Shown here: one piece after another, positions 1 to 64,000 of the stretch
Position numbering within the stretch: the stretch's first letter is position 1
How the letters are laid out: each line of letters starts with the position of its first letter
DNA from: Candidatus Kryptoniota bacterium
GTDB taxonomy: Bacteria; Bacteroidota; Ignavibacteria; Kryptoniales; JAKASW01
Assembly (NCBI GenBank): GCA_024641705.1
Contig: JAHECO010000001.1
Coordinates: forward strand, 62,001 to 126,000
Direction: 5' to 3'
DNA length: 64,000 bases
Notes under the pieces: generated by a model
What the model was told of the DNA's origin: nothing
What the model saw: the letters and a program-made list of their open reading frames with translations, nothing else
The model's database searches: none
Program-made: the position numbers and the translations under genes

Positions 1-1
1 G

Positions 2-364
2 AGTGCAACGCTGAAACCCGAAACCATTGTCCTCCTTAGAATGATCGCAAAAGAGCTGGCGTCTCTGCCGAACCAAATTATCATCGAAGGTTATACCGAC
101 GCGCGCCCCTACGTGAGAAAGGACTATACAAACTGGGAGCTCAGTACGGACAGGGCCAACGCCGCAAGGCGGGTAATGCAGGACGGCGGCCTTCGTGAAA
201 AACAGATCCTGGAGGTGCGCGGTTACGGAGACAGAAGACTGAGGGATCCCGACCATCCCTATGATTTCTCGAACCGGAGAGTCAGCATTTTGGTGACTCC
301 TGCGATAAGCGACACGAGTGACGTAATAGAGAAAGTGGACACGGTAAGAATCGGGGGAAAGTAA
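2..364 (+). CDS. OmpA/MotB-type peptidoglycan-binding domain, 5' partial
   Basis: The frame is open to the left edge, so only the C-terminal domain is present; the ATG at 41 is internal, not the start. The residues fit the OmpA_C fold: an IIIEGYTD strand-turn with the peptidoglycan-contacting Asp, an ELSTDRA helix, and an FSNRRVSI ending that includes the conserved NRR arginine. The phrase ATLKPETIVLLRMIAKEL before it resembles MotB more than Pal, so this may be the stator protein MotB or another envelope-anchoring OmpA-family protein. It would act in the periplasm by holding its complex to the cell wall. No partner such as motA is visible in the window. The domain is seen; the MotB assignment is inferred. 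Confidence 0.75.
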   Translation, partial: SATLKPETIVLLRMIAKELASLPNQIIIEGYTDARPYVRKDYTNWELSTDRANAARRVMQDGGLREKQILEVRGYGDRRLRDPDHPYDFSNRRVSILVTPAISDTSDVIEKVDTVRIGGK

Positions 365-573
365 GCAGCCCCGAAGGCTCTATCGCTCTTGGGACCGGCG
401 ACACTTTCTCCTCATTCCGCATTCGCGAGCGCATTTTTCGTAATCGAATCGGCGGTCCTCGCCGAGCTAATCCCTCATTCTACTCTTCGACAACCCGAAG
501 CGTTGTTCCCCCTGCAACTTATTCGCCGCACACGGTGTTCGGTCTTTTATACTACCTGAAACAGGAGAGTGCC

Positions 574-2121
574 GTGAGAGCGAAGATTCACTTATCCGCA
601 CAAATACGAGCGACGTTATTTGCGGGTGCAGCCTTGATTGCGCTTGTCGCGCTGGTTGCGATGAGCCCGGCAACCCACGCAGTCAAGCCCGGGACGACCG
701 GCTACGACTGGTCTCAATTCAACTTCGACCAACAGCACAGCGGCAACAACACGAAAGAGAAGGAGATAAAGGCCGGGAACGTGAGCCGGCTGCACCGGCT
801 TTTTCGCGTTTCGCTGCCGGACGTTGCTGACGGCGCTCCGGCGTATCTGAGCGATGTCCGCACGACAGAAGGAACAATGAGCCTTCTCTTCCTCACGACC
901 CGAGACGGGCATATCGTCGCAGTGAACGCAAGAACGGGGAAGACCGTCTGGAAACACCAATACGGGCCCGGCGACTACAGGATAAACAACGGTCACCAGC
1001 CTGTCTATACCACATCCTCACCGGCCGTGGATCCGAACAGGGAGTTTGTCTATAGCTACGGACTCGACGGCTACGTGCACAAGTTCAGCGTCGCGAACGG
1101 CGAGGAGGTGAAATCCGGAGGATGGCCTGAACTATGTACTCTGAAGCCGTTCGATGAGAAGGGCTCTTCCGCCCTCGCGATTGCCACTGCCCGGAACGGG
1201 GCGTCGTATCTCTATGTGACAAACGGCGGCTACCTCGGAGACAGGGGAGACTACCAGGGGCACGTCACCGCGATCAACCTTCGCGACGGAGTCCAGCACG
1301 TCTTCAACGCGAACTGCAGCGACAACCCCGTCCACTTTGTGGAGCGCCCCGGCAAGCCCGACTGCCCGGCGGTGCAGACCGCCATATGGTCGAGGCCGGG
1401 CGTTATCTACGATCCCGCGACGGATAGGATCTATATGGCCACGGGCAACGGTCCCTTCGACCCGCAGAACCACGACTGGGGTGACACGATCTTCTCCCTC
1501 AACCCTGATGGCACAGGCCACGATGGGAATCCCGTCGATGCGTATACACCTGCTAACCATCATTACCTTAACGCGGCAGACTTAGACCTCGGGAGCACGG
1601 CACCGGCGATCTTGCCGACGCCGGCGGACTGCACTGTTCGCGACCTCGCGGTCCAGGGCGGGAAGGATATGAAGCTTCGGCTGGTCAACCTCGCGGATCT
1701 CAGCGGCGGGCGCGGACCGGGCCATGTCGGCGGGGAAATAGGGAAGCTTGTCGATGTACCGCAGGGCGGTATGGTGTTTACCCAACCGGCGGTGTGGGTG
1801 AACCCGGCGGACAAGTCGACCTGGGTATTTGTGGCGACTTACAGCGGCCTTTCGGCTCTGAAGCTTCATGTCGACAAGCGCGGCATGCCGAGTATCAAGG
1901 CGGCATGGCGGAACGACGACGAGGGGAGTTCGCCCATAATTGCCGACAACGTCCTGTACTGCGCGGGAAGCCACGACATGAGAGCCATCGACCCCACCAC
2001 AGGAAAGCTCCTGTGGCACGACACGAACATCGGTAAGATCCATTGGGAGAGTCCGATAGTGGTCAACGGTGTCCTCTACATAACCGATGAAGCGGGGGAT
2101 ATCACTGCATACGCCCTGTAG
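574..2121 (+). CDS. Secreted PQQ-like beta-propeller protein
   Basis: About 515 residues. I place the start at GTG 574 because AGGAG sits about 8 bases upstream and the first 35 residues then form a signal peptide (basic start, long hydrophobic run, cleavage near THA-VK). The upstream GTG 535 has no such site. The body shows repeated propeller blades of the PQQ/WD40-like type, for example VAVNARTGKTVWK near the N-terminus and RAIDPTTGKLLWH near the C-terminus, each a DxxTGKxxW turn. Cysteines lie in the middle insert around the sequence NCSDNP. The fold is clear, but I cannot see a quinone-binding site or a catalytic partner, so binding or assembly roles are as likely as a dehydrogenase. It is followed by two lipoprotein genes on the same strand. 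Confidence 0.75.
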   Translation: MRAKIHLSAQIRATLFAGAALIALVALVAMSPATHAVKPGTTGYDWSQFNFDQQHSGNNTKEKEIKAGNVSRLHRLFRVSLPDVADGAPAYLSDVRTTEGTMSLLFLTTRDGHIVAVNARTGKTVWKHQYGPGDYRINNGHQPVYTTSSPAVDPNREFVYSYGLDGYVHKFSVANGEEVKSGGWPELCTLKPFDEKGSSALAIATARNGASYLYVTNGGYLGDRGDYQGHVTAINLRDGVQHVFNANCSDNPVHFVERPGKPDCPAVQTAIWSRPGVIYDPATDRIYMATGNGPFDPQNHDWGDTIFSLNPDGTGHDGNPVDAYTPANHHYLNAADLDLGSTAPAILPTPADCTVRDLAVQGGKDMKLRLVNLADLSGGRGPGHVGGEIGKLVDVPQGGMVFTQPAVWVNPADKSTWVFVATYSGLSALKLHVDKRGMPSIKAAWRNDDEGSSPIIADNVLYCAGSHDMRAIDPTTGKLLWHDTNIGKIHWESPIVVNGVLYITDEAGDITAYAL

Positions 2122-2270
2122 AGAAAAGCTTCTTCCGGGAGGAAAGCCGCACTCCCGTATTCAATCGACAATTGACCTGTTAAGAGACAAGTCCTTGCTT
2201 TGAGACTTTCGCGCCTATCCGTTACCTTGCGTTTAAGAAAGATCTATCAACGGTACAGCAAGGGCATCGC

Positions 2271-3209
2271 ATGGATTTGTCGTTTCAATTGTCGCGTTCT
2301 TATGAACTTTTCAAGTTTGCAGCTGTCTTAACACTTTCCGTCGCAGTTGTCTCGTTGACCGGGTGTTCCCGGTCTCATACCAATCCGGCTGAATCGAACA
2401 ATGGTCCGGCGGTCGTCGCCGGCATTTTCGGCGGGTTCTACTCCGACACGACGAGTTCAACGATGAACGACCTCCGCTCGTCGGGTTTCACTACCGTGCT
2501 TATCTGGAGCATTCACATCGACACGGCGGGAAACCTGTCTCTCAATGACGACCGGATAATCTCCGACGGAGCATATGTCGGTTCTCCATCGTGGCCCGGT
2601 CTCCTCGCAACACTGAAGCAGGCGCCTACCTCGGTGAACCGAATTGAAATATCCATCGGTGCATGGGGCACGAGCGACTTTCACAATGTTAGAAGTCTCA
2701 TCGACTCGCAGGGTGCCGATTCTACGACCATGCTGTACAGGAACTTCAAGATCCTGAAGGGTGTCACCGGCGCAGACGCGGCCGACTTTGACGATGAGGA
2801 CCTCTATGACGCCGATGCGACTTCGGCGTTTGGAGAGATGCTGGGAGCCATCGGTTATAAGATATCGCTTTGCCCCTACCGTGACGTAACTTACTGGCAG
2901 ACAGTCAGGTCTCGGCTCGGCAGCAAGGTGGACGCTGTCTGGCTTCAGTGCTACGCGGGGGGAGCGGGAAATGATCCCGCATCATGGAGTAAAGCCCTGG
3001 GGGTCACTGTCTATCCCGGGCTGTGGTCCAATCATGGGAGTGACTGTTCGGAGGGAAACAACCCGGCGCAGGTGCAGACGCAGATGGCGATCTGGAGGAG
3101 CGCGTCCGGTGTGAAGGGGGGATTCATGTGGTACTACGACGATATCCGGCATTGCGGACCATCCACCGCTGCATATGCTTCTGCGATCACGTCGGCTATG
3201 GGCGGGTAA
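2271..3209 (+). CDS. Lipoprotein with TIM-barrel, GH18-like domain
   Basis: 312 residues. An N-terminal hydrophobic stretch ends in a lipobox (LTGC, Cys about 32), so it is probably an outer-membrane or periplasmic lipoprotein. The rest looks like a single beta/alpha barrel: GIFGGFYSD at the start, then alternating strands, with the acidic motif ADAADFDDEDLYD near residue 170. This resembles the DxxDxD-E active-site strand of family 18 glycoside hydrolases and chitinase-like binding proteins, and a GGFMWYYDD segment closes the barrel. The acidic cluster suggests hydrolase activity on a glycan, but the exact GH18 spacing cannot be confirmed by eye. It could be a non-catalytic sugar-binding barrel. 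Neighbours give no substrate clue. Confidence 0.5.
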   Translation: MDLSFQLSRSYELFKFAAVLTLSVAVVSLTGCSRSHTNPAESNNGPAVVAGIFGGFYSDTTSSTMNDLRSSGFTTVLIWSIHIDTAGNLSLNDDRIISDGAYVGSPSWPGLLATLKQAPTSVNRIEISIGAWGTSDFHNVRSLIDSQGADSTTMLYRNFKILKGVTGADAADFDDEDLYDADATSAFGEMLGAIGYKISLCPYRDVTYWQTVRSRLGSKVDAVWLQCYAGGAGNDPASWSKALGVTVYPGLWSNHGSDCSEGNNPAQVQTQMAIWRSASGVKGGFMWYYDDIRHCGPSTAAYASAITSAMGG

Positions 3210-3259
3210 AATTTTTCTCGGATTGTGCGTCAAACAGCTAACAAGATAGTGGAGGACCG

Positions 3260-4015
3260 ATGAGACGCTTACTGCTGAACGCCGGAATCGCTGTTATCGC
3301 GGCGACCTTTGCCGCGTGCGCGGGTCCGGAAATCCTTTTTAATACCTCGCCTGTATCAAGCAATACGGTCTGGTATTCCGGAAGAGAGTTCGTCACAGAG
3401 ACCGAAGACAGCGTTACCGTTTCGGTTGCCTTTGAGAACGAGCTCGAGGGTGTCATGACGTATTATGTTGTTGTCGGGAACCTGGGGTCCATACCGATCT
3501 TGGTAGCCCCGGAAAATATTTATTATGAGGGGACCTACCAAGAGATAACACAGGTGAGTGATTTCTGGACTGCGAATATAAGTTTCGACACGCTTAACGG
3601 GAATGACACGATGTACGCCATCAATCCGGAAACAGCGCTTCAGGGAATCGATCAACAGGTGGCGCAGGCTAATGCGACATATGCAAACCAAACCGGACTG
3701 AACGCAGCCACCGGGCTGCTTCAGCTTGTCGGCGATGTCACGACCATCGGCCAGAAGAAAACGAAGGAAGAATTACATCGGGAAGACGAGGCAAGAAGAA
3801 ACCTGGCGGAATCCCAGGCCAGTAACAATATCAATTACTCGCTGCAGTCGGCAAGTCTTGGCGACCAGAGGGCGTACTGGGAGAACGCTGCACTGAGGAA
3901 AACCACTCTCTTTCAGGATAACGCCATCGGAGGGAGAGTACGAATCCCGGTGGACTTAAGTGATTGGGACGGAATGACGTGGAAGCGGCTTGAGGATCGA
4001 CGGGGCCGGGTTTGA
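3260..4015 (+). CDS. Hypothetical lipoprotein
   Basis: 251 residues, with GGAGG a few bases before ATG 3260. The first 21 residues form a lipoprotein signal with lipobox AAC at Cys about 21, so the mature protein should be anchored in the envelope. The N-terminal half is rich in beta-strand (TVSVAFENELEG, TYYVVVGNLG) and may be an immunoglobulin-like module. The second half is charged and helical (KKTKEELHREDEARR). I do not recognise the family. It ends 17 bases before the convergent permease gene. Confidence 0.6.
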   Translation: MRRLLLNAGIAVIAATFAACAGPEILFNTSPVSSNTVWYSGREFVTETEDSVTVSVAFENELEGVMTYYVVVGNLGSIPILVAPENIYYEGTYQEITQVSDFWTANISFDTLNGNDTMYAINPETALQGIDQQVAQANATYANQTGLNAATGLLQLVGDVTTIGQKKTKEELHREDEARRNLAESQASNNINYSLQSASLGDQRAYWENAALRKTTLFQDNAIGGRVRIPVDLSDWDGMTWKRLEDRRGRV

Positions 4016-4032
4016 AATGGACCTGTAGAGGG

Positions 4033-5274
4033 TTAGAATTTCCCTGCCGCCGAGTACAGGACCAGCAATGTTGTCCCTGAAAGCCAGGTCAGAAGCGCTA
4101 TCGTTCCGCTCACCTTCGTGAATTCCCAGAACCTGATGGGGGCTCCTCCCTTTGAAAGTTCGAGTACTATCATGTTGGCGACGGATCCGGCCACGGTCAG
4201 ATTGCCTGCGAACGTTGAGCTCATCGCGAGCACAAGCCACATCAGCATGGGTGAGCTGAACGCCGTCATCCAATGCTGTACCACCATAACGTAGGGAACG
4301 TTTGATACGACATTCGAAAGGAGGAGCGATGCAAATGAAAATGTGGCGATCTGTCGCGGAAGGGAGACTGCGAAATACCCTTCGAGGAGTCGGTGAGCGT
4401 CGTCGACAAGGCCGACTCTGTTTATTCCGGCGACCACGACGAAAAGACTTGCGAAGAAGAGCAGGAGAGACCAGTTGACCTTCGCGAAGATCTCGTCGGG
4501 CCGTTTGTTGGCGGCAAGTACGAGGAACGAAGCTCCGAGGATGGCCATGAACGCCAGGCGTATGCCGAGAGAGAAGCCGATTATCACCACCGCCGTTACG
4601 AAAATCGACTTGTAGACCAGGGCTTTATCGACGATGGTGGCAATGCCGGTGTCGTACGGCTTCAGCTCCTGTCGCAGGCATTTACCGAAGAAGAAACGCA
4701 GCACGAGGTAATCGATTGCGAGACCCACGATTGCTATGGGAAGCATGGCGAGGAAGAATCCAAGGTATGGCCACCCGGAGAAGGTTCCGATGAGCATGTT
4801 CTGCGGGTTCCCGACGAGGGTCGCGACGCTCCCGATGTTCGCGCTCGAGGCAAGGGCTATCAGGTATGGCTTCGGATCGATTTTCGAACGCGAGGTGAGG
4901 AGAAGGACGAACGGGGTCATCATCAGACAGATGGTGTCGTTCACGAAAAGAGCCGAGAGTATCCCGGCCGAGATTATTATGATGAGGAGCAGGCCGTTCC
5001 CGGTCCGGGCCCGGCTCAGGACGAATGTCGCGACGAGGTCGAAGAACCCGCTGACCTGCAGATACGCCACGATCAACATCATCCCGAGAAGGAGAACGAT
5101 GGTATCCAGGTTGAGTGCCGAGTAGGCTTCGTTGATGGTGAGAACCCCGAAGGCGATCATTGCGACCGCCCCGATCATTGCTCCCGAGGTCCTATCTAGG
5201 TGAAGGAATGGTAGTCTCTGTGCGGATATGGTAAGATAAGTGAACGCAAAGATTGCGACCGCTGTGATGGTCAT
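4033..5274 (-). CDS. SLC13/ArsB-type anion permease (YbiR-like)
   Basis: 413 residues, almost entirely hydrophobic with about 11 membrane segments, so an inner-membrane transporter. The two halves each carry the helical-hairpin signature of the citrate/anion superfamily: LSALFVNDTICLMMTPF near residue 110 and LLSNVVSNVPYVM near 320, the conserved NDT and N-x-P elements. SANIGSVATLVGNPQN is typical of SLC13/NhaD/ArsB proteins. The substrate cannot be read from sequence; dicarboxylate, phosphate-like anions, arsenite or Na+/H+ exchange are all possible. It is the last gene of the long minus-strand run and lies 6 bases after a small protein gene. The family is confident, the substrate unknown. 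Confidence 0.8.
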   Translation of the reverse strand: MTITAVAIFAFTYLTISAQRLPFLHLDRTSGAMIGAVAMIAFGVLTINEAYSALNLDTIVLLLGMMLIVAYLQVSGFFDLVATFVLSRARTGNGLLLIIIISAGILSALFVNDTICLMMTPFVLLLTSRSKIDPKPYLIALASSANIGSVATLVGNPQNMLIGTFSGWPYLGFFLAMLPIAIVGLAIDYLVLRFFFGKCLRQELKPYDTGIATIVDKALVYKSIFVTAVVIIGFSLGIRLAFMAILGASFLVLAANKRPDEIFAKVNWSLLLFFASLFVVVAGINRVGLVDDAHRLLEGYFAVSLPRQIATFSFASLLLSNVVSNVPYVMVVQHWMTAFSSPMLMWLVLAMSSTFAGNLTVAGSVANMIVLELSKGGAPIRFWEFTKVSGTIALLTWLSGTTLLVLYSAAGKF

Positions 5275-5280
5275 TCAGAA

Positions 5281-5568
5281 TCATATCTGGTGCAGCGTAT
5301 ACGAGCGAAGCTTGTCCGGCACCAGGCAATCGTTGATCTTGACGACGGTCTCGTCGAATGCGCTGTCGTCGGCATTCTGAAACGTCTCTTCGCTTTCGTA
5401 GGTATAGATTTCCATGAAGTTGTTCGGAGAACCTTGAACCTCGTACACTTCGAGCTTCGCGATTCCGGAGGACTCGTATCCGGATTTCAGTTCATTGATC
5501 AACGCAAGGTACTCTTCACGTTTTGAGGGCTGTACTTCGTAATTGATCTCCAGTAGAACTTTCGACAT
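5281..5568 (-). CDS. Small protein, possible dimeric alpha-beta barrel
   Basis: 95 residues with a strong AGGAGG site before ATG. The pattern (KVLLEINYEVQPSKREEYLALINELK, then helix, then NFMEIYTYESEETFQ) is the strand-helix-strand plan of small ferredoxin-like dimeric barrels such as ABM-domain proteins. No catalytic residues stand out. It sits tightly between DedA and the anion permease, and the three are probably co-transcribed. Function unknown. Confidence 0.6.
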   Translation of the reverse strand: MSKVLLEINYEVQPSKREEYLALINELKSGYESSGIAKLEVYEVQGSPNNFMEIYTYESEETFQNADDSAFDETVVKINDCLVPDKLRSYTLHQI

Positions 5569-6141
5569 TTATTCCTCCTGTTTTGGTTCGTCGGAAACCG
5601 GTTTCGTATTGGCCGTCCTGACAATCCAGTAAACCAAAGCCGCTATTGCAATAGCCACCGCAATCACGAACTCGATTCTTCCCAACCCGGTAACCGCGCT
5701 GATAGCTTCGCTGAAAAAATAACCAAGAAACCCATAAGAAACAGCCCAAATCAGTCCCGCGATCACATTAAACATCGTGAATTTAAGACGCGGCATCTTT
5801 GCCAGACCGCACATAACGATCAGGGCTGTCCTTAACCCGTATATATAACGTGCGAAAAGGACTATATATGTCCCATGTCTTGCAACAAGTCGTTCGGCCC
5901 GCGGCAGAGCGGACGCCACGTATTTGAACTTCTTCACGAACTCGTAGCCTTCCTGGCGCGCAAGGTGGAAGAAGAGCTGATCCCCGATGACCGAGCCGAG
6001 GAAAGCCGACATGATGGAAAGCTCGATGTTCAAGAATCCCTGATGTGCCAGTATGCCTGCTATGAGGAGTACTGTCTCTCCTTCGAAGAGGGTGATGACG
6101 AAAATCAGGAGGTAGCCGTATTGGTGGAGCAGCGTTTCCAT
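5569..6141 (-). CDS. DedA-family membrane protein
   Basis: 190 residues with several membrane helices. The N-terminal FEGETVLLIAGILAHQG and the SVIGDQLFFHLARQEG segment match the DedA/SNARE-associated motif: a Glu in the first re-entrant loop and a conserved G-D pair. The central FARYIYGLRTALIVMCG carries the F-x-R-x-x-x-G-x-R arginines needed for function in DedA proteins. Such proteins are half of a lipid-scramblase-like fold; bacterial members flip undecaprenyl phosphate or phosphatidylethanolamine. It starts 2 bases after the zincin stop codon, so the two are likely co-translated. Confidence 0.85.
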   Translation of the reverse strand: METLLHQYGYLLIFVITLFEGETVLLIAGILAHQGFLNIELSIMSAFLGSVIGDQLFFHLARQEGYEFVKKFKYVASALPRAERLVARHGTYIVLFARYIYGLRTALIVMCGLAKMPRLKFTMFNVIAGLIWAVSYGFLGYFFSEAISAVTGLGRIEFVIAVAIAIAALVYWIVRTANTKPVSDEPKQEE

Positions 6142-6142
6142 A

Positions 6143-6514
6143 CTAGTATCCGGCCTTCCTGATCTCCTGGTCGGTCATGCCGAAGTAGTGAGCGACTTCG
6201 TGGATCAAAACTTCCCTTATTCGCGACTCGACCTCGACATCGTTCCTGCAGTCCCGCTCTATGTTGTGCCGGAAGAGCTTTATCCTGTCCGGGATCACCG
6301 GGTACACTCCGTAGTCGGGTCCGCGCTTGTTGAGCGGCACTCCCGTGTAAAGCCCCAGAAGGGAGTAGGGATTGCGGATGCGAGCGCCCTTCATATCGTA
6401 TTCGTCGGGGAGGTCCTCCACCACGACGTGGACGTTCTCTATCTTCGACTTGAACTCTTCAGGCAATTCCTCGAAAGCCCTCTCCACGAGCATCTCAAAC
6501 CTTTCCTTGTCCAT
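6143..6514 (-). CDS. Minimal zincin-like metallopeptidase (MMP-like, PF06262 type)
   Basis: About 123 residues from the ATG at 6514, which has GGAG just upstream; a longer reading from 6550 would begin deep inside dapF with no ribosome site. The C-terminus shows HEVAHYFGM, the HExxHxxG zinc-binding motif, and NPYSLLGLYTGVPLNKRG is the conserved family strand near the middle. It has no signal peptide, so it is cytoplasmic. The start overlaps the end of dapF by about 20 bases, implying translational coupling. Substrates of this family are not well established. Confidence 0.8.
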   Translation of the reverse strand: MDKERFEMLVERAFEELPEEFKSKIENVHVVVEDLPDEYDMKGARIRNPYSLLGLYTGVPLNKRGPDYGVYPVIPDRIKLFRHNIERDCRNDVEVESRIREVLIHEVAHYFGMTDQEIRKAGY

Positions 6515-7370
6515 GCTCCAGATCCGCGATTTTGTGAGCACTTTCATCATAGAGCACTTTTCCCTTGAAGGCCACCGTCGCGCTCCCTTCGAGGACGAGC
6601 CTGGAAAAACTATCCCCCTTCTTTTCGAAATAGACCTTCAGTGTTTCGCCGCCGCTCGTCTTTATCTCGACGGGTGATGTCATGCCATACCTGATGCTGG
6701 CCGCGATCGCGCTGGCGACCGCGCCGGTCCCGCACGCGAGTGTCTCATTCTCGACGCCTCGTTCGTAGGTCCGCATCCGGATCCTGTTCTCTCCCTCCTG
6801 TTCGATCAGGTTGACGTTTGTTCCCTTCGGAAAGAGTTCGAAGTTGTAGCGGATCTTCCTGGCAATCGCGACAAGGTCGGCCGATGCGACGCTGTCGAAA
6901 GCGGTGCCGCCGAGGAGGACGGTGTGGTCCGTGTTCGGGTGAACGTAAGTCGCATCGAAATGTTGTGCCCCGATAGGGACTTGTACGGAAGGCGCCACCT
7001 TGTCCGGGTCGGGTAGATGAAGCCGGACTTTCCCGTCGTCGTGGACTTCGGCCGAGTAGGTCCCGCCGTGCGCGACAAATTTCGTCGGAGACTTGCAAAT
7101 ACCGTTCAGGACGGCGAATCTCGCTATGCATCTCCCTCCGTTGCCGCACATTCCGCCTTCGCTGCCGTCCGAGTTGAGATAGACCATCTCGAAATCGAGG
7201 GAGGGATGCTTCCTTAGAACAAGAAGCCCGTCGGCACCAATGCCGAACCCCTTGGCGCACAAGGCTCTTGCGAGGTCCGGGAGTTCTGTATGGATTGAAC
7301 CGTCGAAGTCGTTTATTACGACGAAATCGTTTCCGGCTCCGTTCATCTTCGTGAAATTAACTTCAATCAT
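6495..7370 (-). CDS. dapF: Diaminopimelate epimerase
   Basis: 291 residues, the normal family length. It converts LL- to meso-diaminopimelate for lysine and peptidoglycan synthesis. Both catalytic cysteines are in place: Cys75 in MCGNGGRC and Cys213 in LACGTGA, one from each pseudo-symmetric half. The start MIEVNFTKMNGAGNDF is the canonical N-terminus. The 174-base gap upstream to coaE has an AT-rich TATATTAT 10-20 bases before the start region and a weak hairpin, so dapF may have its own promoter, although I cannot identify a good -35. It overlaps the zincin gene downstream. Confidence 0.96.
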   Translation of the reverse strand: MIEVNFTKMNGAGNDFVVINDFDGSIHTELPDLARALCAKGFGIGADGLLVLRKHPSLDFEMVYLNSDGSEGGMCGNGGRCIARFAVLNGICKSPTKFVAHGGTYSAEVHDDGKVRLHLPDPDKVAPSVQVPIGAQHFDATYVHPNTDHTVLLGGTAFDSVASADLVAIARKIRYNFELFPKGTNVNLIEQEGENRIRMRTYERGVENETLACGTGAVASAIAASIRYGMTSPVEIKTSGGETLKVYFEKKGDSFSRLVLEGSATVAFKGKVLYDESAHKIADLEHGQGKV

Positions 7371-7544
7371 CTGTTTGTCTATAATATAACCACATGACGC
7401 CCCTTACGGAGCGTGAAAGTTAAAAATTCTGGTGCGGCACCGATCCTATATGTATCCGCCGGGGGGACGGCGAGGCTGTCAATCCCGGAGAGAAGGGGAA
7501 CGGAAGCGTGAACGGTCTATTGCAGAATAGTCTGCGCGTTACAG

Positions 7545-8237
7545 TCATTCATTTCCGGTCGGTGCCGAGGCAATGGAAGAGATTATGTTGTGCAGGAATT
7601 CTACCTTAGACTTCAAATCTTCAATTGAGCTGTCGTTCGCAATCGTGAAATCGGCAAGCTTCTCCTTTTCAGATTGCGGTATCTGGGCGTTGAGTCGCTT
7701 CATCACGTCCTGCTTGCCTATCCCCAGTTTTGCCGAGGCGCGCGCAACCGCGCTCTTACGGTCGGCTTTCACGAGGATCACGTAATCGAAATGTTCGGAG
7801 AGCTGGGCCTCATAGAGCAGGGGGACTTCTATGACTGCATAGCGGGTGTCTGCTCCTTCGCCGATTCGATTCGCAATGGCCGACATGATGGCCGGATGCA
7901 GGATGCTCTCGAGTTTCTTCCTCTTCTCGCCGCTGCCGAAGACTATCTTGCCCAGCTTCTCGCGGTTGATCGTCCCGTCAACAACTACCTGGTCCCCGAA
8001 AAACTCTACGACCCTGCTGCGTATGCCGGGGTCCGACTTAAGGAGCTCGTGTCCGATCGTGTCGGCGTTGAATATGGGGATTCCGAGTTCTGAAAACAGC
8101 GCGGCCACGGTGGACTTCCCGCTTCCGATGTTGCCGGTGAGCCCGATCCTCAGCGGTGCGTGCTTTCGGCCGTCGGACAGGAGGTCCGTAGAATTGTCAT
8201 GTCCCCGGGATGTACTGCCTTGTTTCCTATTTTGCAT
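7545..8237 (-). CDS. coaE: Dephospho-CoA kinase
   Basis: 230 residues. It phosphorylates dephospho-CoA, the last step of coenzyme A synthesis. The P-loop GNIGSGKST is at about 35-43, followed by [12 protein letters not shown] (Asp of the acceptor site) and [10 protein letters not shown] (LID/Walker-B-like region). The first 28 residues are a hydrophilic extension not typical of CoaE. The ATG lies 11 bases inside the rny reading frame (ATGCAAAATAG), so translation is coupled to rny; a later non-ATG start is possible but none is convincing. Confidence 0.93.
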
Positions 8238-9780
8238 AGGAGATGCTGCGCACCTCGCGTATCACCATTACTTTTATCTGGCCGGGATACTCCATCTGTT
8301 CCTGGATCTTCTGTGAGATCTCGTGCGCAAGCTGATCTGCGAAGATATCGTTCACTTTTTCGGGTTCGACGATGACGCGGACCTCTCTGCCTGCCTGGAT
8401 GGCGTAGGTCTTTCCGACGCCCGAGAAAGAGTTGGCGATGCTCTCCAGCTTCTCGAGGCGCTTTACGTATCCTTCGAGCGATTCCCGCCTTGCACCGGGC
8501 CTCGCGCCGCTGATGGCGTCTGCGGCCTGGACGATGGCGGCTATCGGGGTCTCCATCTCGATGTCTTCGTGGTGTGAGCCGATCGCGTTGGCCACGACAG
8601 GGTTCTCGCCGAACTTCCTGGCCACTTCGTAGCCGAGGAGGGCGTGCGGCCCTTCGACGCTCTTGTCGACGACCTTTCCGAGGTCATGGAACAGTCCGGC
8701 TCTCTTGGCCAGCGTGGAATCGAGACCAAGCTCGACTGCCATTAGCCCGCTGAGGAACGCGACTTCGATGCTGTGCTGGAGGACGTTTTGTCCGTAGCTC
8801 GACCTGTACTTCATCCTGCCTAGCATCTTCACTATCTCCGGGTGAACGCCGTGGATCCCGACCTCGAGGAGGGCATCCTCGCCGATCTGGATTATCTCTT
8901 CCTCCAGTTCGCTGCGGACTTTTTCGACGATCTCTTCGATCTTCGTGGGATGGATCCGTCCGTCGGCGATGAGTCTCTCGAGCGAGCTCTTGGCGATCTC
9001 GCGCCTGAACGGATCGAAACCGGATATCACCACCGCGTCGGGGGTGTCGTCGACGATTATATCGCACCCTGTCACAGCCTCGAACGACCGGATGTTTCTC
9101 CCCTCGCGGCCGATTATACGTCCTTTCATTTCCTCGTTTGGCAGGCTTACGACGCTGACGGTGGTTTCGACGGAGTGGTCGGCGGCGGTCCGCTGGATAG
9201 CCTGCACGATAATCTTCTGGGCTTCTTTCCTGGCCTCTATGCGGGCCCTCTCCCGGATTTCCCGTACTTCCAGGGATGCCTCGCTTCTTGCTTCGTTCGT
9301 AAGGTTCTCAATCAGAAGCTTCTTGGCGTCCTCCCGCGACACACCGGCAAGTTTCTCCAGCTTCTCGGTTTGCTGCTGGACGAGTTTGTCTGCCTCGCCC
9401 TCCTTAAGCTGGATGACCTTGCCTTTTTCCCGCAGTTCCATCTCCAGAGTTCGTACTGACTTCTCCTGCTGCCTCAGTGATTCCGCTTTCCGGTCGAGAT
9501 TCTCCTCCTTCGAGCTTAGCTGGCGCTCAATATTCTGTATTCTCTTCTGCTTCGAATTGTAATCGTTGTCGAGTTCCTGTCTCTTCCTGATCCATTCATC
9601 TTTTACTTCGATCAGCTTTTCTTTCTTTATGGCATTCGCCTCGCGTTCGGCCGTCTCGAGGATCTGTTTGGTTCTTTCTTCGACTGTCCCAAGCTTCTTC
9701 TTGGTCGTCTGTGCCTGAATGAACCACCCGATGAGGAACGCGGCCGCGCTGCATATTACAGCGACTGCTGTGGTTACCAT
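8227..9780 (-). CDS. rny: Ribonuclease Y
   Basis: 517 residues. This membrane-anchored endoribonuclease starts mRNA decay. An N-terminal transmembrane helix (about 3-22) is followed by a long coiled coil rich in Lys, Glu and Arg (about 30-190), a KH RNA-binding domain ([12 protein letters not shown] near 210) and an HD phosphohydrolase domain with LFHDLGK near 358 and the downstream SHHED histidines. TGGAGG precedes ATG. It lies between the candidate 6S RNA and coaE. Confidence 0.97.
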
Positions 9781-9803
9781 ACCGAACCTCCAGGTTTATC
9801 TAC

Positions 9804-10030
9804 AAAAAAAGCCGCAACGCGCTCATGGCAGATAGGAAAGAACCCCATCTTTACACGGTGGGTGCCCTCCTGAGCGAGTCGTGCTTCCGCTGCGATCCGC
9901 GGGTTGCGGTTCGTCCCGATCGAACTCAGTTCGATCGGGGTGCGGCCTGCATTCATCGTTCATGAGCCGGGCTCCCATAATTTTTCACTTAGCAGTTCTT
10001 TCATGCTTAACCACGGCGCCGTTACGGCTG
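9804..10030 (-). ncRNA. ssrS: Candidate 6S RNA
   Basis: The zapA-rny spacer folds as one long rod on the minus strand. Closing stem: GCCGTAACG (10028-10020) with CGTTGCGGC (9819-9811), one G-U pair. Second stem: CGTGGT with GCCATG. Third: GAAAGAAC (10002-9995) with GTTCTTTC (9843-9836), perfect. Then comes a large bubble of about 18 and 16 unpaired bases. Beyond it, GGGAGCCC (9976-9969) pairs with GGGCACCC (9867-9860) with one A-A mismatch. The apical arm ends in a perfect 11-bp hairpin (9915-9939). Seven U residues (9810-9804) follow the closing stem, and a TAAAAT -10 box lies at 10050-10045. This is the architecture of 6S RNA, which sequesters RNA polymerase through an open-promoter-like bubble; its gene adjoins zapA in many bacteria. 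The pairing is seen; identity is inferred. Confidence 0.68.
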
Positions 10031-10057
10031 GAAACTCTAAGAAAATTTTAAAAGAAC

Positions 10058-10348
10058 TTAGCTCGCTTCGACAGGAAAATTCTCACGCAAGTAGCTCAGC
10101 ACCCCTACAAGATCGGCGATATCGATGCCTTCGTTATGCACATGCTCCTTCAAGTCAAACAGTTGCTCGGCTATATTTAGAGCGGCTATGACTGCGATGG
10201 TCGACGTGGGTGCCCCAGGATTTTTCTCGATAAGTTCGTTCAGTAATGAATCTACGTAGGCTACTACTTTGAGTGCTTTTTCCTCGTTTTCCACGCGGAG
10301 CGGGTACTCCCGACCAAGGATGGTAACGCGTATACTCTTCTTCTCCAT
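10058..10348 (-). CDS. zapA: Cell division protein ZapA
   Basis: About 96 residues from ATG 10348, chosen because GGAG lies 6 bases upstream; a TTG at 10366 would overlap the previous gene. SIRVTILGREYPLRVENEE is the typical ZapA N-terminal beta-hairpin, and a helical region with TSTIAVIAALNIAEQLFDLKE forms the dimer coiled coil. ZapA bundles FtsZ filaments at midcell. The coiled-coil gene just upstream may encode its partner, and the candidate 6S RNA begins right after the stop codon. Confidence 0.88.
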   Translation of the reverse strand: MEKKSIRVTILGREYPLRVENEEKALKVVAYVDSLLNELIEKNPGAPTSTIAVIAALNIAEQLFDLKEHVHNEGIDIADLVGVLSYLRENFPVEAS

Positions 10349-10362
10349 CATCGGCTCCGCGT

Positions 10363-10680
10363 TCAAAAGAGACTAAGTTGCTTGTCAATCTTGGCGATCA
10401 GTTCTCTCGCCACTTCCAGAAGGCGGTTCTTTTCTCTTTCCTCGAATCCGCCCGTGTTCGCGGCTTCTCTTGCCGTCAACATCTTCTCGAGCTCTGCGAT
10501 GCGCAGCTTCAACTTCTCCATCTCCGCCGCGGATTTCGCAAGGTTCTGCTTCAGAGACTCGTTTTCAGTACGAATGACGCTTGCCGCATCGACGGCTCTT
10601 CTGACTTCATTCCACAACTCCCCAAGGAGCTGCTTTTTCATTGATAGAGTCGTCTGATCGTCCGACGCTTCTGTGTCCAT
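10363..10680 (-). CDS. Coiled-coil protein, possible ZapB-like partner
   Basis: 105 residues, strongly helical with heptad repeats between about 40 and 75 (SLKQNLAKSAAEMEKLKLRIAE). No catalytic or membrane feature is visible. It starts 2 bases after pheT and overlaps the longest reading of zapA, so it belongs to the same transcript. A small coiled-coil protein fixed beside zapA suggests a divisome role comparable to ZapB, which links ZapA to the chromosome, but sequence alone does not prove homology. The initiator lacks a clear ribosome site; ATG at 10641 is an alternative. Confidence 0.6.
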   Translation of the reverse strand: MDTEASDDQTTLSMKKQLLGELWNEVRRAVDAASVIRTENESLKQNLAKSAAEMEKLKLRIAELEKMLTAREAANTGGFEEREKNRLLEVARELIAKIDKQLSLF

Positions 10681-10682
10681 GA

Positions 10683-13112
10683 TTATACGATTTTTTGCTT
10701 TCTCAGTTCGGCGGAGAATTCTTCAGACAACTTCTTCTCTGCCTTTTCAATGAACCCGGCAATGTCGTTGTCATTTAATGTCCGTTCCTCGCTCCCGAGG
10801 GCTACGCTGAACGCCGCGCTCTTCTTTCCTGCCGGAATACCTTCTCCTGAATAAATATCGAACACAGAGATATCACGGAACATCTCGCCCGCAGCCGACC
10901 TCAGAGAGTCGATCAACTTCGCCACAGGCGTCTTGTCTTCAACAATAAATGAAAGATCGAAAGATGCGAATGGGAATTTCGGAAGGCCTTTGAATCTCCT
11001 TGTACGTCTTCGGAGCGCCAGCAACTTGGAAAGATCCAGCTCCGCGAAGAAAACGTCCTGCTCCACGGAGAATTTCTTTAGGGTCATTTCACTGACCCTG
11101 CCTGCAAGACCTAACTCCATCCCGTTCACAAATAGCTTTAACGATTGTTCGTATTCTTTGGCTGTATCATAAGAAATAAAGTCCCAAGAGTCAAGATTGA
11201 GGTACCTTAGGAGGCGTTCCACCTCGGCCTTCAGGTCAAATATGTCGAATTTTGCCTCTTTCCTGTCGTACGACATCGGATCGGCTGTGCCCGAAAGCAC
11301 AATTGAAATTCTGTCCGATTCGAGGAATGTGCCGACGGTCTGCTGGTCGTCTGTTACCCGGTACACCCTCCCGATCTCAAAGAGCTTCATGTCCTTCAGA
11401 CCGTGGGAAAGGTTGAGACCGACACTCTGGAGTGCGCCGGGGAGGAGTGAGGTCCTCATCGCGGCCATGTCTTCGCTGATGGGGTTCGCCAGCGTCACGT
11501 AAGCGCTCTCGTGTAAACCGGCAAGGTCGGCCGGCTGGAGTGAGTTTGTGACAATCTCGTTGAAGCCGGCGCCCGCGAGAAACTCCCGGAGGTCGTATAT
11601 CGCGCCTTCCTCCTGGAACCTCGTGTCGAAACTCAACTTAGTCTGGAATGAATCCGCGATATTCTCATAGCCATAGACGCGTCCCACTTCCTCAATAAGG
11701 TCGACGTCCCTTTCGATGTCTCCCCGGAAGGTCGGTACTGCGCATGTCAGCACTGTCTCCGATTTTTTTCCGCATGGAATCTCTATCGACTCGAGGACCC
11801 TTTTGATTTCGCCGGAAGCGAGTCTCGTGCCCAGGAGACGGTTTACGTGGTCGACGTGTAGCTCGATCCTTCTGGGCAGGAATTTGCCGACGGCGACGTC
11901 TATTATGCCGGGTGCCAGCGTTCCTCCTGCGGTATCGCAGATAATTTCTGCGACCCTGTCGAGGGCATGAACGGTAAGATTTGGATCGACGCCCCGCTCG
12001 AACCTGTACGATGCTTCGGTTGAAAGCCCCAGCTCCTTGGAGGTTTTCCTGACCGATGACGCGCTGAAGTTGGCGCTCTCGATCAGCACATCTGTCGTCT
12101 CATCGTTAATTTCGCTGTTCATCCCGCCCATCACGCCGGCGATGGCGACGATCTTTTCTTTGTCGCAGATCATCAGCATGTCCGGCGAGATGTTTCTCTC
12201 TTTTCCATCGAGAGTAGTGAACTTCGTCTCTTCACTTTGAGGTCTGCGGACTATCACTTTATGTCCTGCGACAAGCTTCAGGTCGAACGCGTGCAGCGGC
12301 TGTCCGAGCTCCATCATCACATAATTCGTGGCATCGACGACGTTGTTTATAGATCTCATGCCGATCCTCTCGACGGATTCCTTGAGCCACTTTGGTGACG
12401 GTCCAACTTTGATTCCTCTGATGACGCGTGCCGAGTAGCGGGGGCAGAGATCCGGTGCGGAAACTTCCACTTTTGCAGATTCGCCGACAGGGGCGCCCTC
12501 TTCTCGGAATCTTATTCTTCTCGGTGCGAGCTTCCTCGAGAAAGCGGCCGAGAGCTCGCGTGCTATACCGGCATGCGAAAGGCAATCCGGCCGGTTCGGC
12601 GTCAGGCTGATATCGAAGACGGTGTCGTCGAGTCCCAGGTAAGGAGCGAGCGGGGTGCCTGTTGCGGCGTCTGCCTCGAAAACCATGATCCTGCTCTTGT
12701 CCTCTCCGAGTCCCAGCTCGCTTTCGGAGCAAATCATCCCCTCCGATTCAATGCCGCGGATCTTCGCTCTCGTAAGCTCGAACGGCTTGCCTTCCGGGTC
12801 GTGCTGGTTATGAGGTACAATTGCCCCCACCAGTCCCACCGGCACTTTTTGTCCGGCAGCGACGTTGGGTGCGCCGCAGATAATACTCTTTACTTCTCTG
12901 CCGATATCGACCTTGCACAGGCTGAGCTTGTCGGCATTAGGGTGTTTTTCGACCTCCAGCACCGCTCCTACGACGAATCCATCATATTTGCCCGAGAGAT
13001 TCTCGTACGATTCGACCTCAATGCCGAGCATCGTCAGACGGTACGCTATATCCTCGTCGCTTATGTCGGTGAGATCGACAAGCTGCTGGAGCCATTTTCG
13101 TGAAATCTTCAT
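10683..13112 (-). CDS. pheT: Phenylalanyl-tRNA synthetase beta subunit
   Basis: 809 residues, full length. Domains in order: N-terminal tRNA-binding OB fold (about 40-150, with HPNADKLSLCKVDIG), the B3/4 editing region (about 210-380), B5 (about 400-480), the catalytic-like core with NPISEDMAAMRTSLLPG near 530, and the C-terminal ferredoxin-like anticodon-binding domain (KFPFASFDLSFIVEDKTPV near 720). It forms the alpha2-beta2 enzyme with PheS, encoded 6 bases upstream. Confidence 0.97.
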   Translation of the reverse strand: MKISRKWLQQLVDLTDISDEDIAYRLTMLGIEVESYENLSGKYDGFVVGAVLEVEKHPNADKLSLCKVDIGREVKSIICGAPNVAAGQKVPVGLVGAIVPHNQHDPEGKPFELTRAKIRGIESEGMICSESELGLGEDKSRIMVFEADAATGTPLAPYLGLDDTVFDISLTPNRPDCLSHAGIARELSAAFSRKLAPRRIRFREEGAPVGESAKVEVSAPDLCPRYSARVIRGIKVGPSPKWLKESVERIGMRSINNVVDATNYVMMELGQPLHAFDLKLVAGHKVIVRRPQSEETKFTTLDGKERNISPDMLMICDKEKIVAIAGVMGGMNSEINDETTDVLIESANFSASSVRKTSKELGLSTEASYRFERGVDPNLTVHALDRVAEIICDTAGGTLAPGIIDVAVGKFLPRRIELHVDHVNRLLGTRLASGEIKRVLESIEIPCGKKSETVLTCAVPTFRGDIERDVDLIEEVGRVYGYENIADSFQTKLSFDTRFQEEGAIYDLREFLAGAGFNEIVTNSLQPADLAGLHESAYVTLANPISEDMAAMRTSLLPGALQSVGLNLSHGLKDMKLFEIGRVYRVTDDQQTVGTFLESDRISIVLSGTADPMSYDRKEAKFDIFDLKAEVERLLRYLNLDSWDFISYDTAKEYEQSLKLFVNGMELGLAGRVSEMTLKKFSVEQDVFFAELDLSKLLALRRRTRRFKGLPKFPFASFDLSFIVEDKTPVAKLIDSLRSAAGEMFRDISVFDIYSGEGIPAGKKSAAFSVALGSEERTLNDNDIAGFIEKAEKKLSEEFSAELRKQKIV

Positions 13113-13118
13113 TTCCGT

Positions 13119-14144
13119 TCAGAATTGATTTAGAAAGCGGAGATCATTTTCGAAGAACAATCGTATGTCGTCGATACCGTAACGAAGGAGTGCGAGTCGC
13201 TCGATACCCATTCCGAAAGCATAACCGCTTACCTCGTTCGGGTCATATCTGACATATTTGAACACGTTTGGGTCGACCATTCCGCAGCCCATAATCTCCA
13301 GCCAGCCGGAGTACTTGCATATCCTGCAACCCTTTCCGCCGCAGAGGAAACAGTTGACGTCCACCTCGGCGCTCGGCTCCGTGAACGGGAAGAAGCTCGG
13401 CCTGAACCGGAGCTTCGCCTCGGCATTGAAGAACTCCTTCGCGAAGTAGGCTACGGTTCCCTTGAGTTCGGCGAGCGAGACATTCTTGTCGACGTACAAG
13501 CCCTCCACCTGGTGGAAGAGACAGTAACTCCTCGCGCTTATGGCTTCGTTGCGGTAAACTCTGCCGGGCATGATTACTCTGACCGGCGGCTTATTGTTCT
13601 CCATGACGCGTATCTGCACGCCGGAAGTGTGGGTGCGAAGGACGTACTTTCCGGCGTCGGCCTTCACGAAGAATGTGTCCTGCATATCGCGCGCGGGATG
13701 ATCGGGAGGGAAGTTAAGCGCCTCGAAGTTGTGGTAGTCGTCCTCGATCTCCGGGCCGTCCGCTATCCCGAAGCCGATGCACGTGAATATTCTCTTGATC
13801 TCTTCGGCGGTCTTGGTGAGAGGGTGTCTCCGGCCGATGTATCTCTTTCTTCCGGGGATTGAAAGGTCGATACTGCCGGTGTCGGCCCGTTTCTCCCCGG
13901 CGATCTTCTTCTGTGCCGATTCGAATTCGGACTCGAGGAAAGTGCGCAGCTCGTTGAGCGATTTACCTATCGCCGGTTTGTCTTCTTTTGGAACGTCCCT
14001 GAGTTTCTCGAAGAGTTGGGCGACCGACCCTTTGCGTGAGAGGAACTGGAGCCTGAAATTCTCGGTGTCTTCCTGTGTCCGTAATCCGGTGAGCGAGGCT
14101 GTCGCCTCTTCTTTCAGTTTTTGAATTTCGTCTAGCATTCCCAT
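13119..14144 (-). CDS. pheS: Phenylalanyl-tRNA synthetase alpha subunit
   Basis: 341 residues. It charges tRNA-Phe together with PheT. An N-terminal coiled coil (about 1-90) is followed by class II catalytic motifs: motif 2 around [12 protein letters not shown], the [14 protein letters not shown] strand that shapes the Phe pocket, and motif 3 in [14 protein letters not shown] four-cysteine cluster ([12 protein letters not shown]) may bind zinc, as in several bacterial PheS proteins. A terminator separates it from rplT, so pheST probably has its own promoter in 14145-14250. Confidence 0.97.
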
Positions 14145-14159
14145 CGCTGTGTGATTTAC

Positions 14160-14215
14160 CGCTGAGACGCCGCGGCCCCAAAGGGAATCGAAACGATTTC
14201 ACAAAGGACTCAGCG
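14160..14215. repeat. Short inverted repeat upstream of pheS
   Basis: CGCTGAG (14160-14166) is repeated inverted as CTCAGCG (14209-14215), enclosing a second small hairpin AATCG-AAA-CGATT. It lies in the 160-base gap between rplT and pheS. It resembles the dispersed palindromes elsewhere in the window more than a known leader; no phenylalanine-rich leader peptide is visible. Confidence 0.4.
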
Positions 14216-14250
14216 CCTTCGCGTCTCTCCGGCGTCGTTTCTCCGGATAT

Positions 14251-14302
14251 AAAAAATCTTCCTACGTTTCAGAAATACCGACTTTCCGAACGCAGGAAGA
14301 TT
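14251..14302 (-). terminator. Intrinsic terminator after rplT
   Basis: On the minus strand AATCTTCCTGCGTT pairs with AACGTAGGAAGATT (14 positions, one G-U/A mismatch site) across a 20-base loop, and a run of six T follows at 14256-14251. It starts 4 bases after the rplT stop codon. It should end the thrS-infC-rpmI-rplT transcript and separate pheST. Confidence 0.8.
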
Positions 14303-14305
14303 GAC

Positions 14306-14653
14306 TTAATTAAAAGCGAATTGAACGACCTGCTTGAACGTATCCGGATTGTTCGCGGCGAGGTCGGCCAGCACCTTTCTGTTTATCGAAACTTCCTTCT
14401 TCGCAAGAGCAGAGATCAGGCGGGAATAAGTTGTCCCGTTCTCGCGGGCAGCCGCGTTGATGCGGACTATCCACAGGCTGCGGAACTCGCGTTTCTTTTT
14501 CCGTCGGTCTCTATACGCATGCTGAAGCGCCTTCTCTACGTGGTGCTTCGCAACAGTGTGTACCTTGCTGCGTGCACCCCAGTAGCCCTTGGCTAACTCA
14601 AGAGTCTTTTTTCGCCTTCTATGGGAAGCTACTTTGTTCTTTGCACGTGGCAT
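14306..14653 (-). CDS. rplT: 50S ribosomal protein L20
   Basis: 115 residues, normal length. The basic N-terminal tail that threads into 23S rRNA ([22 protein letters not shown]) and the globular end ([19 protein letters not shown]) are both typical of L20. In many bacteria L20 also represses its own operon by binding an mRNA mimic of its rRNA site. The 250-base spacer to rpmI upstream is unusually long for this gene pair. Confidence 0.97.
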
Positions 14654-14688
14654 CTTAGAAATTCTCCATTAACGTTGTAGATCAAGAA

Positions 14689-14759
14689 AACTCAAAAGTC
14701 AAAAGTCAAACCTCAAAACTACATCTCAAAAGTGAAAAGGCGAATCGTTCTGCCTTTTT
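14689..14759. repeat. CAAAAGTC-type repeat and hairpin in rpmI-rplT spacer
   Basis: Several near copies of CTCAAAAGTCAAA occur in 14689-14735, the same family as 60721-60823. They are followed by AAAAGGC (14735-14741) pairing with GCCTTTT (14752-14758) across 10 bases. The hairpin has A/T-rich flanks on both strands and could act as a weak bidirectional terminator. It interrupts an operon that is normally compact. Confidence 0.55.
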
Positions 14760-14904
14760 GAAGGTCATATTGAGAATTGACCTCCGGACTTAGATTTTTC
14801 AACTGTGAAATATAACACTCCTGTACCAAAGAGTCACGCCTGCGTGACGAAACGATTTTCAGCGAATTTAGATTTCATTTAGCACATCGGCGTGAATGAA
14901 TAAG

Positions 14905-15099
14905 CTATTCGTTCAGCATCCCGCGCACGCGGTTCGTGTCCGTCTTATCCAGGACAGCCGAGTGGCGCAGCTGGCGTTTCCTCTTGCGGGTCTTGGAGGT
15001 CAGGATATGGCTCCTGAACGCCTTTTCCCGGAGATATTTTCCCTTAGCCGTTCTCTTCACTCTCTTTGCCATCGCGCGGTTTGTCTTTGTCTTCGGCAT
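14905..15099 (-). CDS. rpmI: 50S ribosomal protein L35
   Basis: 64 residues, very basic. The start [21 protein letters not shown] and the [16 protein letters not shown] segment are diagnostic of L35. It begins one base after infC ends, in the conserved order infC-rpmI-rplT. Confidence 0.96.
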
Positions 15100-15100
15100 T

Positions 15101-15661
15101 TCAATTCTCCTTTGTCTCTTTTTGCTTCGGCTCTGCCGTCTTCTTCTTAGTCTTGTCGGGGGCGATAATTACCGCCATACTCTTTCCTTCCAACTTAGGG
15201 TTCTGCTCGACTTTCCCGACTTCCGAAAGGAATTCCACAAACCTGTTCAGGAGTTCCTCTCCGTGTGCCACGTATGTGATCTCGCGCCCTTTGAAACGGA
15301 CGGTTCCTTTGACTTTGTGACCCTGTTCGAGAAATTCCTTGGCGTGCCTGGCCTTGAACTCAAAGTCGTGTTCATCGGTGTTCGGGTGAAATCTGATCTC
15401 CTTGAGCTGAGCCGAGGACTGTCCTTTCAGCTTGGCTTTCTCTTTCTTCGTCACTTCATACATGTACTTGCCGTAATCGACGAGTTTGCAGACGGGCGGA
15501 TTCGAGTTTGGAACTATCTCGACCAGGTCCAGCCCTCTGGTCTCCGCGATCTTCAGAGCCTCGCGCGGCTGCATGACGCCAAGCTGCTTTCCGTCGGAAT
15601 CGATCACGCGGACGTTTGCTGCTCTGATGTCGCCGTTGATCCTAAGTTTAGGTGTGTTAAT
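15101..15661 (-). CDS. infC: Translation initiation factor IF-3 with AUU start
   Basis: 186 residues when read from ATT at 15661. The residues from there ([28 protein letters not shown]) are the canonical IF-3 N-terminus, whereas the first GTG (15607) would cut off the start of the N-domain. AGGAG lies 7 bases before the ATT and overlaps the thrS stop codon (TAGGAG). IF-3 discriminates against AUU starts, so this codon normally provides self-repression, as in Escherichia coli. The N-domain is followed by a basic linker and a C-domain with [10 protein letters not shown] Lys-rich tail closes the protein. Confidence 0.95.
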
Positions 15662-15671
15662 AGGCGGTCTC

Positions 15672-17573
15672 CTAATTTTTTTCTACTATTTCCTTCGTTA
15701 CACTTGCTATGAAATCCGGCAGCTTCTGGGCTCCCTTGTCGCCTTCGTGATGTCTCCGGACGGAAACGGTACCGGAATCTTTTTCCTTCTGTCCGACAAT
15801 CAGCATATAGGGGACCTTCTTCGTCTCCCATTCGCGGATTTTGTAACCGACCTTCTCGTTGCGATCGTCGAGCTCGGCTCGGACGCCCCGCTTCTTGAGG
15901 GCGTCCACGACGGAAGCCGCATAATCGTTGAAATTGTCGGTGATCGGAAGCACTGCTGTCTGAACCGGTGACAACCATGTCGGGAACGCGCCGGCAAAAT
16001 GCTCGGTGATGATGCCGACGAATCTCTCGAACGAACCGAAGACGGCGCGATGGATCGCCACGGGGCGTTTCGGCCGGCCGTCCACGTCTATATATGTAAG
16101 ATCGAATCTTTCGGGAAGCATGACGAAATCGAGTTGGATCGTCGCGACCTGCCAGTCTCTCCCCAAAGCGTCCTTGATCTGTATATCTATTTTCGGCCCG
16201 TAGAAAGCACCGTCCTTTTCCTTCACGCCGTATTTAATTCCGTTCTGCTCCAAAGCCTTCGCGAGGGCTGCCTCGGCCTCTTCCCAGAGCTTCGGATCGC
16301 CCATCGCGTTGTCCGGTTTGGTGGAGAGCTTGAAGGAGACCTCGAAGTGGAAAAGCGAGTATACGCGCCTTATGAGGCCGATCAGGTCGTTTATTTCGGA
16401 AAGTATCTGGTCGGGTCTGCAATAAATGTGGGCATCGTCCATCGTTATCTGGCGGACGCGGAACATGCCGCCGAGTGCGCCGGAGATCTCGTTCCGGTGA
16501 AGCCGGCCGATCTCGGAGTACCGAAGCGGAAGGTCGCGGTAGCTTCTTACCTTGTGCCGGTACACATAGGTGCTCTCGGGGCAGTTCATCGGCTTCAGCG
16601 AGTAAGTCTCTTCGTCGACGTCGAGGATGAACATGTTTTCCTTGTAATGGCCCCAGTGTCCCGACTGTTCCCACAGGTCCTTCTTGACGAGCATCGGTGT
16701 GGAGATCTCGTCGTAATTCAACTTGTCGAGTTCCTCCCGTATGAATTTCTCCAGCTCGCGGAAGATAATCATCCCCTTAGGCAGCCAGAAGGGCGCGCCC
16801 GGCGCTATGTCGTGGAAGGCGAAAAGCTCGAGCTCCCGCCCGAGTTTCCTGTGGTCGCGGAGCTTTGCCTCCTCGAGCATCTTGAGGTGGTCCTCGAGCA
16901 TCTTCTTCTTCGGGAAGGATACACCGTAGACCCTTTGCAACATCTTGTTCTTGCTGTCGCCTCTCCAGTAGGCGCCGCTTGTGCCGAGTAGCTTGAAGTA
17001 TTTCAGCTTGCCGGCGGAGGGTACGTGCGGACCGCGGCAGAGGTCGGTGAAGTCGCCTTCGCTGTAGAACGTAATGGTCTCGTCGAGCGCGCTGATGATC
17101 TCTACTTTATAGGGATCCTTCTTCTCCTTGAAGAACTTCAGCGCGTCGTCCTTCCGGATGACCTTTCGCTGAAACGCGTCGTTGCGCTCCCCGATCTCGT
17201 GCATCTTGTTTTCGATGGCCTCGAGATCGGCGGGGGTGAGAGTCTTGTCAATGTCGATATCATAATAGAACCCGTCGTCTATGGCAGGGCCGACGCCGAA
17301 TTTTGCCTCGGGGAACAGCGACTGGATGGCATGCGCCATCAGATGCGAACTGCTGTGCCAGTACACTTCTCTCCCTTCGGGGTCCTCAAAGGTGAGGAAC
17401 CGCAATTCGCAGTCGGCGGTGATAGGCGTGTTGAGATCGGAGACCTTTCCGTTTATCTTGGCCGCGAGGGACTCTTCTGCGAGCGACCTGCTGATCTTCC
17501 GTGCGATCTCCACCGCCGGAGTGGACGGCTCGACTTCGATAACCGATTTATCGGGTAGAGTTACTTTAGGCAT
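15672..17573 (-). CDS. thrS: Threonyl-tRNA synthetase
   Basis: 633 residues, full length. Domains: TGS (about 1-60), editing domain with HLMAHAIQ and the matching zinc-like histidines (about 70-225), class II catalytic core (about 240-535) with MNCPEST and the motif-2 arginine in FRVRQITMDDAHIYC, and an anticodon-binding domain (about 540-630). No clear ribosome site precedes the ATG, and an intrinsic terminator hairpin lies only about 21 bases upstream, which suggests control in the leader. It is followed closely by infC. Confidence 0.97.
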   Translation of the reverse strand: MPKVTLPDKSVIEVEPSTPAVEIARKISRSLAEESLAAKINGKVSDLNTPITADCELRFLTFEDPEGREVYWHSSSHLMAHAIQSLFPEAKFGVGPAIDDGFYYDIDIDKTLTPADLEAIENKMHEIGERNDAFQRKVIRKDDALKFFKEKKDPYKVEIISALDETITFYSEGDFTDLCRGPHVPSAGKLKYFKLLGTSGAYWRGDSKNKMLQRVYGVSFPKKKMLEDHLKMLEEAKLRDHRKLGRELELFAFHDIAPGAPFWLPKGMIIFRELEKFIREELDKLNYDEISTPMLVKKDLWEQSGHWGHYKENMFILDVDEETYSLKPMNCPESTYVYRHKVRSYRDLPLRYSEIGRLHRNEISGALGGMFRVRQITMDDAHIYCRPDQILSEINDLIGLIRRVYSLFHFEVSFKLSTKPDNAMGDPKLWEEAEAALAKALEQNGIKYGVKEKDGAFYGPKIDIQIKDALGRDWQVATIQLDFVMLPERFDLTYIDVDGRPKRPVAIHRAVFGSFERFVGIITEHFAGAFPTWLSPVQTAVLPITDNFNDYAASVVDALKKRGVRAELDDRNEKVGYKIREWETKKVPYMLIVGQKEKDSGTVSVRRHHEGDKGAQKLPDFIASVTKEIVEKN

Positions 17574-17594
17574 ATGCGATTATTCTTTTCATAA

Positions 17595-17619
17595 CAAAAA
17601 ATCGGAGGAGTCTCCGATT
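17595..17619 (-). terminator. Intrinsic terminator in the thrS leader
   Basis: On the minus strand AATCGGAG-ACTC-CTCCGATT forms an 8-bp stem with a 4-base loop, followed by TTTTT. The thrS ATG is about 21 bases further on, too close for a separate promoter. It may end the tRNA-Val/Leu transcript, act as an attenuator for thrS, or both. A second perfect hairpin (ACAACGA-GGTT-TCGTTGT, 17725-17708) lies upstream. Confidence 0.75.
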
Positions 17620-17817
17620 CTTGAGGAACCAAACCCCGGCGATTTCTTCCGATAATTACCGACTTGTTTTGCTCTCAATCTTCTTGAACTTACATCCTAT
17701 TAAACTGACAACGAAACCTCGTTGTGGACGTCGGACTGCTCGGTGCGTCGGTCCTCCCGGGACTCGGGGTGATGTGGGAAGTCCAGGCCGTACCAGGTCG
17801 CCGATCAAACTTTTCCG

Positions 17818-17892
17818 TGGGCGATAGAGGATTCGAACCTCTGACCTCTACAATGTCAATGTAGCGCTCTAAACCAACTGAGCTAATCGCCC
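17818..17892 (-). tRNA. tRNA-Val (GAC)
   Basis: All arms can be drawn: acceptor GGGCGAT with ATCGCCC, D arm GCTC/GAGC, anticodon stem CTACA/TGTAG with loop TTGACAT giving anticodon GAC, and T arm AGAGG/CCTCT with TTCGAAT. The discriminator is A and no CCA is encoded. It lies 17 bases after tRNA-Leu, probably in one transcript. Confidence 0.95.
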
Positions 17893-17909
17893 CTGAGCGA
17901 TTCGGACCG

Positions 17910-17995
17910 TGCCGAGGGCGGGACTTGAACCCGCACGGCCCTTTGGGGCCAAAGGATTTTAAGTCCTTCGCGTCTACCAATTCCGCCACCCCGGC
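17910..17995 (-). tRNA. tRNA-Leu (UAA)
   Basis: An 86-base class II tRNA. Acceptor GCCGGGG pairs with CCTCGGC (one G-U). Anticodon stem AAGGA/TCCTT holds loop CTTAAAA, anticodon TAA. A long variable arm (TGGCCCCAAAGGGCC) and T arm GCGGG/CCCGC with TTCAAGT follow. The discriminator is A and CCA is not encoded. Confidence 0.95.
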
Positions 17996-18344
17996 GGTAT
18001 CCCGCCTAAGGCCCGGCAGAGCCGATCTTTTCACATCGTGTGAAGCTCGGCTTCCCGAACCTCTCCCGATCCTCACACTTCCATGTATGTTCGGGATCCC
18101 GCACAACGTGTGCGGGACTGTCCGGGAAATCGCTGGTTAATTTAGCTGGCAAAGGGAAGAAAGTCAACGTGAATGCCGCAAAATCGCGTTTCCGGGGGTT
18201 CTTGACCCTCCGCGCTCGGCCTCGAACACGTCCTTTTCTCCCGAATGGGCAGGTTTTTCCGCTGAAGTGGCACCGGAAGGACTTGGAAATTTACCTGCCG
18301 CCCCTAAATTGCATAAAGAGAGAAATTCCAGAAGGTTACCCGAA
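17996..18344. other. Divergent spacer between tRNA-Leu and rel
   Basis: 349 bases without a gene. Two small perfect hairpins are present: TTCACA-TCG-TGTGAA (18030-18044) and CCCGCACA-ACG-TGTGCGGG (18098-18116). Neither has a T-run, so terminator function is unlikely. A loose promoter-like pair, TTGGAA and TAAATT spaced 16 bases, lies about 30-60 bases before rel, at 18284-18311. I see no further tRNA or open frame here. Confidence 0.4.
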
Positions 18345-20543
18345 ATGTCGTATCTCGCTGACGTGAAAAGTGTCGAAAAACTTAACCGCCTCCTCGATGC
18401 GTGCAGGACAAATCTGTACGCCTTCGATGAGGACCTGATAAGGCGCGCTTTTCAATTCAGCTGGAACGCCCATGTAAGAGGCAAGCCGAGAGCCTCCGGC
18501 GAACCATATTTCTCGCATCCGTACGAAGTGGCGCTCGTCGTGGCCAAAGAGATACCGCTTGACGACATCTCGGTGGCTTCCGCCCTCTTGCACGATGTCG
18601 TCGAGGACACGGGCTACGACCTGAAGTCGATCAAGGCGGAGTTCGGGAACGAAATCGCCGAGATAGTAGACGGGGTCACGAAGATTTCCGGCGCCGTCGA
18701 GAGTCATGAGATCACGCGTGCAGAAAACTACCGCAAGATGCTCCTCTCCATGGCGAAGGACGTCAGGGTAATCCTCGTGAAGTTCGCCGACCGGCTGCAC
18801 AACATGAGGACGCTGGCGTTCCTCGGCTCGGAGAAGCAGCAGCGGATTGCCAGGGAGACGCTGGAAATTTATGCCCCCCTCGCACACAGGTTCGGTCTCG
18901 CGAAAGTCAAATGGGAATTCGAGGATCTTGCCTTCAAGCACCTGAACACGACCGACTACGAATACATATCGCGCAAACTGAACGCCAAGAGGAGAGCGCG
19001 CGAAGCATACATAAGAAAATTCATCCAGCCGATAAAGAAGCGTCTCGGGGAGGGGGAATACGAATTCGAGATAACGGGCCGGCCGAAGCACATCTACAGC
19101 ATCTACAATAAGATGGTCAAGCGCAGCAAACCTATCGAAGAGATCTACGACCTTTTTGCGGTGAGGGTCATACTCGATACTGCCGACAAGAACGAATGCT
19201 TCTCGGTATACGGGGTGGTTTCGGAGATATACACTCCGGTGCCGGAACGCTTCAAGGATTATATATCGGTACCGAAACAGAACGGGTATCAATCTATCCA
19301 TACGACCGTGGTAGGCCCGGAAGGGAAGATGGTCGAAGTCCAGATACGGACCCGGCAGATGAACGAGATTGCCGAACGCGGCGTGGCGGCACACTGGAAG
19401 TACAAGGAGGAAGTGAAGGTTCCCGATCGGAAGCTCGACGAGTGGATTTCCTGGGTGCGGGAGATCCTCGAGCAGCCGGCTGTCTCCAGCGGCGAGGATG
19501 CGGCGAAGAGTTTTCTCGAGGGCTTCAAGCTCGACCTGTACCAGGATGAGATATATGTGTTCACCCCCAAAGGAGAGCTGCAGGTGTTGCCGAGAGGTTC
19601 GACCCCCGTGGACTTCGCATTCGAGATACACTCGCAGGTCGGCACGCACTGCGTCGGCGCCAAAGTGAACGGACGGATCGTCCCGCTCAATACCAAGCTC
19701 AACAGCGGTGACCAGATCGAGATCATCACCTCCTCCAACCAGAACGTGAACCCCGACTGGGAGAAATTTGTAGTCTCGAGAAAGGCGAAGGCCCATATCA
19801 GGAGATGGGTGAACGACGAGACGAGGAAGAAGGCGGCTGATGGGGAAGAGATCTGGACCAAGAGGCTGAAGAAGCACAAGCTGACCCTGCCGGAAGACGA
19901 CTTCGCGAAACTCGTCCGCGAATTGAAATTCGAAAACCCGCAGAAGTTCTTCGTCGCGATTGCCGAGGAGGAAGTGGAGCCGGAAAGGATTATCGCGCGG
20001 ATTACGCAGCAGAAATCTGCGAAGGATACGGCGGAGACTGCCAAACCGGCGCACACTTTCGTCGAGATAGCGAGAAAAGCTTCCGAGGGGATCGTGGTCG
20101 ACGGATCGCGGAGCGACTGGAAGGTCTCGTACGCGAAATGCTGCAGCCCGATCCCGGGCGACGAGATCGTGGGATTTGTGACAACGGGCGAAGGCATAAA
20201 GGTTCACAGAAAGAGTTGCTCCAATCTTGCACGCATGGCGGGTGCTGCCAGGGAAAGGATCATCGACGCCAGCTGGCCGGGCGAAAGCAGCGGATTGTTC
20301 GTCGCAGGCGTTTCGGTCTCCGGTATGGACCGCCCGGGTATTCTCACTGAACTCACCCATTCGATCTCGAACTACCAGAATACAAACATCAGGAGCGTTT
20401 CTGCCGAAGTGAGGGATGCAATTTTCGAGAGCCAGATCATAATATACGTGAAAGACAAAGAGCACCTGGACCATCTGATCGACAAGCTCAAGAAGATTGT
20501 CGGCGTCACTCGCGTCGACAGGCTGCAGGGCCAGAATGCCTGA
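18345..20543 (+). CDS. rel: Bifunctional (p)ppGpp synthetase/hydrolase (Rel/SpoT)
   Basis: 732 residues from ATG 18345, preceded by GAAGG; a GTG at 18267 would add an unlike tail. It makes and degrades ppGpp in the stringent response. HD hydrolase motif LLHDVVED near 82-90 is intact. The synthetase region has GRPKHIYSIYNKM, the RFKD (RxKD) motif of bifunctional enzymes near 320, and NGYQSIHTTV. A TGS domain follows (about 395-455), then a conserved CCSPIPGD helical-zinc-finger region near 605 and a C-terminal ACT domain. Its 3' end overlaps ruvX by 8 bases. Confidence 0.95.
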   Translation: MSYLADVKSVEKLNRLLDACRTNLYAFDEDLIRRAFQFSWNAHVRGKPRASGEPYFSHPYEVALVVAKEIPLDDISVASALLHDVVEDTGYDLKSIKAEFGNEIAEIVDGVTKISGAVESHEITRAENYRKMLLSMAKDVRVILVKFADRLHNMRTLAFLGSEKQQRIARETLEIYAPLAHRFGLAKVKWEFEDLAFKHLNTTDYEYISRKLNAKRRAREAYIRKFIQPIKKRLGEGEYEFEITGRPKHIYSIYNKMVKRSKPIEEIYDLFAVRVILDTADKNECFSVYGVVSEIYTPVPERFKDYISVPKQNGYQSIHTTVVGPEGKMVEVQIRTRQMNEIAERGVAAHWKYKEEVKVPDRKLDEWISWVREILEQPAVSSGEDAAKSFLEGFKLDLYQDEIYVFTPKGELQVLPRGSTPVDFAFEIHSQVGTHCVGAKVNGRIVPLNTKLNSGDQIEIITSSNQNVNPDWEKFVVSRKAKAHIRRWVNDETRKKAADGEEIWTKRLKKHKLTLPEDDFAKLVRELKFENPQKFFVAIAEEEVEPERIIARITQQKSAKDTAETAKPAHTFVEIARKASEGIVVDGSRSDWKVSYAKCCSPIPGDEIVGFVTTGEGIKVHRKSCSNLARMAGAARERIIDASWPGESSGLFVAGVSVSGMDRPGILTELTHSISNYQNTNIRSVSAEVRDAIFESQIIIYVKDKEHLDHLIDKLKKIVGVTRVDRLQGQNA

Positions 20544-20973
20544 GCTGAAGCGGACACTCGGGATAGATTACGGCATGAAGAGAGTGGGCGTCGCGGTGAG
20601 CGACCCTATGGGGATAATCGCGCAGGGGATCGACACCCTAGCCAACGACTCGACGTTGATAGGCAAGATTACGGATATCGTGAAGAAGATGCTGGTGGGG
20701 AGAATAGTTGTCGGGAAGCCGCTCAAGCTGAGCGGCGAGGCCGGAACTTCCGCCGCCGAAGCCGCCAAGTTCGCGGAACGGCTCCGCGAAAGGATGGCAC
20801 GCGAGTTCCCGGAAGTGGAAGTGGTCGAATGGGATGAGAGATTCACCACGACGATCGCGCAGAAGACTCAGCTGGAGCTCGGCGTCAAAAAGAAGGAAAG
20901 GCAGAAGAAGGGCAATCTGGATCGCATGGCCTCCCAGTTGATCCTGCAGAGCTACCTCGATTCGCATAAATGA
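20536..20973 (+). CDS. ruvX: YqgF/RuvX Holliday-junction resolvase-like nuclease
   Basis: 145 residues from ATG 20536. The RNase H-like fold begins with TLGIDYGMKRVGVAVSD, where the first catalytic Asp is in GIDYG. VVGKPLKLSGEAG and the acidic DERFTT motif supply the other active-site residues. Family members mature the 16S rRNA 5' end or resolve junctions. The gene overlaps both neighbours (8 bases with rel, 4 with the transglycosylase), so it is translationally coupled. Confidence 0.92.
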   Translation: MPELKRTLGIDYGMKRVGVAVSDPMGIIAQGIDTLANDSTLIGKITDIVKKMLVGRIVVGKPLKLSGEAGTSAAEAAKFAERLRERMAREFPEVEVVEWDERFTTTIAQKTQLELGVKKKERQKKGNLDRMASQLILQSYLDSHK

Positions 20974-21689
20974 GCGGCAAGTCCGAATCCCGCCGGTTCA
21001 AGCTGCCAGCCGGGCGTATCATCCTCGCGTTTGCTCTCGCATTCCTCACCGTGGAAGTCCATATGCTTCCTTTTCCCTGGACGGTGGCAAATCTGCGGAA
21101 GGAGAACCCCCGTATGACGTCACTCATGAAGGAAAGGATCCGCGAGGCGCAAAGCCGACGTCAGAGGTACGTGATTCAGAGGTCTTTTGTCCTGCTCTCA
21201 CGGATATCCCAGGATATGGTGCATGCGGTTATAGTGGGGGAGGACGGGACCTTTTACGAGAACGACGGGGTCGACTGGTATGAGGTCCGGGAGTCGTTCG
21301 AGACCGATCTCGATGCGATGAAAATCGTCCGGGGCTCGAGCACGATCACGATGCAGCTCGCGAAGAATTTATGGTTTTCTACGAGCCGGGATCCCCTCAC
21401 GAAATTAAACGAAGTTATCTCGGCCTATATGCTCAACCACTGCCTCTCAAAGAATCGCATCATGGAATTGTACCTGAACTACATAGAATTCGGCCGGGGG
21501 ATATTCGGTGTCGAAGCCGCCAGCATGGCATACTACGGCGAGCCCGCCTCCGCATTGACCTGTGAGCAGGCAGCACGGCTGGCCGCGATAATTCCCAGCC
21601 CTCTCCGGCACTCGCCGGGCTCCGATTCGAAATTCGTCTCTTTCAGGACAGGGGTCATCCTGGAAAGAATGAGTGAGCGCGGCTGGTAA
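20970..21689 (+). CDS. Monofunctional GT51 peptidoglycan transglycosylase-like protein
   Basis: 239 residues. It has an N-terminal membrane anchor (about 12-30), then the GT51 lysozyme-like domain and no transpeptidase. Motif 1 reads EDGTFYENDGVD: the catalytic Glu is present but the usual His in EDxxFxxHxG is Asn. Motif 2 is RGSSTITMQLAKNLW, and LSKNRIMELYLNYIEFGRGIFG is motif 4-5. It should polymerise lipid II at the outer face of the inner membrane, like MtgA. The ATGA overlap with ruvX indicates one operon. Confidence 0.85.
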   Translation: MSGKSESRRFKLPAGRIILAFALAFLTVEVHMLPFPWTVANLRKENPRMTSLMKERIREAQSRRQRYVIQRSFVLLSRISQDMVHAVIVGEDGTFYENDGVDWYEVRESFETDLDAMKIVRGSSTITMQLAKNLWFSTSRDPLTKLNEVISAYMLNHCLSKNRIMELYLNYIEFGRGIFGVEAASMAYYGEPASALTCEQAARLAAIIPSPLRHSPGSDSKFVSFRTGVILERMSERGW

Positions 21690-21696
21690 GAAAAAT

Positions 21697-21783
21697 CATA
21701 AATTCTTAATTCTAAATTCTTAATTTTGAATTGAATGTTGATTAACTTCAATTAAGAATTCAAAACTCATAATTGAGAATTCG
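21697..21783. repeat. AT-rich palindromic repeat
   Basis: Begins a few bases after the transglycosylase stop codon. AATTCTTAATT occurs in direct copies and as the inverse AATTAAGAATT (21751-21761), so the whole can fold into a long hairpin. It ends about 7 bases before the GTG start of the next gene and so covers the place where a ribosome site would be. Confidence 0.6.
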
Positions 21784-21789
21784 ATAGAC

Positions 21790-22440
21790 GTGGATGTCGC
21801 AGAACTAAAGGCCCTGATTTCCGAAGGCGAGAATTTCAAGATCGAATTCAAACGCCAGTTCAGTTCGATCGGCAAAATCGCCAAGGAATTGATAGCGTTC
21901 GCGAACACGAAAGGGGGAATGATCCTGTTCGGAGTGGACGACGATGGGACCATCTACGGGGTCGAGAGCGAGAAATCCGAGATCGATCTTATATACGAGG
22001 CGGCGCGCGAATACTGCGAACCGCCGATTGATCCGATAGTGCAGGTCATCGAGCTCAACAGGAAAGACGTGGTCGTTGCGATCGTTGAAGAGAGCCGGAC
22101 GAAGCCGCACCGCCTCCAGGACTACCGCGCCACTCTCTCCCGCGACGCGAAAGTCTACATACGGATAAATGACAAGAGCGTGATCGCCAGCCGCGAAGTG
22201 GTCAAGATTCTGGAAAGCGAGAGCCCCGATAGCGAACCTCTTTCCATCATAATCGGCGAAAACGAGCGGCGGCTTTTCAAGTATCTCGAGGACAACGAGC
22301 GGATAACGGTGAGAGATTACGCGAGACTTGTCAACATAAGCGAGCGCCGAGCCTCAAGGATACTCGTCAACCTCGTGAGGGCGGGAGTAATCAGGATTCA
22401 CACCGAGGCGAGGTTCGAGTACTTCACGTCGGCGTTTTGA
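21790..22440 (+). CDS. AlbA_2/Schlafen-type ATP-binding protein with winged helix
   Basis: 216 residues from GTG; no ribosome site is visible. ESEGENFKIEFKRQ-like start, then IAKELIAFANTKGGMILFGVDDDG, is the AlbA_2 (AAA_4/Schlafen) fold, whose conserved Glu and GG-loop bind nucleotide or nucleic acid. Residues about 155-215 form a winged helix (ITVRDYARLVNISERRASRILVN). This pairing is common in predicted transcription regulators and in some phage-defence proteins. It is flanked on both sides by AT-rich palindromes, which may mark a mobile or rearranged spot. Function unknown. Confidence 0.75.
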   Translation: MDVAELKALISEGENFKIEFKRQFSSIGKIAKELIAFANTKGGMILFGVDDDGTIYGVESEKSEIDLIYEAAREYCEPPIDPIVQVIELNRKDVVVAIVEESRTKPHRLQDYRATLSRDAKVYIRINDKSVIASREVVKILESESPDSEPLSIIIGENERRLFKYLEDNERITVRDYARLVNISERRASRILVNLVRAGVIRIHTEARFEYFTSAF

Positions 22441-22602
22441 AAGGAAAACTCTAAATTCTAAACGCTAAATTCTAAACAAATTCAAAGCCCGAAACTCAAT
22501 CGAGGATTGGGGTCAGACCACGATTAGGAATTGTTTTTCGTGCTTTGAACTTAGGATTTAGAATTTGTTTAGAACTTAGGATTTCGGATTTAGGATTTTT
22601 CC
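22441..22602. repeat. Composite AT-rich palindrome running into trmH
   Basis: TTCTAAACAAATTC near 22471 is repeated inverted as GAATTTGTTTAGAA near 22561, with further TAAATTCTAAA/TTTAGGATTT copies. In the middle is ATTGGGGTCAGACCACGATT, with a perfect GGTC-A-GACC core; I recall similar GGTCAGACC motifs in REP/IS200-like elements, but cannot verify this. The right end supplies the last 7 codons (KILNPKS) and the stop codon of trmH. Confidence 0.6.
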
Positions 22603-23139
22603 CTCTGTAGACTGCAGCAATTCAAACAACCTGTAAACCGCTATGCCGTAAGCGACGGCCACATTCAGTGAGTGCTTGACCCCCATCATTGGAATCTCAA
22701 CCGCGATGTCGGCAGCTTCCAGCACGTCCTTCGTTATACCGCCTATCTCGTTTCCGACCGCGATGCACGCCGGGAAAATATCGGTCGGGATCTCCCATAT
22801 CGGAACGCTTTCCACGGTTTGCTCCAATACGATGAGCCTCATCTCCTTCGCTTTGATTTCCGCCACGGCATCCATCGGGTGCTTGTGATACGACCATGGT
22901 ACGCTCTCGACGGCGCCGAGGGCTGTCTTTGAAATTTCAGGACGGGGAGGATATGGCGTAAAGCCAGTCAGGTAAAGTCCTGACAGGAGCACCGCGTCGG
23001 ATGTCCTGAATATCGAGCCGACATTGTAAAGGCTGCGGACATTTTCGAGGAATCCGTAAATGGGGGTTCGATCAGCTGCCTTGGCCTGATCGACAGTCTT
23101 CCGGCGCGCCGTGATCTCGGCGTGCGTAAGCTTATGCAT
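22576..23139 (-). CDS. TrmH/SpoU-family RNA 2'-O-methyltransferase
   Basis: 187 residues. The three SPOUT motifs are clear: ENVRSLYNVGSIFRT (motif 1, catalytic Arg), IAVGNEIGGITKDVL (motif 2), and IPMMGVKHSLNVAVAYGIAVY (motif 3), which form the knotted S-adenosylmethionine site. The RNA target, tRNA or rRNA, cannot be told. The final residues KILNPKS are encoded by the dispersed AT-rich repeat, so the native C-terminus has probably been replaced or extended. The start overlaps the small membrane gene upstream by 8 bases. Confidence 0.9.
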   Translation of the reverse strand: MHKLTHAEITARRKTVDQAKAADRTPIYGFLENVRSLYNVGSIFRTSDAVLLSGLYLTGFTPYPPRPEISKTALGAVESVPWSYHKHPMDAVAEIKAKEMRLIVLEQTVESVPIWEIPTDIFPACIAVGNEIGGITKDVLEAADIAVEIPMMGVKHSLNVAVAYGIAVYRLFELLQSTEGKILNPKS

Positions 23140-23428
23140 CCGCGGCTTCCTGTTCCTTCGGCTTCCTGAACCAGATCATATAGAAGATTGTCTCCAGGAT
23201 CGTGAGAAGAATCAGTGAGAGCGAATCGTCGTTCAGGATGGCGCTCAAACCGGCCGGGCCGAACATTAGGTGAACCGCGAACGAGGAGAAGGTCCAGCCC
23301 GCGGTAAAGACTATCGCCGCGAAGCCGAGCGTAAGGAATGCCTCGCTAAGAGTCTCTTCGTAGTACTTCTTGACGAAGAGGTATACTCCTGCAGTTATGT
23401 GGATCCAGAAAATGAGAACGGGAATCAT
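23132..23428 (-). CDS. Small membrane protein, unknown
   Basis: 98 residues with three predicted membrane helices (about 2-18, 29-52, 66-87) and a charged C-terminal tail. No family recognised. It precedes trmH and overlaps it by 8 bases, so they are co-transcribed. Confidence 0.65.
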   Translation of the reverse strand: MIPVLIFWIHITAGVYLFVKKYYEETLSEAFLTLGFAAIVFTAGWTFSSFAVHLMFGPAGLSAILNDDSLSLILLTILETIFYMIWFRKPKEQEAADA

Positions 23429-23540
23429 GCGACACTAAAATGACATTCGCTGAGTGGAAAATCAAGGTTGCGCGATAAATCATGAAGTACGGTGAGGGCA
23501 TGCGTTCGTTGTAAAATCTCCGTTCCAAAGATATATTCTA

Positions 23541-24449
23541 ATGTTGAAAGAGAAGGAGTTTTCGCTGAAAGTAGTTGTTCCAGCATCGACATCGAATTTG
23601 GGACCGGGGTTCGATACGCTCGGTCTTGCAGTCAATAGATATCAAATCATAGAAGCCGAGTCCGCGCGGGGGTTGTCCGTGACGATCTCGGGCGAAGGCG
23701 CCGGGCAGATTCCCGCGGACGAGCGGAACCTGACCGTCCGTGCTGCCGCGAAAATCCTCGGTAGGGTTCCCGATCTAAAGATCAGCATACGTAACGGCAT
23801 TCCAGCATGCGGTGGGTTCGGTGCAAGCGGCGCGGCGATAGCCGGCGGGCTCCTGCTTGGTAACGAACTTTCCGGCGATAAGCTGGACCTCGAAGATATT
23901 TACAATCTCGCCGTAGGAATCGAGGGCCATCCGGACAACGTGAGCGCGGCGCTGTTCGGCGGACTGGTTGTCAATGCCCGCTCGCCGGAGGGAAGGTACT
24001 CCCATATCAGGATCCCGGTCGGCAGCAGGCTGAAGCTGGTGACAATCTTACCCGATTCCCGTGTTGAAACGGAGGCCGCACGGAGAATTCTACCCACCAG
24101 TGTGACACTTGATGCTGCGGTCTCGAACGTCCAGCACAGCTCGCTCCTTGTGGCCGCTCTTGCTTCCGGAAATTATGAAATGATACGGCATGCCGTACGC
24201 GACGAGCTGCACGAGAAGCACAGGAAGAAACTGATACCATATTTCGACGATTTTTCGCGAGCCGCCGAAGAAAACGGCGCGCTTGCCTTCACAGTCAGTG
24301 GTGCGGGAAGCAGTTGCATAGCGCTCTGCCTTGACGAAGCCGCGGCCGTGAGAGAGTCGTTTGCGGGACTTATCGGGAAGCTCGGGCTCGACTGGCGGAC
24401 CGAAGTCCTCGAGCCCGTGAACAAGGGCGCGGAAATCTTCACGGACTAA
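23541..24449 (+). CDS. thrB: Homoserine kinase
   Basis: 302 residues. It phosphorylates homoserine for threonine synthesis. GHMP-kinase motifs: PASTSNLGPGFDTLGLA (motif 1), IPACGGFGASGAAIAGG (the ATP-binding motif 2, somewhat diverged from the usual GLGSSAA), and AFTVSGAGSSCIALC (motif 3). GHPDNVSAALFGG is specific for ThrB. No ribosome site is seen before the ATG. The next gene starts 2 bases after the stop; other threonine genes are absent from the window. Confidence 0.94.
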   Translation: MLKEKEFSLKVVVPASTSNLGPGFDTLGLAVNRYQIIEAESARGLSVTISGEGAGQIPADERNLTVRAAAKILGRVPDLKISIRNGIPACGGFGASGAAIAGGLLLGNELSGDKLDLEDIYNLAVGIEGHPDNVSAALFGGLVVNARSPEGRYSHIRIPVGSRLKLVTILPDSRVETEAARRILPTSVTLDAAVSNVQHSSLLVAALASGNYEMIRHAVRDELHEKHRKKLIPYFDDFSRAAEENGALAFTVSGAGSSCIALCLDEAAAVRESFAGLIGKLGLDWRTEVLEPVNKGAEIFTD

Positions 24450-24450
24450 G

Positions 24451-25755
24451 ATGTCGACAATCGCAATTGTAGGCCGGCCGAACGTCGGCAAGTCGACGTT
24501 GTTCAACAGGCTCATCGGCGGGAGGCGCGCCATTGTCGACGACAAACCCGGCGTGACCCGGGACAGGATCTACGGCTTATTCGAATGGCGGGGGAGACAG
24601 TTCACGGTCATAGACACCGGCGGCTTCGTGCCCGATTCTCAAAACGTTTTCGAGAAGGCGATTCGGGAACAGGCACAGTACGCCGTGGACGAAGCCGATG
24701 CGATTGTCCTGGTCGTTGACGGCGCATCGGGCCCTCATCCGATCGACAAAGAAGTTGCGAAGATCCTCCGCAAGCAGGCCAAGAAAGTTCTTCTCGCCGT
24801 GAACAAGGTCGACGACAGCAAGCATGACAGAAACGTAGGGCAGTTTTTCGAACTCGGTTTCGAGAAGGTGATTGGGATATCCGCACAGCTGGGTCGAAGC
24901 GTGGGAGATTTCCTCGACGAGGTATCGGGGATCATCCCGGATGCCAGTCCGGCTGAAGAGGGCTCTCCTGTAAAGAAGATCGCTATAGTCGGCAAGCCGA
25001 ACGTCGGAAAGTCGTCTCTCGTGAATTTCCTGCTCGGCGAAAACCGATCCATAGTCACCGACATTCCGGGCACCACTCGCGACTCGGTTGACTCTCTCTT
25101 CAAATTCCAGGGCGAGGACATAGTTCTCATAGACACGGCGGGTCTGAGGAAGAAGAGCAAGATCAAGGAGTCGGTCGAGTTCTTCAGTGCTCTGAGGACC
25201 TTTCAGGCAGTCGAGCGCTGCGACGCGGCGATAATCCTTTTCGACGCATCGATCGGAGTAGAGAAGCAGGATCTCCAGATCGTCGAATACACGATCGAAC
25301 AGGGGAAGCCGGCCGTAATAGGCGTAAACAAATGGGATCTTGTCGATAAGAAGGAAGTGACTTCCGAAGAATACTCACTCGGAATAAAGGACCGGCTTCG
25401 CCTCTACGATTTTGTGCCGATCACTTTTGTCTCGGTGCTGAAGAAGCAGCGCGTGCAGAAGCTCCTTTCGGATGCGCTAACCGTGCTCGAAGGAACGAAG
25501 GTGAAGATCAAGACGAGCGAGCTCAACGATTATCTTCTTCCCCTGATCGGGAAGACGCCGCCGTTTTCGAAGACGGGGAAGGAAATCAAGATAAAGTACA
25601 TAACACAGGTGGAAAGCAAGCTCCCCACTTTCGCGATGTTCACCAACATGCCCGAGGAAATATCGATCACTTACAAGCGTTTCCTCGAGAACAAACTCCG
25701 CGACAGGTTCAAGTTCGAGGGAGTGCCGATAAGACTGGTGTTCAAGCAAAAATAG
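24451..25755 (+). CDS. der: Ribosome-assembly GTPase Der (EngA)
   Basis: 434 residues with two tandem GTPase domains. First: GRPNVGKST at about 8-16, DTGG and NKVD. Second: GKPNVGKSS near 182, DTAG and NKWD. A KH-like RNA-binding domain fills about 350-434. Der is needed for 50S subunit maturation. It is tightly spaced after thrB. Confidence 0.97.
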   Translation: MSTIAIVGRPNVGKSTLFNRLIGGRRAIVDDKPGVTRDRIYGLFEWRGRQFTVIDTGGFVPDSQNVFEKAIREQAQYAVDEADAIVLVVDGASGPHPIDKEVAKILRKQAKKVLLAVNKVDDSKHDRNVGQFFELGFEKVIGISAQLGRSVGDFLDEVSGIIPDASPAEEGSPVKKIAIVGKPNVGKSSLVNFLLGENRSIVTDIPGTTRDSVDSLFKFQGEDIVLIDTAGLRKKSKIKESVEFFSALRTFQAVERCDAAIILFDASIGVEKQDLQIVEYTIEQGKPAVIGVNKWDLVDKKEVTSEEYSLGIKDRLRLYDFVPITFVSVLKKQRVQKLLSDALTVLEGTKVKIKTSELNDYLLPLIGKTPPFSKTGKEIKIKYITQVESKLPTFAMFTNMPEEISITYKRFLENKLRDRFKFEGVPIRLVFKQK

Positions 25756-25800
25756 ACACGGGTTGTCGCCCGCATCCGGACAAATCGAGAAGGGAAGAAG

Positions 25801-26511
25801 ATGCTCGAGCTTACATCGCTGACGAAGAAGTTCGGCTCGTTTACGGCCGTGGACGATATTTCGATGAAGGTTGAGCCGGGAGACATATACGGTTTTCTGG
25901 GTCCTAACGGCGCGGGCAAGACCACGACCATCAAGATGATAGCGACGCTGCTAAAGCCGACTTCCGGCAGGGTGGTGATAAACGGGATCGACGCGCACGT
26001 TGCGCCGGAAAAAGCGAAGCGTTTCCTCTCTTACGTACCCGACCAGCCGTTTCTCTACGAGAAGCTAAGCGGGATGGAGTTCCTCCTCTTCGTGTCGAAG
26101 ATGTACAGGATGAACGGAGAGGAAACCACAGGCAGCATCCGCGAGGTGTCGGAAATTTTCGAGGTGACGCCGTGGCTCAGCAGGCGTATCGAGGATTACT
26201 CCCAGGGGATGAGACAGCGGCTCGTGCTTGCGGCGGCAATGCTTCACGCTCCGAAACTGATCGTCATCGACGAACCGATGGTAGGACTTGACCCGAAAGG
26301 GGCCGAGACTTTCAAGGAGCAGGTCAGGCTCGCGGCCGGGAACGGGACCGCCATCTTCATGACTACGCACCAGCTCTCGCTTGCGAGAGACGTGTGTACC
26401 AGGGTGGGCATCATCAAGTCGAGCAAGCTTGTCTACGAAAGCTCGATGGAACAGTTGTCGGGAGACGGGGTCGAGGAGCTCGAGAGAAAGTATCTGGAAC
26501 TTACTTCCTGA
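25801..26511 (+). CDS. ABC transporter ATP-binding protein
   Basis: 236 residues. Walker A GPNGAGKTTT near 37, signature YSQGMRQRL near 133, Walker B LIVIDEPMVGLDP near 155 and the H-loop TTHQ near 190 are all intact. The length and sequence resemble ABC-2 exporter ATPases (CcmA/DrrA-like). GAAGGGAAGAAG precedes ATG. The permease starts 5 bases downstream. Confidence 0.94.
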   Translation: MLELTSLTKKFGSFTAVDDISMKVEPGDIYGFLGPNGAGKTTTIKMIATLLKPTSGRVVINGIDAHVAPEKAKRFLSYVPDQPFLYEKLSGMEFLLFVSKMYRMNGEETTGSIREVSEIFEVTPWLSRRIEDYSQGMRQRLVLAAAMLHAPKLIVIDEPMVGLDPKGAETFKEQVRLAAGNGTAIFMTTHQLSLARDVCTRVGIIKSSKLVYESSMEQLSGDGVEELERKYLELTS

Positions 26512-26515
26512 AACG

Positions 26516-28171
26516 ATGATGATACGGGAGCTTGTAAAGACGAAGCTGCGGCTCCTCTACCTGGAGGGCGGCGAACGCATGAGCCGGCACCTCGCGCGGT
26601 CAATCTTCTCCGTCGTAACTTTCGCGATATTTGCATACCTGACCTACACGGTTATCGAATTTGCCACGCGGTACCTCGTCGTCCAGGCGAGAATCGGCCT
26701 CTTCCTCTACCACAGGCTCCTGGCGCTGGCGCTCTTCGTCTTCTTCGCGATCATCAGCATCGCGAACATACTAGTTGCGTTCGTCACGGTTTTCAGAAAC
26801 ACCGAAGCCGAGTTCCTGCACACTCTTCCCATCAGGCCGGTGGAGATATTCACGTCGAAGTTTCTGGACTCGTTCCTTTACAGCTCCGCCCTTATGATTA
26901 TCCTGATCCTCGCGGCCATCGCGGGATATGCCGGTTACTTCGGCAACCCGCTCGTGGCGGGGCTGGGCGTAATCTTCTCGATCCTTCCGCTGATACTGTC
27001 CGCGGCGTGTGTCGGCGCGATCGTGTTGCTCCTGGTACTGAAGATCTCGCACAGGATATCGATAAGAACTGCCGTCCTCGGGGTGACGCTGCTTTATGCG
27101 GGAAGCACGTACTCCTACGTCATGCTCAACAACCCTTTCAAGCTGTTCAACGACGTGATGAAATACTATCCGCACATCGACAGGTATCTCGGGGTCCTCG
27201 ATCCGAAGCTCGATTATCTTGCTCCAAGTTTCTGGTCTGCGAACTTCTTCTATTTCGCGACGACCGGCAATGTCGTGGGGGCTGCGGCATCGGCTCTCAT
27301 CGTCTGCGCCGTTGCTGCGTCGCTTTTCTTCGTCATGATCAAGCTTGCGGACAAGTACTACGAGGAAGCTTTCTGGACCGCCAGGCACAAGCTTTTCGAG
27401 AGGAAGGTGAAGTATCTCGAAGACCCGTTTGCGCAGGAAGGGCAGAAGCTGGGGAAGCAGGTTTCGCTGCTGAAGAGGGATTTCCTCCTCTTCATACGGG
27501 AGCCGAGCCAGACTTTTCATTTCGGCGTGCTGATGATTCTTATCGGGATTTTTCTCTTGAACCTTTTTGAGATGAGGATATACCTGCCCGACACCTTCAT
27601 CGTGTCGTCCGCCTTCACGCTGATATACGCTTTCAACAGCTTCCTCGTCGTTTCGCTGGCCGTGCGCTTCGTCTACCCGATGCTGAGCCTCGAGGGCGAG
27701 ACGATGTGGCTGATGCGTTCGTCGCCGGTCCGGCTCCGCAATGTTTTTTATGCCAAGCTCGTTCCGAGCATCATATTTCTCACGGTCGTAGGTGCGATAC
27801 TCGGATTTGCCGCGCCGTATCCGTTCAGGAATTTCCACGGGCTCATCCCCAACAGCGTCGCTTACGGGCTGGCCGGCGGAATAATTTTCCCGTCGCTGGT
27901 CACGATATTCGGAGGCGCGTTCGTGGACTTCAAGGAAAAAAATGCCGTGAGGATTTCATCGTCGCACGGTGCGACCGTCTCACTTCTTGTCTCGATCGGG
28001 GTGATGGTGATCCTCAGCTCGGTCGTGTTCAACCAGACGATCGGATATTTCTCTTCGAAGGGAACGATCCCTGTCGACCTCTCGGGGGCGTGGATACTCG
28101 GCCTGGTTGGTCTTGCCTGTTTCTATCTCGCGAGATTCTTCGGGGTAAGGGCGCTGAAGACGGACATGTAG
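26516..28171 (+). CDS. ABC-2-type transporter permease
   Basis: About 551 residues from ATG 26516; adjoining ATG 26519 is equally possible. About 12 membrane segments in two groups are separated by a cytoplasmic linker (about 285-330) rich in charge. No substrate motif is visible. Pairing with the ATPase upstream suggests an exporter; a lipid, peptide or drug substrate cannot be chosen. It ends 33 bases before the convergent pbpC. Confidence 0.82.
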   Translation: MMIRELVKTKLRLLYLEGGERMSRHLARSIFSVVTFAIFAYLTYTVIEFATRYLVVQARIGLFLYHRLLALALFVFFAIISIANILVAFVTVFRNTEAEFLHTLPIRPVEIFTSKFLDSFLYSSALMIILILAAIAGYAGYFGNPLVAGLGVIFSILPLILSAACVGAIVLLLVLKISHRISIRTAVLGVTLLYAGSTYSYVMLNNPFKLFNDVMKYYPHIDRYLGVLDPKLDYLAPSFWSANFFYFATTGNVVGAAASALIVCAVAASLFFVMIKLADKYYEEAFWTARHKLFERKVKYLEDPFAQEGQKLGKQVSLLKRDFLLFIREPSQTFHFGVLMILIGIFLLNLFEMRIYLPDTFIVSSAFTLIYAFNSFLVVSLAVRFVYPMLSLEGETMWLMRSSPVRLRNVFYAKLVPSIIFLTVVGAILGFAAPYPFRNFHGLIPNSVAYGLAGGIIFPSLVTIFGGAFVDFKEKNAVRISSSHGATVSLLVSIGVMVILSSVVFNQTIGYFSSKGTIPVDLSGAWILGLVGLACFYLARFFGVRALKTDM

Positions 28172-28204
28172 GGAGTTGCCCGCGACTGTGCTGCGCGGCG
28201 GGTC

Positions 28205-30646
28205 TCAGTAGACCATTATCCTCACAGGTGCACTTCTGAGGTCACGCCCGTTCTTCTCGCCCGAGAGTCTGAACTCGTGAAGTCCGGGCAGCAGCGCCCA
28301 CCGGGCTATTTTCTCCGCAGACAGATTCGAATATAGCTTCCCGTCGACGAAGAGTCTCACGTTCTGATACGCCGGGCCGGCGACCACGGCAACATCCAGC
28401 ATTTGAAATTGCCGGCGCAGCGACGGGTCGATCTTGTATACCGAACCATTCTCCGGCGGTGCGATGCCGAAGTCTGCCGACGTCAAGGATCTCCGCGTTT
28501 GTTCACTTGCAGGCTCTTTCCCCACACCTGGCTGATTGTTTGAGGCCCCGCGCGTATCGTCGGCTTTCTGCCGGTCGAGCCAGGCGTCGAAGATCGGCGG
28601 GAGCGTCTCCACCAATTTAGTCTCGACAAATTGTTTTGGTGTCCTTGCGTCGGCGAGTCTGCCTGTCCTGTCGTCTATGCGGTAAACATGATGCATGCCG
28701 CATTTAGCCGTCGGTTCCGTCCCCTTGATGAAAACCTCCTCCATCGTTCCGGGACAGTCTTTTGTCGGGAGTTTTCCCGATCTCGTGCATACCTTTACCC
28801 TGACTATCCCGTCGGGCTGCGGAAAGCTTAGCCACCTGCTGTTCTGTTCGAGATAAAGCATTACATCTCTGAAGATCGGTCCCGCGCCTGTTATTCCGGA
28901 GACGCTACGCATCGGAGTCGCGTCGAAGTTCCCGACCCAGACGCCCACAGTCCACCTCGGCGTAAATCCGACGGTCCAATTATCTTTGTAATCCTTCGAT
29001 GTACCTGTCTTCACCGCGCACGGAAAAGGGAGGCTTATCGGAGAGTCGAAACCGAAAGACGGTGCCCTCGCGTCGTCGTCGCTCAGGATGTTTGCGAGGA
29101 TGTACGCGACCTGCGGAGAGTAAACTATCCTCGGGCTTCCGCCGAACTCCGGGCTGTCCGCTGGGACGAACTCGTGCGTGTTTCCCGCAACATCCCTGTA
29201 ACTCAGTATCGTCCTGTCAGAGAGGAAGTATCCTCCTCGCGCGAGCATCGAATATGCTCTTGTAAGATCAAGAAGCGTCACCTCACCGTCGCCGAGAACG
29301 ACACCGAGGCCGTAATATGAGGCCGGCTTGTCGAGCGTGGTCAGGCCGCATTCCCTCAGCCTGGCGAGAACGGCATCGACACCAACTGCCTGGGCGACAC
29401 GCACTGCCGGTACGTTGTACGAGCACGCCAGCGCAGTTCGAAGGTGTACCGGTCCGTGGAATTTCTTGTCGTAGTTCTGCGGGATGAACGCCCCGGTGCG
29501 AGTCGGCGCGGCGAAGGGGATGTCGGGAATGATGTCCGCGGCGGTCATCCCGGATTCGAGCGCGAGCCCGTACACGAACGGCTTCAGAGCTGAGCCGGGT
29601 TGTCGTTCTGCAAGTGCTCCGTTGAACTGCCCGTCCCGGAGAGAATCGAAGTAATCCACCGATCCCGCGAGTGCGGCGATATCGCATGTCGCGTTGTCGA
29701 CGACCACTACCGCGCCGTTCGTCACGTGAAATTTCTTCAGCATCGAAATATGGCCTTTGAGCAGAATTTCGACCGCCTTCTGTATGTTGTAATCGAGCGT
29801 GGTTCTGACGACGGACATTCTCGCGCGCTCATCGGGTGGAATGGAATTCAGAATCATGTCGGTGAAATGCGGGGCTCTGAGGTTCCTTCCGGGATCCTGC
29901 AGAATTACAGGCTCCTCGGCGGCTCGTTTGTATTCTTCCTTTGTGATAAGCTCCTCGTCAAGCATTCTCTTCAATATGAGCTGCTGCCTGCTTTTCGCCC
30001 TGGAGAATACGCGGTACGGATTGGAGCCGGTAGGCGAGTTCGGTATGGCGGCGAGAAAGGCTGCCTCCGCGATGGATAAGTGTGACACGGGTTTCCTGAA
30101 GTAAAGACGCGAGGCTGCTTCCGCTCCGTACGTTCCGTTCCCGTACGGCACACGGTTCAGGTACTGGAGAAGTATTTCATTCTTGGATATCGTCCTTTCC
30201 AGCCTCAGCGCGAGCCAGGCTTCAACGATCTTGCCGAGTACGGTCCTCTTCTCGTGGTAAATATTTCTGATTACCTGCTGCGTTATCGTCGAGCCGCCGG
30301 AGACGAGGCGCATCGCAGCCACATCCTGGAAGAAGGCTCTCGCTATGGCGAGCGGATTGACGCCGGGATGGTGGTAGAAATATTTGTCCTCCGCCGCGAT
30401 AGTCGCGTTGATCAGTTGTGGGGGAATCTCGTCGGGACGGAGCCAGTATGCTCTTCCTTCCTGGTCCGAGAGGACTTCTCTCAGAGTTATGTCGTTCCTG
30501 TCAGTTATCCTGAGAGAAATTACCGGCAGCGGAGAAAGCTCCGACTGCGGGATCGGCACAAACACCGAGACGATGAAAGAGGCGGCGAGCACAAGCGCGC
30601 CGCTCTTCCACGGGTGGCCGATCACGATCGAACGCAGGCGACTCAA
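28205..30646 (-). CDS. pbpC: Penicillin-binding protein 1C
   Basis: 813 residues. An N-terminal membrane anchor is followed by the GT51 transglycosylase (AAEDKYFYHHPGV near 85, GGSTITQQVIRN near 125), the transpeptidase (SxxK as PGSALKP near 345, SxN as ACSYNVP near 400, KTGT near 540), and the C-terminal PBP1C domain (about 725-813). It probably starts at TTG, overlapping the alpha-2-macroglobulin stop codon as TTGA. PBP1C is thought to repair the wall together with the macroglobulin encoded just before it. Confidence 0.95.
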   Translation of the reverse strand: MSRLRSIVIGHPWKSGALVLAASFIVSVFVPIPQSELSPLPVISLRITDRNDITLREVLSDQEGRAYWLRPDEIPPQLINATIAAEDKYFYHHPGVNPLAIARAFFQDVAAMRLVSGGSTITQQVIRNIYHEKRTVLGKIVEAWLALRLERTISKNEILLQYLNRVPYGNGTYGAEAASRLYFRKPVSHLSIAEAAFLAAIPNSPTGSNPYRVFSRAKSRQQLILKRMLDEELITKEEYKRAAEEPVILQDPGRNLRAPHFTDMILNSIPPDERARMSVVRTTLDYNIQKAVEILLKGHISMLKKFHVTNGAVVVVDNATCDIAALAGSVDYFDSLRDGQFNGALAERQPGSALKPFVYGLALESGMTAADIIPDIPFAAPTRTGAFIPQNYDKKFHGPVHLRTALACSYNVPAVRVAQAVGVDAVLARLRECGLTTLDKPASYYGLGVVLGDGEVTLLDLTRAYSMLARGGYFLSDRTILSYRDVAGNTHEFVPADSPEFGGSPRIVYSPQVAYILANILSDDDARAPSFGFDSPISLPFPCAVKTGTSKDYKDNWTVGFTPRWTVGVWVGNFDATPMRSVSGITGAGPIFRDVMLYLEQNSRWLSFPQPDGIVRVKVCTRSGKLPTKDCPGTMEEVFIKGTEPTAKCGMHHVYRIDDRTGRLADARTPKQFVETKLVETLPPIFDAWLDRQKADDTRGASNNQPGVGKEPASEQTRRSLTSADFGIAPPENGSVYKIDPSLRRQFQMLDVAVVAGPAYQNVRLFVDGKLYSNLSAEKIARWALLPGLHEFRLSGEKNGRDLRSAPVRIMVY

Positions 30647-33600
30647 CGGACCACAACCACTTTCTGCGCTGTCTGGCCGAAGACATCCGGTTGGTACATC
30701 TCCTCGGCGTGTGTGGCGGGCATTCTGAATATCCCGTAAGTAGCCGCACGCACCAGGTACGAGTAATCATGCACGCCGGCTTGCAGTGTAGACGCAAAGA
30801 GGAGTACGCGATCGTCCTTCTGCTCGACGTGGTTGAAGCCTCCGTTCCAGTACATGCTTTCCCAGTTGCCTGTGTTCAGGTCCCGGCCGAGGAAGCCGCT
30901 TTCGGTGGCAAACGTCAGGTTCACCGCTTCCACTCCGGCGGGAAGGGGATCGTCGACCACGACGAAGTTTCTCTGCTGGGGAACGATGACTCTTATCGTC
31001 ACCTTATACATCGATCCCGCAGAAAGGACATAGTCGCCTTCCGCATTCTGCGCGATCGGTTTGCCGTCCAAAGTGGAAATTGTCTTGATGAGCGCGATCC
31101 CCTCGTCGCGGACAAGCGTGTCTCTGGTGGGGTAATAGTTCATCCTGATCCCGTAATAGAGCAATCCCGGACCGTCCTTCGCAATCCGCACGGGGAGTTC
31201 CTTGCCTTTCTCGAACGAATCGAGGGACTCTTCGGTGCTTATAGTCTTGAGTTCCCTCCCCTTGAAGACCGCGTCGAGAGCTTCTTTGCCGGCGATTCTT
31301 ATCCGGGCGCGGAAATCCGGGGTTTCGTTCTCGAAGGTGGTGAAGTATTCGGCCAGCGCGCTGACGGCGTAGATGTTCTCCTGGGTCGAGCGCCACCTGC
31401 CGGTCTTCTGGTCCTCCATCAGCCAGCGAACCACTCGGCCGAGGAACGGGTCGCGATCGCCTGTCTCAATGAGTGCCTGGAGAATTATGCCCGTCGTTCT
31501 CGTGTTGCTGCTGAAGACCCATCTCAATCCCTCCCAGTTAGGTTCTTCAAAATGAGCCGTTGTCGAAGCAACCTTCACGGTGTTCATCAGCTCGCCGACT
31601 ATCGCGCTTTCCATGTCGGCGTTTTTCGACGTCTTGTCTATCGCTTCGAGCAGAAAGGCGCGCGCGAAGAGCGGCAGCTTGTCTCTCAGCGTAAACAGTT
31701 GTTCGATGTACGAAGGCTCAGGATGTCCCAACAGTGCAAGGGCATACACCATGATGGCCTTCGTCGCCAGGAAGGTGTGTTCGTCCCACGGGAATTGCGT
31801 CTGGTTCTGGTTTTGTCTCAGGAAGCCGCTGCAATACCCGATCGCCCTCTTGAGCATGTCCTGATCGATCACGTACCCGTGCTCCTTCGCCTGGGCGAGC
31901 GCGTAAAGCGCATAACCGGAGAGATACGGGTAGCTGTAGCGGTCTCCTTTCCAGTAGGCGAAGCCTCCGTCGCTGGTCATGAACGAGGGAACCTCATCGA
32001 TTACTTTCTGTGCAACCTGTCGCAGGTCCTTGCCCCTGAGTGCAGGGAGGTTGAAGGCCTTGACGATTTGCTCCCCGAAGATGAGAGGAAGGGCGCTTGA
32101 AAGCCTCTGTTCGAGGCAGCCGTACGGATAGGTGAACAGGTAGTCGACGCTGTTCTCCAGTCCGCAGAGAGCGGTTGAAGCGGCAGTCAACTGTATTTCG
32201 CCGAGCGTCGGGTAAATGTCGCGCGGTATTTCGAGTGCCTGAGACGCCGTGTCTTTCGTGCTCTCGTATAAGGCCACAGACTCTTTTAATCTCGGGACGG
32301 TTATCGGGATAGTCATCGTTAGGCCGTCAGTGAATTTTCCCATCGCAGCCTGCAAGTTGAACTTTGCCGAACCTACTTCCGGCGGGGCTGTATAGTTGAA
32401 TCGCACCTCGCGGCTTTCACCCGGTTTGAGCTCGAATTCGGCAGTAGTCTGGCCGGTGATCTTGATATCGCCCTCGACGGATGCCTGCATGACGACTTTG
32501 CTCTTCTCCTTCGAGTAGTTCATCGCTACGACTCCCGCGCTGAACTCGTCCCCGACTCTCGCGAACCTGGGGAGCGCGCCCTGCAGGAGGAATTCTTTGT
32601 TGACACGGAAGGTCGAGTTGCCCGCTCCGAACTCGGATTCCTTCGTTTGGGCCACGGCCATGACTTTGAAGCGGCTCAGGTTATCCGGAAGCTTGAACTT
32701 CACCGTCGCCCTGCCGCTGTCGTCGGTTATGATCGAGGGATTCCAGTATGCGGTGAATTTGAAGTCGCCTCTCATCTGTACATCGGAGAGAGACATCCCG
32801 CCTCCTCCTTCGTCCTCGCCCTTTTCGCCGTAAGATCGCTGCTCGACGAGGTGAACTATCGTCTCGGATGTCGATACACCCAGCGCGCGCATGTGGAAGA
32901 AAGTGAGGAACGGGTCGCGCAGTTCGTAGTTGATCAGGTTAAGAACGCCCATGTCCGCGACGCTGAGGACGACCTCCGAACTCGTTCCCGCTCCGTCAGG
33001 GTTCCTGACAGAAATTGAAACCGTAACCGAATCGCCGGGGTGGTATTCTTCCTTATCGGTCGTCACCGTCACTTTGAGGTGATGTGTGCCGGGATCGACG
33101 GGGAGGTTGACATAACCTATCTTGAACGAAGGTCTCCCCACATCCTCTTCGCGGTTCGTCACGTTTTCTGCCGACACTCTTCCCTGGAGAAGTACGACGG
33201 ACACATAGACGTTGGGGAGAAATTTCTCCGTTATCGGTATTCTGATTTCGGGCGCGCTTCCGACCAACTCCGTCGTCCACTGGTCGATTATCCCGTCACG
33301 TTCGATCGTTACAAGCGCGCGAGCTTTCTCGTATGGCGACTTCACCATCACGCGCGCTACATCGCCCGGCTTGTACGCTCCTTTTCGGTCGGCGACGAGC
33401 TCGATCCTGTCGTCGTCCGACCTCTCCCACGCCACATAGCCGGAGCCCGTGACATAGAAGTCGTCTCCGCAATTTATGTAGTTGCCGAGAGTGTCCTTGG
33501 CGTCAACCATCATGTAGTAGTAGCCCGCAGACGGCGGGATGTACTCCTTGCTCAGGGCCGAATCAACCGACGTTACGGTGTACTTCTGCATCGTGCTGTC

Positions 33601-36288
33601 CATCTGATCGGTCTGCCAGTAATATCTCCCGTCCACCTCGGCCCTGCGCACGGATATCCATTGCCGCTTCACAATCCTTACCGTCATCTTATTTCCCGGC
33701 CATATGCTGCCGTCGGGGCGAACGGCCATGAGGTCGTAGCGAAGCGTGTCGCCGTGTTTGATGAAATACCGCGCCAACTTCACGCCGACGTAAAACTGTC
33801 CGCCGTGTATCGTGGCGCTCGCCCGGCTGGTCACGCTCCTTCGGCTCGGCGAAGTTGCCGTAGCCTCGAGGACCAATTCCCTGGTGCCCGTGAGTTTGCC
33901 GACCTGGACGGGATACGAAACCGATAACATACCCCGCTCGTCAAGCGAAGTATCGGCGGATGAAAGAAGAGTCTCGCCTCTGTTTGCCTGCCACCATATC
34001 GGACCGAAAGAGAACCCTTCATGGCCGGGCGGATCGTAATAGTCGGGAAGTGCACGCAGCTTCCATGAGGCTTTGTCGTTTCTCATCGGGGCGCCGAAAA
34101 GGTAGCGAGCGAGTATCCCTGCGCGCACCGTGTCTCCCATGATGTATTCCGGTTGGTCGAACCGGACGTTCACCTCGGACTCTGCGGGCCGGAATGCCTC
34201 TACGCGGAACCCGTCACCGGCGGCTCTTTCCATACCTTTCGGAGTCTTTGGTGCATTGTAACCTTCGTAGTCGCTCCCCGAGTACTCGAGGCCCGTTGAC
34301 TCGGTGAAGACCGTGATACCGTAATATCCGAGATGCGCCGTCGGTTTGATTTTGACCGACAGATTGAACGAGCCGAACTCAGAAAGCTTGAGAGAATCTG
34401 AGGATACCTGCTCACCCATCGGGTCCGTTACGGTCACAACTACGGGGGCATCTTTCTGCACGACCCATTTGTCCGCGACCCTCTTTCTAATGATCCCTTT
34501 GATTTGGACATCTTCACCGGCCCGGTAAAGCCCTCTGTCTGTGAACACAGCCCCTTCGACGGGTTGAAATTCGGGCTGCCAGTCGTAGGAAACGCCGAAT
34601 CTCCATGGGTCAATGCCGGTGCCGTCCTCGCTCTTCGTGAACGCGAAGTCGTCTCCGTCGACCGCGAATATCCAGACCCGCGGCTGCTCCCATTGTCCCG
34701 GTTTCAAGCCGAGTTTTCCCCATCCGGGAGTTCTAACAAGTCCCGCGTCGTCTGTTTTGCCTGTCCACAAGACCCGGTTTTGATCGTCTCTCAACTGCAC
34801 GGTCGCGCCGGCGACCGGCTCGGCATTTCTCAGCCGCGTGACCCACACGAGGTTGTCTTCAGGCGAGTACTTTGCCGTGATGCCGAGCTCGGTGATTTGC
34901 AGCGCGACCCTGGTCGAATCGAAGTTGTCGACCTTCGGCGACGGGTTGCTCAGCTTTGTCATCACGAAGCCGTGTTTCCGTCCCGCGAGCGCCTCGCCTG
35001 CGTCGAAAGTGGATGTGATATACTCGTTCCTCTTTGTACGGAGATTCCATTCCCGGTCTATCGAGTACTTGATTGTGCCGAGCTTGCCCGTCATCGCGGG
35101 AACGACACTGTCGATGGGAATTGAAACCATCTGGAGACGCACGCTGTCGACATTCCTCGTGCGCACCGGGTATCGTTTCTCACCGTAAGCTTCCAGCGTT
35201 CCTTCGCCGCCGGCCATGTAAATGCGCGGACTTCGGGAGAGAGTCGTGAAGGTCCCGGTCGCGTTGCTTCCCAGCGAATTGTTGAAGATGTCCTTGATGC
35301 TGCTGTCGATGACGAACGTATAGGTCGTGTCGGGAAGCAGCGGCAGCTGCATCGAAAGGCGAGGGTTGCTCCAGCTGTACCATCCCTCTTTGTATTCATC
35401 CGGGATTTCAACTTGCGGATAGAATTTGATGTGATTCGCCAATTCTTTTATTTGCACCGGGTTGGAGAATATGAACATGACCTGGTCGTCGGGCCTGAGC
35501 GTCGTACTCTCAAGTCCGATAAATTTGAACTCGTTTTGTGTCGTGAACGAAACGTATCTGTCGTCCGCCATGCCGAGGTTTCCGATTGCACCCGGAAGGC
35601 CCGCCTTCAACTGGACCACATATCTCTGACCGGATTCAAAATCCTCTTTTGGGGTAAGCGTGATTCCGTAACCCTGAGGATTGAACCAATTTTCTTCTCC
35701 CCATTGCGTTTGTCTCAGGTCGAAGGGAAGGAATGTCCTGTTCTGTCCGTCCTGCTTGTAGAGGAAGATGTACTGTCTCACGGCGTACGGCTCGACCGGT
35801 TGGTTGAACAGCAGCAAAACGTTTCGGTGAAGTACCACGTACGAAGCACCGTTTGAGGGGAGACTTCTCATCAGTTGCGGCCGGGGAGTCTCGAAAGTCC
35901 ACACGTAATCCTGGCTCAGCACGCTTCCGTCCAGTGCCTTTGTTCCGGCCGGCACCCTGGCCCGGAAGCTGGTCGAGAACGGGAGCGTGTCGGTCGGCAC
36001 GAACGTCAGCGTGCTGGTGCCCAGCCAGCGATATTTCCCCTTGACAGCGGGTTCCAACATCAGAGGCCCGGAGCTTTCGTCCTCCGGTACCGCCTTCAGA
36101 GCTACCATCGGCTTGTTGAACATTACGACGATCGTGTGCGACTGATCCCGCGTAAGAGTCATCCCCCGCGGCGTCGCCGACAAGATCTTCAGTTGCTGAT
36201 TTACTGTGAATTGTTGCGCGGTGGAGGCCGCCGTACTGGATAAGATTGCCATCGCGGCAATCGCTGCCCACTGGAAACGCCTTCTCAT
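30643..36288 (-). CDS. Bacterial alpha-2-macroglobulin
   Basis: 1881 residues, one of the large periplasmic anti-protease proteins. A cleavable signal (about 1-25) ends in AST-AQQ; there is no lipobox Cys, unlike Escherichia coli YfhM. Macroglobulin beta domains fill the N-terminal two thirds, a bait-like region lies before the MG/thioester part, and the thioester motif GCLEQ is at about 1390 inside an alpha-alpha toroid. The C-terminus is the receptor-binding-like domain. It should trap attacking proteases by covalent attachment. GGGTGA precedes ATG. It forms an operon with pbpC. Confidence 0.95.
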   Translation of the reverse strand: MRRRFQWAAIAAMAILSSTAASTAQQFTVNQQLKILSATPRGMTLTRDQSHTIVVMFNKPMVALKAVPEDESSGPLMLEPAVKGKYRWLGTSTLTFVPTDTLPFSTSFRARVPAGTKALDGSVLSQDYVWTFETPRPQLMRSLPSNGASYVVLHRNVLLLFNQPVEPYAVRQYIFLYKQDGQNRTFLPFDLRQTQWGEENWFNPQGYGITLTPKEDFESGQRYVVQLKAGLPGAIGNLGMADDRYVSFTTQNEFKFIGLESTTLRPDDQVMFIFSNPVQIKELANHIKFYPQVEIPDEYKEGWYSWSNPRLSMQLPLLPDTTYTFVIDSSIKDIFNNSLGSNATGTFTTLSRSPRIYMAGGEGTLEAYGEKRYPVRTRNVDSVRLQMVSIPIDSVVPAMTGKLGTIKYSIDREWNLRTKRNEYITSTFDAGEALAGRKHGFVMTKLSNPSPKVDNFDSTRVALQITELGITAKYSPEDNLVWVTRLRNAEPVAGATVQLRDDQNRVLWTGKTDDAGLVRTPGWGKLGLKPGQWEQPRVWIFAVDGDDFAFTKSEDGTGIDPWRFGVSYDWQPEFQPVEGAVFTDRGLYRAGEDVQIKGIIRKRVADKWVVQKDAPVVVTVTDPMGEQVSSDSLKLSEFGSFNLSVKIKPTAHLGYYGITVFTESTGLEYSGSDYEGYNAPKTPKGMERAAGDGFRVEAFRPAESEVNVRFDQPEYIMGDTVRAGILARYLFGAPMRNDKASWKLRALPDYYDPPGHEGFSFGPIWWQANRGETLLSSADTSLDERGMLSVSYPVQVGKLTGTRELVLEATATSPSRRSVTSRASATIHGGQFYVGVKLARYFIKHGDTLRYDLMAVRPDGSIWPGNKMTVRIVKRQWISVRRAEVDGRYYWQTDQMDSTMQKYTVTSVDSALSKEYIPPSAGYYYMMVDAKDTLGNYINCGDDFYVTGSGYVAWERSDDDRIELVADRKGAYKPGDVARVMVKSPYEKARALVTIERDGIIDQWTTELVGSAPEIRIPITEKFLPNVYVSVVLLQGRVSAENVTNREEDVGRPSFKIGYVNLPVDPGTHHLKVTVTTDKEEYHPGDSVTVSISVRNPDGAGTSSEVVLSVADMGVLNLINYELRDPFLTFFHMRALGVSTSETIVHLVEQRSYGEKGEDEGGGGMSLSDVQMRGDFKFTAYWNPSIITDDSGRATVKFKLPDNLSRFKVMAVAQTKESEFGAGNSTFRVNKEFLLQGALPRFARVGDEFSAGVVAMNYSKEKSKVVMQASVEGDIKITGQTTAEFELKPGESREVRFNYTAPPEVGSAKFNLQAAMGKFTDGLTMTIPITVPRLKESVALYESTKDTASQALEIPRDIYPTLGEIQLTAASTALCGLENSVDYLFTYPYGCLEQRLSSALPLIFGEQIVKAFNLPALRGKDLRQVAQKVIDEVPSFMTSDGGFAYWKGDRYSYPYLSGYALYALAQAKEHGYVIDQDMLKRAIGYCSGFLRQNQNQTQFPWDEHTFLATKAIMVYALALLGHPEPSYIEQLFTLRDKLPLFARAFLLEAIDKTSKNADMESAIVGELMNTVKVASTTAHFEEPNWEGLRWVFSSNTRTTGIILQALIETGDRDPFLGRVVRWLMEDQKTGRWRSTQENIYAVSALAEYFTTFENETPDFRARIRIAGKEALDAVFKGRELKTISTEESLDSFEKGKELPVRIAKDGPGLLYYGIRMNYYPTRDTLVRDEGIALIKTISTLDGKPIAQNAEGDYVLSAGSMYKVTIRVIVPQQRNFVVVDDPLPAGVEAVNLTFATESGFLGRDLNTGNWESMYWNGGFNHVEQKDDRVLLFASTLQAGVHDYSYLVRAATYGIFRMPATHAEEMYQPDVFGQTAQKVVVVR

Positions 36289-36658
36289 TTAAGTCACCCT
36301 TTTCTTAATTATCCTTCGGTGAAAATATAACGAACAGGGTAAATGAGCAAATCGTCGGCCGGATTACCAACGGCCAAGTCGATTGCCGGATTCGGGACCT
36401 TGTTTTGCCTCAGTATGAATTGAACCACATAGGCACATAAGGCACATAAGAACCATTATCTATGTGTCCTATGTGGTTGATTCATGGAATCGTCTCAATT
36501 TATGTGTGAGATTGAGACACTACCGGTACCCTGGCGCACTTGTTTATTTTTCTCAATGGGTCTAAATTTTTGCGTTCGCAGGTCACAGAGCTGCTCATCG
36601 CGAACGCAGTACCCGGCGGGTTTCTGGCCGCCGGCACAAATTCCAACCCGGAGCGACG
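36289..36658. other. Divergent spacer between alpha-2-macroglobulin and enoyl-CoA hydratase
   Basis: 370 bases without a credible gene. The left part carries a minus-strand TATATT box at 36329-36324, about 35 bases before the macroglobulin start, with only a weak -35. The centre holds the CACATAGG hairpin (36415-36485). The right part up to the GGAG before 36659 shows no clear signal. Confidence 0.5.
36415..36485. repeat. CACATAGG long hairpin
   Basis: The arm ATGAATTGAACCACATAG... (36415-36439) is matched by its inverse at 36461-36485, about 25 bp with one bulge and one mismatch. A half copy, ACATAGGACACATAGG, occurs at 58103-58118. This marks a dispersed family. Confidence 0.7.
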
Positions 36659-37432
36659 ATGGAGTTCGAAAATATCACCCTTACCAAAGAAATTCCCATC
36701 GCGACGATCCAGCTCAATCGCCCCGATGTCCTCAACGCGCTTAATCACCGACTTCTGTCCGAACTCGTATTCTGCCTGGAACAGCTCGACTCCGACGACT
36801 CGGTCAACTGCGTGATAATAACCGGAAACGAGAAGGCATTTGCCGCCGGCGCAGACATAAAGGAAATGGCGGAAGCCGACACGATCGACATGCTTTCGAG
36901 GGACAGCTTCAGCGCGTGGGACAGAATCCGGCGGATCAAGAAACCTGTAATAGCGGCAGTCAGCGGTTTTGCCCTAGGCGGAGGCTGCGAGCTCGCAATG
37001 ATGTGCGATATCATTATCGCGTCGGAGACGGCGAAGTTCGGCCAGCCGGAAATTAACATCGGCGTCATGCCCGGTGCAGGGGGAACACAAAGGCTGACGA
37101 GAGCTGTTGGAAAGTACAGAGCCATGGAGATGATCCTCACCGGAGGGATGATGAGCGCCGGGGATGCAGCGAAGAGCGGATTGGTAAACAGAGTCTTTCC
37201 GGTCGAACTCTACCTGGAGGAAGCGAAGAGACTCGCCCGCCTTATCGCCTCCAAACCGCCGCTGGCGGTGAAGCTTGCAAAGGAGTCGGTGCTGAAAAGC
37301 GAGGAGCTCTCCCTCAAGGATGGATTGGAATTTGAGAGAAAGAATTTCTATATGCTGTTCTCCAGCGAGGATCAGAAAGAAGGAATGAAAGCCTTCGTGG
37401 AGAAACGCGATCCGCGATGGAAAGGCAAGTAG
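36659..37432 (+). CDS. Enoyl-CoA hydratase
   Basis: 257 residues, crotonase family. The oxyanion-hole segments AFAAGADIKEM and GFALGGGCELAMMCD are present, and both catalytic glutamates of a true hydratase are there: Glu in GGGCELA (about 115) and Glu in FGQPEINIGVMPG (about 135). It adds water to trans-2-enoyl-CoA in beta-oxidation. GGAG precedes ATG. It opens the acyl-CoA cluster, and its stop codon lies inside the longest reading of the next gene. Confidence 0.9.
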   Translation: MEFENITLTKEIPIATIQLNRPDVLNALNHRLLSELVFCLEQLDSDDSVNCVIITGNEKAFAAGADIKEMAEADTIDMLSRDSFSAWDRIRRIKKPVIAAVSGFALGGGCELAMMCDIIIASETAKFGQPEINIGVMPGAGGTQRLTRAVGKYRAMEMILTGGMMSAGDAAKSGLVNRVFPVELYLEEAKRLARLIASKPPLAVKLAKESVLKSEELSLKDGLEFERKNFYMLFSSEDQKEGMKAFVEKRDPRWKGK

Positions 37433-38217
37433 CTGACCGCTTTATGAAACGAAAACTTGACTTCATATTGAAGGCCCGGAACGGGGCGGTAATCTTCGAG
37501 GACGATAACATAATCGTCCTTGAGAAACCTCCCCAGCTCCTGGTTCTCCCGGACAGGTACAACCGCGAGCTCCCGAACCTTTACGATATACTGAAGGAGG
37601 AGTTCGGCGGGATATTCGTCGTCCACAGGATCGACAAAGAGACCAGCGGAGCGATTGTCTTTGCGAAAGACGCCGAGACACACGCCTCACTGAACTCCCA
37701 GTTCGAGCACAGGGAGGTGCACAAGAAGTACATGGCGATAGTGGTCGGCCGGCCGGTCGAGGCGGAGGGAATAATCGATGTGCCGATATCGGAGAGCCAG
37801 ACGCACCCGGGCGTTATGAAAGTCAACAGGAAACACGGCAAACAGGCAGTCACCACCTACAGGGTAGATGAGCTGTTCGACGGTTACGCTTTGTTGGAAG
37901 CCATTCCGGCAAGCGGGCGCCTCCACCAGATAAGGGTCCATCTGGCTTCGGTCGGGCTTCCGATCATGTGCGACAAAGTATACGGCGACGGAAAGCCTTT
38001 CTTCCTTTCCAAGGTTAAATCGAATTACTATTCCGACGGAGACGAGAAACCCTTGCTGTCGCGTACGGCACTTCATGCCGGATCGATATCTTTCACTCAC
38101 CCGGCCACTAACGAACAGGTGACGTTTGAATCCGGTCTGCCCAAGGATATGAGGTCAGTGCTAAACTATCTCCGCAAGTTCAAATCACAGAGCGTCGCGG
38201 CATATCACCATGCCTGA
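37417..38217 (+). CDS. RluA-family 23S rRNA/tRNA pseudouridine synthase
   Basis: Up to 266 residues. The catalytic motif HRIDKETSG near 70 holds the active Asp of the RluA family; VEAIPASGRLHQIRVHLA-like ALLEAIPASGRLHQIR is the second motif. No S4 domain is present. ATG 37444 is an alternative start that avoids the 16-base overlap; neither has a strong ribosome site. It is out of place functionally inside an acyl-CoA cluster and is probably only co-transcribed. Confidence 0.88.
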   Translation: MERQVADRFMKRKLDFILKARNGAVIFEDDNIIVLEKPPQLLVLPDRYNRELPNLYDILKEEFGGIFVVHRIDKETSGAIVFAKDAETHASLNSQFEHREVHKKYMAIVVGRPVEAEGIIDVPISESQTHPGVMKVNRKHGKQAVTTYRVDELFDGYALLEAIPASGRLHQIRVHLASVGLPIMCDKVYGDGKPFFLSKVKSNYYSDGDEKPLLSRTALHAGSISFTHPATNEQVTFESGLPKDMRSVLNYLRKFKSQSVAAYHHA

Positions 38218-38989
38218 ATTTGAAACGGTCCGGGTCGCAGTCGAAAACGGCATCGGCAGGCTGACGCTGAACCGGCCGGATTCCCTGAATGCATTTAGCG
38301 AGAAGATGACGACAGAGATACAGACTGTGCTGAAGAGCTTCTCCGCCGACAAGGGGGTCAGGTGCGTGGCTATCACCGGAACCGGGAGGGCATTCTCGGC
38401 GGGACAGGATCTTAAAGAGATTTCCCCCGGCAGGTCTTTTGCCGATTCTCTGAAGCGGCGGTACAACCCGATCATAAGGCAAATAACAGGTATGGAGAAA
38501 CCTGTGGTTGCACTCATCAACGGCGTCGCCGCCGGGGCGGGTATGAGTCTGGCACTGGCATGCGATTTCAGGATCATGAGTTCGGGCGCAAAGCTGATTC
38601 AGGCTTTCGTGAAGATCGGTCTCGTGCCGGACTCGGGGTCGTCATTCTTCCTCCCGCGTATGGTGGGTTATGCGAAAGCTTTCGAATTCGCCGCGCTGGG
38701 CAGCGAAGTGTCGGCGGAGGAAGCGATGAGACTAGGGATTGTAAACAGGGTTTTCCCCGACGAGAAGTTTGCGGATGAATCCGAAAAGATCCTCACGCAT
38801 TTTGCGAACGGACCGACGAGGGCTTACTCGCTCATAAAGAAGGCGCTGAAACATTCAGCTGAGTCTTCGCTTGAAGAGAGTCTTGAATACGAAGCTTATA
38901 TGCAGGAAATTGCCGGACGGACGGAGGACGCCAGAGAGGCGACAAAGGCATTTGTCGAGAAGCGTCCGCCGGATTTCAAAGGAAAATAG
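38210..38989 (+). CDS. PaaG-like enoyl-CoA hydratase/isomerase
   Basis: 259 residues, crotonase fold. FSAGQDLKEI and GVAAGAGMSLALACD build the oxyanion hole. Hydratase glutamates are missing: the first position is Met/Ser, and the second region reads KIGLVPDSGSSFFLPR, with an Asp as in PaaG, the ring-opening 1,2-epoxyphenylacetyl-CoA isomerase. The sequence thus suggests an isomerase rather than a hydratase. The next gene is a PaaA-like oxygenase subunit, which supports a role in ring or unsaturated acyl-CoA chemistry. Confidence 0.82.
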   Translation: MPEFETVRVAVENGIGRLTLNRPDSLNAFSEKMTTEIQTVLKSFSADKGVRCVAITGTGRAFSAGQDLKEISPGRSFADSLKRRYNPIIRQITGMEKPVVALINGVAAGAGMSLALACDFRIMSSGAKLIQAFVKIGLVPDSGSSFFLPRMVGYAKAFEFAALGSEVSAEEAMRLGIVNRVFPDEKFADESEKILTHFANGPTRAYSLIKKALKHSAESSLEESLEYEAYMQEIAGRTEDAREATKAFVEKRPPDFKGK

Positions 38990-39058
38990 TCCTTTGCAAT
39001 AAATGCTGAAAACGGCGGGGCGCAACATGCCCGGCCCGGGAAGACAGAGAGGAGGACG

Positions 39059-39919
39059 ATGATGTCTGACGGTGTGATGAAGAATCCATCGGCGCTGTCG
39101 AACGAGGAGCGCGAAAAACGGATGTGGGAGAAGATTCACAAGGGCGAGGTGGTGGAGACCGCCGATGAAATGAGCGACGATTATTTCCAGAACCTGACGA
39201 ACCTCATGCTGCAGCAGGCCGATTCCGAGCTTGCCGGTGCGTTCGGCTATGTCCCGTGGATTATGAAGGCACCTACGACCGAGGAGAAACTGGCGGTGGC
39301 GAACATAGTGAAGGACGAGGTGCGGCACGCCCGTGCCATGTATCGGTTGCTTGAAGATTTGGGGATCGATGTAGATTCACACGTGTCGAAGCACGACTAT
39401 ACAATGAGGGTCGACCTGAAAGCGGACGAGCTGAAGAGCAAGCGCGCTGCAGACGACAGAAGGGTCAACATTTTCTATTACACGATAGATACATGGGCTG
39501 ACTTCGTGATGTTCCAGTTTTGCATGGACCGCGGCGCCGGCCACCAGCTTGAAGACGTGCGCAAGTCGACTTACGGACCCTGGAAGAGGGAGATAGAGCG
39601 CATCTTCAAGGAAGAGATGATGCACGTTAACCACGGAGACTTCTGGGTGAAGAAGATGGCGCTTGACCGCAGTACGAAGGCGGAGGTCCAGGCGGCGCTG
39701 GACAAATGGTACCCGCGCACCATGAACATATTCGGGAAACCGAAGACGGCGCACAATGCAACATACAGGAATTACGGCCTCAAGGCACGGGACAACGACG
39801 AAGTCAGGAAAGGCTTCACCGACGAGGTCCGTCTCAAGTGTTCCGAGTGGGGACTTAAGCTCCCTGACTGGAAACCCGACTGGCAGAAAATAGAAGAAGA
39901 TGGAGTGATATCGGGCTGA
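39059..39919 (+). CDS. PaaA-like di-iron (phenylacetyl-CoA epoxidase family) protein
   Basis: 286 residues, a four-helix ferritin-like protein. Likely iron ligands: Glu57 (ADSELAG), Glu87 and His90 (KDEVRHA), Asp148 (DTWADF), Glu185/186 and His189 (KEEMMHV). STYGPWKREIERIFKEE closely matches the PaaA equivalent. PaaA is the catalytic subunit of the oxygenase that epoxidises phenylacetyl-CoA, normally with PaaB, C, D and E. None of these is in this cluster, so a reductase must come from elsewhere or the reaction differs. GGAGG precedes tandem ATG codons. Confidence 0.8.
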   Translation: MMSDGVMKNPSALSNEEREKRMWEKIHKGEVVETADEMSDDYFQNLTNLMLQQADSELAGAFGYVPWIMKAPTTEEKLAVANIVKDEVRHARAMYRLLEDLGIDVDSHVSKHDYTMRVDLKADELKSKRAADDRRVNIFYYTIDTWADFVMFQFCMDRGAGHQLEDVRKSTYGPWKREIERIFKEEMMHVNHGDFWVKKMALDRSTKAEVQAALDKWYPRTMNIFGKPKTAHNATYRNYGLKARDNDEVRKGFTDEVRLKCSEWGLKLPDWKPDWQKIEEDGVISG

Positions 39920-41124
39920 TGAGAGCCGTTGGCATTGCCGGAACGGGCACCATGGGTGCCGGGATCGCAATCTCGTTCGCCAGAAGCGGATGGGATGTTT
40001 TGTTATATGACCTCTCGAGGGAGGTCATCGCTCATTCGCTGGAAGTGATCAGCAAGGAATTCCACCGCGAATCGGAAAAAGGGAGGATCAAGCCGGAAGA
40101 CGCCCAGGCGGCAATTGCCAGGATCCATCCGCGCACCGAGCTTACCGATTTTTCCGAAGCACACCTAGTCGTCGAAGCTGTCACCGAGAAACTCTCCGTG
40201 AAGAAGGATCTCTTTGCCAGGCTCGATGCCATCTGCGGCCGGGAAGTCCCGCTGACGTCCAACACCTCCAGCCTTTCGATAGGCGCTATTGCGAACGGAT
40301 GCCCCGGAAGGGACAGGATTGCCGGCATGCATTTCTTCAACCCGGCGCACAGGATGAAGCTCGTGGAAGTTGTGAAGACGGATTTCCTGTCGGAGGATGT
40401 CCTGCAGGAGATCTCGCAGATCGTCAGGCAGATCGGCAAGACTCCGATTATTACGAGGGATACACCGGGATTTGTGGTCAACAGGTGCGCCCGGCACTTC
40501 TACCTTGAACCGCTACGATTTCTCTCCGAAAGACTCGGGGGGATCGAAGAAATTGATTTCGCATTCGAGTCGGCCAATTTCCCTATGGGGCCGTTCAAGC
40601 TTCTCGACCTCGTCGGGGTGGACGTCAACTTTCTCGTTTCGAAATCGATATACGAGCAGTTCTTCCAGGAGCCGAGGTTCAGGCCGGTCATACTCCAGCA
40701 GAAGATGGTCGAGTCTGGCCTGCTCGGCAGGAAGACGGGGAAGGGATTCTACAACTACGACAACAAGACCCCGCGGGGGGCATTGAAGATAGAACGCAGG
40801 GACGCATTCATCAGCGAGGCTTTCAGGGAGATGGCCAGAAAGATCTCCGCCAAGCTCGAGGTCAAAAACCCTCTCAACGACGCGCAACATCTCATACTCG
40901 CCAGGACCATCTCGATGCTTGTGAACGAGGCGCACCTGATGCTAGAGGAAGGCATCGCTGACGGTGAAGACATCGATCTCGCGCTGAGACTCGGAACTAA
41001 TTTCCCGAAGGGACCTCTGGAACTGTCCGGCTCGATCGGTAAATACCTTATAGCGGAGTTTCTCCAGATCATGCGCCGAGCGTACGGTGACGCCTACAGG
41101 CCCAGCCTGATGTTGTCCCATTAG
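39919..41124 (+). CDS. 3-hydroxyacyl-CoA dehydrogenase, two C-terminal domains
   Basis: 401 residues. NAD-binding GIAGTGTMGAGIA near 5-17; catalytic His in GMHFFNPAHRMKLVEVV near 140. The first 3HCDH C-terminal domain ends near 285 with TGKGFYNY, and a second copy follows (about 300-395), as in PaaH-like enzymes rather than the single-domain form. It oxidises 3-hydroxyacyl-CoA to 3-oxoacyl-CoA. Its ATG overlaps the PaaA-like stop codon (TGATGA), so the two are coupled. Confidence 0.9.
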   Translation: MRAVGIAGTGTMGAGIAISFARSGWDVLLYDLSREVIAHSLEVISKEFHRESEKGRIKPEDAQAAIARIHPRTELTDFSEAHLVVEAVTEKLSVKKDLFARLDAICGREVPLTSNTSSLSIGAIANGCPGRDRIAGMHFFNPAHRMKLVEVVKTDFLSEDVLQEISQIVRQIGKTPIITRDTPGFVVNRCARHFYLEPLRFLSERLGGIEEIDFAFESANFPMGPFKLLDLVGVDVNFLVSKSIYEQFFQEPRFRPVILQQKMVESGLLGRKTGKGFYNYDNKTPRGALKIERRDAFISEAFREMARKISAKLEVKNPLNDAQHLILARTISMLVNEAHLMLEEGIADGEDIDLALRLGTNFPKGPLELSGSIGKYLIAEFLQIMRRAYGDAYRPSLMLSH

Positions 41125-41137
41125 AAAGGAGAATGGC

Positions 41138-41662
41138 ATGCGAGCAAGGACCCTTTCGTACTTGTGTGTTCTTATGACTGCTGTCCCGACCTTCGCGCAA
41201 ACGCAGGTTTACCAATTCAAGGAACTGCAGCGATTTCTTCCCTCTGACGACTTCGAGAACTATTCCCGCGGGAAACCCACCGGCGAGACGTCTTCCATGA
41301 TGGGCTTTGCCACCTCGTGGGCCCAGGTTATATACATGATGTTCACGGACACATCGAGAAGCTCGATTACGGTGAAGATCACCGATATGCTGAGCATACC
41401 TTCTTATATGGATGTAACTACGGACGTCGATAAGGAGACCGGTACCGGATATGAGAAGACGGTCCTGTACAAAGACATACGGATCCTGGAGACGTTCGAC
41501 AGCGCTTCTCGGGATGCTAAACTGCAGCTCCCGGTCGCGAAGAGGTTCCTCGTGGAAATCACCGGTACCGGGGTCGATAGCTCGAAGCCTTTGTACGGTC
41601 TTCTCGACAGGACGGACGTCGAAGGACTCAAGAAGCTGGCACAACCTGCGGGTCCTCAGTGA
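41138..41662 (+). CDS. Secreted protein of unknown function
   Basis: 174 residues with GGAG before ATG. The signal peptide (about 1-20) is cleaved near TFA-QTQ; the rest is soluble, so periplasmic. There are no cysteines after the signal and no known motif. It lies between dehydrogenase and thiolase genes, 13 bases after the former. Confidence 0.65.
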   Translation: MRARTLSYLCVLMTAVPTFAQTQVYQFKELQRFLPSDDFENYSRGKPTGETSSMMGFATSWAQVIYMMFTDTSRSSITVKITDMLSIPSYMDVTTDVDKETGTGYEKTVLYKDIRILETFDSASRDAKLQLPVAKRFLVEITGTGVDSSKPLYGLLDRTDVEGLKKLAQPAGPQ

Positions 41663-41756
41663 AGCCAAGCGCGGGTCAAGGAAGAATCGAAGATCGTTTG
41701 CCCGATGAGTCCCCCTTTATTGAAATCCTTATCGGTCATTTTTTGTCCCGGTGTAT

Positions 41757-42971
41757 ATGAGCGGAGCCCGAACCCCGGTTTACATAGTGACGGCCCTCAG
41801 GACACCGGTAGGCAAATACGGCGGAGTACTGAGAAGCGTCAGGCCGGACGACCTTGCGGCGATCGTCATCGGCGCAGTTGTGGACAGGAGTAAGATCGAC
41901 CCTGCGAAAGTGGACGAGGTGATTATGGGATGTGCGAACCAGGCGGGAGAGGACAACCGGAACGTCGCGCGAATGTCGTTGCTTCTGGCCGGACTTCCCT
42001 ATGGGGTGCCGGCGCACACGATAAACCGGCTCTGCGGCTCGAGTTTGGAGGCGGTGAACTCTGCTGCCAGGATGATCAGGACGGGCGACGCTGAGTGTGT
42101 GATAGCCGGCGGTGTGGAAAGCATGACCAGGGCCCCATACGCAACCCCCAAGAACACGGCGGGAGACGTGCTTTACGGCAACCTGACGGCATACGATACT
42201 GCGCTCGGCTGGCGTTTCCCGAACCCTAAACTTGCCGCGCGCTTTCCACTCGAGAGCATGGGCGAGACCGCAGAGAATCTCGCCGAGAAATTCAAGATCC
42301 GCCGCGATGAGCAGGATACCTTTGCCCTCGAGAGCCACAGGCGGGCGATCGCCGCGCAGGACGACGGGAAATTCACCGAAGAAATCGTCCCGGTCAGTGT
42401 GGTCGAGCGGAAAGGGGAAGGCATTCGCGTTACCGACGACGAGGGGCCCAGGAGAGACACGAACCTCGAAAAGATGTCGAGGTTGAAGCCTGCTTTCAGA
42501 AACGGTGGAACGGTAACTGCGGGAAACTCGTCGGGGCTCAACGATGGCGCGGCCGCGCTGCTTGTCTGTTCGGAATCGTTCGCGAAGGCGAACGGGCTGA
42601 CCCCCATGGCGGAGATCGTATCGTCTGCAGCAGCGGGTGTCGATCCCAGGTACATGGGGATCGCGCCGGTGCCCGCGACGCAAAAGGCGCTTGAGAAAGC
42701 CGATTTGAAGCTCGACAAGATGGGACTCATAGAACTGAACGAAGCGTTTGCGGCGCAGTCGCTCGCCGTTATCCGCGAAGCAGGTTTCGACAGGAAGATC
42801 ACCAACGTGAACGGGGGCGCAATTGCGCTCGGACACCCGCTCGGCGCCACCGGAGCCAGGATCCTGACAACGCTTGTACACGAAATGAAGCGGCGACATA
42901 CCGAATTTGGCCTCGCGACGATGTGCATAGGCGTCGGGCAGGGAATCTCAACAATAGTGAAATCAACTTAA
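41757..42971 (+). CDS. Acetyl-CoA acyltransferase (thiolase)
   Basis: About 404 residues from ATG 41757. Catalytic residues: acyl-accepting Cys in NRLCGSS near 93, His in GGAIALGHPLGATGAR near 360, and base Cys in MCIGVGQG near 389; NEAFAAQ is also intact. It cleaves 3-oxoacyl-CoA to acetyl-CoA, completing the hydratase-dehydrogenase-thiolase set. Length and motifs resemble PaaJ/PcaF-type degradative thiolases. Confidence 0.93.
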   Translation: MSGARTPVYIVTALRTPVGKYGGVLRSVRPDDLAAIVIGAVVDRSKIDPAKVDEVIMGCANQAGEDNRNVARMSLLLAGLPYGVPAHTINRLCGSSLEAVNSAARMIRTGDAECVIAGGVESMTRAPYATPKNTAGDVLYGNLTAYDTALGWRFPNPKLAARFPLESMGETAENLAEKFKIRRDEQDTFALESHRRAIAAQDDGKFTEEIVPVSVVERKGEGIRVTDDEGPRRDTNLEKMSRLKPAFRNGGTVTAGNSSGLNDGAAALLVCSESFAKANGLTPMAEIVSSAAAGVDPRYMGIAPVPATQKALEKADLKLDKMGLIELNEAFAAQSLAVIREAGFDRKITNVNGGAIALGHPLGATGARILTTLVHEMKRRHTEFGLATMCIGVGQGISTIVKST

Positions 42972-42986
42972 CCGAGGAGATAATAA

Positions 42987-43472
42987 ATGAATTGGTTCCA
43001 TGTATCTTTGTTCTTTCACCTGATCGGTGTGGGAATGATCTTCACGCTTCTCTTAGCGGGCCCAATCATAGAAGCTAACTTTAGATGGGAGAACGACATA
43101 AGGATGAAACAGCACGCGGCCAAGATGCTCAGGAGCGTGGGTCTTCTCTCTCCGTTCGGCGCGCTTGTGCTGATCCTCAGCGGAATCGGAAATATGGTCT
43201 TCCTTCACATCACCGTCGGCAACCTGTTCGGCAGCGCGGCGTGGCTCGGATTGAAGCTGCTGGTCTTCATTGTGTTGCTTGCTATCGGCATGGTGATAAG
43301 TCCCAAGACCGCCCGGCAGCGCGCCATGCTCCTCGACCAGATGAACCAGATCAACCCGCCCGAAGATGCCGGTGAGAAAATGGAATCGCTGAACAGCAAG
43401 CAGACTCTTTTCTTTCTCGCCAACTGGATACTCGTCGTTGTGATTGTGCTTCTTACTCTCTTCAAACCGTAA
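42987..43472 (+). CDS. Four-helix membrane protein (DUF2269-like)
   Basis: 161 residues, GAGGAG before ATG, four hydrophobic helices (about 5-27, 54-73, 84-103, 139-158). The first carries His 6 and 11 (FHVSLFFHLIG), which could ligate haem or metal, as in small cytochrome-like membrane proteins. Family assignment is tentative. Confidence 0.6.
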   Translation: MNWFHVSLFFHLIGVGMIFTLLLAGPIIEANFRWENDIRMKQHAAKMLRSVGLLSPFGALVLILSGIGNMVFLHITVGNLFGSAAWLGLKLLVFIVLLAIGMVISPKTARQRAMLLDQMNQINPPEDAGEKMESLNSKQTLFFLANWILVVVIVLLTLFKP

Positions 43473-43504
43473 ATGTACTTCCCCGCAAAAACAGGAGCAT
43501 ATGA

Positions 43505-43981
43505 ATGAAATCCAAAACCATCGCGCTCATACGCAGGTACGAGAACGGACCCGGCGATCTCATAGCCGGCTTAGACGGACTTTCTGACAGGGACCTTGAC
43601 CGCAGGCTAGCCCCGAAAAAGTGGACGATAAGGGAACAGGTCCATCATCTCGCCGATGCCGAGCTGAACCTCGTTTGCAGGATGAAAAAGATCATCGCGG
43701 AGGATAACCCGCTCCTTTTGGCCTACGACCAGGACGTGTGGGCCGGAAGTCTCAATTACTCGGGAACTTCGGTTGAGAACTCGATCGCGCTGTTCTACAC
43801 ACTCAGGGCTTCAATGACACCTGTACTTAAGGGTCTGAAAGACGGCGACTTCTCCAGGACCGGGATTCATAATGAAACCGGGAAGGTGACCCTCCTGAGC
43901 GTGCTCGAACACACGGTCGAGCATTTCGAACACCACCTGAAGTTGATAGAAAAGACGAAGAGGAAATACAAAATCAGGTGA
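43505..43981 (+). CDS. DinB-family metal-dependent protein
   Basis: 158 residues, a four-helix bundle. The three metal-binding histidines are likely His 47/48 (QVHHLAD), then His 136 and 140 (EHTVEHFEHH). TIREQVHHLADAE is typical of the DinB/YfiT group. Members include thiol-dependent transferases; the substrate is unknown. AGGAG precedes it. It probably belongs to the acyl-CoA operon by position only. Confidence 0.82.
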   Translation: MKSKTIALIRRYENGPGDLIAGLDGLSDRDLDRRLAPKKWTIREQVHHLADAELNLVCRMKKIIAEDNPLLLAYDQDVWAGSLNYSGTSVENSIALFYTLRASMTPVLKGLKDGDFSRTGIHNETGKVTLLSVLEHTVEHFEHHLKLIEKTKRKYKIR

Positions 43982-44113
43982 CCGGCGGAGTCCGATGCGA
44001 AAACGGGTTTTGGCGCGTCGACCTTCCGGCCATTAGACGCGGGCACACCTCTCGTCGTCTCTGCTTCCCGGTACCTCCGGAATTTCAAATAAATAGAAAA
44101 TTGTGAGGACCTC

Positions 44114-45613
44114 ATGCGCGAGTACAAACTCTATATACACGTGCAATTCGTTGGCTCAAAAGGCGGTGGTACTGAAGACACGCGCAACCCCTTCGACGGT
44201 TCGCCGGTGGCGAGGTTTGCCGTAGCGAACCGCGAGGACGTCGACAGCGCGGTCGCAGCCGCCAGAGGGGCGTTCGATTCGGGGATCTGGACCGGCCTGT
44301 CCGCGGCAGATCGAGCCGCTTACATCAAAAAGATCGGCGAAAAGATCAACGAGAAGGCCAACGACCTGATCAACCTTGAAGTCCTCGACTCCGGTTCGAC
44401 CATCAAGAAGGCCACCGAAGATATTTTTCTTAGTGCGCGCGCATTCAGCGTCTTCTCCAGGCTGGCGACGGGCGAGAACGAACGGGAGATGGCTGATATT
44501 TCCAAACCCGGTTTCGCGAAGAACTATGTGAGATATGAGCCGGCCGGCGTAGTCGGGGCGATCATTCCGTGGAACTTCCCCCTGAAGATGGCGGCGTGGA
44601 AGCTCGGGCCCGCGTTAGCGGCGGGATGCACAGTCGTGCTGAAACCGTCCGAGCTGACGCCGGTAACCGCGATGGAGCTTGCGCAGATCATCGATGAGAT
44701 CGGCATCCCTGCCGGAGTAGTCAATATCCTTCCCGGTTACGGGCCTGAAGCCGGCGAGGCGCTGGTCCGGCATCCCGGCGTCGACAAGATAGCGTTCACC
44801 GGCTCGACAGCGGTGGGAAAGAAGATAATGCAGCTTGCAGCCGAGGACTTGAAGAGGGTGACACTCGAGTGCGGCGGGAAGTCGGCGAACATCGTGCTCG
44901 AAGACGCGGATTTGGAGATCGCGGTCGACGGAAGTATATACGGGATGTTTTATCACTCGGGCCAGTGCTGTGAGGCGGCGACCAGGCTCCTCGTGCACGA
45001 GAATATCTACGAGAGCTTCGTCGCCATGCTGGTGGAGAAGGCGAAGAGGATGAAGATGGGGAATCCGATGGAACGCTCGACCGACATCGGACCTCTCATC
45101 TCTAAAAAACAGCAGGCGAGAGTGCTGGGTTATATCGCGAGCGGGAAGAAAGACGGATTCAGGATTGCGATGGGAGGGGGAGAGGTGCAGTCGCCGGATC
45201 TCTCGAACGGAAATTTCGTCAAGCCGACTGTTTTTCTCGACGTCGACAACCGCTCGAGGATCGCGCAGGAAGAGATCTTCGGTCCGGTGCTCGTAGTGAG
45301 CAAATTCTCGTCGGACGAGCAGGCGGTCGCGCTGGCGAACGACGTCGTGTACGGTCTCGCTGCCGGCGTGTGGAGTAGAGACGTCGATCGTGCCCGGAAG
45401 ATAGCCGAGAGGCTGAAAGCCGGCACGGTATGGATAAACGAATGGCACCTTCTCAACGAGCGCGCACCCTTTGGCGGTTACAAGCAGAGCGGCATAGGGA
45501 GAGAATTCGGCCGGATTGGAGTCGAAGAGTACATGGAGATCAAACATGTCCATGTCGACGACGGTGTGCCGAGGCAAAAGAGGGCGTGGTATGATACGGT
45601 AGTACCGAAGTAA
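44114..45613 (+). CDS. NAD(P)-dependent aldehyde dehydrogenase
   Basis: 499 residues. Cofactor loop GSTAVGKK near 232; catalytic Glu in LECGGK near 254; catalytic Cys in HSGQCCEA near 287; EIFGPVL near 394 is the family signature. GAGGACC precedes ATG. It oxidises an aldehyde to an acid, possibly the semialdehyde formed in ring cleavage if the cluster is Paa-like. It lacks a PaaZ-type hydratase domain, so the ring-opening step is not covered by this protein. Confidence 0.92.
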   Translation: MREYKLYIHVQFVGSKGGGTEDTRNPFDGSPVARFAVANREDVDSAVAAARGAFDSGIWTGLSAADRAAYIKKIGEKINEKANDLINLEVLDSGSTIKKATEDIFLSARAFSVFSRLATGENEREMADISKPGFAKNYVRYEPAGVVGAIIPWNFPLKMAAWKLGPALAAGCTVVLKPSELTPVTAMELAQIIDEIGIPAGVVNILPGYGPEAGEALVRHPGVDKIAFTGSTAVGKKIMQLAAEDLKRVTLECGGKSANIVLEDADLEIAVDGSIYGMFYHSGQCCEAATRLLVHENIYESFVAMLVEKAKRMKMGNPMERSTDIGPLISKKQQARVLGYIASGKKDGFRIAMGGGEVQSPDLSNGNFVKPTVFLDVDNRSRIAQEEIFGPVLVVSKFSSDEQAVALANDVVYGLAAGVWSRDVDRARKIAERLKAGTVWINEWHLLNERAPFGGYKQSGIGREFGRIGVEEYMEIKHVHVDDGVPRQKRAWYDTVVPK

Positions 45614-45944
45614 ACTGGAAGCAAGAAGCCAGAGTCAAGAGGTATAGAGTAAGTAGTAAGAAGTAGGTAGCAGGAAGCGGTGAGGGGAAAGGAGAACAGT
45701 AATCGATGTTCTGGTCGCTGGCGGGCTGACTGACAATTTGTCTGTAAGGGCAATGCACGCTCTTACCGAGAAGAAGACTCTGTGGAAATATGCTGTCGGG
45801 GGAAAGACAAGCTGCAGCTGTTCGAGGATTTTTTTAAAGGGGCTCCTCACTTTCCTGAAAACACTTCCCGATCTTGTCAAGTCACTAAAGGCAGCGGGCG
45901 GATTCCTTTGTTTTAACTGCCGGACTAGCCCGGACTCTGAGCCC
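45614..45944. other. Intergenic region with purine-rich degenerate repeats
   Basis: 331 bases between convergent genes. 45616-45705 is a purine-rich run of imperfect 7-base units (AAGAAGC, AAGTAGT, AAGTAGG). The remainder has a palindromic AGCTGCAGCT near 45808 and a seven-T run about 20 bases later that do not form a strong terminator. The frame at 45738-46031 is not credible as a gene because it runs antisense into the next gene. Confidence 0.5.
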
Positions 45945-46820
45945 CTACGAACCCAGCAGCGTATTCCACTCCACCCTGCTCGCCCACTCCTCGAAAGTAT
46001 GCCACCTCACCTCGGGGAAACTCTTCTGTAATCCCTTGATGTCGGCGGTGTAGCTGTGCTCTGCCTGCCACTCCATCATTGTCGCCAGATCCGGGCTGCG
46101 GACCTTCAATACTTCAGGAGAAAATTCCTCGTACTCGATTTGTCTGCCTGTTGCCTTCGTCAGGATGGCGGCGGTGTCTTCGCCGGTCAGCTCGTCGCCG
46201 GCGATGTCGATCCGTTTATTGAGAAACCACTGGGGGTGCTCGATCGTGAAAGCGGCGAAAGTGCCGATGTCCTCCACAGCAACCAGTTGTAACGGGCGGG
46301 AGGGAGGAAGGGCTCTCCGCAATTTGCCTTCCTTGAGTCCGGAAACGACCTGCGGCTGCAGAAAATTCTCCATGAATGCGGCGGGACCTATTATCGTATA
46401 CGGAATGCCCGATGCCGCGATATGCTGCTCGATCTTAAATTTCGTTTCGAAATGCAGTATCCCGGTGTTTTTGTTCGCGCTCGCCACCGAGCTGAAGACT
46501 ATGTGCCTGACACCGGCAGCTTTCGACGCGTCCGCGACGTTGACGCCCTGCAGGACCTCGCTGTCGTGGTCACTCTGAAAGGGCGTGGTCATTGCGAAAA
46601 CCACATCCACACCCACTATCGCGCGGTTCAGAGAGTTAATCTCGGTCATGTCTCCGACCGCGATCCTGACCCCGTCGTTGTAAAATTTTATCGCCGCACT
46701 GGCGGCGGGATTTCTTGTCAGCGCGACTACCTTGTACTTTTTCTTTAGAAGCGCTCTCACTACTGCACCACCCTGTTTCCCGGTTGCCCCCGCGACCATG
46801 ACGGTTGTCGCGTTATTCAT
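45945..46820 (-). CDS. NmrA-type NAD(P)-binding SDR protein
   Basis: About 291 residues from ATG 46820, with GAGGAAA upstream; a TTG 18 bases earlier is possible. VMVAGATGKQGGAVVRALL is the Rossmann GxxGxxG, followed by VALTRNP (NADP-preferring Arg). The usual catalytic Tyr-x-x-x-Lys is not evident, as in NmrA/HSCARG redox sensors. It may be a reductase or a NADP-sensing regulator. Confidence 0.85.
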   Translation of the reverse strand: MNNATTVMVAGATGKQGGAVVRALLKKKYKVVALTRNPAASAAIKFYNDGVRIAVGDMTEINSLNRAIVGVDVVFAMTTPFQSDHDSEVLQGVNVADASKAAGVRHIVFSSVASANKNTGILHFETKFKIEQHIAASGIPYTIIGPAAFMENFLQPQVVSGLKEGKLRRALPPSRPLQLVAVEDIGTFAAFTIEHPQWFLNKRIDIAGDELTGEDTAAILTKATGRQIEYEEFSPEVLKVRSPDLATMMEWQAEHSYTADIKGLQKSFPEVRWHTFEEWASRVEWNTLLGS

Positions 46821-46935
46821 TGATGCTTGTTTCCTCAATTCATTTGCTACAAGTGTACGTGTATCGTATTAAACAAATCTGTTCAGATAAAGTTCGCGTC
46901 GTCCGGAATTTTTGGTTGAGGGAAGTCGATGTCCC

Positions 46936-48957
46936 TCAGCGTTCGAAGACCCATTCCGGAGGTATGAGGCGGTTAAGGCCTTCGATGAGCTTCTTAGTCA
47001 GGTAGGTGAGTCCGACTGCATATGATGCATTAGTCCAACCGAACCCCTGCCTGGTGATGTATGAGAATTTCGTTCCGACATTGCCGTATTCGGCGAAGAC
47101 CTGCGACGAGCGGTTGACCATATCGTACTTCTCCGCGATGGTCGCGTTGTAGTTGCAGGCATTGATCGTGATCGTGTAAAGCCACCTGTATGCGAGCTCG
47201 CGCGAGAGTTTGCCGAAGCCGTAGTCCTTCAACCCCGCCCAGACCAGCATTTGGTGCGGGGCCCAACCGAACGGGTAATCCCATTGTGTCTGCGGGTGAT
47301 CCTTCGTGATCGGCCCGCGCGATTCTTGCGTCGATCCGACGATCCCTCCCGGCATTTCCAGCAGCGGCAGCGCATTCCTGACGAGGGCTTCAGCCTGCTT
47401 CTTCGTTGCGAGTCCGGCCCACAGAGGATAGAACGTCGTCGCGCTCATGTAGTCGGTCTGCTTCCTTTTGACAAAGTTGTAATCGAAGAACATGCCCCGC
47501 TTCTGGTTCCAGAGATACTTTGTCATCAGCTTCTTGCGCCTCTCGGCCTTTTCATTCCATGCCGAGGCTTTCTCGATCTTTCCGTTGTCAAGTTTTACGT
47601 CTCCGCCGAAACCGTCGGAGATTATCTCCGCGATGTTGGTTTCGGTTTTGTAAAGAAGGGAATTGAGGTCGACCGTAACGAGTTCGGCGCAGTCGTACTG
47701 AAGCCGGTAGCTCGCGTCGTGCCCCGACTCCCGCATGCTTCTGTCGTCTGTGAAGAACTTGTCGAGCGCCGGTACCTTGAGCTTTCCGGAAAGATAGTCC
47801 GATTCGAATTTCGCCGCATCCATCCCGCATTTCTTCCCATATTCGGCGTAAAGATAGTTATATCTCCCGGGCTCGACCTCCGGAGGCGGGCCGATGCCGT
47901 CGTCGTAGTACCTGCTCAACCCGGTCCAGGTCAGGTGTTCGGGCCCCATCCAGTAATCGTCGTACTGCTTGATCGCGGCCTCGAGTACTTCTTTCAGCCA
48001 GGCGGTCGTGGCCGTGTCTCTGGGTAGGTACCTGTACACTGCCATGGCCATCGAAGTGAAAAACGGCGGCTGGGACCGTGTCAGGTAGTATATCCTGTTC
48101 GCGTTCAAGATCTTCCCGTAGTTGTCGATCTCGTATATGAAATTGTCGACCATCGACTTTGCGAGCGAGACCCGGCCGTTCTCGAGGAGACCGAGCGTAA
48201 TGAAATAGCTGTCCCAACCGTACATCTCGTTGAACCTGCTGCCCGGCACAACGAAAGGCGCTCCTTCTATCTTTCCTTCGGGTGACTTGACGAGCTTGAG
48301 ACTGAGAATCCCGGCCCTTTCATTCAGGCTTTCCACGTATTTGGGCGTGATCTTCGCGGGAAGCATTACCACCTTCATCTTGAAATCGGCGCGTTTCGCT
48401 GCGATGCCGCTGAAGTAGTCGTACGCCATACTGTCATCATGCGGGACATAGACGTAATTGTAACCGTCGATCGTGCGGGTCTTCGTGTCCCTGAATATGT
48501 TCTGCAATCCGCCCTCGTCGATCCGTCTCGTCAAACCGTCCCAGTACAGGTCCTTTATCGACTCGGAAATATGCTGCACGGGAGGTTCGAATATCCGGGT
48601 GCCGTCCAGCCATACGGTATCCTTTCCCTCGTCTTCTGCGAGCTTCAGGGACTGCAGAAGGTTTGAGAGATAATACGTCTCGGCCACTTCATATTTGCGG
48701 CTGTCGAGCGATGTGATCCAGAACCGCTTGTTGCCTCTGTCGGTGCCCGGGACGTGCGGGTCGTCTATCGTGATCTTCTTGTCGCCGTCCGTGTCTTCTT
48801 TGGCGATCAGCGAATCGAGCGTCGGACGGACGAGGACTTCGACGCGTGTGCGGGTCAGGCCCTGACAATAGCAGACGTGGGACCCGGGGATCGCGGCAAT
48901 CATTGAAATCGTGAACACTGCCACCGCAGCGGAAAGGAATTGTCTGGCCGGAGTCAA
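46936..48957 (-). CDS. Secreted trehalase (GH37) with calcium-binding loop
   Basis: 673 residues. A TTG start has GGAGGGAG upstream; the first 30 residues form a signal peptide. Trehalase signature 1, PGSRFNEMYGWDSYF, is at 238-252, and signature 2, QWDYPFGWAP, near 570; the catalytic Asp is in the DGI/DASYR region. Residues 55-66 are a canonical EF-hand loop (DTDGDKKITIDD). Such a loop is the mark of fungal neutral trehalases rather than of Escherichia coli TreA/TreF. It should split trehalose to glucose outside the cytoplasm. Confidence 0.9.
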   Translation of the reverse strand: MTPARQFLSAAVAVFTISMIAAIPGSHVCYCQGLTRTRVEVLVRPTLDSLIAKEDTDGDKKITIDDPHVPGTDRGNKRFWITSLDSRKYEVAETYYLSNLLQSLKLAEDEGKDTVWLDGTRIFEPPVQHISESIKDLYWDGLTRRIDEGGLQNIFRDTKTRTIDGYNYVYVPHDDSMAYDYFSGIAAKRADFKMKVVMLPAKITPKYVESLNERAGILSLKLVKSPEGKIEGAPFVVPGSRFNEMYGWDSYFITLGLLENGRVSLAKSMVDNFIYEIDNYGKILNANRIYYLTRSQPPFFTSMAMAVYRYLPRDTATTAWLKEVLEAAIKQYDDYWMGPEHLTWTGLSRYYDDGIGPPPEVEPGRYNYLYAEYGKKCGMDAAKFESDYLSGKLKVPALDKFFTDDRSMRESGHDASYRLQYDCAELVTVDLNSLLYKTETNIAEIISDGFGGDVKLDNGKIEKASAWNEKAERRKKLMTKYLWNQKRGMFFDYNFVKRKQTDYMSATTFYPLWAGLATKKQAEALVRNALPLLEMPGGIVGSTQESRGPITKDHPQTQWDYPFGWAPHQMLVWAGLKDYGFGKLSRELAYRWLYTITINACNYNATIAEKYDMVNRSSQVFAEYGNVGTKFSYITRQGFGWTNASYAVGLTYLTKKLIEGLNRLIPPEWVFER

Positions 48958-49207
48958 CCTGTTTCTCCCTCCTTTATTTCCGTGTGGACGCTCATCTCTC
49001 TGAAAATCCGTATCTCAATGTACGAATTTTTCCGTGCTTTGTGAATAGAAGCCGGAGGATCCGAGGTCGTACCCGGAAGTATGTTGATTCACAGGGATAT
49101 CATGATATAACTTATGCGACAAAACTCAGGTGGAACACTGACCTGCATTTGACACACTCTATTGCCCGGCTTCGAAAAGAAGTGAGGCAATTCTTCCTGG
49201 AGAACAG
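48958..49207. other. Divergent spacer, trehalase / threonine dehydrogenase
   Basis: 250 bases. The trehalase ribosome site is at the left end. A TTGACA lies at 49148, but the region 17 bases later is not a good -10. No repeat or frame is visible. Confidence 0.35.
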
Positions 49208-50230
49208 ATGGAAACTAAGACGATACTTATTACAGGTGCGAACGGCGAAATCGGCCACGGCCTCATCTCGCATCTTGCCGAACACGACGGCGTCAGAGTT
49301 GTGGCCCTCGATCTAAACGCGCTCGACGACGCGACGAGGTTAAAGTGCTACAAGTCTTACACCGGTGATATCCTTGACAGTCGGTTTCTCGAGTCCCTTT
49401 CTACGGGACACGATTTCGACGTCATCTACCACCTCGCGGCACTCCTCTCCACCCGCGCCGAAAGACAACCTACCATAGCGCACAAGGTGAACGTCGACGG
49501 GACGCTGAACCTTCTCGAGATGGCCATCACGCAGTCGCGCCTGCAGGGGAAAGAAGTGAAGATGATTTACCCGAGTTCTATAGCTGTCTACGGGCTTCCG
49601 CATGCGGCGGCGAAGAACAGGGCAGGGAGGATAAACGAGGACGAGTGGACCGATCCGCGGACTATGTACGGAATCAACAAGTTGTATTGCGAGAGACTCG
49701 GGAAGTATTATATGAACTTCTACCGCCAGCTCGATGCTCAGCCTATGGGAGGCAAAGTCGATTTTCGCTGCGTGAGATTCCCCGGCCTGATTAGTGCGGT
49801 CACGCTTCCGACCGGCGGCACGAGCGACTTCGCGCCGGAGATGCTGCACCAGGCTGCGAAGGGAGAGGCCTATAATTGTTTTGTGAGGGAAGATACGAGG
49901 ATTCCGTTCATGGCGATGCCCGACGGAGTGAGCGCGCTCCTCAAGCTCGAGGCTGCGCCAAAGGAAAATCTTTCTACACAGATCTACAACGTGGGAGCAT
50001 TTAGTCCTTCTGCCACCGACTTGAAAGAGCGCGTCAAAGCTGCTTTCCCCTCGGCGGTTATCAACTTCGCGCCCGACCTAAAGCGGCAGGCAATACTCGA
50101 CACGTGGCCCGCAGACGTCGACGATTCGCGCGCCAGAAAAGACTGGGGATGGAAGCCTGAGTACGATATGCGAAAGGCTTTCGAGGAGTACTTGATACCC
50201 GGAGTGTCGAAGTTTTACAAGACGAAGTGA
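49208..50230 (+). CDS. L-threonine 3-dehydrogenase, SDR type
   Basis: 340 residues. Rossmann motif TGANGEIGHGL near 8; catalytic Ser/Tyr/Lys in PSSIAVYG and TMYGINKLYCE (YxxxK near 158). The later PGLISAVTLPTGGTSDFAPEM and YNVGAFSPSATDL segments, with LDTWPADVDDSRARKDWGW at the end, distinguish the UDP-galactose-epimerase-like threonine dehydrogenase from true epimerases. It makes 2-amino-3-oxobutyrate for threonine breakdown. Ribosome site TGGAGAA. Confidence 0.88.
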   Translation: METKTILITGANGEIGHGLISHLAEHDGVRVVALDLNALDDATRLKCYKSYTGDILDSRFLESLSTGHDFDVIYHLAALLSTRAERQPTIAHKVNVDGTLNLLEMAITQSRLQGKEVKMIYPSSIAVYGLPHAAAKNRAGRINEDEWTDPRTMYGINKLYCERLGKYYMNFYRQLDAQPMGGKVDFRCVRFPGLISAVTLPTGGTSDFAPEMLHQAAKGEAYNCFVREDTRIPFMAMPDGVSALLKLEAAPKENLSTQIYNVGAFSPSATDLKERVKAAFPSAVINFAPDLKRQAILDTWPADVDDSRARKDWGWKPEYDMRKAFEEYLIPGVSKFYKTK

Positions 50231-50235
50231 TTGAC

Positions 50236-50295
50236 GGAAGAACGGAACAAGGAGAAAAGGAACAAGGAAAAACGGAAAACGGAAGTACGGTCAGG
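50236..50295. repeat. Purine-rich short repeats after threonine dehydrogenase
   Basis: Imperfect copies of GGAACAAGGA, GGAAAAACGGAA and GGAAGTACGG follow the stop codon by a few bases. No hairpin; probably a low-complexity intergenic expansion of the kind at 45616. Confidence 0.5.
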
Positions 50296-50326
50296 GAAGC
50301 CGGATAGGGGAGATGGACCTGGCGCG

Positions 50327-51148
50327 CTATGCCACTTCTCCACCCCATTCCTTCAGATGATCGGTTATGAACCGGATAATTTCAGCGTTCTCTTTTTTCC
50401 CGGTTCCGGTTATCGTCATGGGCTCTCCGAACGCTATGTGAATCGGCTTGTGCCTGCTGATTCTGCCGAGGTCCTTCACGAGTTTCCCGATTTCCCAAAA
50501 ATCGGTTTTCAAAGCGAACGGCACAACCTTGACACCGGCGTTGGCGGCCAGCTTGACGCCGAGCGAATTGAACCTCTCGGGAATGAACTTTACCATCCGC
50601 GTGCTCTGGGGAAATATCACGACAGATGTCCCGTTCGAAAGGAGCTCCTGACCTTTGTTCAAAACGATTGCCAGGTCTTCCCTGGAGTTCTCTCTTCCGA
50701 CGACTATCGGGTTTCTTGATCGCATTATCGCTCCGAAAAAGGGGTGCTGGACTAGACTGTCCTTAACCGCAAATGTCACCTCCTTCTCCTGGGCTATGAT
50801 GCTGGGGAGTATCATCGTCTCGAGAGTGCTCATGTGGTTCCCCACGAAGACGGCAGGCCCCCCGTCGATCCGGATATTCTCCATCCCGGTCATGTGAAAC
50901 TTCCCTCCGCAGTCCTCGATCAACCTGAAAATGTCGAGCGAAGACCGTATCCATGCTGCGGTATCGTACGTGCCGGCGATCGCCTCCCGGCGCGTTCTCA
51001 ACACAATAGAAATGTATCGTGCCATGAAATAGAAACGCGTGTTGAGGGCGAGTCTGTCGGGAAGTACCCGGCGAGTATTGTCGTCGGTATGATAAGCGTC
51101 TGATGTGAAGAACTTTTCAGTCAAGCGTGCGTCCTCGGTGTCCAACAA
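50327..51148 (-). CDS. PlsC-like acyltransferase
   Basis: 273 residues. The acyltransferase motif I is NHMSTLET, giving His-x4-Glu rather than the usual His-x4-Asp; motif III is FPQSTRM instead of FPEGTR; ALKTDFW and IHIAFGEP follow. It probably acylates lysophosphatidate or a related lipid at the membrane, but both motif changes weaken confidence in its substrate. A TTG start is used by default; no ribosome site is seen. Confidence 0.75.
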   Translation of the reverse strand: MLDTEDARLTEKFFTSDAYHTDDNTRRVLPDRLALNTRFYFMARYISIVLRTRREAIAGTYDTAAWIRSSLDIFRLIEDCGGKFHMTGMENIRIDGGPAVFVGNHMSTLETMILPSIIAQEKEVTFAVKDSLVQHPFFGAIMRSRNPIVVGRENSREDLAIVLNKGQELLSNGTSVVIFPQSTRMVKFIPERFNSLGVKLAANAGVKVVPFALKTDFWEIGKLVKDLGRISRHKPIHIAFGEPMTITGTGKKENAEIIRFITDHLKEWGGEVA

Positions 51149-51181
51149 CTTATGGAATTATCGCTTCACTTTCAGCGGCCC

Positions 51182-51321
51182 GTAGTGTATCAGTTTGAAC
51201 TTAACCGCAAAGAACGCTAAGAAATTGCATTCATTCTCTGCGCACTTGGCGCATCCTCTGCGTCCTTCGCGGTTGAAAAAGGACCCGGGGAATTTGCAGA
51301 TTAATGAATCTGATACACTAC
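51182..51321. repeat. 140-bp element with 12-bp terminal inverted repeats
   Basis: Perfect ends GTAGTGTATCAG (51182-51193) and CTGATACACTAC (51310-51321). Inside, AACCGCAAAG (51204-51213) is matched inversely by CTTCGCGGTT (51265-51274) with one mismatch. No frame is present, so it looks like a MITE or a hairpin repeat, just before the 3' end of the MDR gene. Confidence 0.7.
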
Positions 51322-51337
51322 CCAGCGGGCTGGCCGA

Positions 51338-52408
51338 TCACTTTTCTGAGCTGTCGGATATCCGCTGCGGCGAGCCTCCCCTTGGGGGAGGAGGTACCGT
51401 CACCACGACCTTCCCTGTCGTCTTCCCGGACTGGAATTCCTTCACGGCATCTTTGAGACGTTCGAACGGAAACACCACCCCGATACGAGGTCTCTCGAGA
51501 TGCATCGCCTGGATCTCATCCAGCATCGATTTCAGCATGTCGACCCTGTCGTAGAGCCAAATCAGGTTGAATCCGAGAATGCTCTTGTTAGACTCAATCA
51601 GGGTCAGGGTCTGGTATCTCGGCATCGAAATGAAATCGAGAAGGAGCTTAACGTAGTCGGGCCGCGCGCCTGGAGAGGCAAATTGCGAGAGGCCGTAGGC
51701 TACCATGCGTCCAGTAATGTTGAGGAAGTCGAAGCTGTCCTTCTGCACTTTCCCTCCCACGGCGTCAAGTACGATGTCCAGTTTCCTCCCGTTCAGTTTT
51801 TGTGCCAGCTGTTTCCTGAAGTCGCTTTTTCTTACAATGATATCGTCGTATCCTTCCGTCCTGAGGAATTCTGTCTTTGACGCGTTTCCTACCGTCCCGA
51901 TCGTGTAGGCGGAGAATTTCTTGGCGATGCGATTTGCATATATGCCGACGCCCCCGGCTGCACTGTGTATCAACACCGATTGATTCTGCTTTATCTCTCC
52001 AAGCTTCACGAGTGCATAATAGGCGGTCAATGCCTGGACGATGAAAGAAGCCCCTTCCTCGAAGCTCCAGCCATCCGGCAGAGGCATGACGTATCGCCTG
52101 TCGATGTTAAGGCGGGTGGTGTATGCTCCGAACCTGACGGAACCCATGACGCGAGCTCCGATTTTAAAGTCGGTCACGCCATTCCCTTTTCCCGTAACGA
52201 TGCCGCTGAACTCGAGTCCCGGGATGAAATCCTTCTTTGGAGCCGCCTTGTAAAGCCCCAGGATTGTGAACACGTCGGCGAAGTTGAGCCCGATAGCCCT
52301 TACCTCTATCCGTAATTCGTTTTCAGCCGGCTCTCCTATCTCTTCTTCGACCAGCGATAGGTTGTTGAGCGAACCGGCTCTCTTCATTCGATATGATTTT
52401 CCTAGCAC
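51338..52408 (-). CDS. Zinc-free MDR oxidoreductase (quinone reductase/VAT-1-like)
   Basis: 356 residues. GroES-like domain (about 30-130) with GLNFADVFTILGLYK, then a Rossmann domain with SAAGGVGIYA near 150; no structural or catalytic zinc Cys/His set is visible. It is NADPH-dependent and acts on quinones or enones. The last 20 residues (PPPPRGGSPQRIS) include a CCTCCCC-TTG-GGGGAGG palindrome and look foreign. A GTG start is used; ATG 52387 with AGGA upstream is an alternative. Confidence 0.8.
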   Translation of the reverse strand: MLGKSYRMKRAGSLNNLSLVEEEIGEPAENELRIEVRAIGLNFADVFTILGLYKAAPKKDFIPGLEFSGIVTGKGNGVTDFKIGARVMGSVRFGAYTTRLNIDRRYVMPLPDGWSFEEGASFIVQALTAYYALVKLGEIKQNQSVLIHSAAGGVGIYANRIAKKFSAYTIGTVGNASKTEFLRTEGYDDIIVRKSDFRKQLAQKLNGRKLDIVLDAVGGKVQKDSFDFLNITGRMVAYGLSQFASPGARPDYVKLLLDFISMPRYQTLTLIESNKSILGFNLIWLYDRVDMLKSMLDEIQAMHLERPRIGVVFPFERLKDAVKEFQSGKTTGKVVVTVPPPPRGGSPQRISDSSEK

Positions 52409-52594
52409 AATATCCCCCTACCTGTTCTTGGTAAAACTAAATGAGGAGGCCCTTATTTCCAAGGAGCCCTTTCCCGGACGAGGTGCACGCACCGGTGAAA
52501 CATATTCCCGCACTCGACGTACCAGTGATATTGTATGTGAGTCGATTTCCAAACCGCATTTCATGCAGCAAAGCATATAAAAAGGAGGGAAGTC

Positions 52595-53320
52595 ATGAAT
52601 GGAATGCTAGTCGCCATCTTGACGCAGGGAGTACTCCTCTTCGGGACATCCGCAGGTTTCAATCAGCCCGTTTCCGCCGGTTCATCGGAGAGCTACGACA
52701 GGGTCAGCACTGAGATCATTCAGAAACAGATGAATCTGAAGCCCGGTGGTCTTATTCTGCTCGATGCCGAGTTCGGGAACGTTTCGATAGAAGAGTATGC
52801 CGGCAGCGAAGTGAAAGTCGAATTGAAGCTTCAAGGTACCCCCGAGGGGATTTCCAATTTCCGTTTCACTCATAATTTCTTCGGAAATCAGCTGACTCTT
52901 AAGGGATGGTACGAAAATGGGACGGGAGCGCGGGATGTTGGTCTGCGCCAGGTCGATTTCGTCATAATGGTGCCCAGAGGGGCCTCGTATGCGGTCAGGG
53001 CCGAGACCAGGCAGGGAAGCATTCGTGCTTCGGTATCGCACAACATGAGCGCGGTGGACCTGCGTACCGAGGCGGGCAGCGTTCGGATCATCGTTCCTTC
53101 GGATATTTCAGCTAACATCGACGCTTCCACGTCCGAGCTTGGCGGTGTCAGGGTGAGCCCGGTTGAGCTTTTCTCGAAGCTTTGCCCGGAGTGCGAGATC
53201 CATCAGAACGACCGCCTGAAAGTCAGGATGAACGGCGGCGGCTCGTCCATCACGGCATATTCGGGAATCGGGAGCGTCTATTTCGAAATAGCTCCCGGAG
53301 ACGAGGACAGGCAGTCCTAG
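52595..53320 (+). CDS. Secreted beta-strand-rich protein (DUF4097-like)
   Basis: 241 residues with GGAGG before ATG and a signal peptide (cleavage near VSA-GSS). The rest repeats short strands with small-residue turns (LDAEFGNVSIEEY, RAETRQGSIRA, LRTEAGSVRI), the beta-helix pattern of DUF4097 putative adhesins. Envelope or stress roles are possible; function is unknown. Confidence 0.65.
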   Translation: MNGMLVAILTQGVLLFGTSAGFNQPVSAGSSESYDRVSTEIIQKQMNLKPGGLILLDAEFGNVSIEEYAGSEVKVELKLQGTPEGISNFRFTHNFFGNQLTLKGWYENGTGARDVGLRQVDFVIMVPRGASYAVRAETRQGSIRASVSHNMSAVDLRTEAGSVRIIVPSDISANIDASTSELGGVRVSPVELFSKLCPECEIHQNDRLKVRMNGGGSSITAYSGIGSVYFEIAPGDEDRQS

Positions 53321-53330
53321 TGTTCCACCG

Positions 53331-53416
53331 GCAGGGGCTTGAGTCGCCGGGCCCCTGCTAGTGCCATTCCAACTAATTTTAGCAAACAACGTGCGGCTAA
53401 AATTATCGTTGGAATG
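53331..53416. terminator. Bidirectional hairpins between convergent genes
   Basis: GCAGGGGC/GCCCCTGC (53331-53358) and CATTCCAAC-T-AATTTTAGC (53365-53383) with its inverse (53396-53416, a 1-versus-3-base bulge). A degenerate direct copy of the right arm (TAGTTGGATGAGCAC) ends at 53471, next to the recG stop. They may terminate both genes, but U-tracts are weak. Confidence 0.45.
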
Positions 53417-53471
53417 AGCACCTCGCCAGATTTTTCTTCGACGGGATTAGCAAATGATAGTTGGATGAGCA

Positions 53472-55652
53472 CTAGTTCGCCTTCAGAAACTCGAAACTCT
53501 CGCGGTAATTCTTCATGAGAGTTTCTTTTATCCACCGGTGTTTCCCATCCCTCAGGTGCGGATCTTCTTCGGCTAGCCTGAAGGCTGACTTCCTTGCCTG
53601 AGCGATGATGTCTCTGTCTTTAATCAGGTTCGCCAGCTTAAGAGGCGGCATCCCGCTCTGCTTCGTACCGAAGAACTCGCCCGGCCCGCGGAGCATCAGG
53701 TCGTACTCCGCGATCTTGAACCCATCGGAGGTCGAAGTGAACAGCTTCAGTCTCCGGTTCGCCACGGCCTCTTCGCTCGTGGCGACCTTCCATTCATCCA
53801 GATATTTGTCTTCCGTCATCAGTATGCAGTATGACTGGTGAATTCCACGTCCGATCCTTCCGCGAAGCTGGTGAAGCTGGCTCAGGCCGAAACGGTCGGC
53901 GTGTTCGATCAGCATCACGGTGGCGTTCGGTACGTCGATGCCAACTTCGATGACGGTCGTGGCAACGAGTATGTTGATGGCGTTCTTCTTGAATGCCGTC
54001 ATGACGTCGTTCTTCTCGGCTTCGGTCATTTGCCCGTGTATCAGCCCGACCTTCAGTCCGCGGAACACTTCATCCCTTAATCTGACGAAGCTCTGTGTCG
54101 CGGCCTTGAGATCGGATTTCTCCGTCTCGTTCACGAGCGGATAGACGATATAAACCTGCCTTCCGGCAAGCACCTGGTCGCGTATGAACTTGTAGACCTT
54201 GTCGCGGTTCGATTCTCCCCGCAGCGCCGTCTTTGTCTTCTTTCTCCCCGTCGGCATTTCGTCGATGATCGATATGTCAAGGTCTCCGTAGATCGTGAGC
54301 GAAAGAGTTCTCGGTATCGGGGTTGCGGTCATCACGAGCAAGTGGGGTTCGGCTGCGGCTGGTTCCGCCTTTTCCTGCAGTGCCATTCTTTGCATCACTC
54401 CGAACCGGTGCTGTTCATCGACCACGATCAGCCCGAGCCGCTTGAACTTGACTTTTTCCTGTATGATGGCGTGTGTCCCGACGACCACGGAAGTCCTCCC
54501 CTCTTCTATCGCCGAGTAGATCTGGTCCCTCAGATTTTTCTTCTGGCCGCCGACGAGAAGCGATGTCTCGACGCCGAGCTTGGCCAGATACTGGGAGATG
54601 GTCGAATAGTGTTGCGCCGCGAGTATTTCTGTCGGAGCCATGAACGCAGCCTGGTAACCGTTCTCGACGGCAGTCAGGATAGCTATCAGCGCCACGACAG
54701 TCTTCCCGCTGCCGACGTCTCCCTGGAGAAGCCTGTACATCGGGTGGCCCGCCTTCATGTCCGCGAATATCTCTCTGAGAACTTTCTTCTGAGATTCAGT
54801 CAGCTTGAAAGGCAGGATCCCCGCCGCAAGCTTCTCGACCAGCTGTCCCGTGCTCTTCATCGGGATTCCCGGCGAGTGATTGATGAGATTACGCCTGATG
54901 GCCAGGAGAAGCTGGAGGTAGAAGAGTTCTTCGAATTTGAACCGGTGCAGCGAATAGCCGAGTTGTTTTTCATCTTTGGGGAAGTGGATCCAGGAAATCG
55001 CCTCTCCGAGTGGCGGGAGGGAATTCGTCGAGACGATGTTTGGCGGAAAAGGGTCCGCCGGAAATTCGTAATAGTCGCCCGCGCCGAACAGGTTTCTCAG
55101 GATTCTTCGGAACCCGCGCGAATCGAGACCGACCCTCCTCAGAGCCTCCGTGGTCGGATAGACCGGGATTATCCCGCCGGTGTGCAGGAACTCTTCGTCC
55201 GATTCGTCTTCGAGGTGATCATAGTCGGGGTGGATCAGGCACGGCTGGTCCTGGTACGAAGTCACTTTTCCGGAGAAAGCGATGAACTCGCCTTCCTTGA
55301 AAGCGTTCGCGAAATACTGGACCGCATTGAACCAGACACAGCGCATAGTCCCCGTCTCGTCGGCCAACCGGATGAACATCATCGAGCGTCCGTGCCCCCT
55401 GCGGACGACCTGAACGGATCTTATCCTGCCGACGAAGGTCACCTCTTCGGGAATAAGTATGGCAGCTGAGGCGTCTTTGATTTTATATACGCGGCTGCGG
55501 TCGAGATATTTGCGGGGGAAATAATAGAGAAGATCCATCGCGGTCCTGACGCCGACTCCGGCGAGCGCGTCGCGGCGCCGCGGTCCCACACCTTTCACAT
55601 ACTGTACATCCGTCTCGGACAGGGGGCGTTTTCCTTCAGGAGGCGTCCCCAT
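53472..55652 (-). CDS. recG: ATP-dependent DNA helicase RecG
   Basis: 726 residues. N-terminal wedge/OB domain (about 20-220) binds branched DNA; helicase motif I LLQGDVGSGKTVVA near 310, motif II DEQH near 410, motif VI RGRIGRG near 615. It drives fork reversal and junction migration. GGAG precedes ATG. Its start overlaps the amidohydrolase by 17 bases. Confidence 0.96.
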   Translation of the reverse strand: MGTPPEGKRPLSETDVQYVKGVGPRRRDALAGVGVRTAMDLLYYFPRKYLDRSRVYKIKDASAAILIPEEVTFVGRIRSVQVVRRGHGRSMMFIRLADETGTMRCVWFNAVQYFANAFKEGEFIAFSGKVTSYQDQPCLIHPDYDHLEDESDEEFLHTGGIIPVYPTTEALRRVGLDSRGFRRILRNLFGAGDYYEFPADPFPPNIVSTNSLPPLGEAISWIHFPKDEKQLGYSLHRFKFEELFYLQLLLAIRRNLINHSPGIPMKSTGQLVEKLAAGILPFKLTESQKKVLREIFADMKAGHPMYRLLQGDVGSGKTVVALIAILTAVENGYQAAFMAPTEILAAQHYSTISQYLAKLGVETSLLVGGQKKNLRDQIYSAIEEGRTSVVVGTHAIIQEKVKFKRLGLIVVDEQHRFGVMQRMALQEKAEPAAAEPHLLVMTATPIPRTLSLTIYGDLDISIIDEMPTGRKKTKTALRGESNRDKVYKFIRDQVLAGRQVYIVYPLVNETEKSDLKAATQSFVRLRDEVFRGLKVGLIHGQMTEAEKNDVMTAFKKNAINILVATTVIEVGIDVPNATVMLIEHADRFGLSQLHQLRGRIGRGIHQSYCILMTEDKYLDEWKVATSEEAVANRRLKLFTSTSDGFKIAEYDLMLRGPGEFFGTKQSGMPPLKLANLIKDRDIIAQARKSAFRLAEEDPHLRDGKHRWIKETLMKNYRESFEFLKAN

Positions 55653-57276
55653 GCTTCTCCGTTCTGAATATTTCTCCGTCGGAGTAGACCACGTTCCCTC
55701 CGACCACCGTCATTAGAGCCTTGATGTTCCTTATTTCTCCAGGGGCTGCCTTCAACGGGTTTGCAGAAAGCACGACGATGTCCGCGAACTTCCCGGGATC
55801 GAGCGTTCCCTTCTCGCCTTCCGAAAACGACGCAAACGCGCTGCCGTAGGTATAGGCCCACAGCGCCTCTTCCGGTTCGACCTTCTGTTCGGGTATCCAG
55901 CCGCCGGGCCTTTTGCCGTCTGCGGTTGCCCGGGTCACCGCTGCGTATACGCTTTCGAGCGGGTTGAGCGGGGCAACGGGCCAGTCGGTGCCGAAGGCGA
56001 TTATGCCCCGGTCGCCAAGCAGCCGCCTGAACGCGAACGACGACCCGGCGCGCTCCGCCCCTATCTTGCTCTCTGCCCATCTTCCGTCGTCTATGCAGTG
56101 GTACGGCTGAACCGAAGCGATTACATAAAGCCTCTTCATCCGGACGAAGTCTTCTTCCTTCAGGTGCTGTGCATGCTCTATCCTGAACCGCCTGTCCCAG
56201 GCAGGATTTTGCCTCTGGATTCTCTCGAAGATATCGAGAACGCGGCTCACCGCCTTGTCGCCTATCGCGTGTACGGCAAGCTGTATGTGGTTTCGGTCCG
56301 CGTCGATCGCTAGGTTCTCCAGCTCGCCGCTCGAGAGAAGGTCGGAGGGAAGGCCGTAGTTCGAGCTGTTGTCCTCGTACGGCTCGAAGAACCATGCCGT
56401 GCCCGCACCGAGGGAGCCGTCTGCGAAAGCCTTGACAGCACCCAGCCGTATCCATTCGTTGCTTCCCGATCGGCTATCCGCCTGTATCCCGTGGTTTGCC
56501 AGGGTCCTGTATTTGTCGATAGGGAGGACCATGTTTATCCGCACCGTGAGCTGTCCCTTCTCCTTCAAGTCGATGTATGCTCTCATGTCGCGTTCCGGGC
56601 TCATGTCGCTGACGGTAGTGACACCGAGCCTGTTCGCGAGCTTCATCGCTTCTCTCGCGTCCCTCATGAGCTCGTCCATTTTCGGTTCGGGAATCAGCTT
56701 CACGATCATTTCCCGTGCGGCATCTTTAACTATCCCTGTCGGTTCACCGCGTTCGTCGCGGACTATCACGCCGCCCGGAGGGTCAGGGGTTTCTCCTGAG
56801 ATTCCTGCCATGCGGAGGGCGGCCGAGTTCACCAGTGCCATGTGCGTGTCAAGCCGGTCGAGGAACACCGGAAAGCGCTGCGTCGCGTCATCTATGAGAT
56901 TCTTCGTAGGCAGCCGCCTGCTGTTCCAGCTTTCATGATCCCAATTTCCGCCCATGAGCCACTTACGATCCGGATGCGATCTGGCTTTTGCGCGCACCGC
57001 CTCTGAGAAGTCGGCTTCGCTGCGCGCGCTCCGGAGGTCGAGCCTATTCAGAGAGGCACCACCGATTCTAAAATGGGTATGCGCGTCGACGAACCCTGGC
57101 ATCGCGAAACACCCTTTGAGGTCAACCGCGGGTATGCCAACATCCGCAGATAGCACGCCGCTGCCGACGGCGACTATCCGGCCGTCTTTGCAGGCAAGAT
57201 ACGATGCGGAGGGCTTGCGGGGACTGCCGGTCCAGAAATCTCCGTTCTTGAACAAGATATCAGGCTTCTGCTGCAT
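55636..57276 (-). CDS. YtcJ-like amidohydrolase (amidohydrolase family 3)
   Basis: 546 residues. Metal ligands: HxH in DAHTHF near 63, then later His residues in HAIGD, EHAQH and the Asp in FGTDWPV. The domain order (beta-sandwich, TIM barrel, beta-sandwich) and the NLFKNGDFWTG-like start fit the family, which hydrolyses N-acyl or cyclic amides. Substrate unknown. It is followed in the transcript by recG. Confidence 0.88.
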   Translation of the reverse strand: MQQKPDILFKNGDFWTGSPRKPSASYLACKDGRIVAVGSGVLSADVGIPAVDLKGCFAMPGFVDAHTHFRIGGASLNRLDLRSARSEADFSEAVRAKARSHPDRKWLMGGNWDHESWNSRRLPTKNLIDDATQRFPVFLDRLDTHMALVNSAALRMAGISGETPDPPGGVIVRDERGEPTGIVKDAAREMIVKLIPEPKMDELMRDAREAMKLANRLGVTTVSDMSPERDMRAYIDLKEKGQLTVRINMVLPIDKYRTLANHGIQADSRSGSNEWIRLGAVKAFADGSLGAGTAWFFEPYEDNSSNYGLPSDLLSSGELENLAIDADRNHIQLAVHAIGDKAVSRVLDIFERIQRQNPAWDRRFRIEHAQHLKEEDFVRMKRLYVIASVQPYHCIDDGRWAESKIGAERAGSSFAFRRLLGDRGIIAFGTDWPVAPLNPLESVYAAVTRATADGKRPGGWIPEQKVEPEEALWAYTYGSAFASFSEGEKGTLDPGKFADIVVLSANPLKAAPGEIRNIKALMTVVGGNVVYSDGEIFRTEKHGDAS

Positions 57277-57294
57277 CCCGGTCAGAGGTGTGGT

Positions 57295-58011
57295 TCACCT
57301 GATGAGTTGGGAAGCTTTCGAAGATGATGGGAGTGTCGGCATCAGCGCGGTCTCCACTTTTCTTACGATATCATTAAAGTGGCCGGCATTGTTCACGAAA
57401 TCCAGGTCATCCGACTCCACGACGAGAAGTTTCCCCATGTTGTATCTCCCGATCCATTCTTCGTAGCTCGCGTTGAGGAGCTCCAGGTATTCTCTGCTGA
57501 TACTCTGTTCGAAACTTCGCCCGCGCAGTCTTATCTGGCGGAGAAGGGTGTCGACGTTCGCGCGCAGGTATACGAGAAGGTTCGGCGGCCTGAGATAGTC
57601 CACCATTATCCCGAACAGCTGGCGGTAGTTCTCGTAATCGCGCTTGTCCATGTTTCCCATGTCGTGAAGATTTCGTGCGAATATCTCCACATCTTCGTAT
57701 ATAGACCTGTCCTGGATGACGGATTCGGACATTTCGAGTATCTTCTTGTGATTTATGAAACGGTTGGAGAGAAAATAAACCTGGAGATGGAAAGACCATC
57801 GCTTCATGTCGGCGTAGAAATCGCTGAGGTACGGATTATCGTCGACCGATTCATAGAAGGGAACCCAGCCGAAATGCCGGCTGAGGAGTTTTGTAAGCGA
57901 TGATTTCCCGCTACCGATGTTGCCGGCAATTGAGATGAATAGCTTGCCCGTGTCGCCCGATTTCGATCGGACGCTGTCGGATCCCTGATTGTTCCCGGAT
58001 TGACTCGTCAT
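57295..58011 (-). CDS. Deoxynucleoside kinase
   Basis: 238 residues. P-loop [10 protein letters not shown] near 28, ESVDDNPYL (catalytic Glu near 50), QDRSIYEDVEIF (DRS motif near 100), and an Arg-rich LID (RLRGRSFEQ near 180). It matches the dCK/dGK type that salvages deoxyadenosine, deoxyguanosine or deoxycytidine. It starts the minus run that includes the amidohydrolase and recG. Confidence 0.9.
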   Translation of the reverse strand: MTSQSGNNQGSDSVRSKSGDTGKLFISIAGNIGSGKSSLTKLLSRHFGWVPFYESVDDNPYLSDFYADMKRWSFHLQVYFLSNRFINHKKILEMSESVIQDRSIYEDVEIFARNLHDMGNMDKRDYENYRQLFGIMVDYLRPPNLLVYLRANVDTLLRQIRLRGRSFEQSISREYLELLNASYEEWIGRYNMGKLLVVESDDLDFVNNAGHFNDIVRKVETALMPTLPSSSKASQLIR

Positions 58012-58102
58012 TGCCGCCTCGGATTTTCTCCAATTTAGTTTCAGGGTGAGGAAATTGCAACGTGAACGGAAGCCGGGAATTCACCCGGTTTGAAAATAAA
58101 CT

Positions 58103-58118
58103 ACATAGGACACATAGG
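58103..58118. repeat. CACATAGG half-repeat
   Basis: ACATAGGACACATAGG, matching the arm of the 36415-36485 hairpin, in the 263-base gap between the deoxynucleoside kinase and rdgB. No inverse partner is close. The rest of the gap shows no gene. Confidence 0.5.
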
Positions 58119-58274
58119 ATTGATCACAATGATCTCCGTTTGCCTGGGAGTTTGATTTCGAATTAATTTTCCGTAAGAGGTGAAATTGAGACTCTGAAGA
58201 GAGACGGCTATATGACGCGTCCTGCAAATGAACCGTCGGCCGTGAGAAACGGAACAACCGACGACGCCGGTCTC

Positions 58275-58880
58275 TTATCCCGCCTTTTTCCTTCCCGCCA
58301 GCCGCTCGAGGATCTTCTTTGCCTGTTCAAGCGCAAGCCCACGATGGCTGAGACTGTTCTTCAATGCGGATTCCATCTCGGCATAAGTCTCCGTGTATCC
58401 GTCGGGCACGAAAACCGGATCATACCCGAAACCGTTCGTTCCGCGCGGAGATTCGATTATCTTTCCGGGGACTTCGCCCACGGCGATCTCGTCGACGCCG
58501 TCTCCGACTATCGAGATGACGCACCGAAACTTAGCCCTTCGTCTATCCGGAGGCACACCCTTCAGCTCGCCCACGAGTTTCTCGTTGTTCTGGCGGTATG
58601 TCGCGTGTTCACCCGAGTACCTTGCCGAGTAGACCCCGGGCCTGCCGCCCAGCGCCTCGACTTCCAGTCCTGTGTCGTCCGCAAGTGAGAGGAAGCGTGT
58701 CGCGTTGAAGACGGCAGAAGCCTTCTTTCTGGCATTCTCTTCAAGTGTCTCTCCGTCTTCAATGAGCTCTCCGACATCGGGAAAGGCATCCAGCGAGAGG
58801 AGTTCGATGTTGAGGTCTGCAAGGATATCTCTGATTTCTTCCACCTTATGGCGATTGTGGGTTGCCAGGACAATTTTCAT
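58275..58880 (-). CDS. rdgB: XTP/dITP diphosphatase
   Basis: 201 residues from ATG 58880; reading further upstream adds 72 unrelated residues antisense-like in content. MKIVLATHNRHKVEEI is the canonical start, with SLADDTGLEVEALGGRPGVYSARY and GFGYDPVF. It removes non-canonical purine nucleotides to protect DNA. ATGA overlap with the SemiSWEET gene. Confidence 0.96.
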   Translation of the reverse strand: MKIVLATHNRHKVEEIRDILADLNIELLSLDAFPDVGELIEDGETLEENARKKASAVFNATRFLSLADDTGLEVEALGGRPGVYSARYSGEHATYRQNNEKLVGELKGVPPDRRRAKFRCVISIVGDGVDEIAVGEVPGKIIESPRGTNGFGYDPVFVPDGYTETYAEMESALKNSLSHRGLALEQAKKILERLAGRKKAG

Positions 58881-59137
58881 TCTACACCCGCCGGTCCGGT
58901 TCTCTTGGGGAGTAACTTGTAGTATAGGTTTATCGCGCTTCCAACCGTCGTCAATAGGTTGAGAGTCACGAATATCGCGTCGCCGAGAGCGTAAATCGTC
59001 AGGGCAATGCTTCCGAGAAGGTAAAGAATGAGGAAAGAGAGTTTCATGTTCGCGCGCCCGGTTTTCAGCACTTCCAGCGTCTGTGGAATCCAGCACGCCA
59101 CGATCGCGAGCAGTCCGATTAATCCGATCAATTTCAT
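58877..59137 (-). CDS. SemiSWEET/PQ-loop membrane protein
   Basis: About 86 residues from ATG 59137 (GTG 59146 is possible). Three helices and the PQ motif in CWIPQTLEVLKTG near 20 match SemiSWEET half-transporters, which dimerise to carry sugars. The Asn in the third helix (NLYYKLL) fits the family. It is coupled to rdgB; no sugar gene is adjacent. Confidence 0.82.
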   Translation of the reverse strand: MKLIGLIGLLAIVACWIPQTLEVLKTGRANMKLSFLILYLLGSIALTIYALGDAIFVTLNLLTTVGSAINLYYKLLPKRTGPAGVE

Positions 59138-59232
59138 ATTATGCACTTTTCCTGGTCGTTGTGAAAAAAAAGAAAGGGTAAACCCGGCGTTCGCCGGGAT
59201 CTCCCGAATCTCGAGTCTTTGCCGGGAGCCGG

Positions 59233-60582
59233 CTATATCAGTAATTTCACCGCTTCGGAGATCTTCTGGACCTCCACTATTTCGATGTCGAGTTTCGATT
59301 TCGCCCCTTTGAAATTCGCATGCGGGACGATCGCCCGTTTGAAGCCGAGCTTGGCCGCCTCCTGGACCCGCCGTTCGATTTGGCTTACGCTCCTGACTTC
59401 GCCGGCGAGGCCTACCTCGCCTATGACGAGAGTTCCCGAATCGACTGGGACGTCTTTGTAGCTCGAGATAACCGACACCGCCGACGCCAGGTCGATCGCT
59501 GGCTCGTCGATCTTGACGCCACCGGCGATATTCAGGAAGACGTCGAACCCGCCCAGCTTTATGCCCATCCTCTTTTCCACGACGGCGAGAATGATGCTGA
59601 GCCTCCGGTAGTCCAGGCCCGTGGAAGTCCTTTGCGGGACCGAGTAGCCTGTCGGCGTGACGAGCGCCTGTACCTCGAGAAGTATCGGACGCGTTCCTTC
59701 CATAGCGGCGGTAACCGTCGAACCGCTCGCGCCGTAGCTCCGTTCCGACAGGAAAATTTCCGACGGGTTTTCAACCTCGACGAGACCAGTTTCCTGCATC
59801 TCGAAGATGCCGATTTCGTTTGTCGAACCGAACCGGTTCTTGTATGCTCGAAGTATCCTGAAAGCGTAGTGCCTTTCGCCTTCCAACTGCAGGACCGTGT
59901 CGACGATGTGTTCCAGCACTTTGGGGCCCGCGGCGATTCCGTCCTTTGTCACGTGGCCGACGATGAACACGGCAGTACCCGTCACCTTGGCGAGCTGCGC
60001 GAGCTTTGCGGAGCACTCGCGAACCTGGCTCACACTTCCGGGCGCGGACATTATGTCGGGATGATAGACGGTCTGTATGGAGTCGACGATGAGTACGGGC
60101 GGGTTGAATTCTGCGACAGCCTTCGTAACGGCTTCTAGATCTGTCTCTGCGAGCACGAAGAGACTCTCGAGATTCTTAATTCCCAGCCTCTGCGCGCGAA
60201 CCCGGACCTGTGCGCGCGACTCTTCACCGGTCACATAAAGGATCTTTCCCAATTTCTCGAAGCGCGCCAGCTGCATCATCAGAGTCGATTTGCCGACTCC
60301 TGGATCGCCCGCGATGAGTATGACGGATCCCGGCATTAACCCGCCGCCGAGCACCCGGTCGAATTCTTCGATTCCGGTAGAGAGCCTCTTGCCCTCAGTC
60401 ACCTCTACTTCGCTAAGAGGCACGATCTCGACTTTCCCCCTCGACTCACGTCTCTTCGGCGCCTCCTCGAGTAGCTCTTCGACGAAACTGTTCCACTCCC
60501 CGCATTCAGGGCAGCGCCCGGCCCAGCGCGGTGAAACATAGCCGCAGTTTTGACATGCGAAGCGGATTGTCTGCTTGGACAT
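59233..60582 (-). CDS. radA: DNA repair protein RadA (Sms)
   Basis: 449 residues. N-terminal zinc finger CQNCGY...CPECGEW (about 10-30), RecA-like core with Walker A GDPGVGKST near 92, the specific KNRFG motif near 245, and a C-terminal Lon-like domain (about 280-449). It extends heteroduplex during recombination. Confidence 0.96.
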   Translation of the reverse strand: MSKQTIRFACQNCGYVSPRWAGRCPECGEWNSFVEELLEEAPKRRESRGKVEIVPLSEVEVTEGKRLSTGIEEFDRVLGGGLMPGSVILIAGDPGVGKSTLMMQLARFEKLGKILYVTGEESRAQVRVRAQRLGIKNLESLFVLAETDLEAVTKAVAEFNPPVLIVDSIQTVYHPDIMSAPGSVSQVRECSAKLAQLAKVTGTAVFIVGHVTKDGIAAGPKVLEHIVDTVLQLEGERHYAFRILRAYKNRFGSTNEIGIFEMQETGLVEVENPSEIFLSERSYGASGSTVTAAMEGTRPILLEVQALVTPTGYSVPQRTSTGLDYRRLSIILAVVEKRMGIKLGGFDVFLNIAGGVKIDEPAIDLASAVSVISSYKDVPVDSGTLVIGEVGLAGEVRSVSQIERRVQEAAKLGFKRAIVPHANFKGAKSKLDIEIVEVQKISEAVKLLI

Positions 60583-60627
60583 CGTGAAGCAATTTAATAG
60601 AGGAGAGGGGAGAATGAAAAAGCCAAA

Positions 60628-60719
60628 CCTGTCCTGAATCGGGTTTAGGACCTGTCCTGAATCGAGTTCAGGGCCTGTCCTGAATCGGGTTCAGGAGCTG
60701 TCCTGACGACAGGTCAGGA
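60628..60719. repeat. Four tandem 23-bp palindromic units
   Basis: Units begin at 60628, 60651, 60674 and 60697. The consensus CCTGTCCTGAATCGGGTTCAGGA contains TCCTGAA-TCGGG-TTCAGGA. The fourth unit is diverged. They can form a row of small hairpins. Confidence 0.85.
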
Positions 60720-60720
60720 A

Positions 60721-60823
60721 GGCAAAAGTCAAAGGTCAAAACCATATGTCAAAAGTCAGAACCGGCGTTGACCTTTGAGCTTTGAGTTGTAGCTTTGACC
60801 TTTGAGATCTGACTTTTGAGTTT
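60721..60823. repeat. CAAAAGTCAAAG long inverted repeat
   Basis: Copies of CAAAAGTC and AAAGGTCAAA on the left (60723-60760) are matched by GACCTTTGAG and GACTTTTGAG on the right (60770-60822), giving a long imperfect hairpin. Same family as 14689-14735. It ends at the M24 stop codon. Confidence 0.7.
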
Positions 60824-62002
60824 TCAGCGAATCATCACAAGCTCGTCCTGCTCTCTTCCCGTCACGACGGCTTTGTTGGTGCTGTCGATATAGACGTTAA
60901 GCTCCGAACGAACTCCCATTTTGCCTTCGATGTATATCCCGGGCTCAAGCGAGAAGAGGCATCCGGGCGCGAGCAGGCGTGTGTCCTGGGTCTCGAAGTT
61001 GTCGATGTTCCCGCCGTTGCCGTGCACTTCTTCGCCGATGGAATGGCCGGTGCGGTGCGTGAAGTACTCGCCGTAACCTGCCTCTTTAACTACATTCCTG
61101 CAGACATCGTCGACTTCCCAGCCGGCGACCTGGCTCCTCATGCTGAGGCGACTGTTGAGGAATTTGAATCCAGCACGCCGCGCGTCACGGACCACATGGA
61201 AAGCCTTCACGTATTCGTCGGGCGGGTTGTCGCCGATGAACGCGCACCAGGTTATGTCGTAAAAGATGGCGTCCGGCTTGTCGAGTTTTGCCCAGAGGTC
61301 GATAAGGAGCTTGTCGCCCGGTTTGATCTTCCTCGAACCCTTCGCGGCCGGTGCGAAGTGGGGGTTTGCAGGATGGTCGTTTACCCCGACGATCGGGAGA
61401 TCATCGGTGACGAGGCCGTTCGATTTGAATCGCTTGCCGATGAACTGCTGTATCTCGAACTCGGTCTTGTACTTCTTTGTCTTCACGGACCTGCGCACTT
61501 CGTTGAACGCTTCATCCAGGATGGCGTCGACAAGCTTGCCCGCCTTGAAGTGTGACTTTACGGCCTTCTCGTCCAGCAGTGCCTCGAACTGGGACACGAG
61601 GTCCGCCGAGGAGACAATCTCGTGCCCGAAGCTCCGCACCAGGTCGATGGTGCCGCCGTCAACTATGGATATGTACGGAATAGCGTTCAGCGGAGAGAAC
61701 TGCATCGCAATCTTCCTGGGTGAGCCGAGGATATTCTTCAGGTTGGAATGCAGTTCGCGCCAGCTGGAGTACATCTGCTTCTTCCCCGGCAGGTGATCGA
61801 GCTTCGCCGGTTCAACCCTGTGTGCGAGTTTAGTTGGTTCGCCCTCCGCCGGTATGAAGTAGTACCATCGGCGCGTCGCGAGTCCTTTCTCGCTCATGCC
61901 GAGAATCTTGAGCCCCAGATGGTCACGGTTATGAAAGTCGAAGAAGAGCCAGCCGTCGGCCCCGAGTGATCTGATTGCAGTCTGAATTTTTTCAAGTTCC
62001 AT
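60824..62002 (-). CDS. M24-family metallopeptidase (Xaa-Pro dipeptidase-like)
   Basis: 392 residues. Creatinase-like N-domain (about 1-150) and pita-bread C-domain. Metal ligands: Asp in LLIDLWAK and in FYDITWC, His in HRTGHSIGEEVHG, Glu in SLEPGIY and Glu in RSELNVY. It probably cleaves Xaa-Pro dipeptides in the cytosol. A transcript with an intrinsic terminator lies about 180 bases upstream, so its expression may be attenuated. Confidence 0.88.
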   Translation of the reverse strand: MELEKIQTAIRSLGADGWLFFDFHNRDHLGLKILGMSEKGLATRRWYYFIPAEGEPTKLAHRVEPAKLDHLPGKKQMYSSWRELHSNLKNILGSPRKIAMQFSPLNAIPYISIVDGGTIDLVRSFGHEIVSSADLVSQFEALLDEKAVKSHFKAGKLVDAILDEAFNEVRRSVKTKKYKTEFEIQQFIGKRFKSNGLVTDDLPIVGVNDHPANPHFAPAAKGSRKIKPGDKLLIDLWAKLDKPDAIFYDITWCAFIGDNPPDEYVKAFHVVRDARRAGFKFLNSRLSMRSQVAGWEVDDVCRNVVKEAGYGEYFTHRTGHSIGEEVHGNGGNIDNFETQDTRLLAPGCLFSLEPGIYIEGKMGVRSELNVYIDSTNKAVVTGREQDELVMIR

Positions 62003-62520
62003 TGTTGCTCCGCGTTTTCCACAAATTAGGAAACAGCCGCTGTTGATTCAACGGAGATAGAACGCGGGTAGGACGGATCGAAGCGGTTCTTGCGGATCTT
62101 GGAACGGAAGAATCTTCATCCGTGTGAATTTTTCGGAATTCGTGTAATCCGGGTCCTAATCTTCTTTGGAGAGGTACATAAAAAAACCGACCCGCTGTGG
62201 GGTAGCCAGCAGGTCGGTACGGATAGTCCGAGGATTCTTGGGGTAGGGTGGGATCCTCGTCGAAACCCTGTTAAACTCGCTTTAATATATGTTTGAGTTT
62301 CTGTTAATGCAAGTAAAAAATTCGCCCGGAGATCGGAAATCGCTGCCTCACACTGGAAATTGTCAAAACCAACGCTATTCGGATTCTGAAATGGAGCGCA
62401 AGATGTCTGGTTGTGGAATATGGCCGAGTATTGGGCGGGGATAAGTTGCATTTATCAACCTGTCTGTGCAACATATCTATTCAGTCCTTATATTGACGTC
62501 AGAACTACATAGAGTCGAGC
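62003..62520. other. Divergent spacer, M24 peptidase / glycosyltransferase
   Basis: 518 bases without a gene. The left 180 bases, the M24 leader, show nothing special. 62180-62312 holds the candidate small RNA with its promoter. The right part has GTTGCA...TGCAAC (62445-62472) and a TATATT at about 62490 that may serve the glycosyltransferase. Confidence 0.45.
62180..62277 (-). ncRNA. Candidate small RNA or attenuated leader with twin C-rich loops
   Basis: A promoter-like pair on the minus strand, TTGCAT (62312-62307) and TATATT (62289-62284) spaced exactly 17, predicts a start near 62277. Hairpin 1: CGAGGAT/ATCCTCG (62259-62229) with a 17-base loop. Hairpin 2: ACCGACCTGCTG with CAGCGGGTCGGT (62218-62186, one G-U), followed by seven T. 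Both loops contain CUACCCCA. The total is about 98 bases. It may be a free RNA or a premature-termination leader of the M24 gene. Confidence 0.55.
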
Positions 62521-63633
62521 TTGCGGACCTACTACAATAGAGACCCTATTCGAATCCTGGTTGTAAGGCCAGACCGCGTCGGAGACGTGGTATTGTCGAC
62601 GCCGGTCTACCATACCCTCAAGAAATCCTTCGAAAGCTGCTTTGTGGGCGCACTCATCTCTTCGTATACGAAGCCGCTTCTGGAGGGGAACCCCCATATA
62701 GATGTGATGATTACCGACGACCCTGATGGGGAGAGCGCGGGGGGAAAAAGATTTCGGGAGAAGATAAAAGAGATCCGTTCGTATAATTTCGACGTTGCAC
62801 TTCTACTTCTCCCGACGAAGCGCCTCGCATATATGTTGTTCCTGGCCGGCATCCCTTACAGGATCGGCGTGGGGCACATCCTGTACGAAGTGATTACGCT
62901 GATGTACGGTGTCTCGCGCCACAAGTACAACCCGCTGCGGCACGAGTCGGAATACATGCTGGACCTTGCGAGAAAAATCGGCGCCAGAGACATGTGGACA
63001 AAGCCGGAGATATTTCTCAAGGAGGAGGAGGTCCATGACGCACGGAGATATCTACTCGAGAAAGGTTTCGACACAGGCAAATCGATAGTCTGCATCCATC
63101 CCGGCAGCGGGCATTCTTCGCCGAGCTGGCAAGTAGGGAGGTACGCCGAGCTTGCCGAAAGGCTGGTTGCGACCGGCAGGCAGGTGCTGGTCACGGGCTC
63201 CGAAGCGGAAAAGAAATACGAGGATAAGTTTACCGATCTGGGCGTGGGTGTCGCGGCAGCATTCGGGGAATTCTCTCTCCGCGAGCTCGCGGCAGTACTC
63301 GCCAATGTGAGCGCCTTCGTTTCATCGAGCACCGGTCCGATGCACATAGCGGCCGCTGTCGGCACGCCGACCGTCTCCATGTTCTGTCCGCTTACGGCAT
63401 GTTCACCGAAGCTATGGGGTCCGGTGGGGAACTCGTCGAAAGTTGTCATGCCTACGGAGAATTTCTGTCAGACGAGGTGCCCGGGCGACCCGCACGTGTG
63501 TACCTTCGAGAGCGGGGGCGACGGGACATCGGTCGAAATGGTGTTCTCCACCGCCAAAGAAATGTTGCACGAATCGGAAGTCCTTCACTTAAAAGATACT
63601 TCGCATGATAATCCGCCAGGCTACAGGAAGTGA
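62521..63633 (+). CDS. GT9-family glycosyltransferase (heptosyltransferase-like)
   Basis: 370 residues from TTG 62521; no better start in frame. ILVVRPDRVGDVVLSTPV is the GT9 N-terminus; the nucleotide-sugar site includes HPGSGHSSPSWQ near 198 and SSSTGPMHIAAAVGTPTVSMF near 265. It probably adds a heptose or other sugar to LPS core at the inner-membrane face. The end overlaps the acetyltransferase. Confidence 0.88.
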   Translation: MRTYYNRDPIRILVVRPDRVGDVVLSTPVYHTLKKSFESCFVGALISSYTKPLLEGNPHIDVMITDDPDGESAGGKRFREKIKEIRSYNFDVALLLLPTKRLAYMLFLAGIPYRIGVGHILYEVITLMYGVSRHKYNPLRHESEYMLDLARKIGARDMWTKPEIFLKEEEVHDARRYLLEKGFDTGKSIVCIHPGSGHSSPSWQVGRYAELAERLVATGRQVLVTGSEAEKKYEDKFTDLGVGVAAAFGEFSLRELAAVLANVSAFVSSSTGPMHIAAAVGTPTVSMFCPLTACSPKLWGPVGNSSKVVMPTENFCQTRCPGDPHVCTFESGGDGTSVEMVFSTAKEMLHESEVLHLKDTSHDNPPGYRK

Positions 63634-64000
63634 CGCCGACCAGATAGCCGCGCTTCTCGCGAAATCGTTTCTCGAGGACACTTCGGTCATCCGGGTCAGC
63701 ATCGAAAATAACCCGCGCTACTCGCTGTCGAACATGTTCGTCATCGAGGACAAGAGCCTCGGAGGCGGGGTGTTGGGCTGTCTCAGGATCACCCCGTTCG
63801 AAGTCTACTCACGGGGCGAGGTAATGCCGATGGGGGGAATCGCCGCAGTGGCCGTGCAGCCGGAAGCGAGGAGGCGTGGGATAGCCGAAACCCTCATGGA
63901 AGATGCGCTCAGGAAAATGTACGAAATGGAGTTCCCGGTCTCCATGCTCTTCCCGTTCAAGCACAGGTTCTACAAGAAATTCGGTTACGCCTACGTCGGC
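63605..64000 (+). CDS. GNAT/Eis-like acetyltransferase, 3' partial
   Basis: 132 codons to the right edge, no stop. MIIRQATGSDADQIAALL is a typical GNAT start; the acetyl-CoA loop is EARRRGIAETLM near 97; MLFPFKHRFYKKFGYAYVG resembles the Eis group. It overlaps the glycosyltransferase by 29 bases. Confidence 0.82.
   Translation, partial: MIIRQATGSDADQIAALLAKSFLEDTSVIRVSIENNPRYSLSNMFVIEDKSLGGGVLGCLRITPFEVYSRGEVMPMGGIAAVAVQPEARRRGIAETLMEDALRKMYEMEFPVSMLFPFKHRFYKKFGYAYVG

Follow-up and report, generated by a model that had tools for sequence, protein, structure and literature searches.

A probable 6S RNA gene between zapA and rny in a Candidatus Kryptoniota genome, and its conserved locus in Bacteroidota

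What does the spacer between zapA and rny encode in this Candidatus Kryptoniota genome? The stretch of 64,000 nucleotides analysed here (the window) carries on its minus strand zapA (10058-10366; PF05164, 2e-16) upstream of the spacer and the ribonuclease Y gene rny (8227-9780; TIGR03319, 708 bits) downstream of it. Searches with Rfam at gathering scores returned only two tRNAs across the window, whose genes lie about 17 bases apart (17818-17995, minus strand), and blastn of the spacer against a plasmid collection gave no match. A sequence-only reading had proposed an unannotated 6S RNA at this place. The results presented below led us to conclude, with high confidence, that the spacer is a 6S RNA gene (an ssrS homologue), whose product would act through sequestration of sigma70-RNA polymerase and release by pRNA synthesis.

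Architecture and covariation of the spacer RNA

The spacer specifies a rod-shaped RNA of about 227 nt on the minus strand (10030-9804), a length that agrees with the sequence-only reading and fits the range of 160-230 nt for 6S transcripts. The four nested stems and the 18/16-nt bubble described in that reading, which gave no strand, were found on the minus strand. The outer closing stem is formed by GCCGUAACG (10020-10028) and CGUUGCGGC (9811-9819), and the inner closing stem by GAAAGAAC (9995-10002) and GUUCUUUC (9836-9843), all supported by the fold and by covariation. The central bubble consists of a 5′ strand of 18 nt (9977-9994), unpaired in both the single fold and the RNAalifold consensus, and a 3′ strand of 16 nt (9844-9859) with an ACYGUGU motif conserved in the alignment of relatives. 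Beyond it, the terminal arm starts with GGGAGCCC on its 5′ side (9961-9976), as defined by the covarying helices 3 and 4, and ends with GGGCACCC on its 3′ side (9860-9880), as defined by the RF00013 alignment and covariation. The apical hairpin (9915-9939) is indeed a perfect 11-bp stem, CCCGAUCGAAC/GUUCGAUCGGG with a UGA loop, although the alignment of relatives showed it to be lineage-variable and not conserved.

The ends of the gene were then considered. The expected seven-U run is present at the 3′ end (9810-9804) and presumably serves as a terminator tail together with the closing stem; most relatives likewise have a U run after this stem. A consensus scan of the locus returned no simple hairpin terminator. 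On the other side, the AAGTTCTTTWAAAAT block (10060-10045), located directly 3′ of the zapA stop codon, is kept in congeners with small length changes. The TAAAAT that had been taken for a −10 box is found there (10050-10045), but no sigma70-type promoter passed the consensus scan at the locus, so that the block is regarded as a candidate −10 region only. Since AAGUUCUUU within the block complements AAAGAACU, an arm of the inner closing stem, the block may act either as part of a promoter or, in zapA read-through transcripts, as a competing partner for that arm.

Folding of the region 10050-9804 on the minus strand gave −99.0 kcal/mol (z −4.8; 0 of 200 shuffled sequences as good). The plus strand folded about equally well (z −4.95), and folding energy alone therefore proves neither an RNA nor its strand; both strand and structure were settled by the Rfam match described below and by covariation. 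For the latter, 32 diverse relatives were aligned with MAFFT without use of structure (alignment A1). With default scoring, RNAalifold recovered no more than 19 pairs, and the inner closing stem was not among them; it was regained by RIBOSUM scoring, which revealed the 6S architecture of closing stem, large bubble and terminal arm, and 39 pairs were left after four implausible ones had been dropped. Standard pairs occupied 90.4% of the cells, and two-sided changes were seen in 28 of the 39 pairs (177 cells); taking the structure from the same alignment favours paired cells, but hardly two-sided changes to such an extent. The covariation score was 0.418, compared with 0.176 for shuffled alignments (sd 0.010; 0 of 500 as high) and at most 0.112 when the structure was slid by 1-3 columns. 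Helix by helix, the outer closing stem (helix 1) was paired in 95.9% of cells with two-sided changes in 4 of 7 pairs, the inner closing stem (helix 2) in 89.4% with such changes in 6 of 8, and the terminal arm (helices 3 and 4) showed them in 14 of 17 pairs. The bubble strands measured 11-20 nt (5′, median 16) and a median of 15 nt (3′) in these relatives. Covariation in zapA-rny spacers, the measure by which the sequence-only reading had proposed to judge its own claim, is thus strong.

Recognition by RF00013 and by a clade model

When an E-value threshold was applied, the 6S model RF00013 aligned over its full length (positions 1-187 of 187) with 10033-9805 at 43.9 bits (E 1.1e-7), which is 2.5 bits less than the gathering score of 46.4, an annotation cut-off and not a biological definition. 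This was the sole RF00013 match in the 4.6-Mb genome, and in two congeners the orthologue found at the corresponding place exceeded the gathering score (49.8 and 47.1 bits), in support of the 6S identity that had been proposed. The 6S-Flavo model RF01685, which had been suggested for the search alongside RF00013, matched neither the window nor the spacer.

The expectation that standard models might overlook this RNA was borne out. A clade covariance model, R1, was built from A1; it placed the RNA at 9807-10028 with 147.4 bits and found a match, and exactly one each time, in 107 of the 119 genomes of the class, whereas RF00013 was over its cut-off in 2 of the 119. Direct cmscan with RF00013 gave two matches over the cut-off and five below it among 12 genus members (host included), none over and six below, at full length, among 20 class loci from other genera, and none up to E 0.05 in another 20 class loci. 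Since the phylum-wide genome search scores few candidates per genome and loses matches (one genome, G006, passed in some runs and was missed in another), its RF00013 count of 0 in 296 genomes was set aside, and the RF00013 rate outside the class search was judged by direct cmscan of fetched loci, which is free of the pre-filter: 14 loci of other classes yielded none over the cut-off and four below. All these directly scanned matches sit where R1 places the RNA. RF00013 thus fails almost totally in the class and misses the host copy by a small margin. In the reciprocal test, R1 failed to detect E. coli ssrS: its match was wrongly placed and scored 8.7 bits (E 0.19). The connection with canonical 6S RNA therefore depends on RF00013 only.

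Conservation of the locus and alternative readings

Among the host genome and 60 sampled relatives, rny was found in 55, and the RNA lies just upstream of it in all 54 genomes whose upstream stretch could be read; in the remaining one (G051), where rny is cut by the contig end, the model placed the RNA in the same position. The 54 loci share the motifs AGAACC, GGGAG, ATTACAGGCC, GTGGAAGT, CACCCACTGTG and GGTTCT and a GC-rich closing stem. In the rny tree, the host genome groups with 'Bacteroidetes bacterium DX1.bin11' and adjoins another family (f2) of the same order, within a class-level clade that also contains Ignavibacteria. Across a phylum sample of 296 genomes, R1 matched 174 genomes from 83 of 139 genera, named Ignavibacteriales and Chlorobiota MAGs among them, and RF01685 matched 36 genomes from three other families (12 over cut-off) and none in the host's class. 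Sixteen loci fetched from other classes showed pheT before the RNA in every case, a recognisable zapA in most, and the RNA directly upstream of rny in 12. These results show that much of Bacteroidota carries, in single copy, an RNA of conserved 6S architecture that either separates zapA from rny or lies immediately downstream of zapA.

Departures from this order were also observed. The remaining four of the 16 loci fetched from other classes, which belong to other families, keep zapA and the RNA and lack rny. In its place they carry ymdB, a CcmF-like gene or a lipid kinase gene on the opposite strand, of which the latter two were identified by inspection. In two rny-less loci, L191 (2240-3055) and L200 (2161-2976 as oriented), ymdB follows the 6S gene and is itself followed by an ABC-transporter ATPase gene. 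Class members without an R1 match belong mostly to one family (f11, L202-L210), in which rny is missing and the RNA no longer follows zapA; R1 matches in this family are weak, and lie elsewhere or are absent. One zapA-rny contig in an f14 genome (L201 in G116) gave no 6S match; its rny is 45% identical to the query, compared with about 60% in the family, and it is perhaps a contaminating contig.

Several other readings of the spacer were weighed against a 6S RNA gene. That it is a GC-rich sequence folding by chance, or a gene for a small protein, has a practically negligible probability: both strands fold well, and the spacer is overlapped by two ORFs, one of 60 aa on the minus strand (9774-9956) and one of 95 aa on the plus strand (9904-10191), but compensatory changes in 28 pairs speak against this reading, as do indels of all lengths among the relatives, with no reading frame kept. 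The RNA could instead be a cis-acting leader of the rny mRNA that senses RNase Y or another signal, as it ends shortly before rny in every one of the 55 genomes that have this gene, and likewise at 12 of the 16 loci of other classes. We consider this very unlikely, because the zapA-RNA pair is kept in the four loci without rny; moreover, RF00013 recognises the RNA as 6S, a U run forms its 3′ end, and E. coli has zapA-ssrS without rny.

It is even less probable that the RNA binds polymerase with another action, in the manner of Ms1, which binds core polymerase. The two share a general shape, and Ms1 is a precedent for an RNA that has the shape of 6S RNA but acts differently (PMC9130861, PMC11077062). 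Ms1 was, however, described from Actinobacteria, the match of the present RNA to RF00013 covers both sequence and structure, and pRNAs were detected for the 6S RNA of Bacteroides (PMC7366714).

Predicted action and comparison with known systems

6S RNA resembles an open promoter and occupies the sigma70 holoenzyme until pRNA synthesis releases it (PMC11077062). Following this established biology, the double-stranded arms and open bubble of the RNA at this locus would imitate an open promoter, which would allow it, mainly during slowing growth, to occupy the sigma70-RNA polymerase holoenzyme and hence to lower transcription from many housekeeping promoters. Once nucleotides return, polymerase would use the 5′ strand of the bubble (9994-9977), the predicted template side, for the synthesis of a short pRNA, which would refold the 6S RNA and free the polymerase. 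From the RF00013 alignment, the pRNA is predicted to have its first nucleotide opposite the U at 9991, within CUGCU, and to proceed toward the closing stem as 5′-AGCAGUUCUUUC. A dRNA-seq study of Bacteroides thetaiotaomicron detected 6S RNA together with two classes of pRNA (PMC7366714), so the 6S mechanism works in Bacteroidota; 6S RNA was also observed in Flavobacterium psychrophilum (PMC9723704).

6S RNA was therefore already known in the phylum, and the RNA described here is a further member. What is added is the member in the host genome, the near-total failure of RF00013 in its class, and the zapA-6S-rny locus that joins the 6S RNA of this class to 6S-Flavo. A global regulator of transcription is overlooked by routine Rfam annotation in most of the class and largely in the phylum, for which the zapA-6S-rny order and the clade model offer a direct route to annotation. 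A more speculative proposal, which we regard as possible though rather doubtful, is that 6S-Flavo and the little-detected 6S RNAs of the other Bacteroidota are one gene from one ancestral zapB-like-zapA-6S-rny locus, with a lasting and functional link to rny: RNase Y would be expressed from the 6S transcript or would process it to maturity. If true, such a link would couple polymerase sequestration with RNA turnover. The conserved order and the clade model connect 6S-Flavo with the remainder of the phylum and can help in choosing cultured species for testing.

Compared with the RF00013 family, the RNA aligns over the full length with closing stem, both bubble strands and terminal arm in register, whereas its apical region is longer and variable. 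In E. coli K-12 the order is zapA-ssrS-fau, with zapA upstream of 6S RNA as at the host locus, in keeping with the neighbour noted in the sequence-only reading, and with fau/ygfA downstream where the host has rny. A ZapB-ZapA-ssrS order has been described for beta- and gamma-proteobacteria (PMC7641849). Given these two arrangements, the zapA link is common to different phyla, whereas the rny link is, within the range sampled, a feature of Bacteroidota. In the window, an ORF for a 105-aa coiled-coil protein lies between pheT and zapA (10363-10680, minus strand) and reaches no Pfam cut-off. Small ORFs of this kind also stand before zapA at other loci of the phylum, and that of one 6S-Flavo locus showed a weak ZapB match (8.4e-6, below cut-off). 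The order upstream of the RNA is possibly zapB-zapA-6S, as in proteobacteria.

Within the phylum, 6S-Flavo (RF01685) shares the locus: rny lies downstream and a ZapA-type protein is encoded upstream in 10 of 10 loci examined, the single such protein tested matching PF05164 (6.9e-20), and R1 gave weak matches at four of the ten (E 0.002-0.06). The 6S RNA of B. thetaiotaomicron comes from the same phylum and another class. Ms1 of Actinobacteria is likewise a rod-shaped, polymerase-associated RNA, and it differs from the RNA described here in binding core polymerase, in its phylum and in its gene neighbours (PMC9130861).
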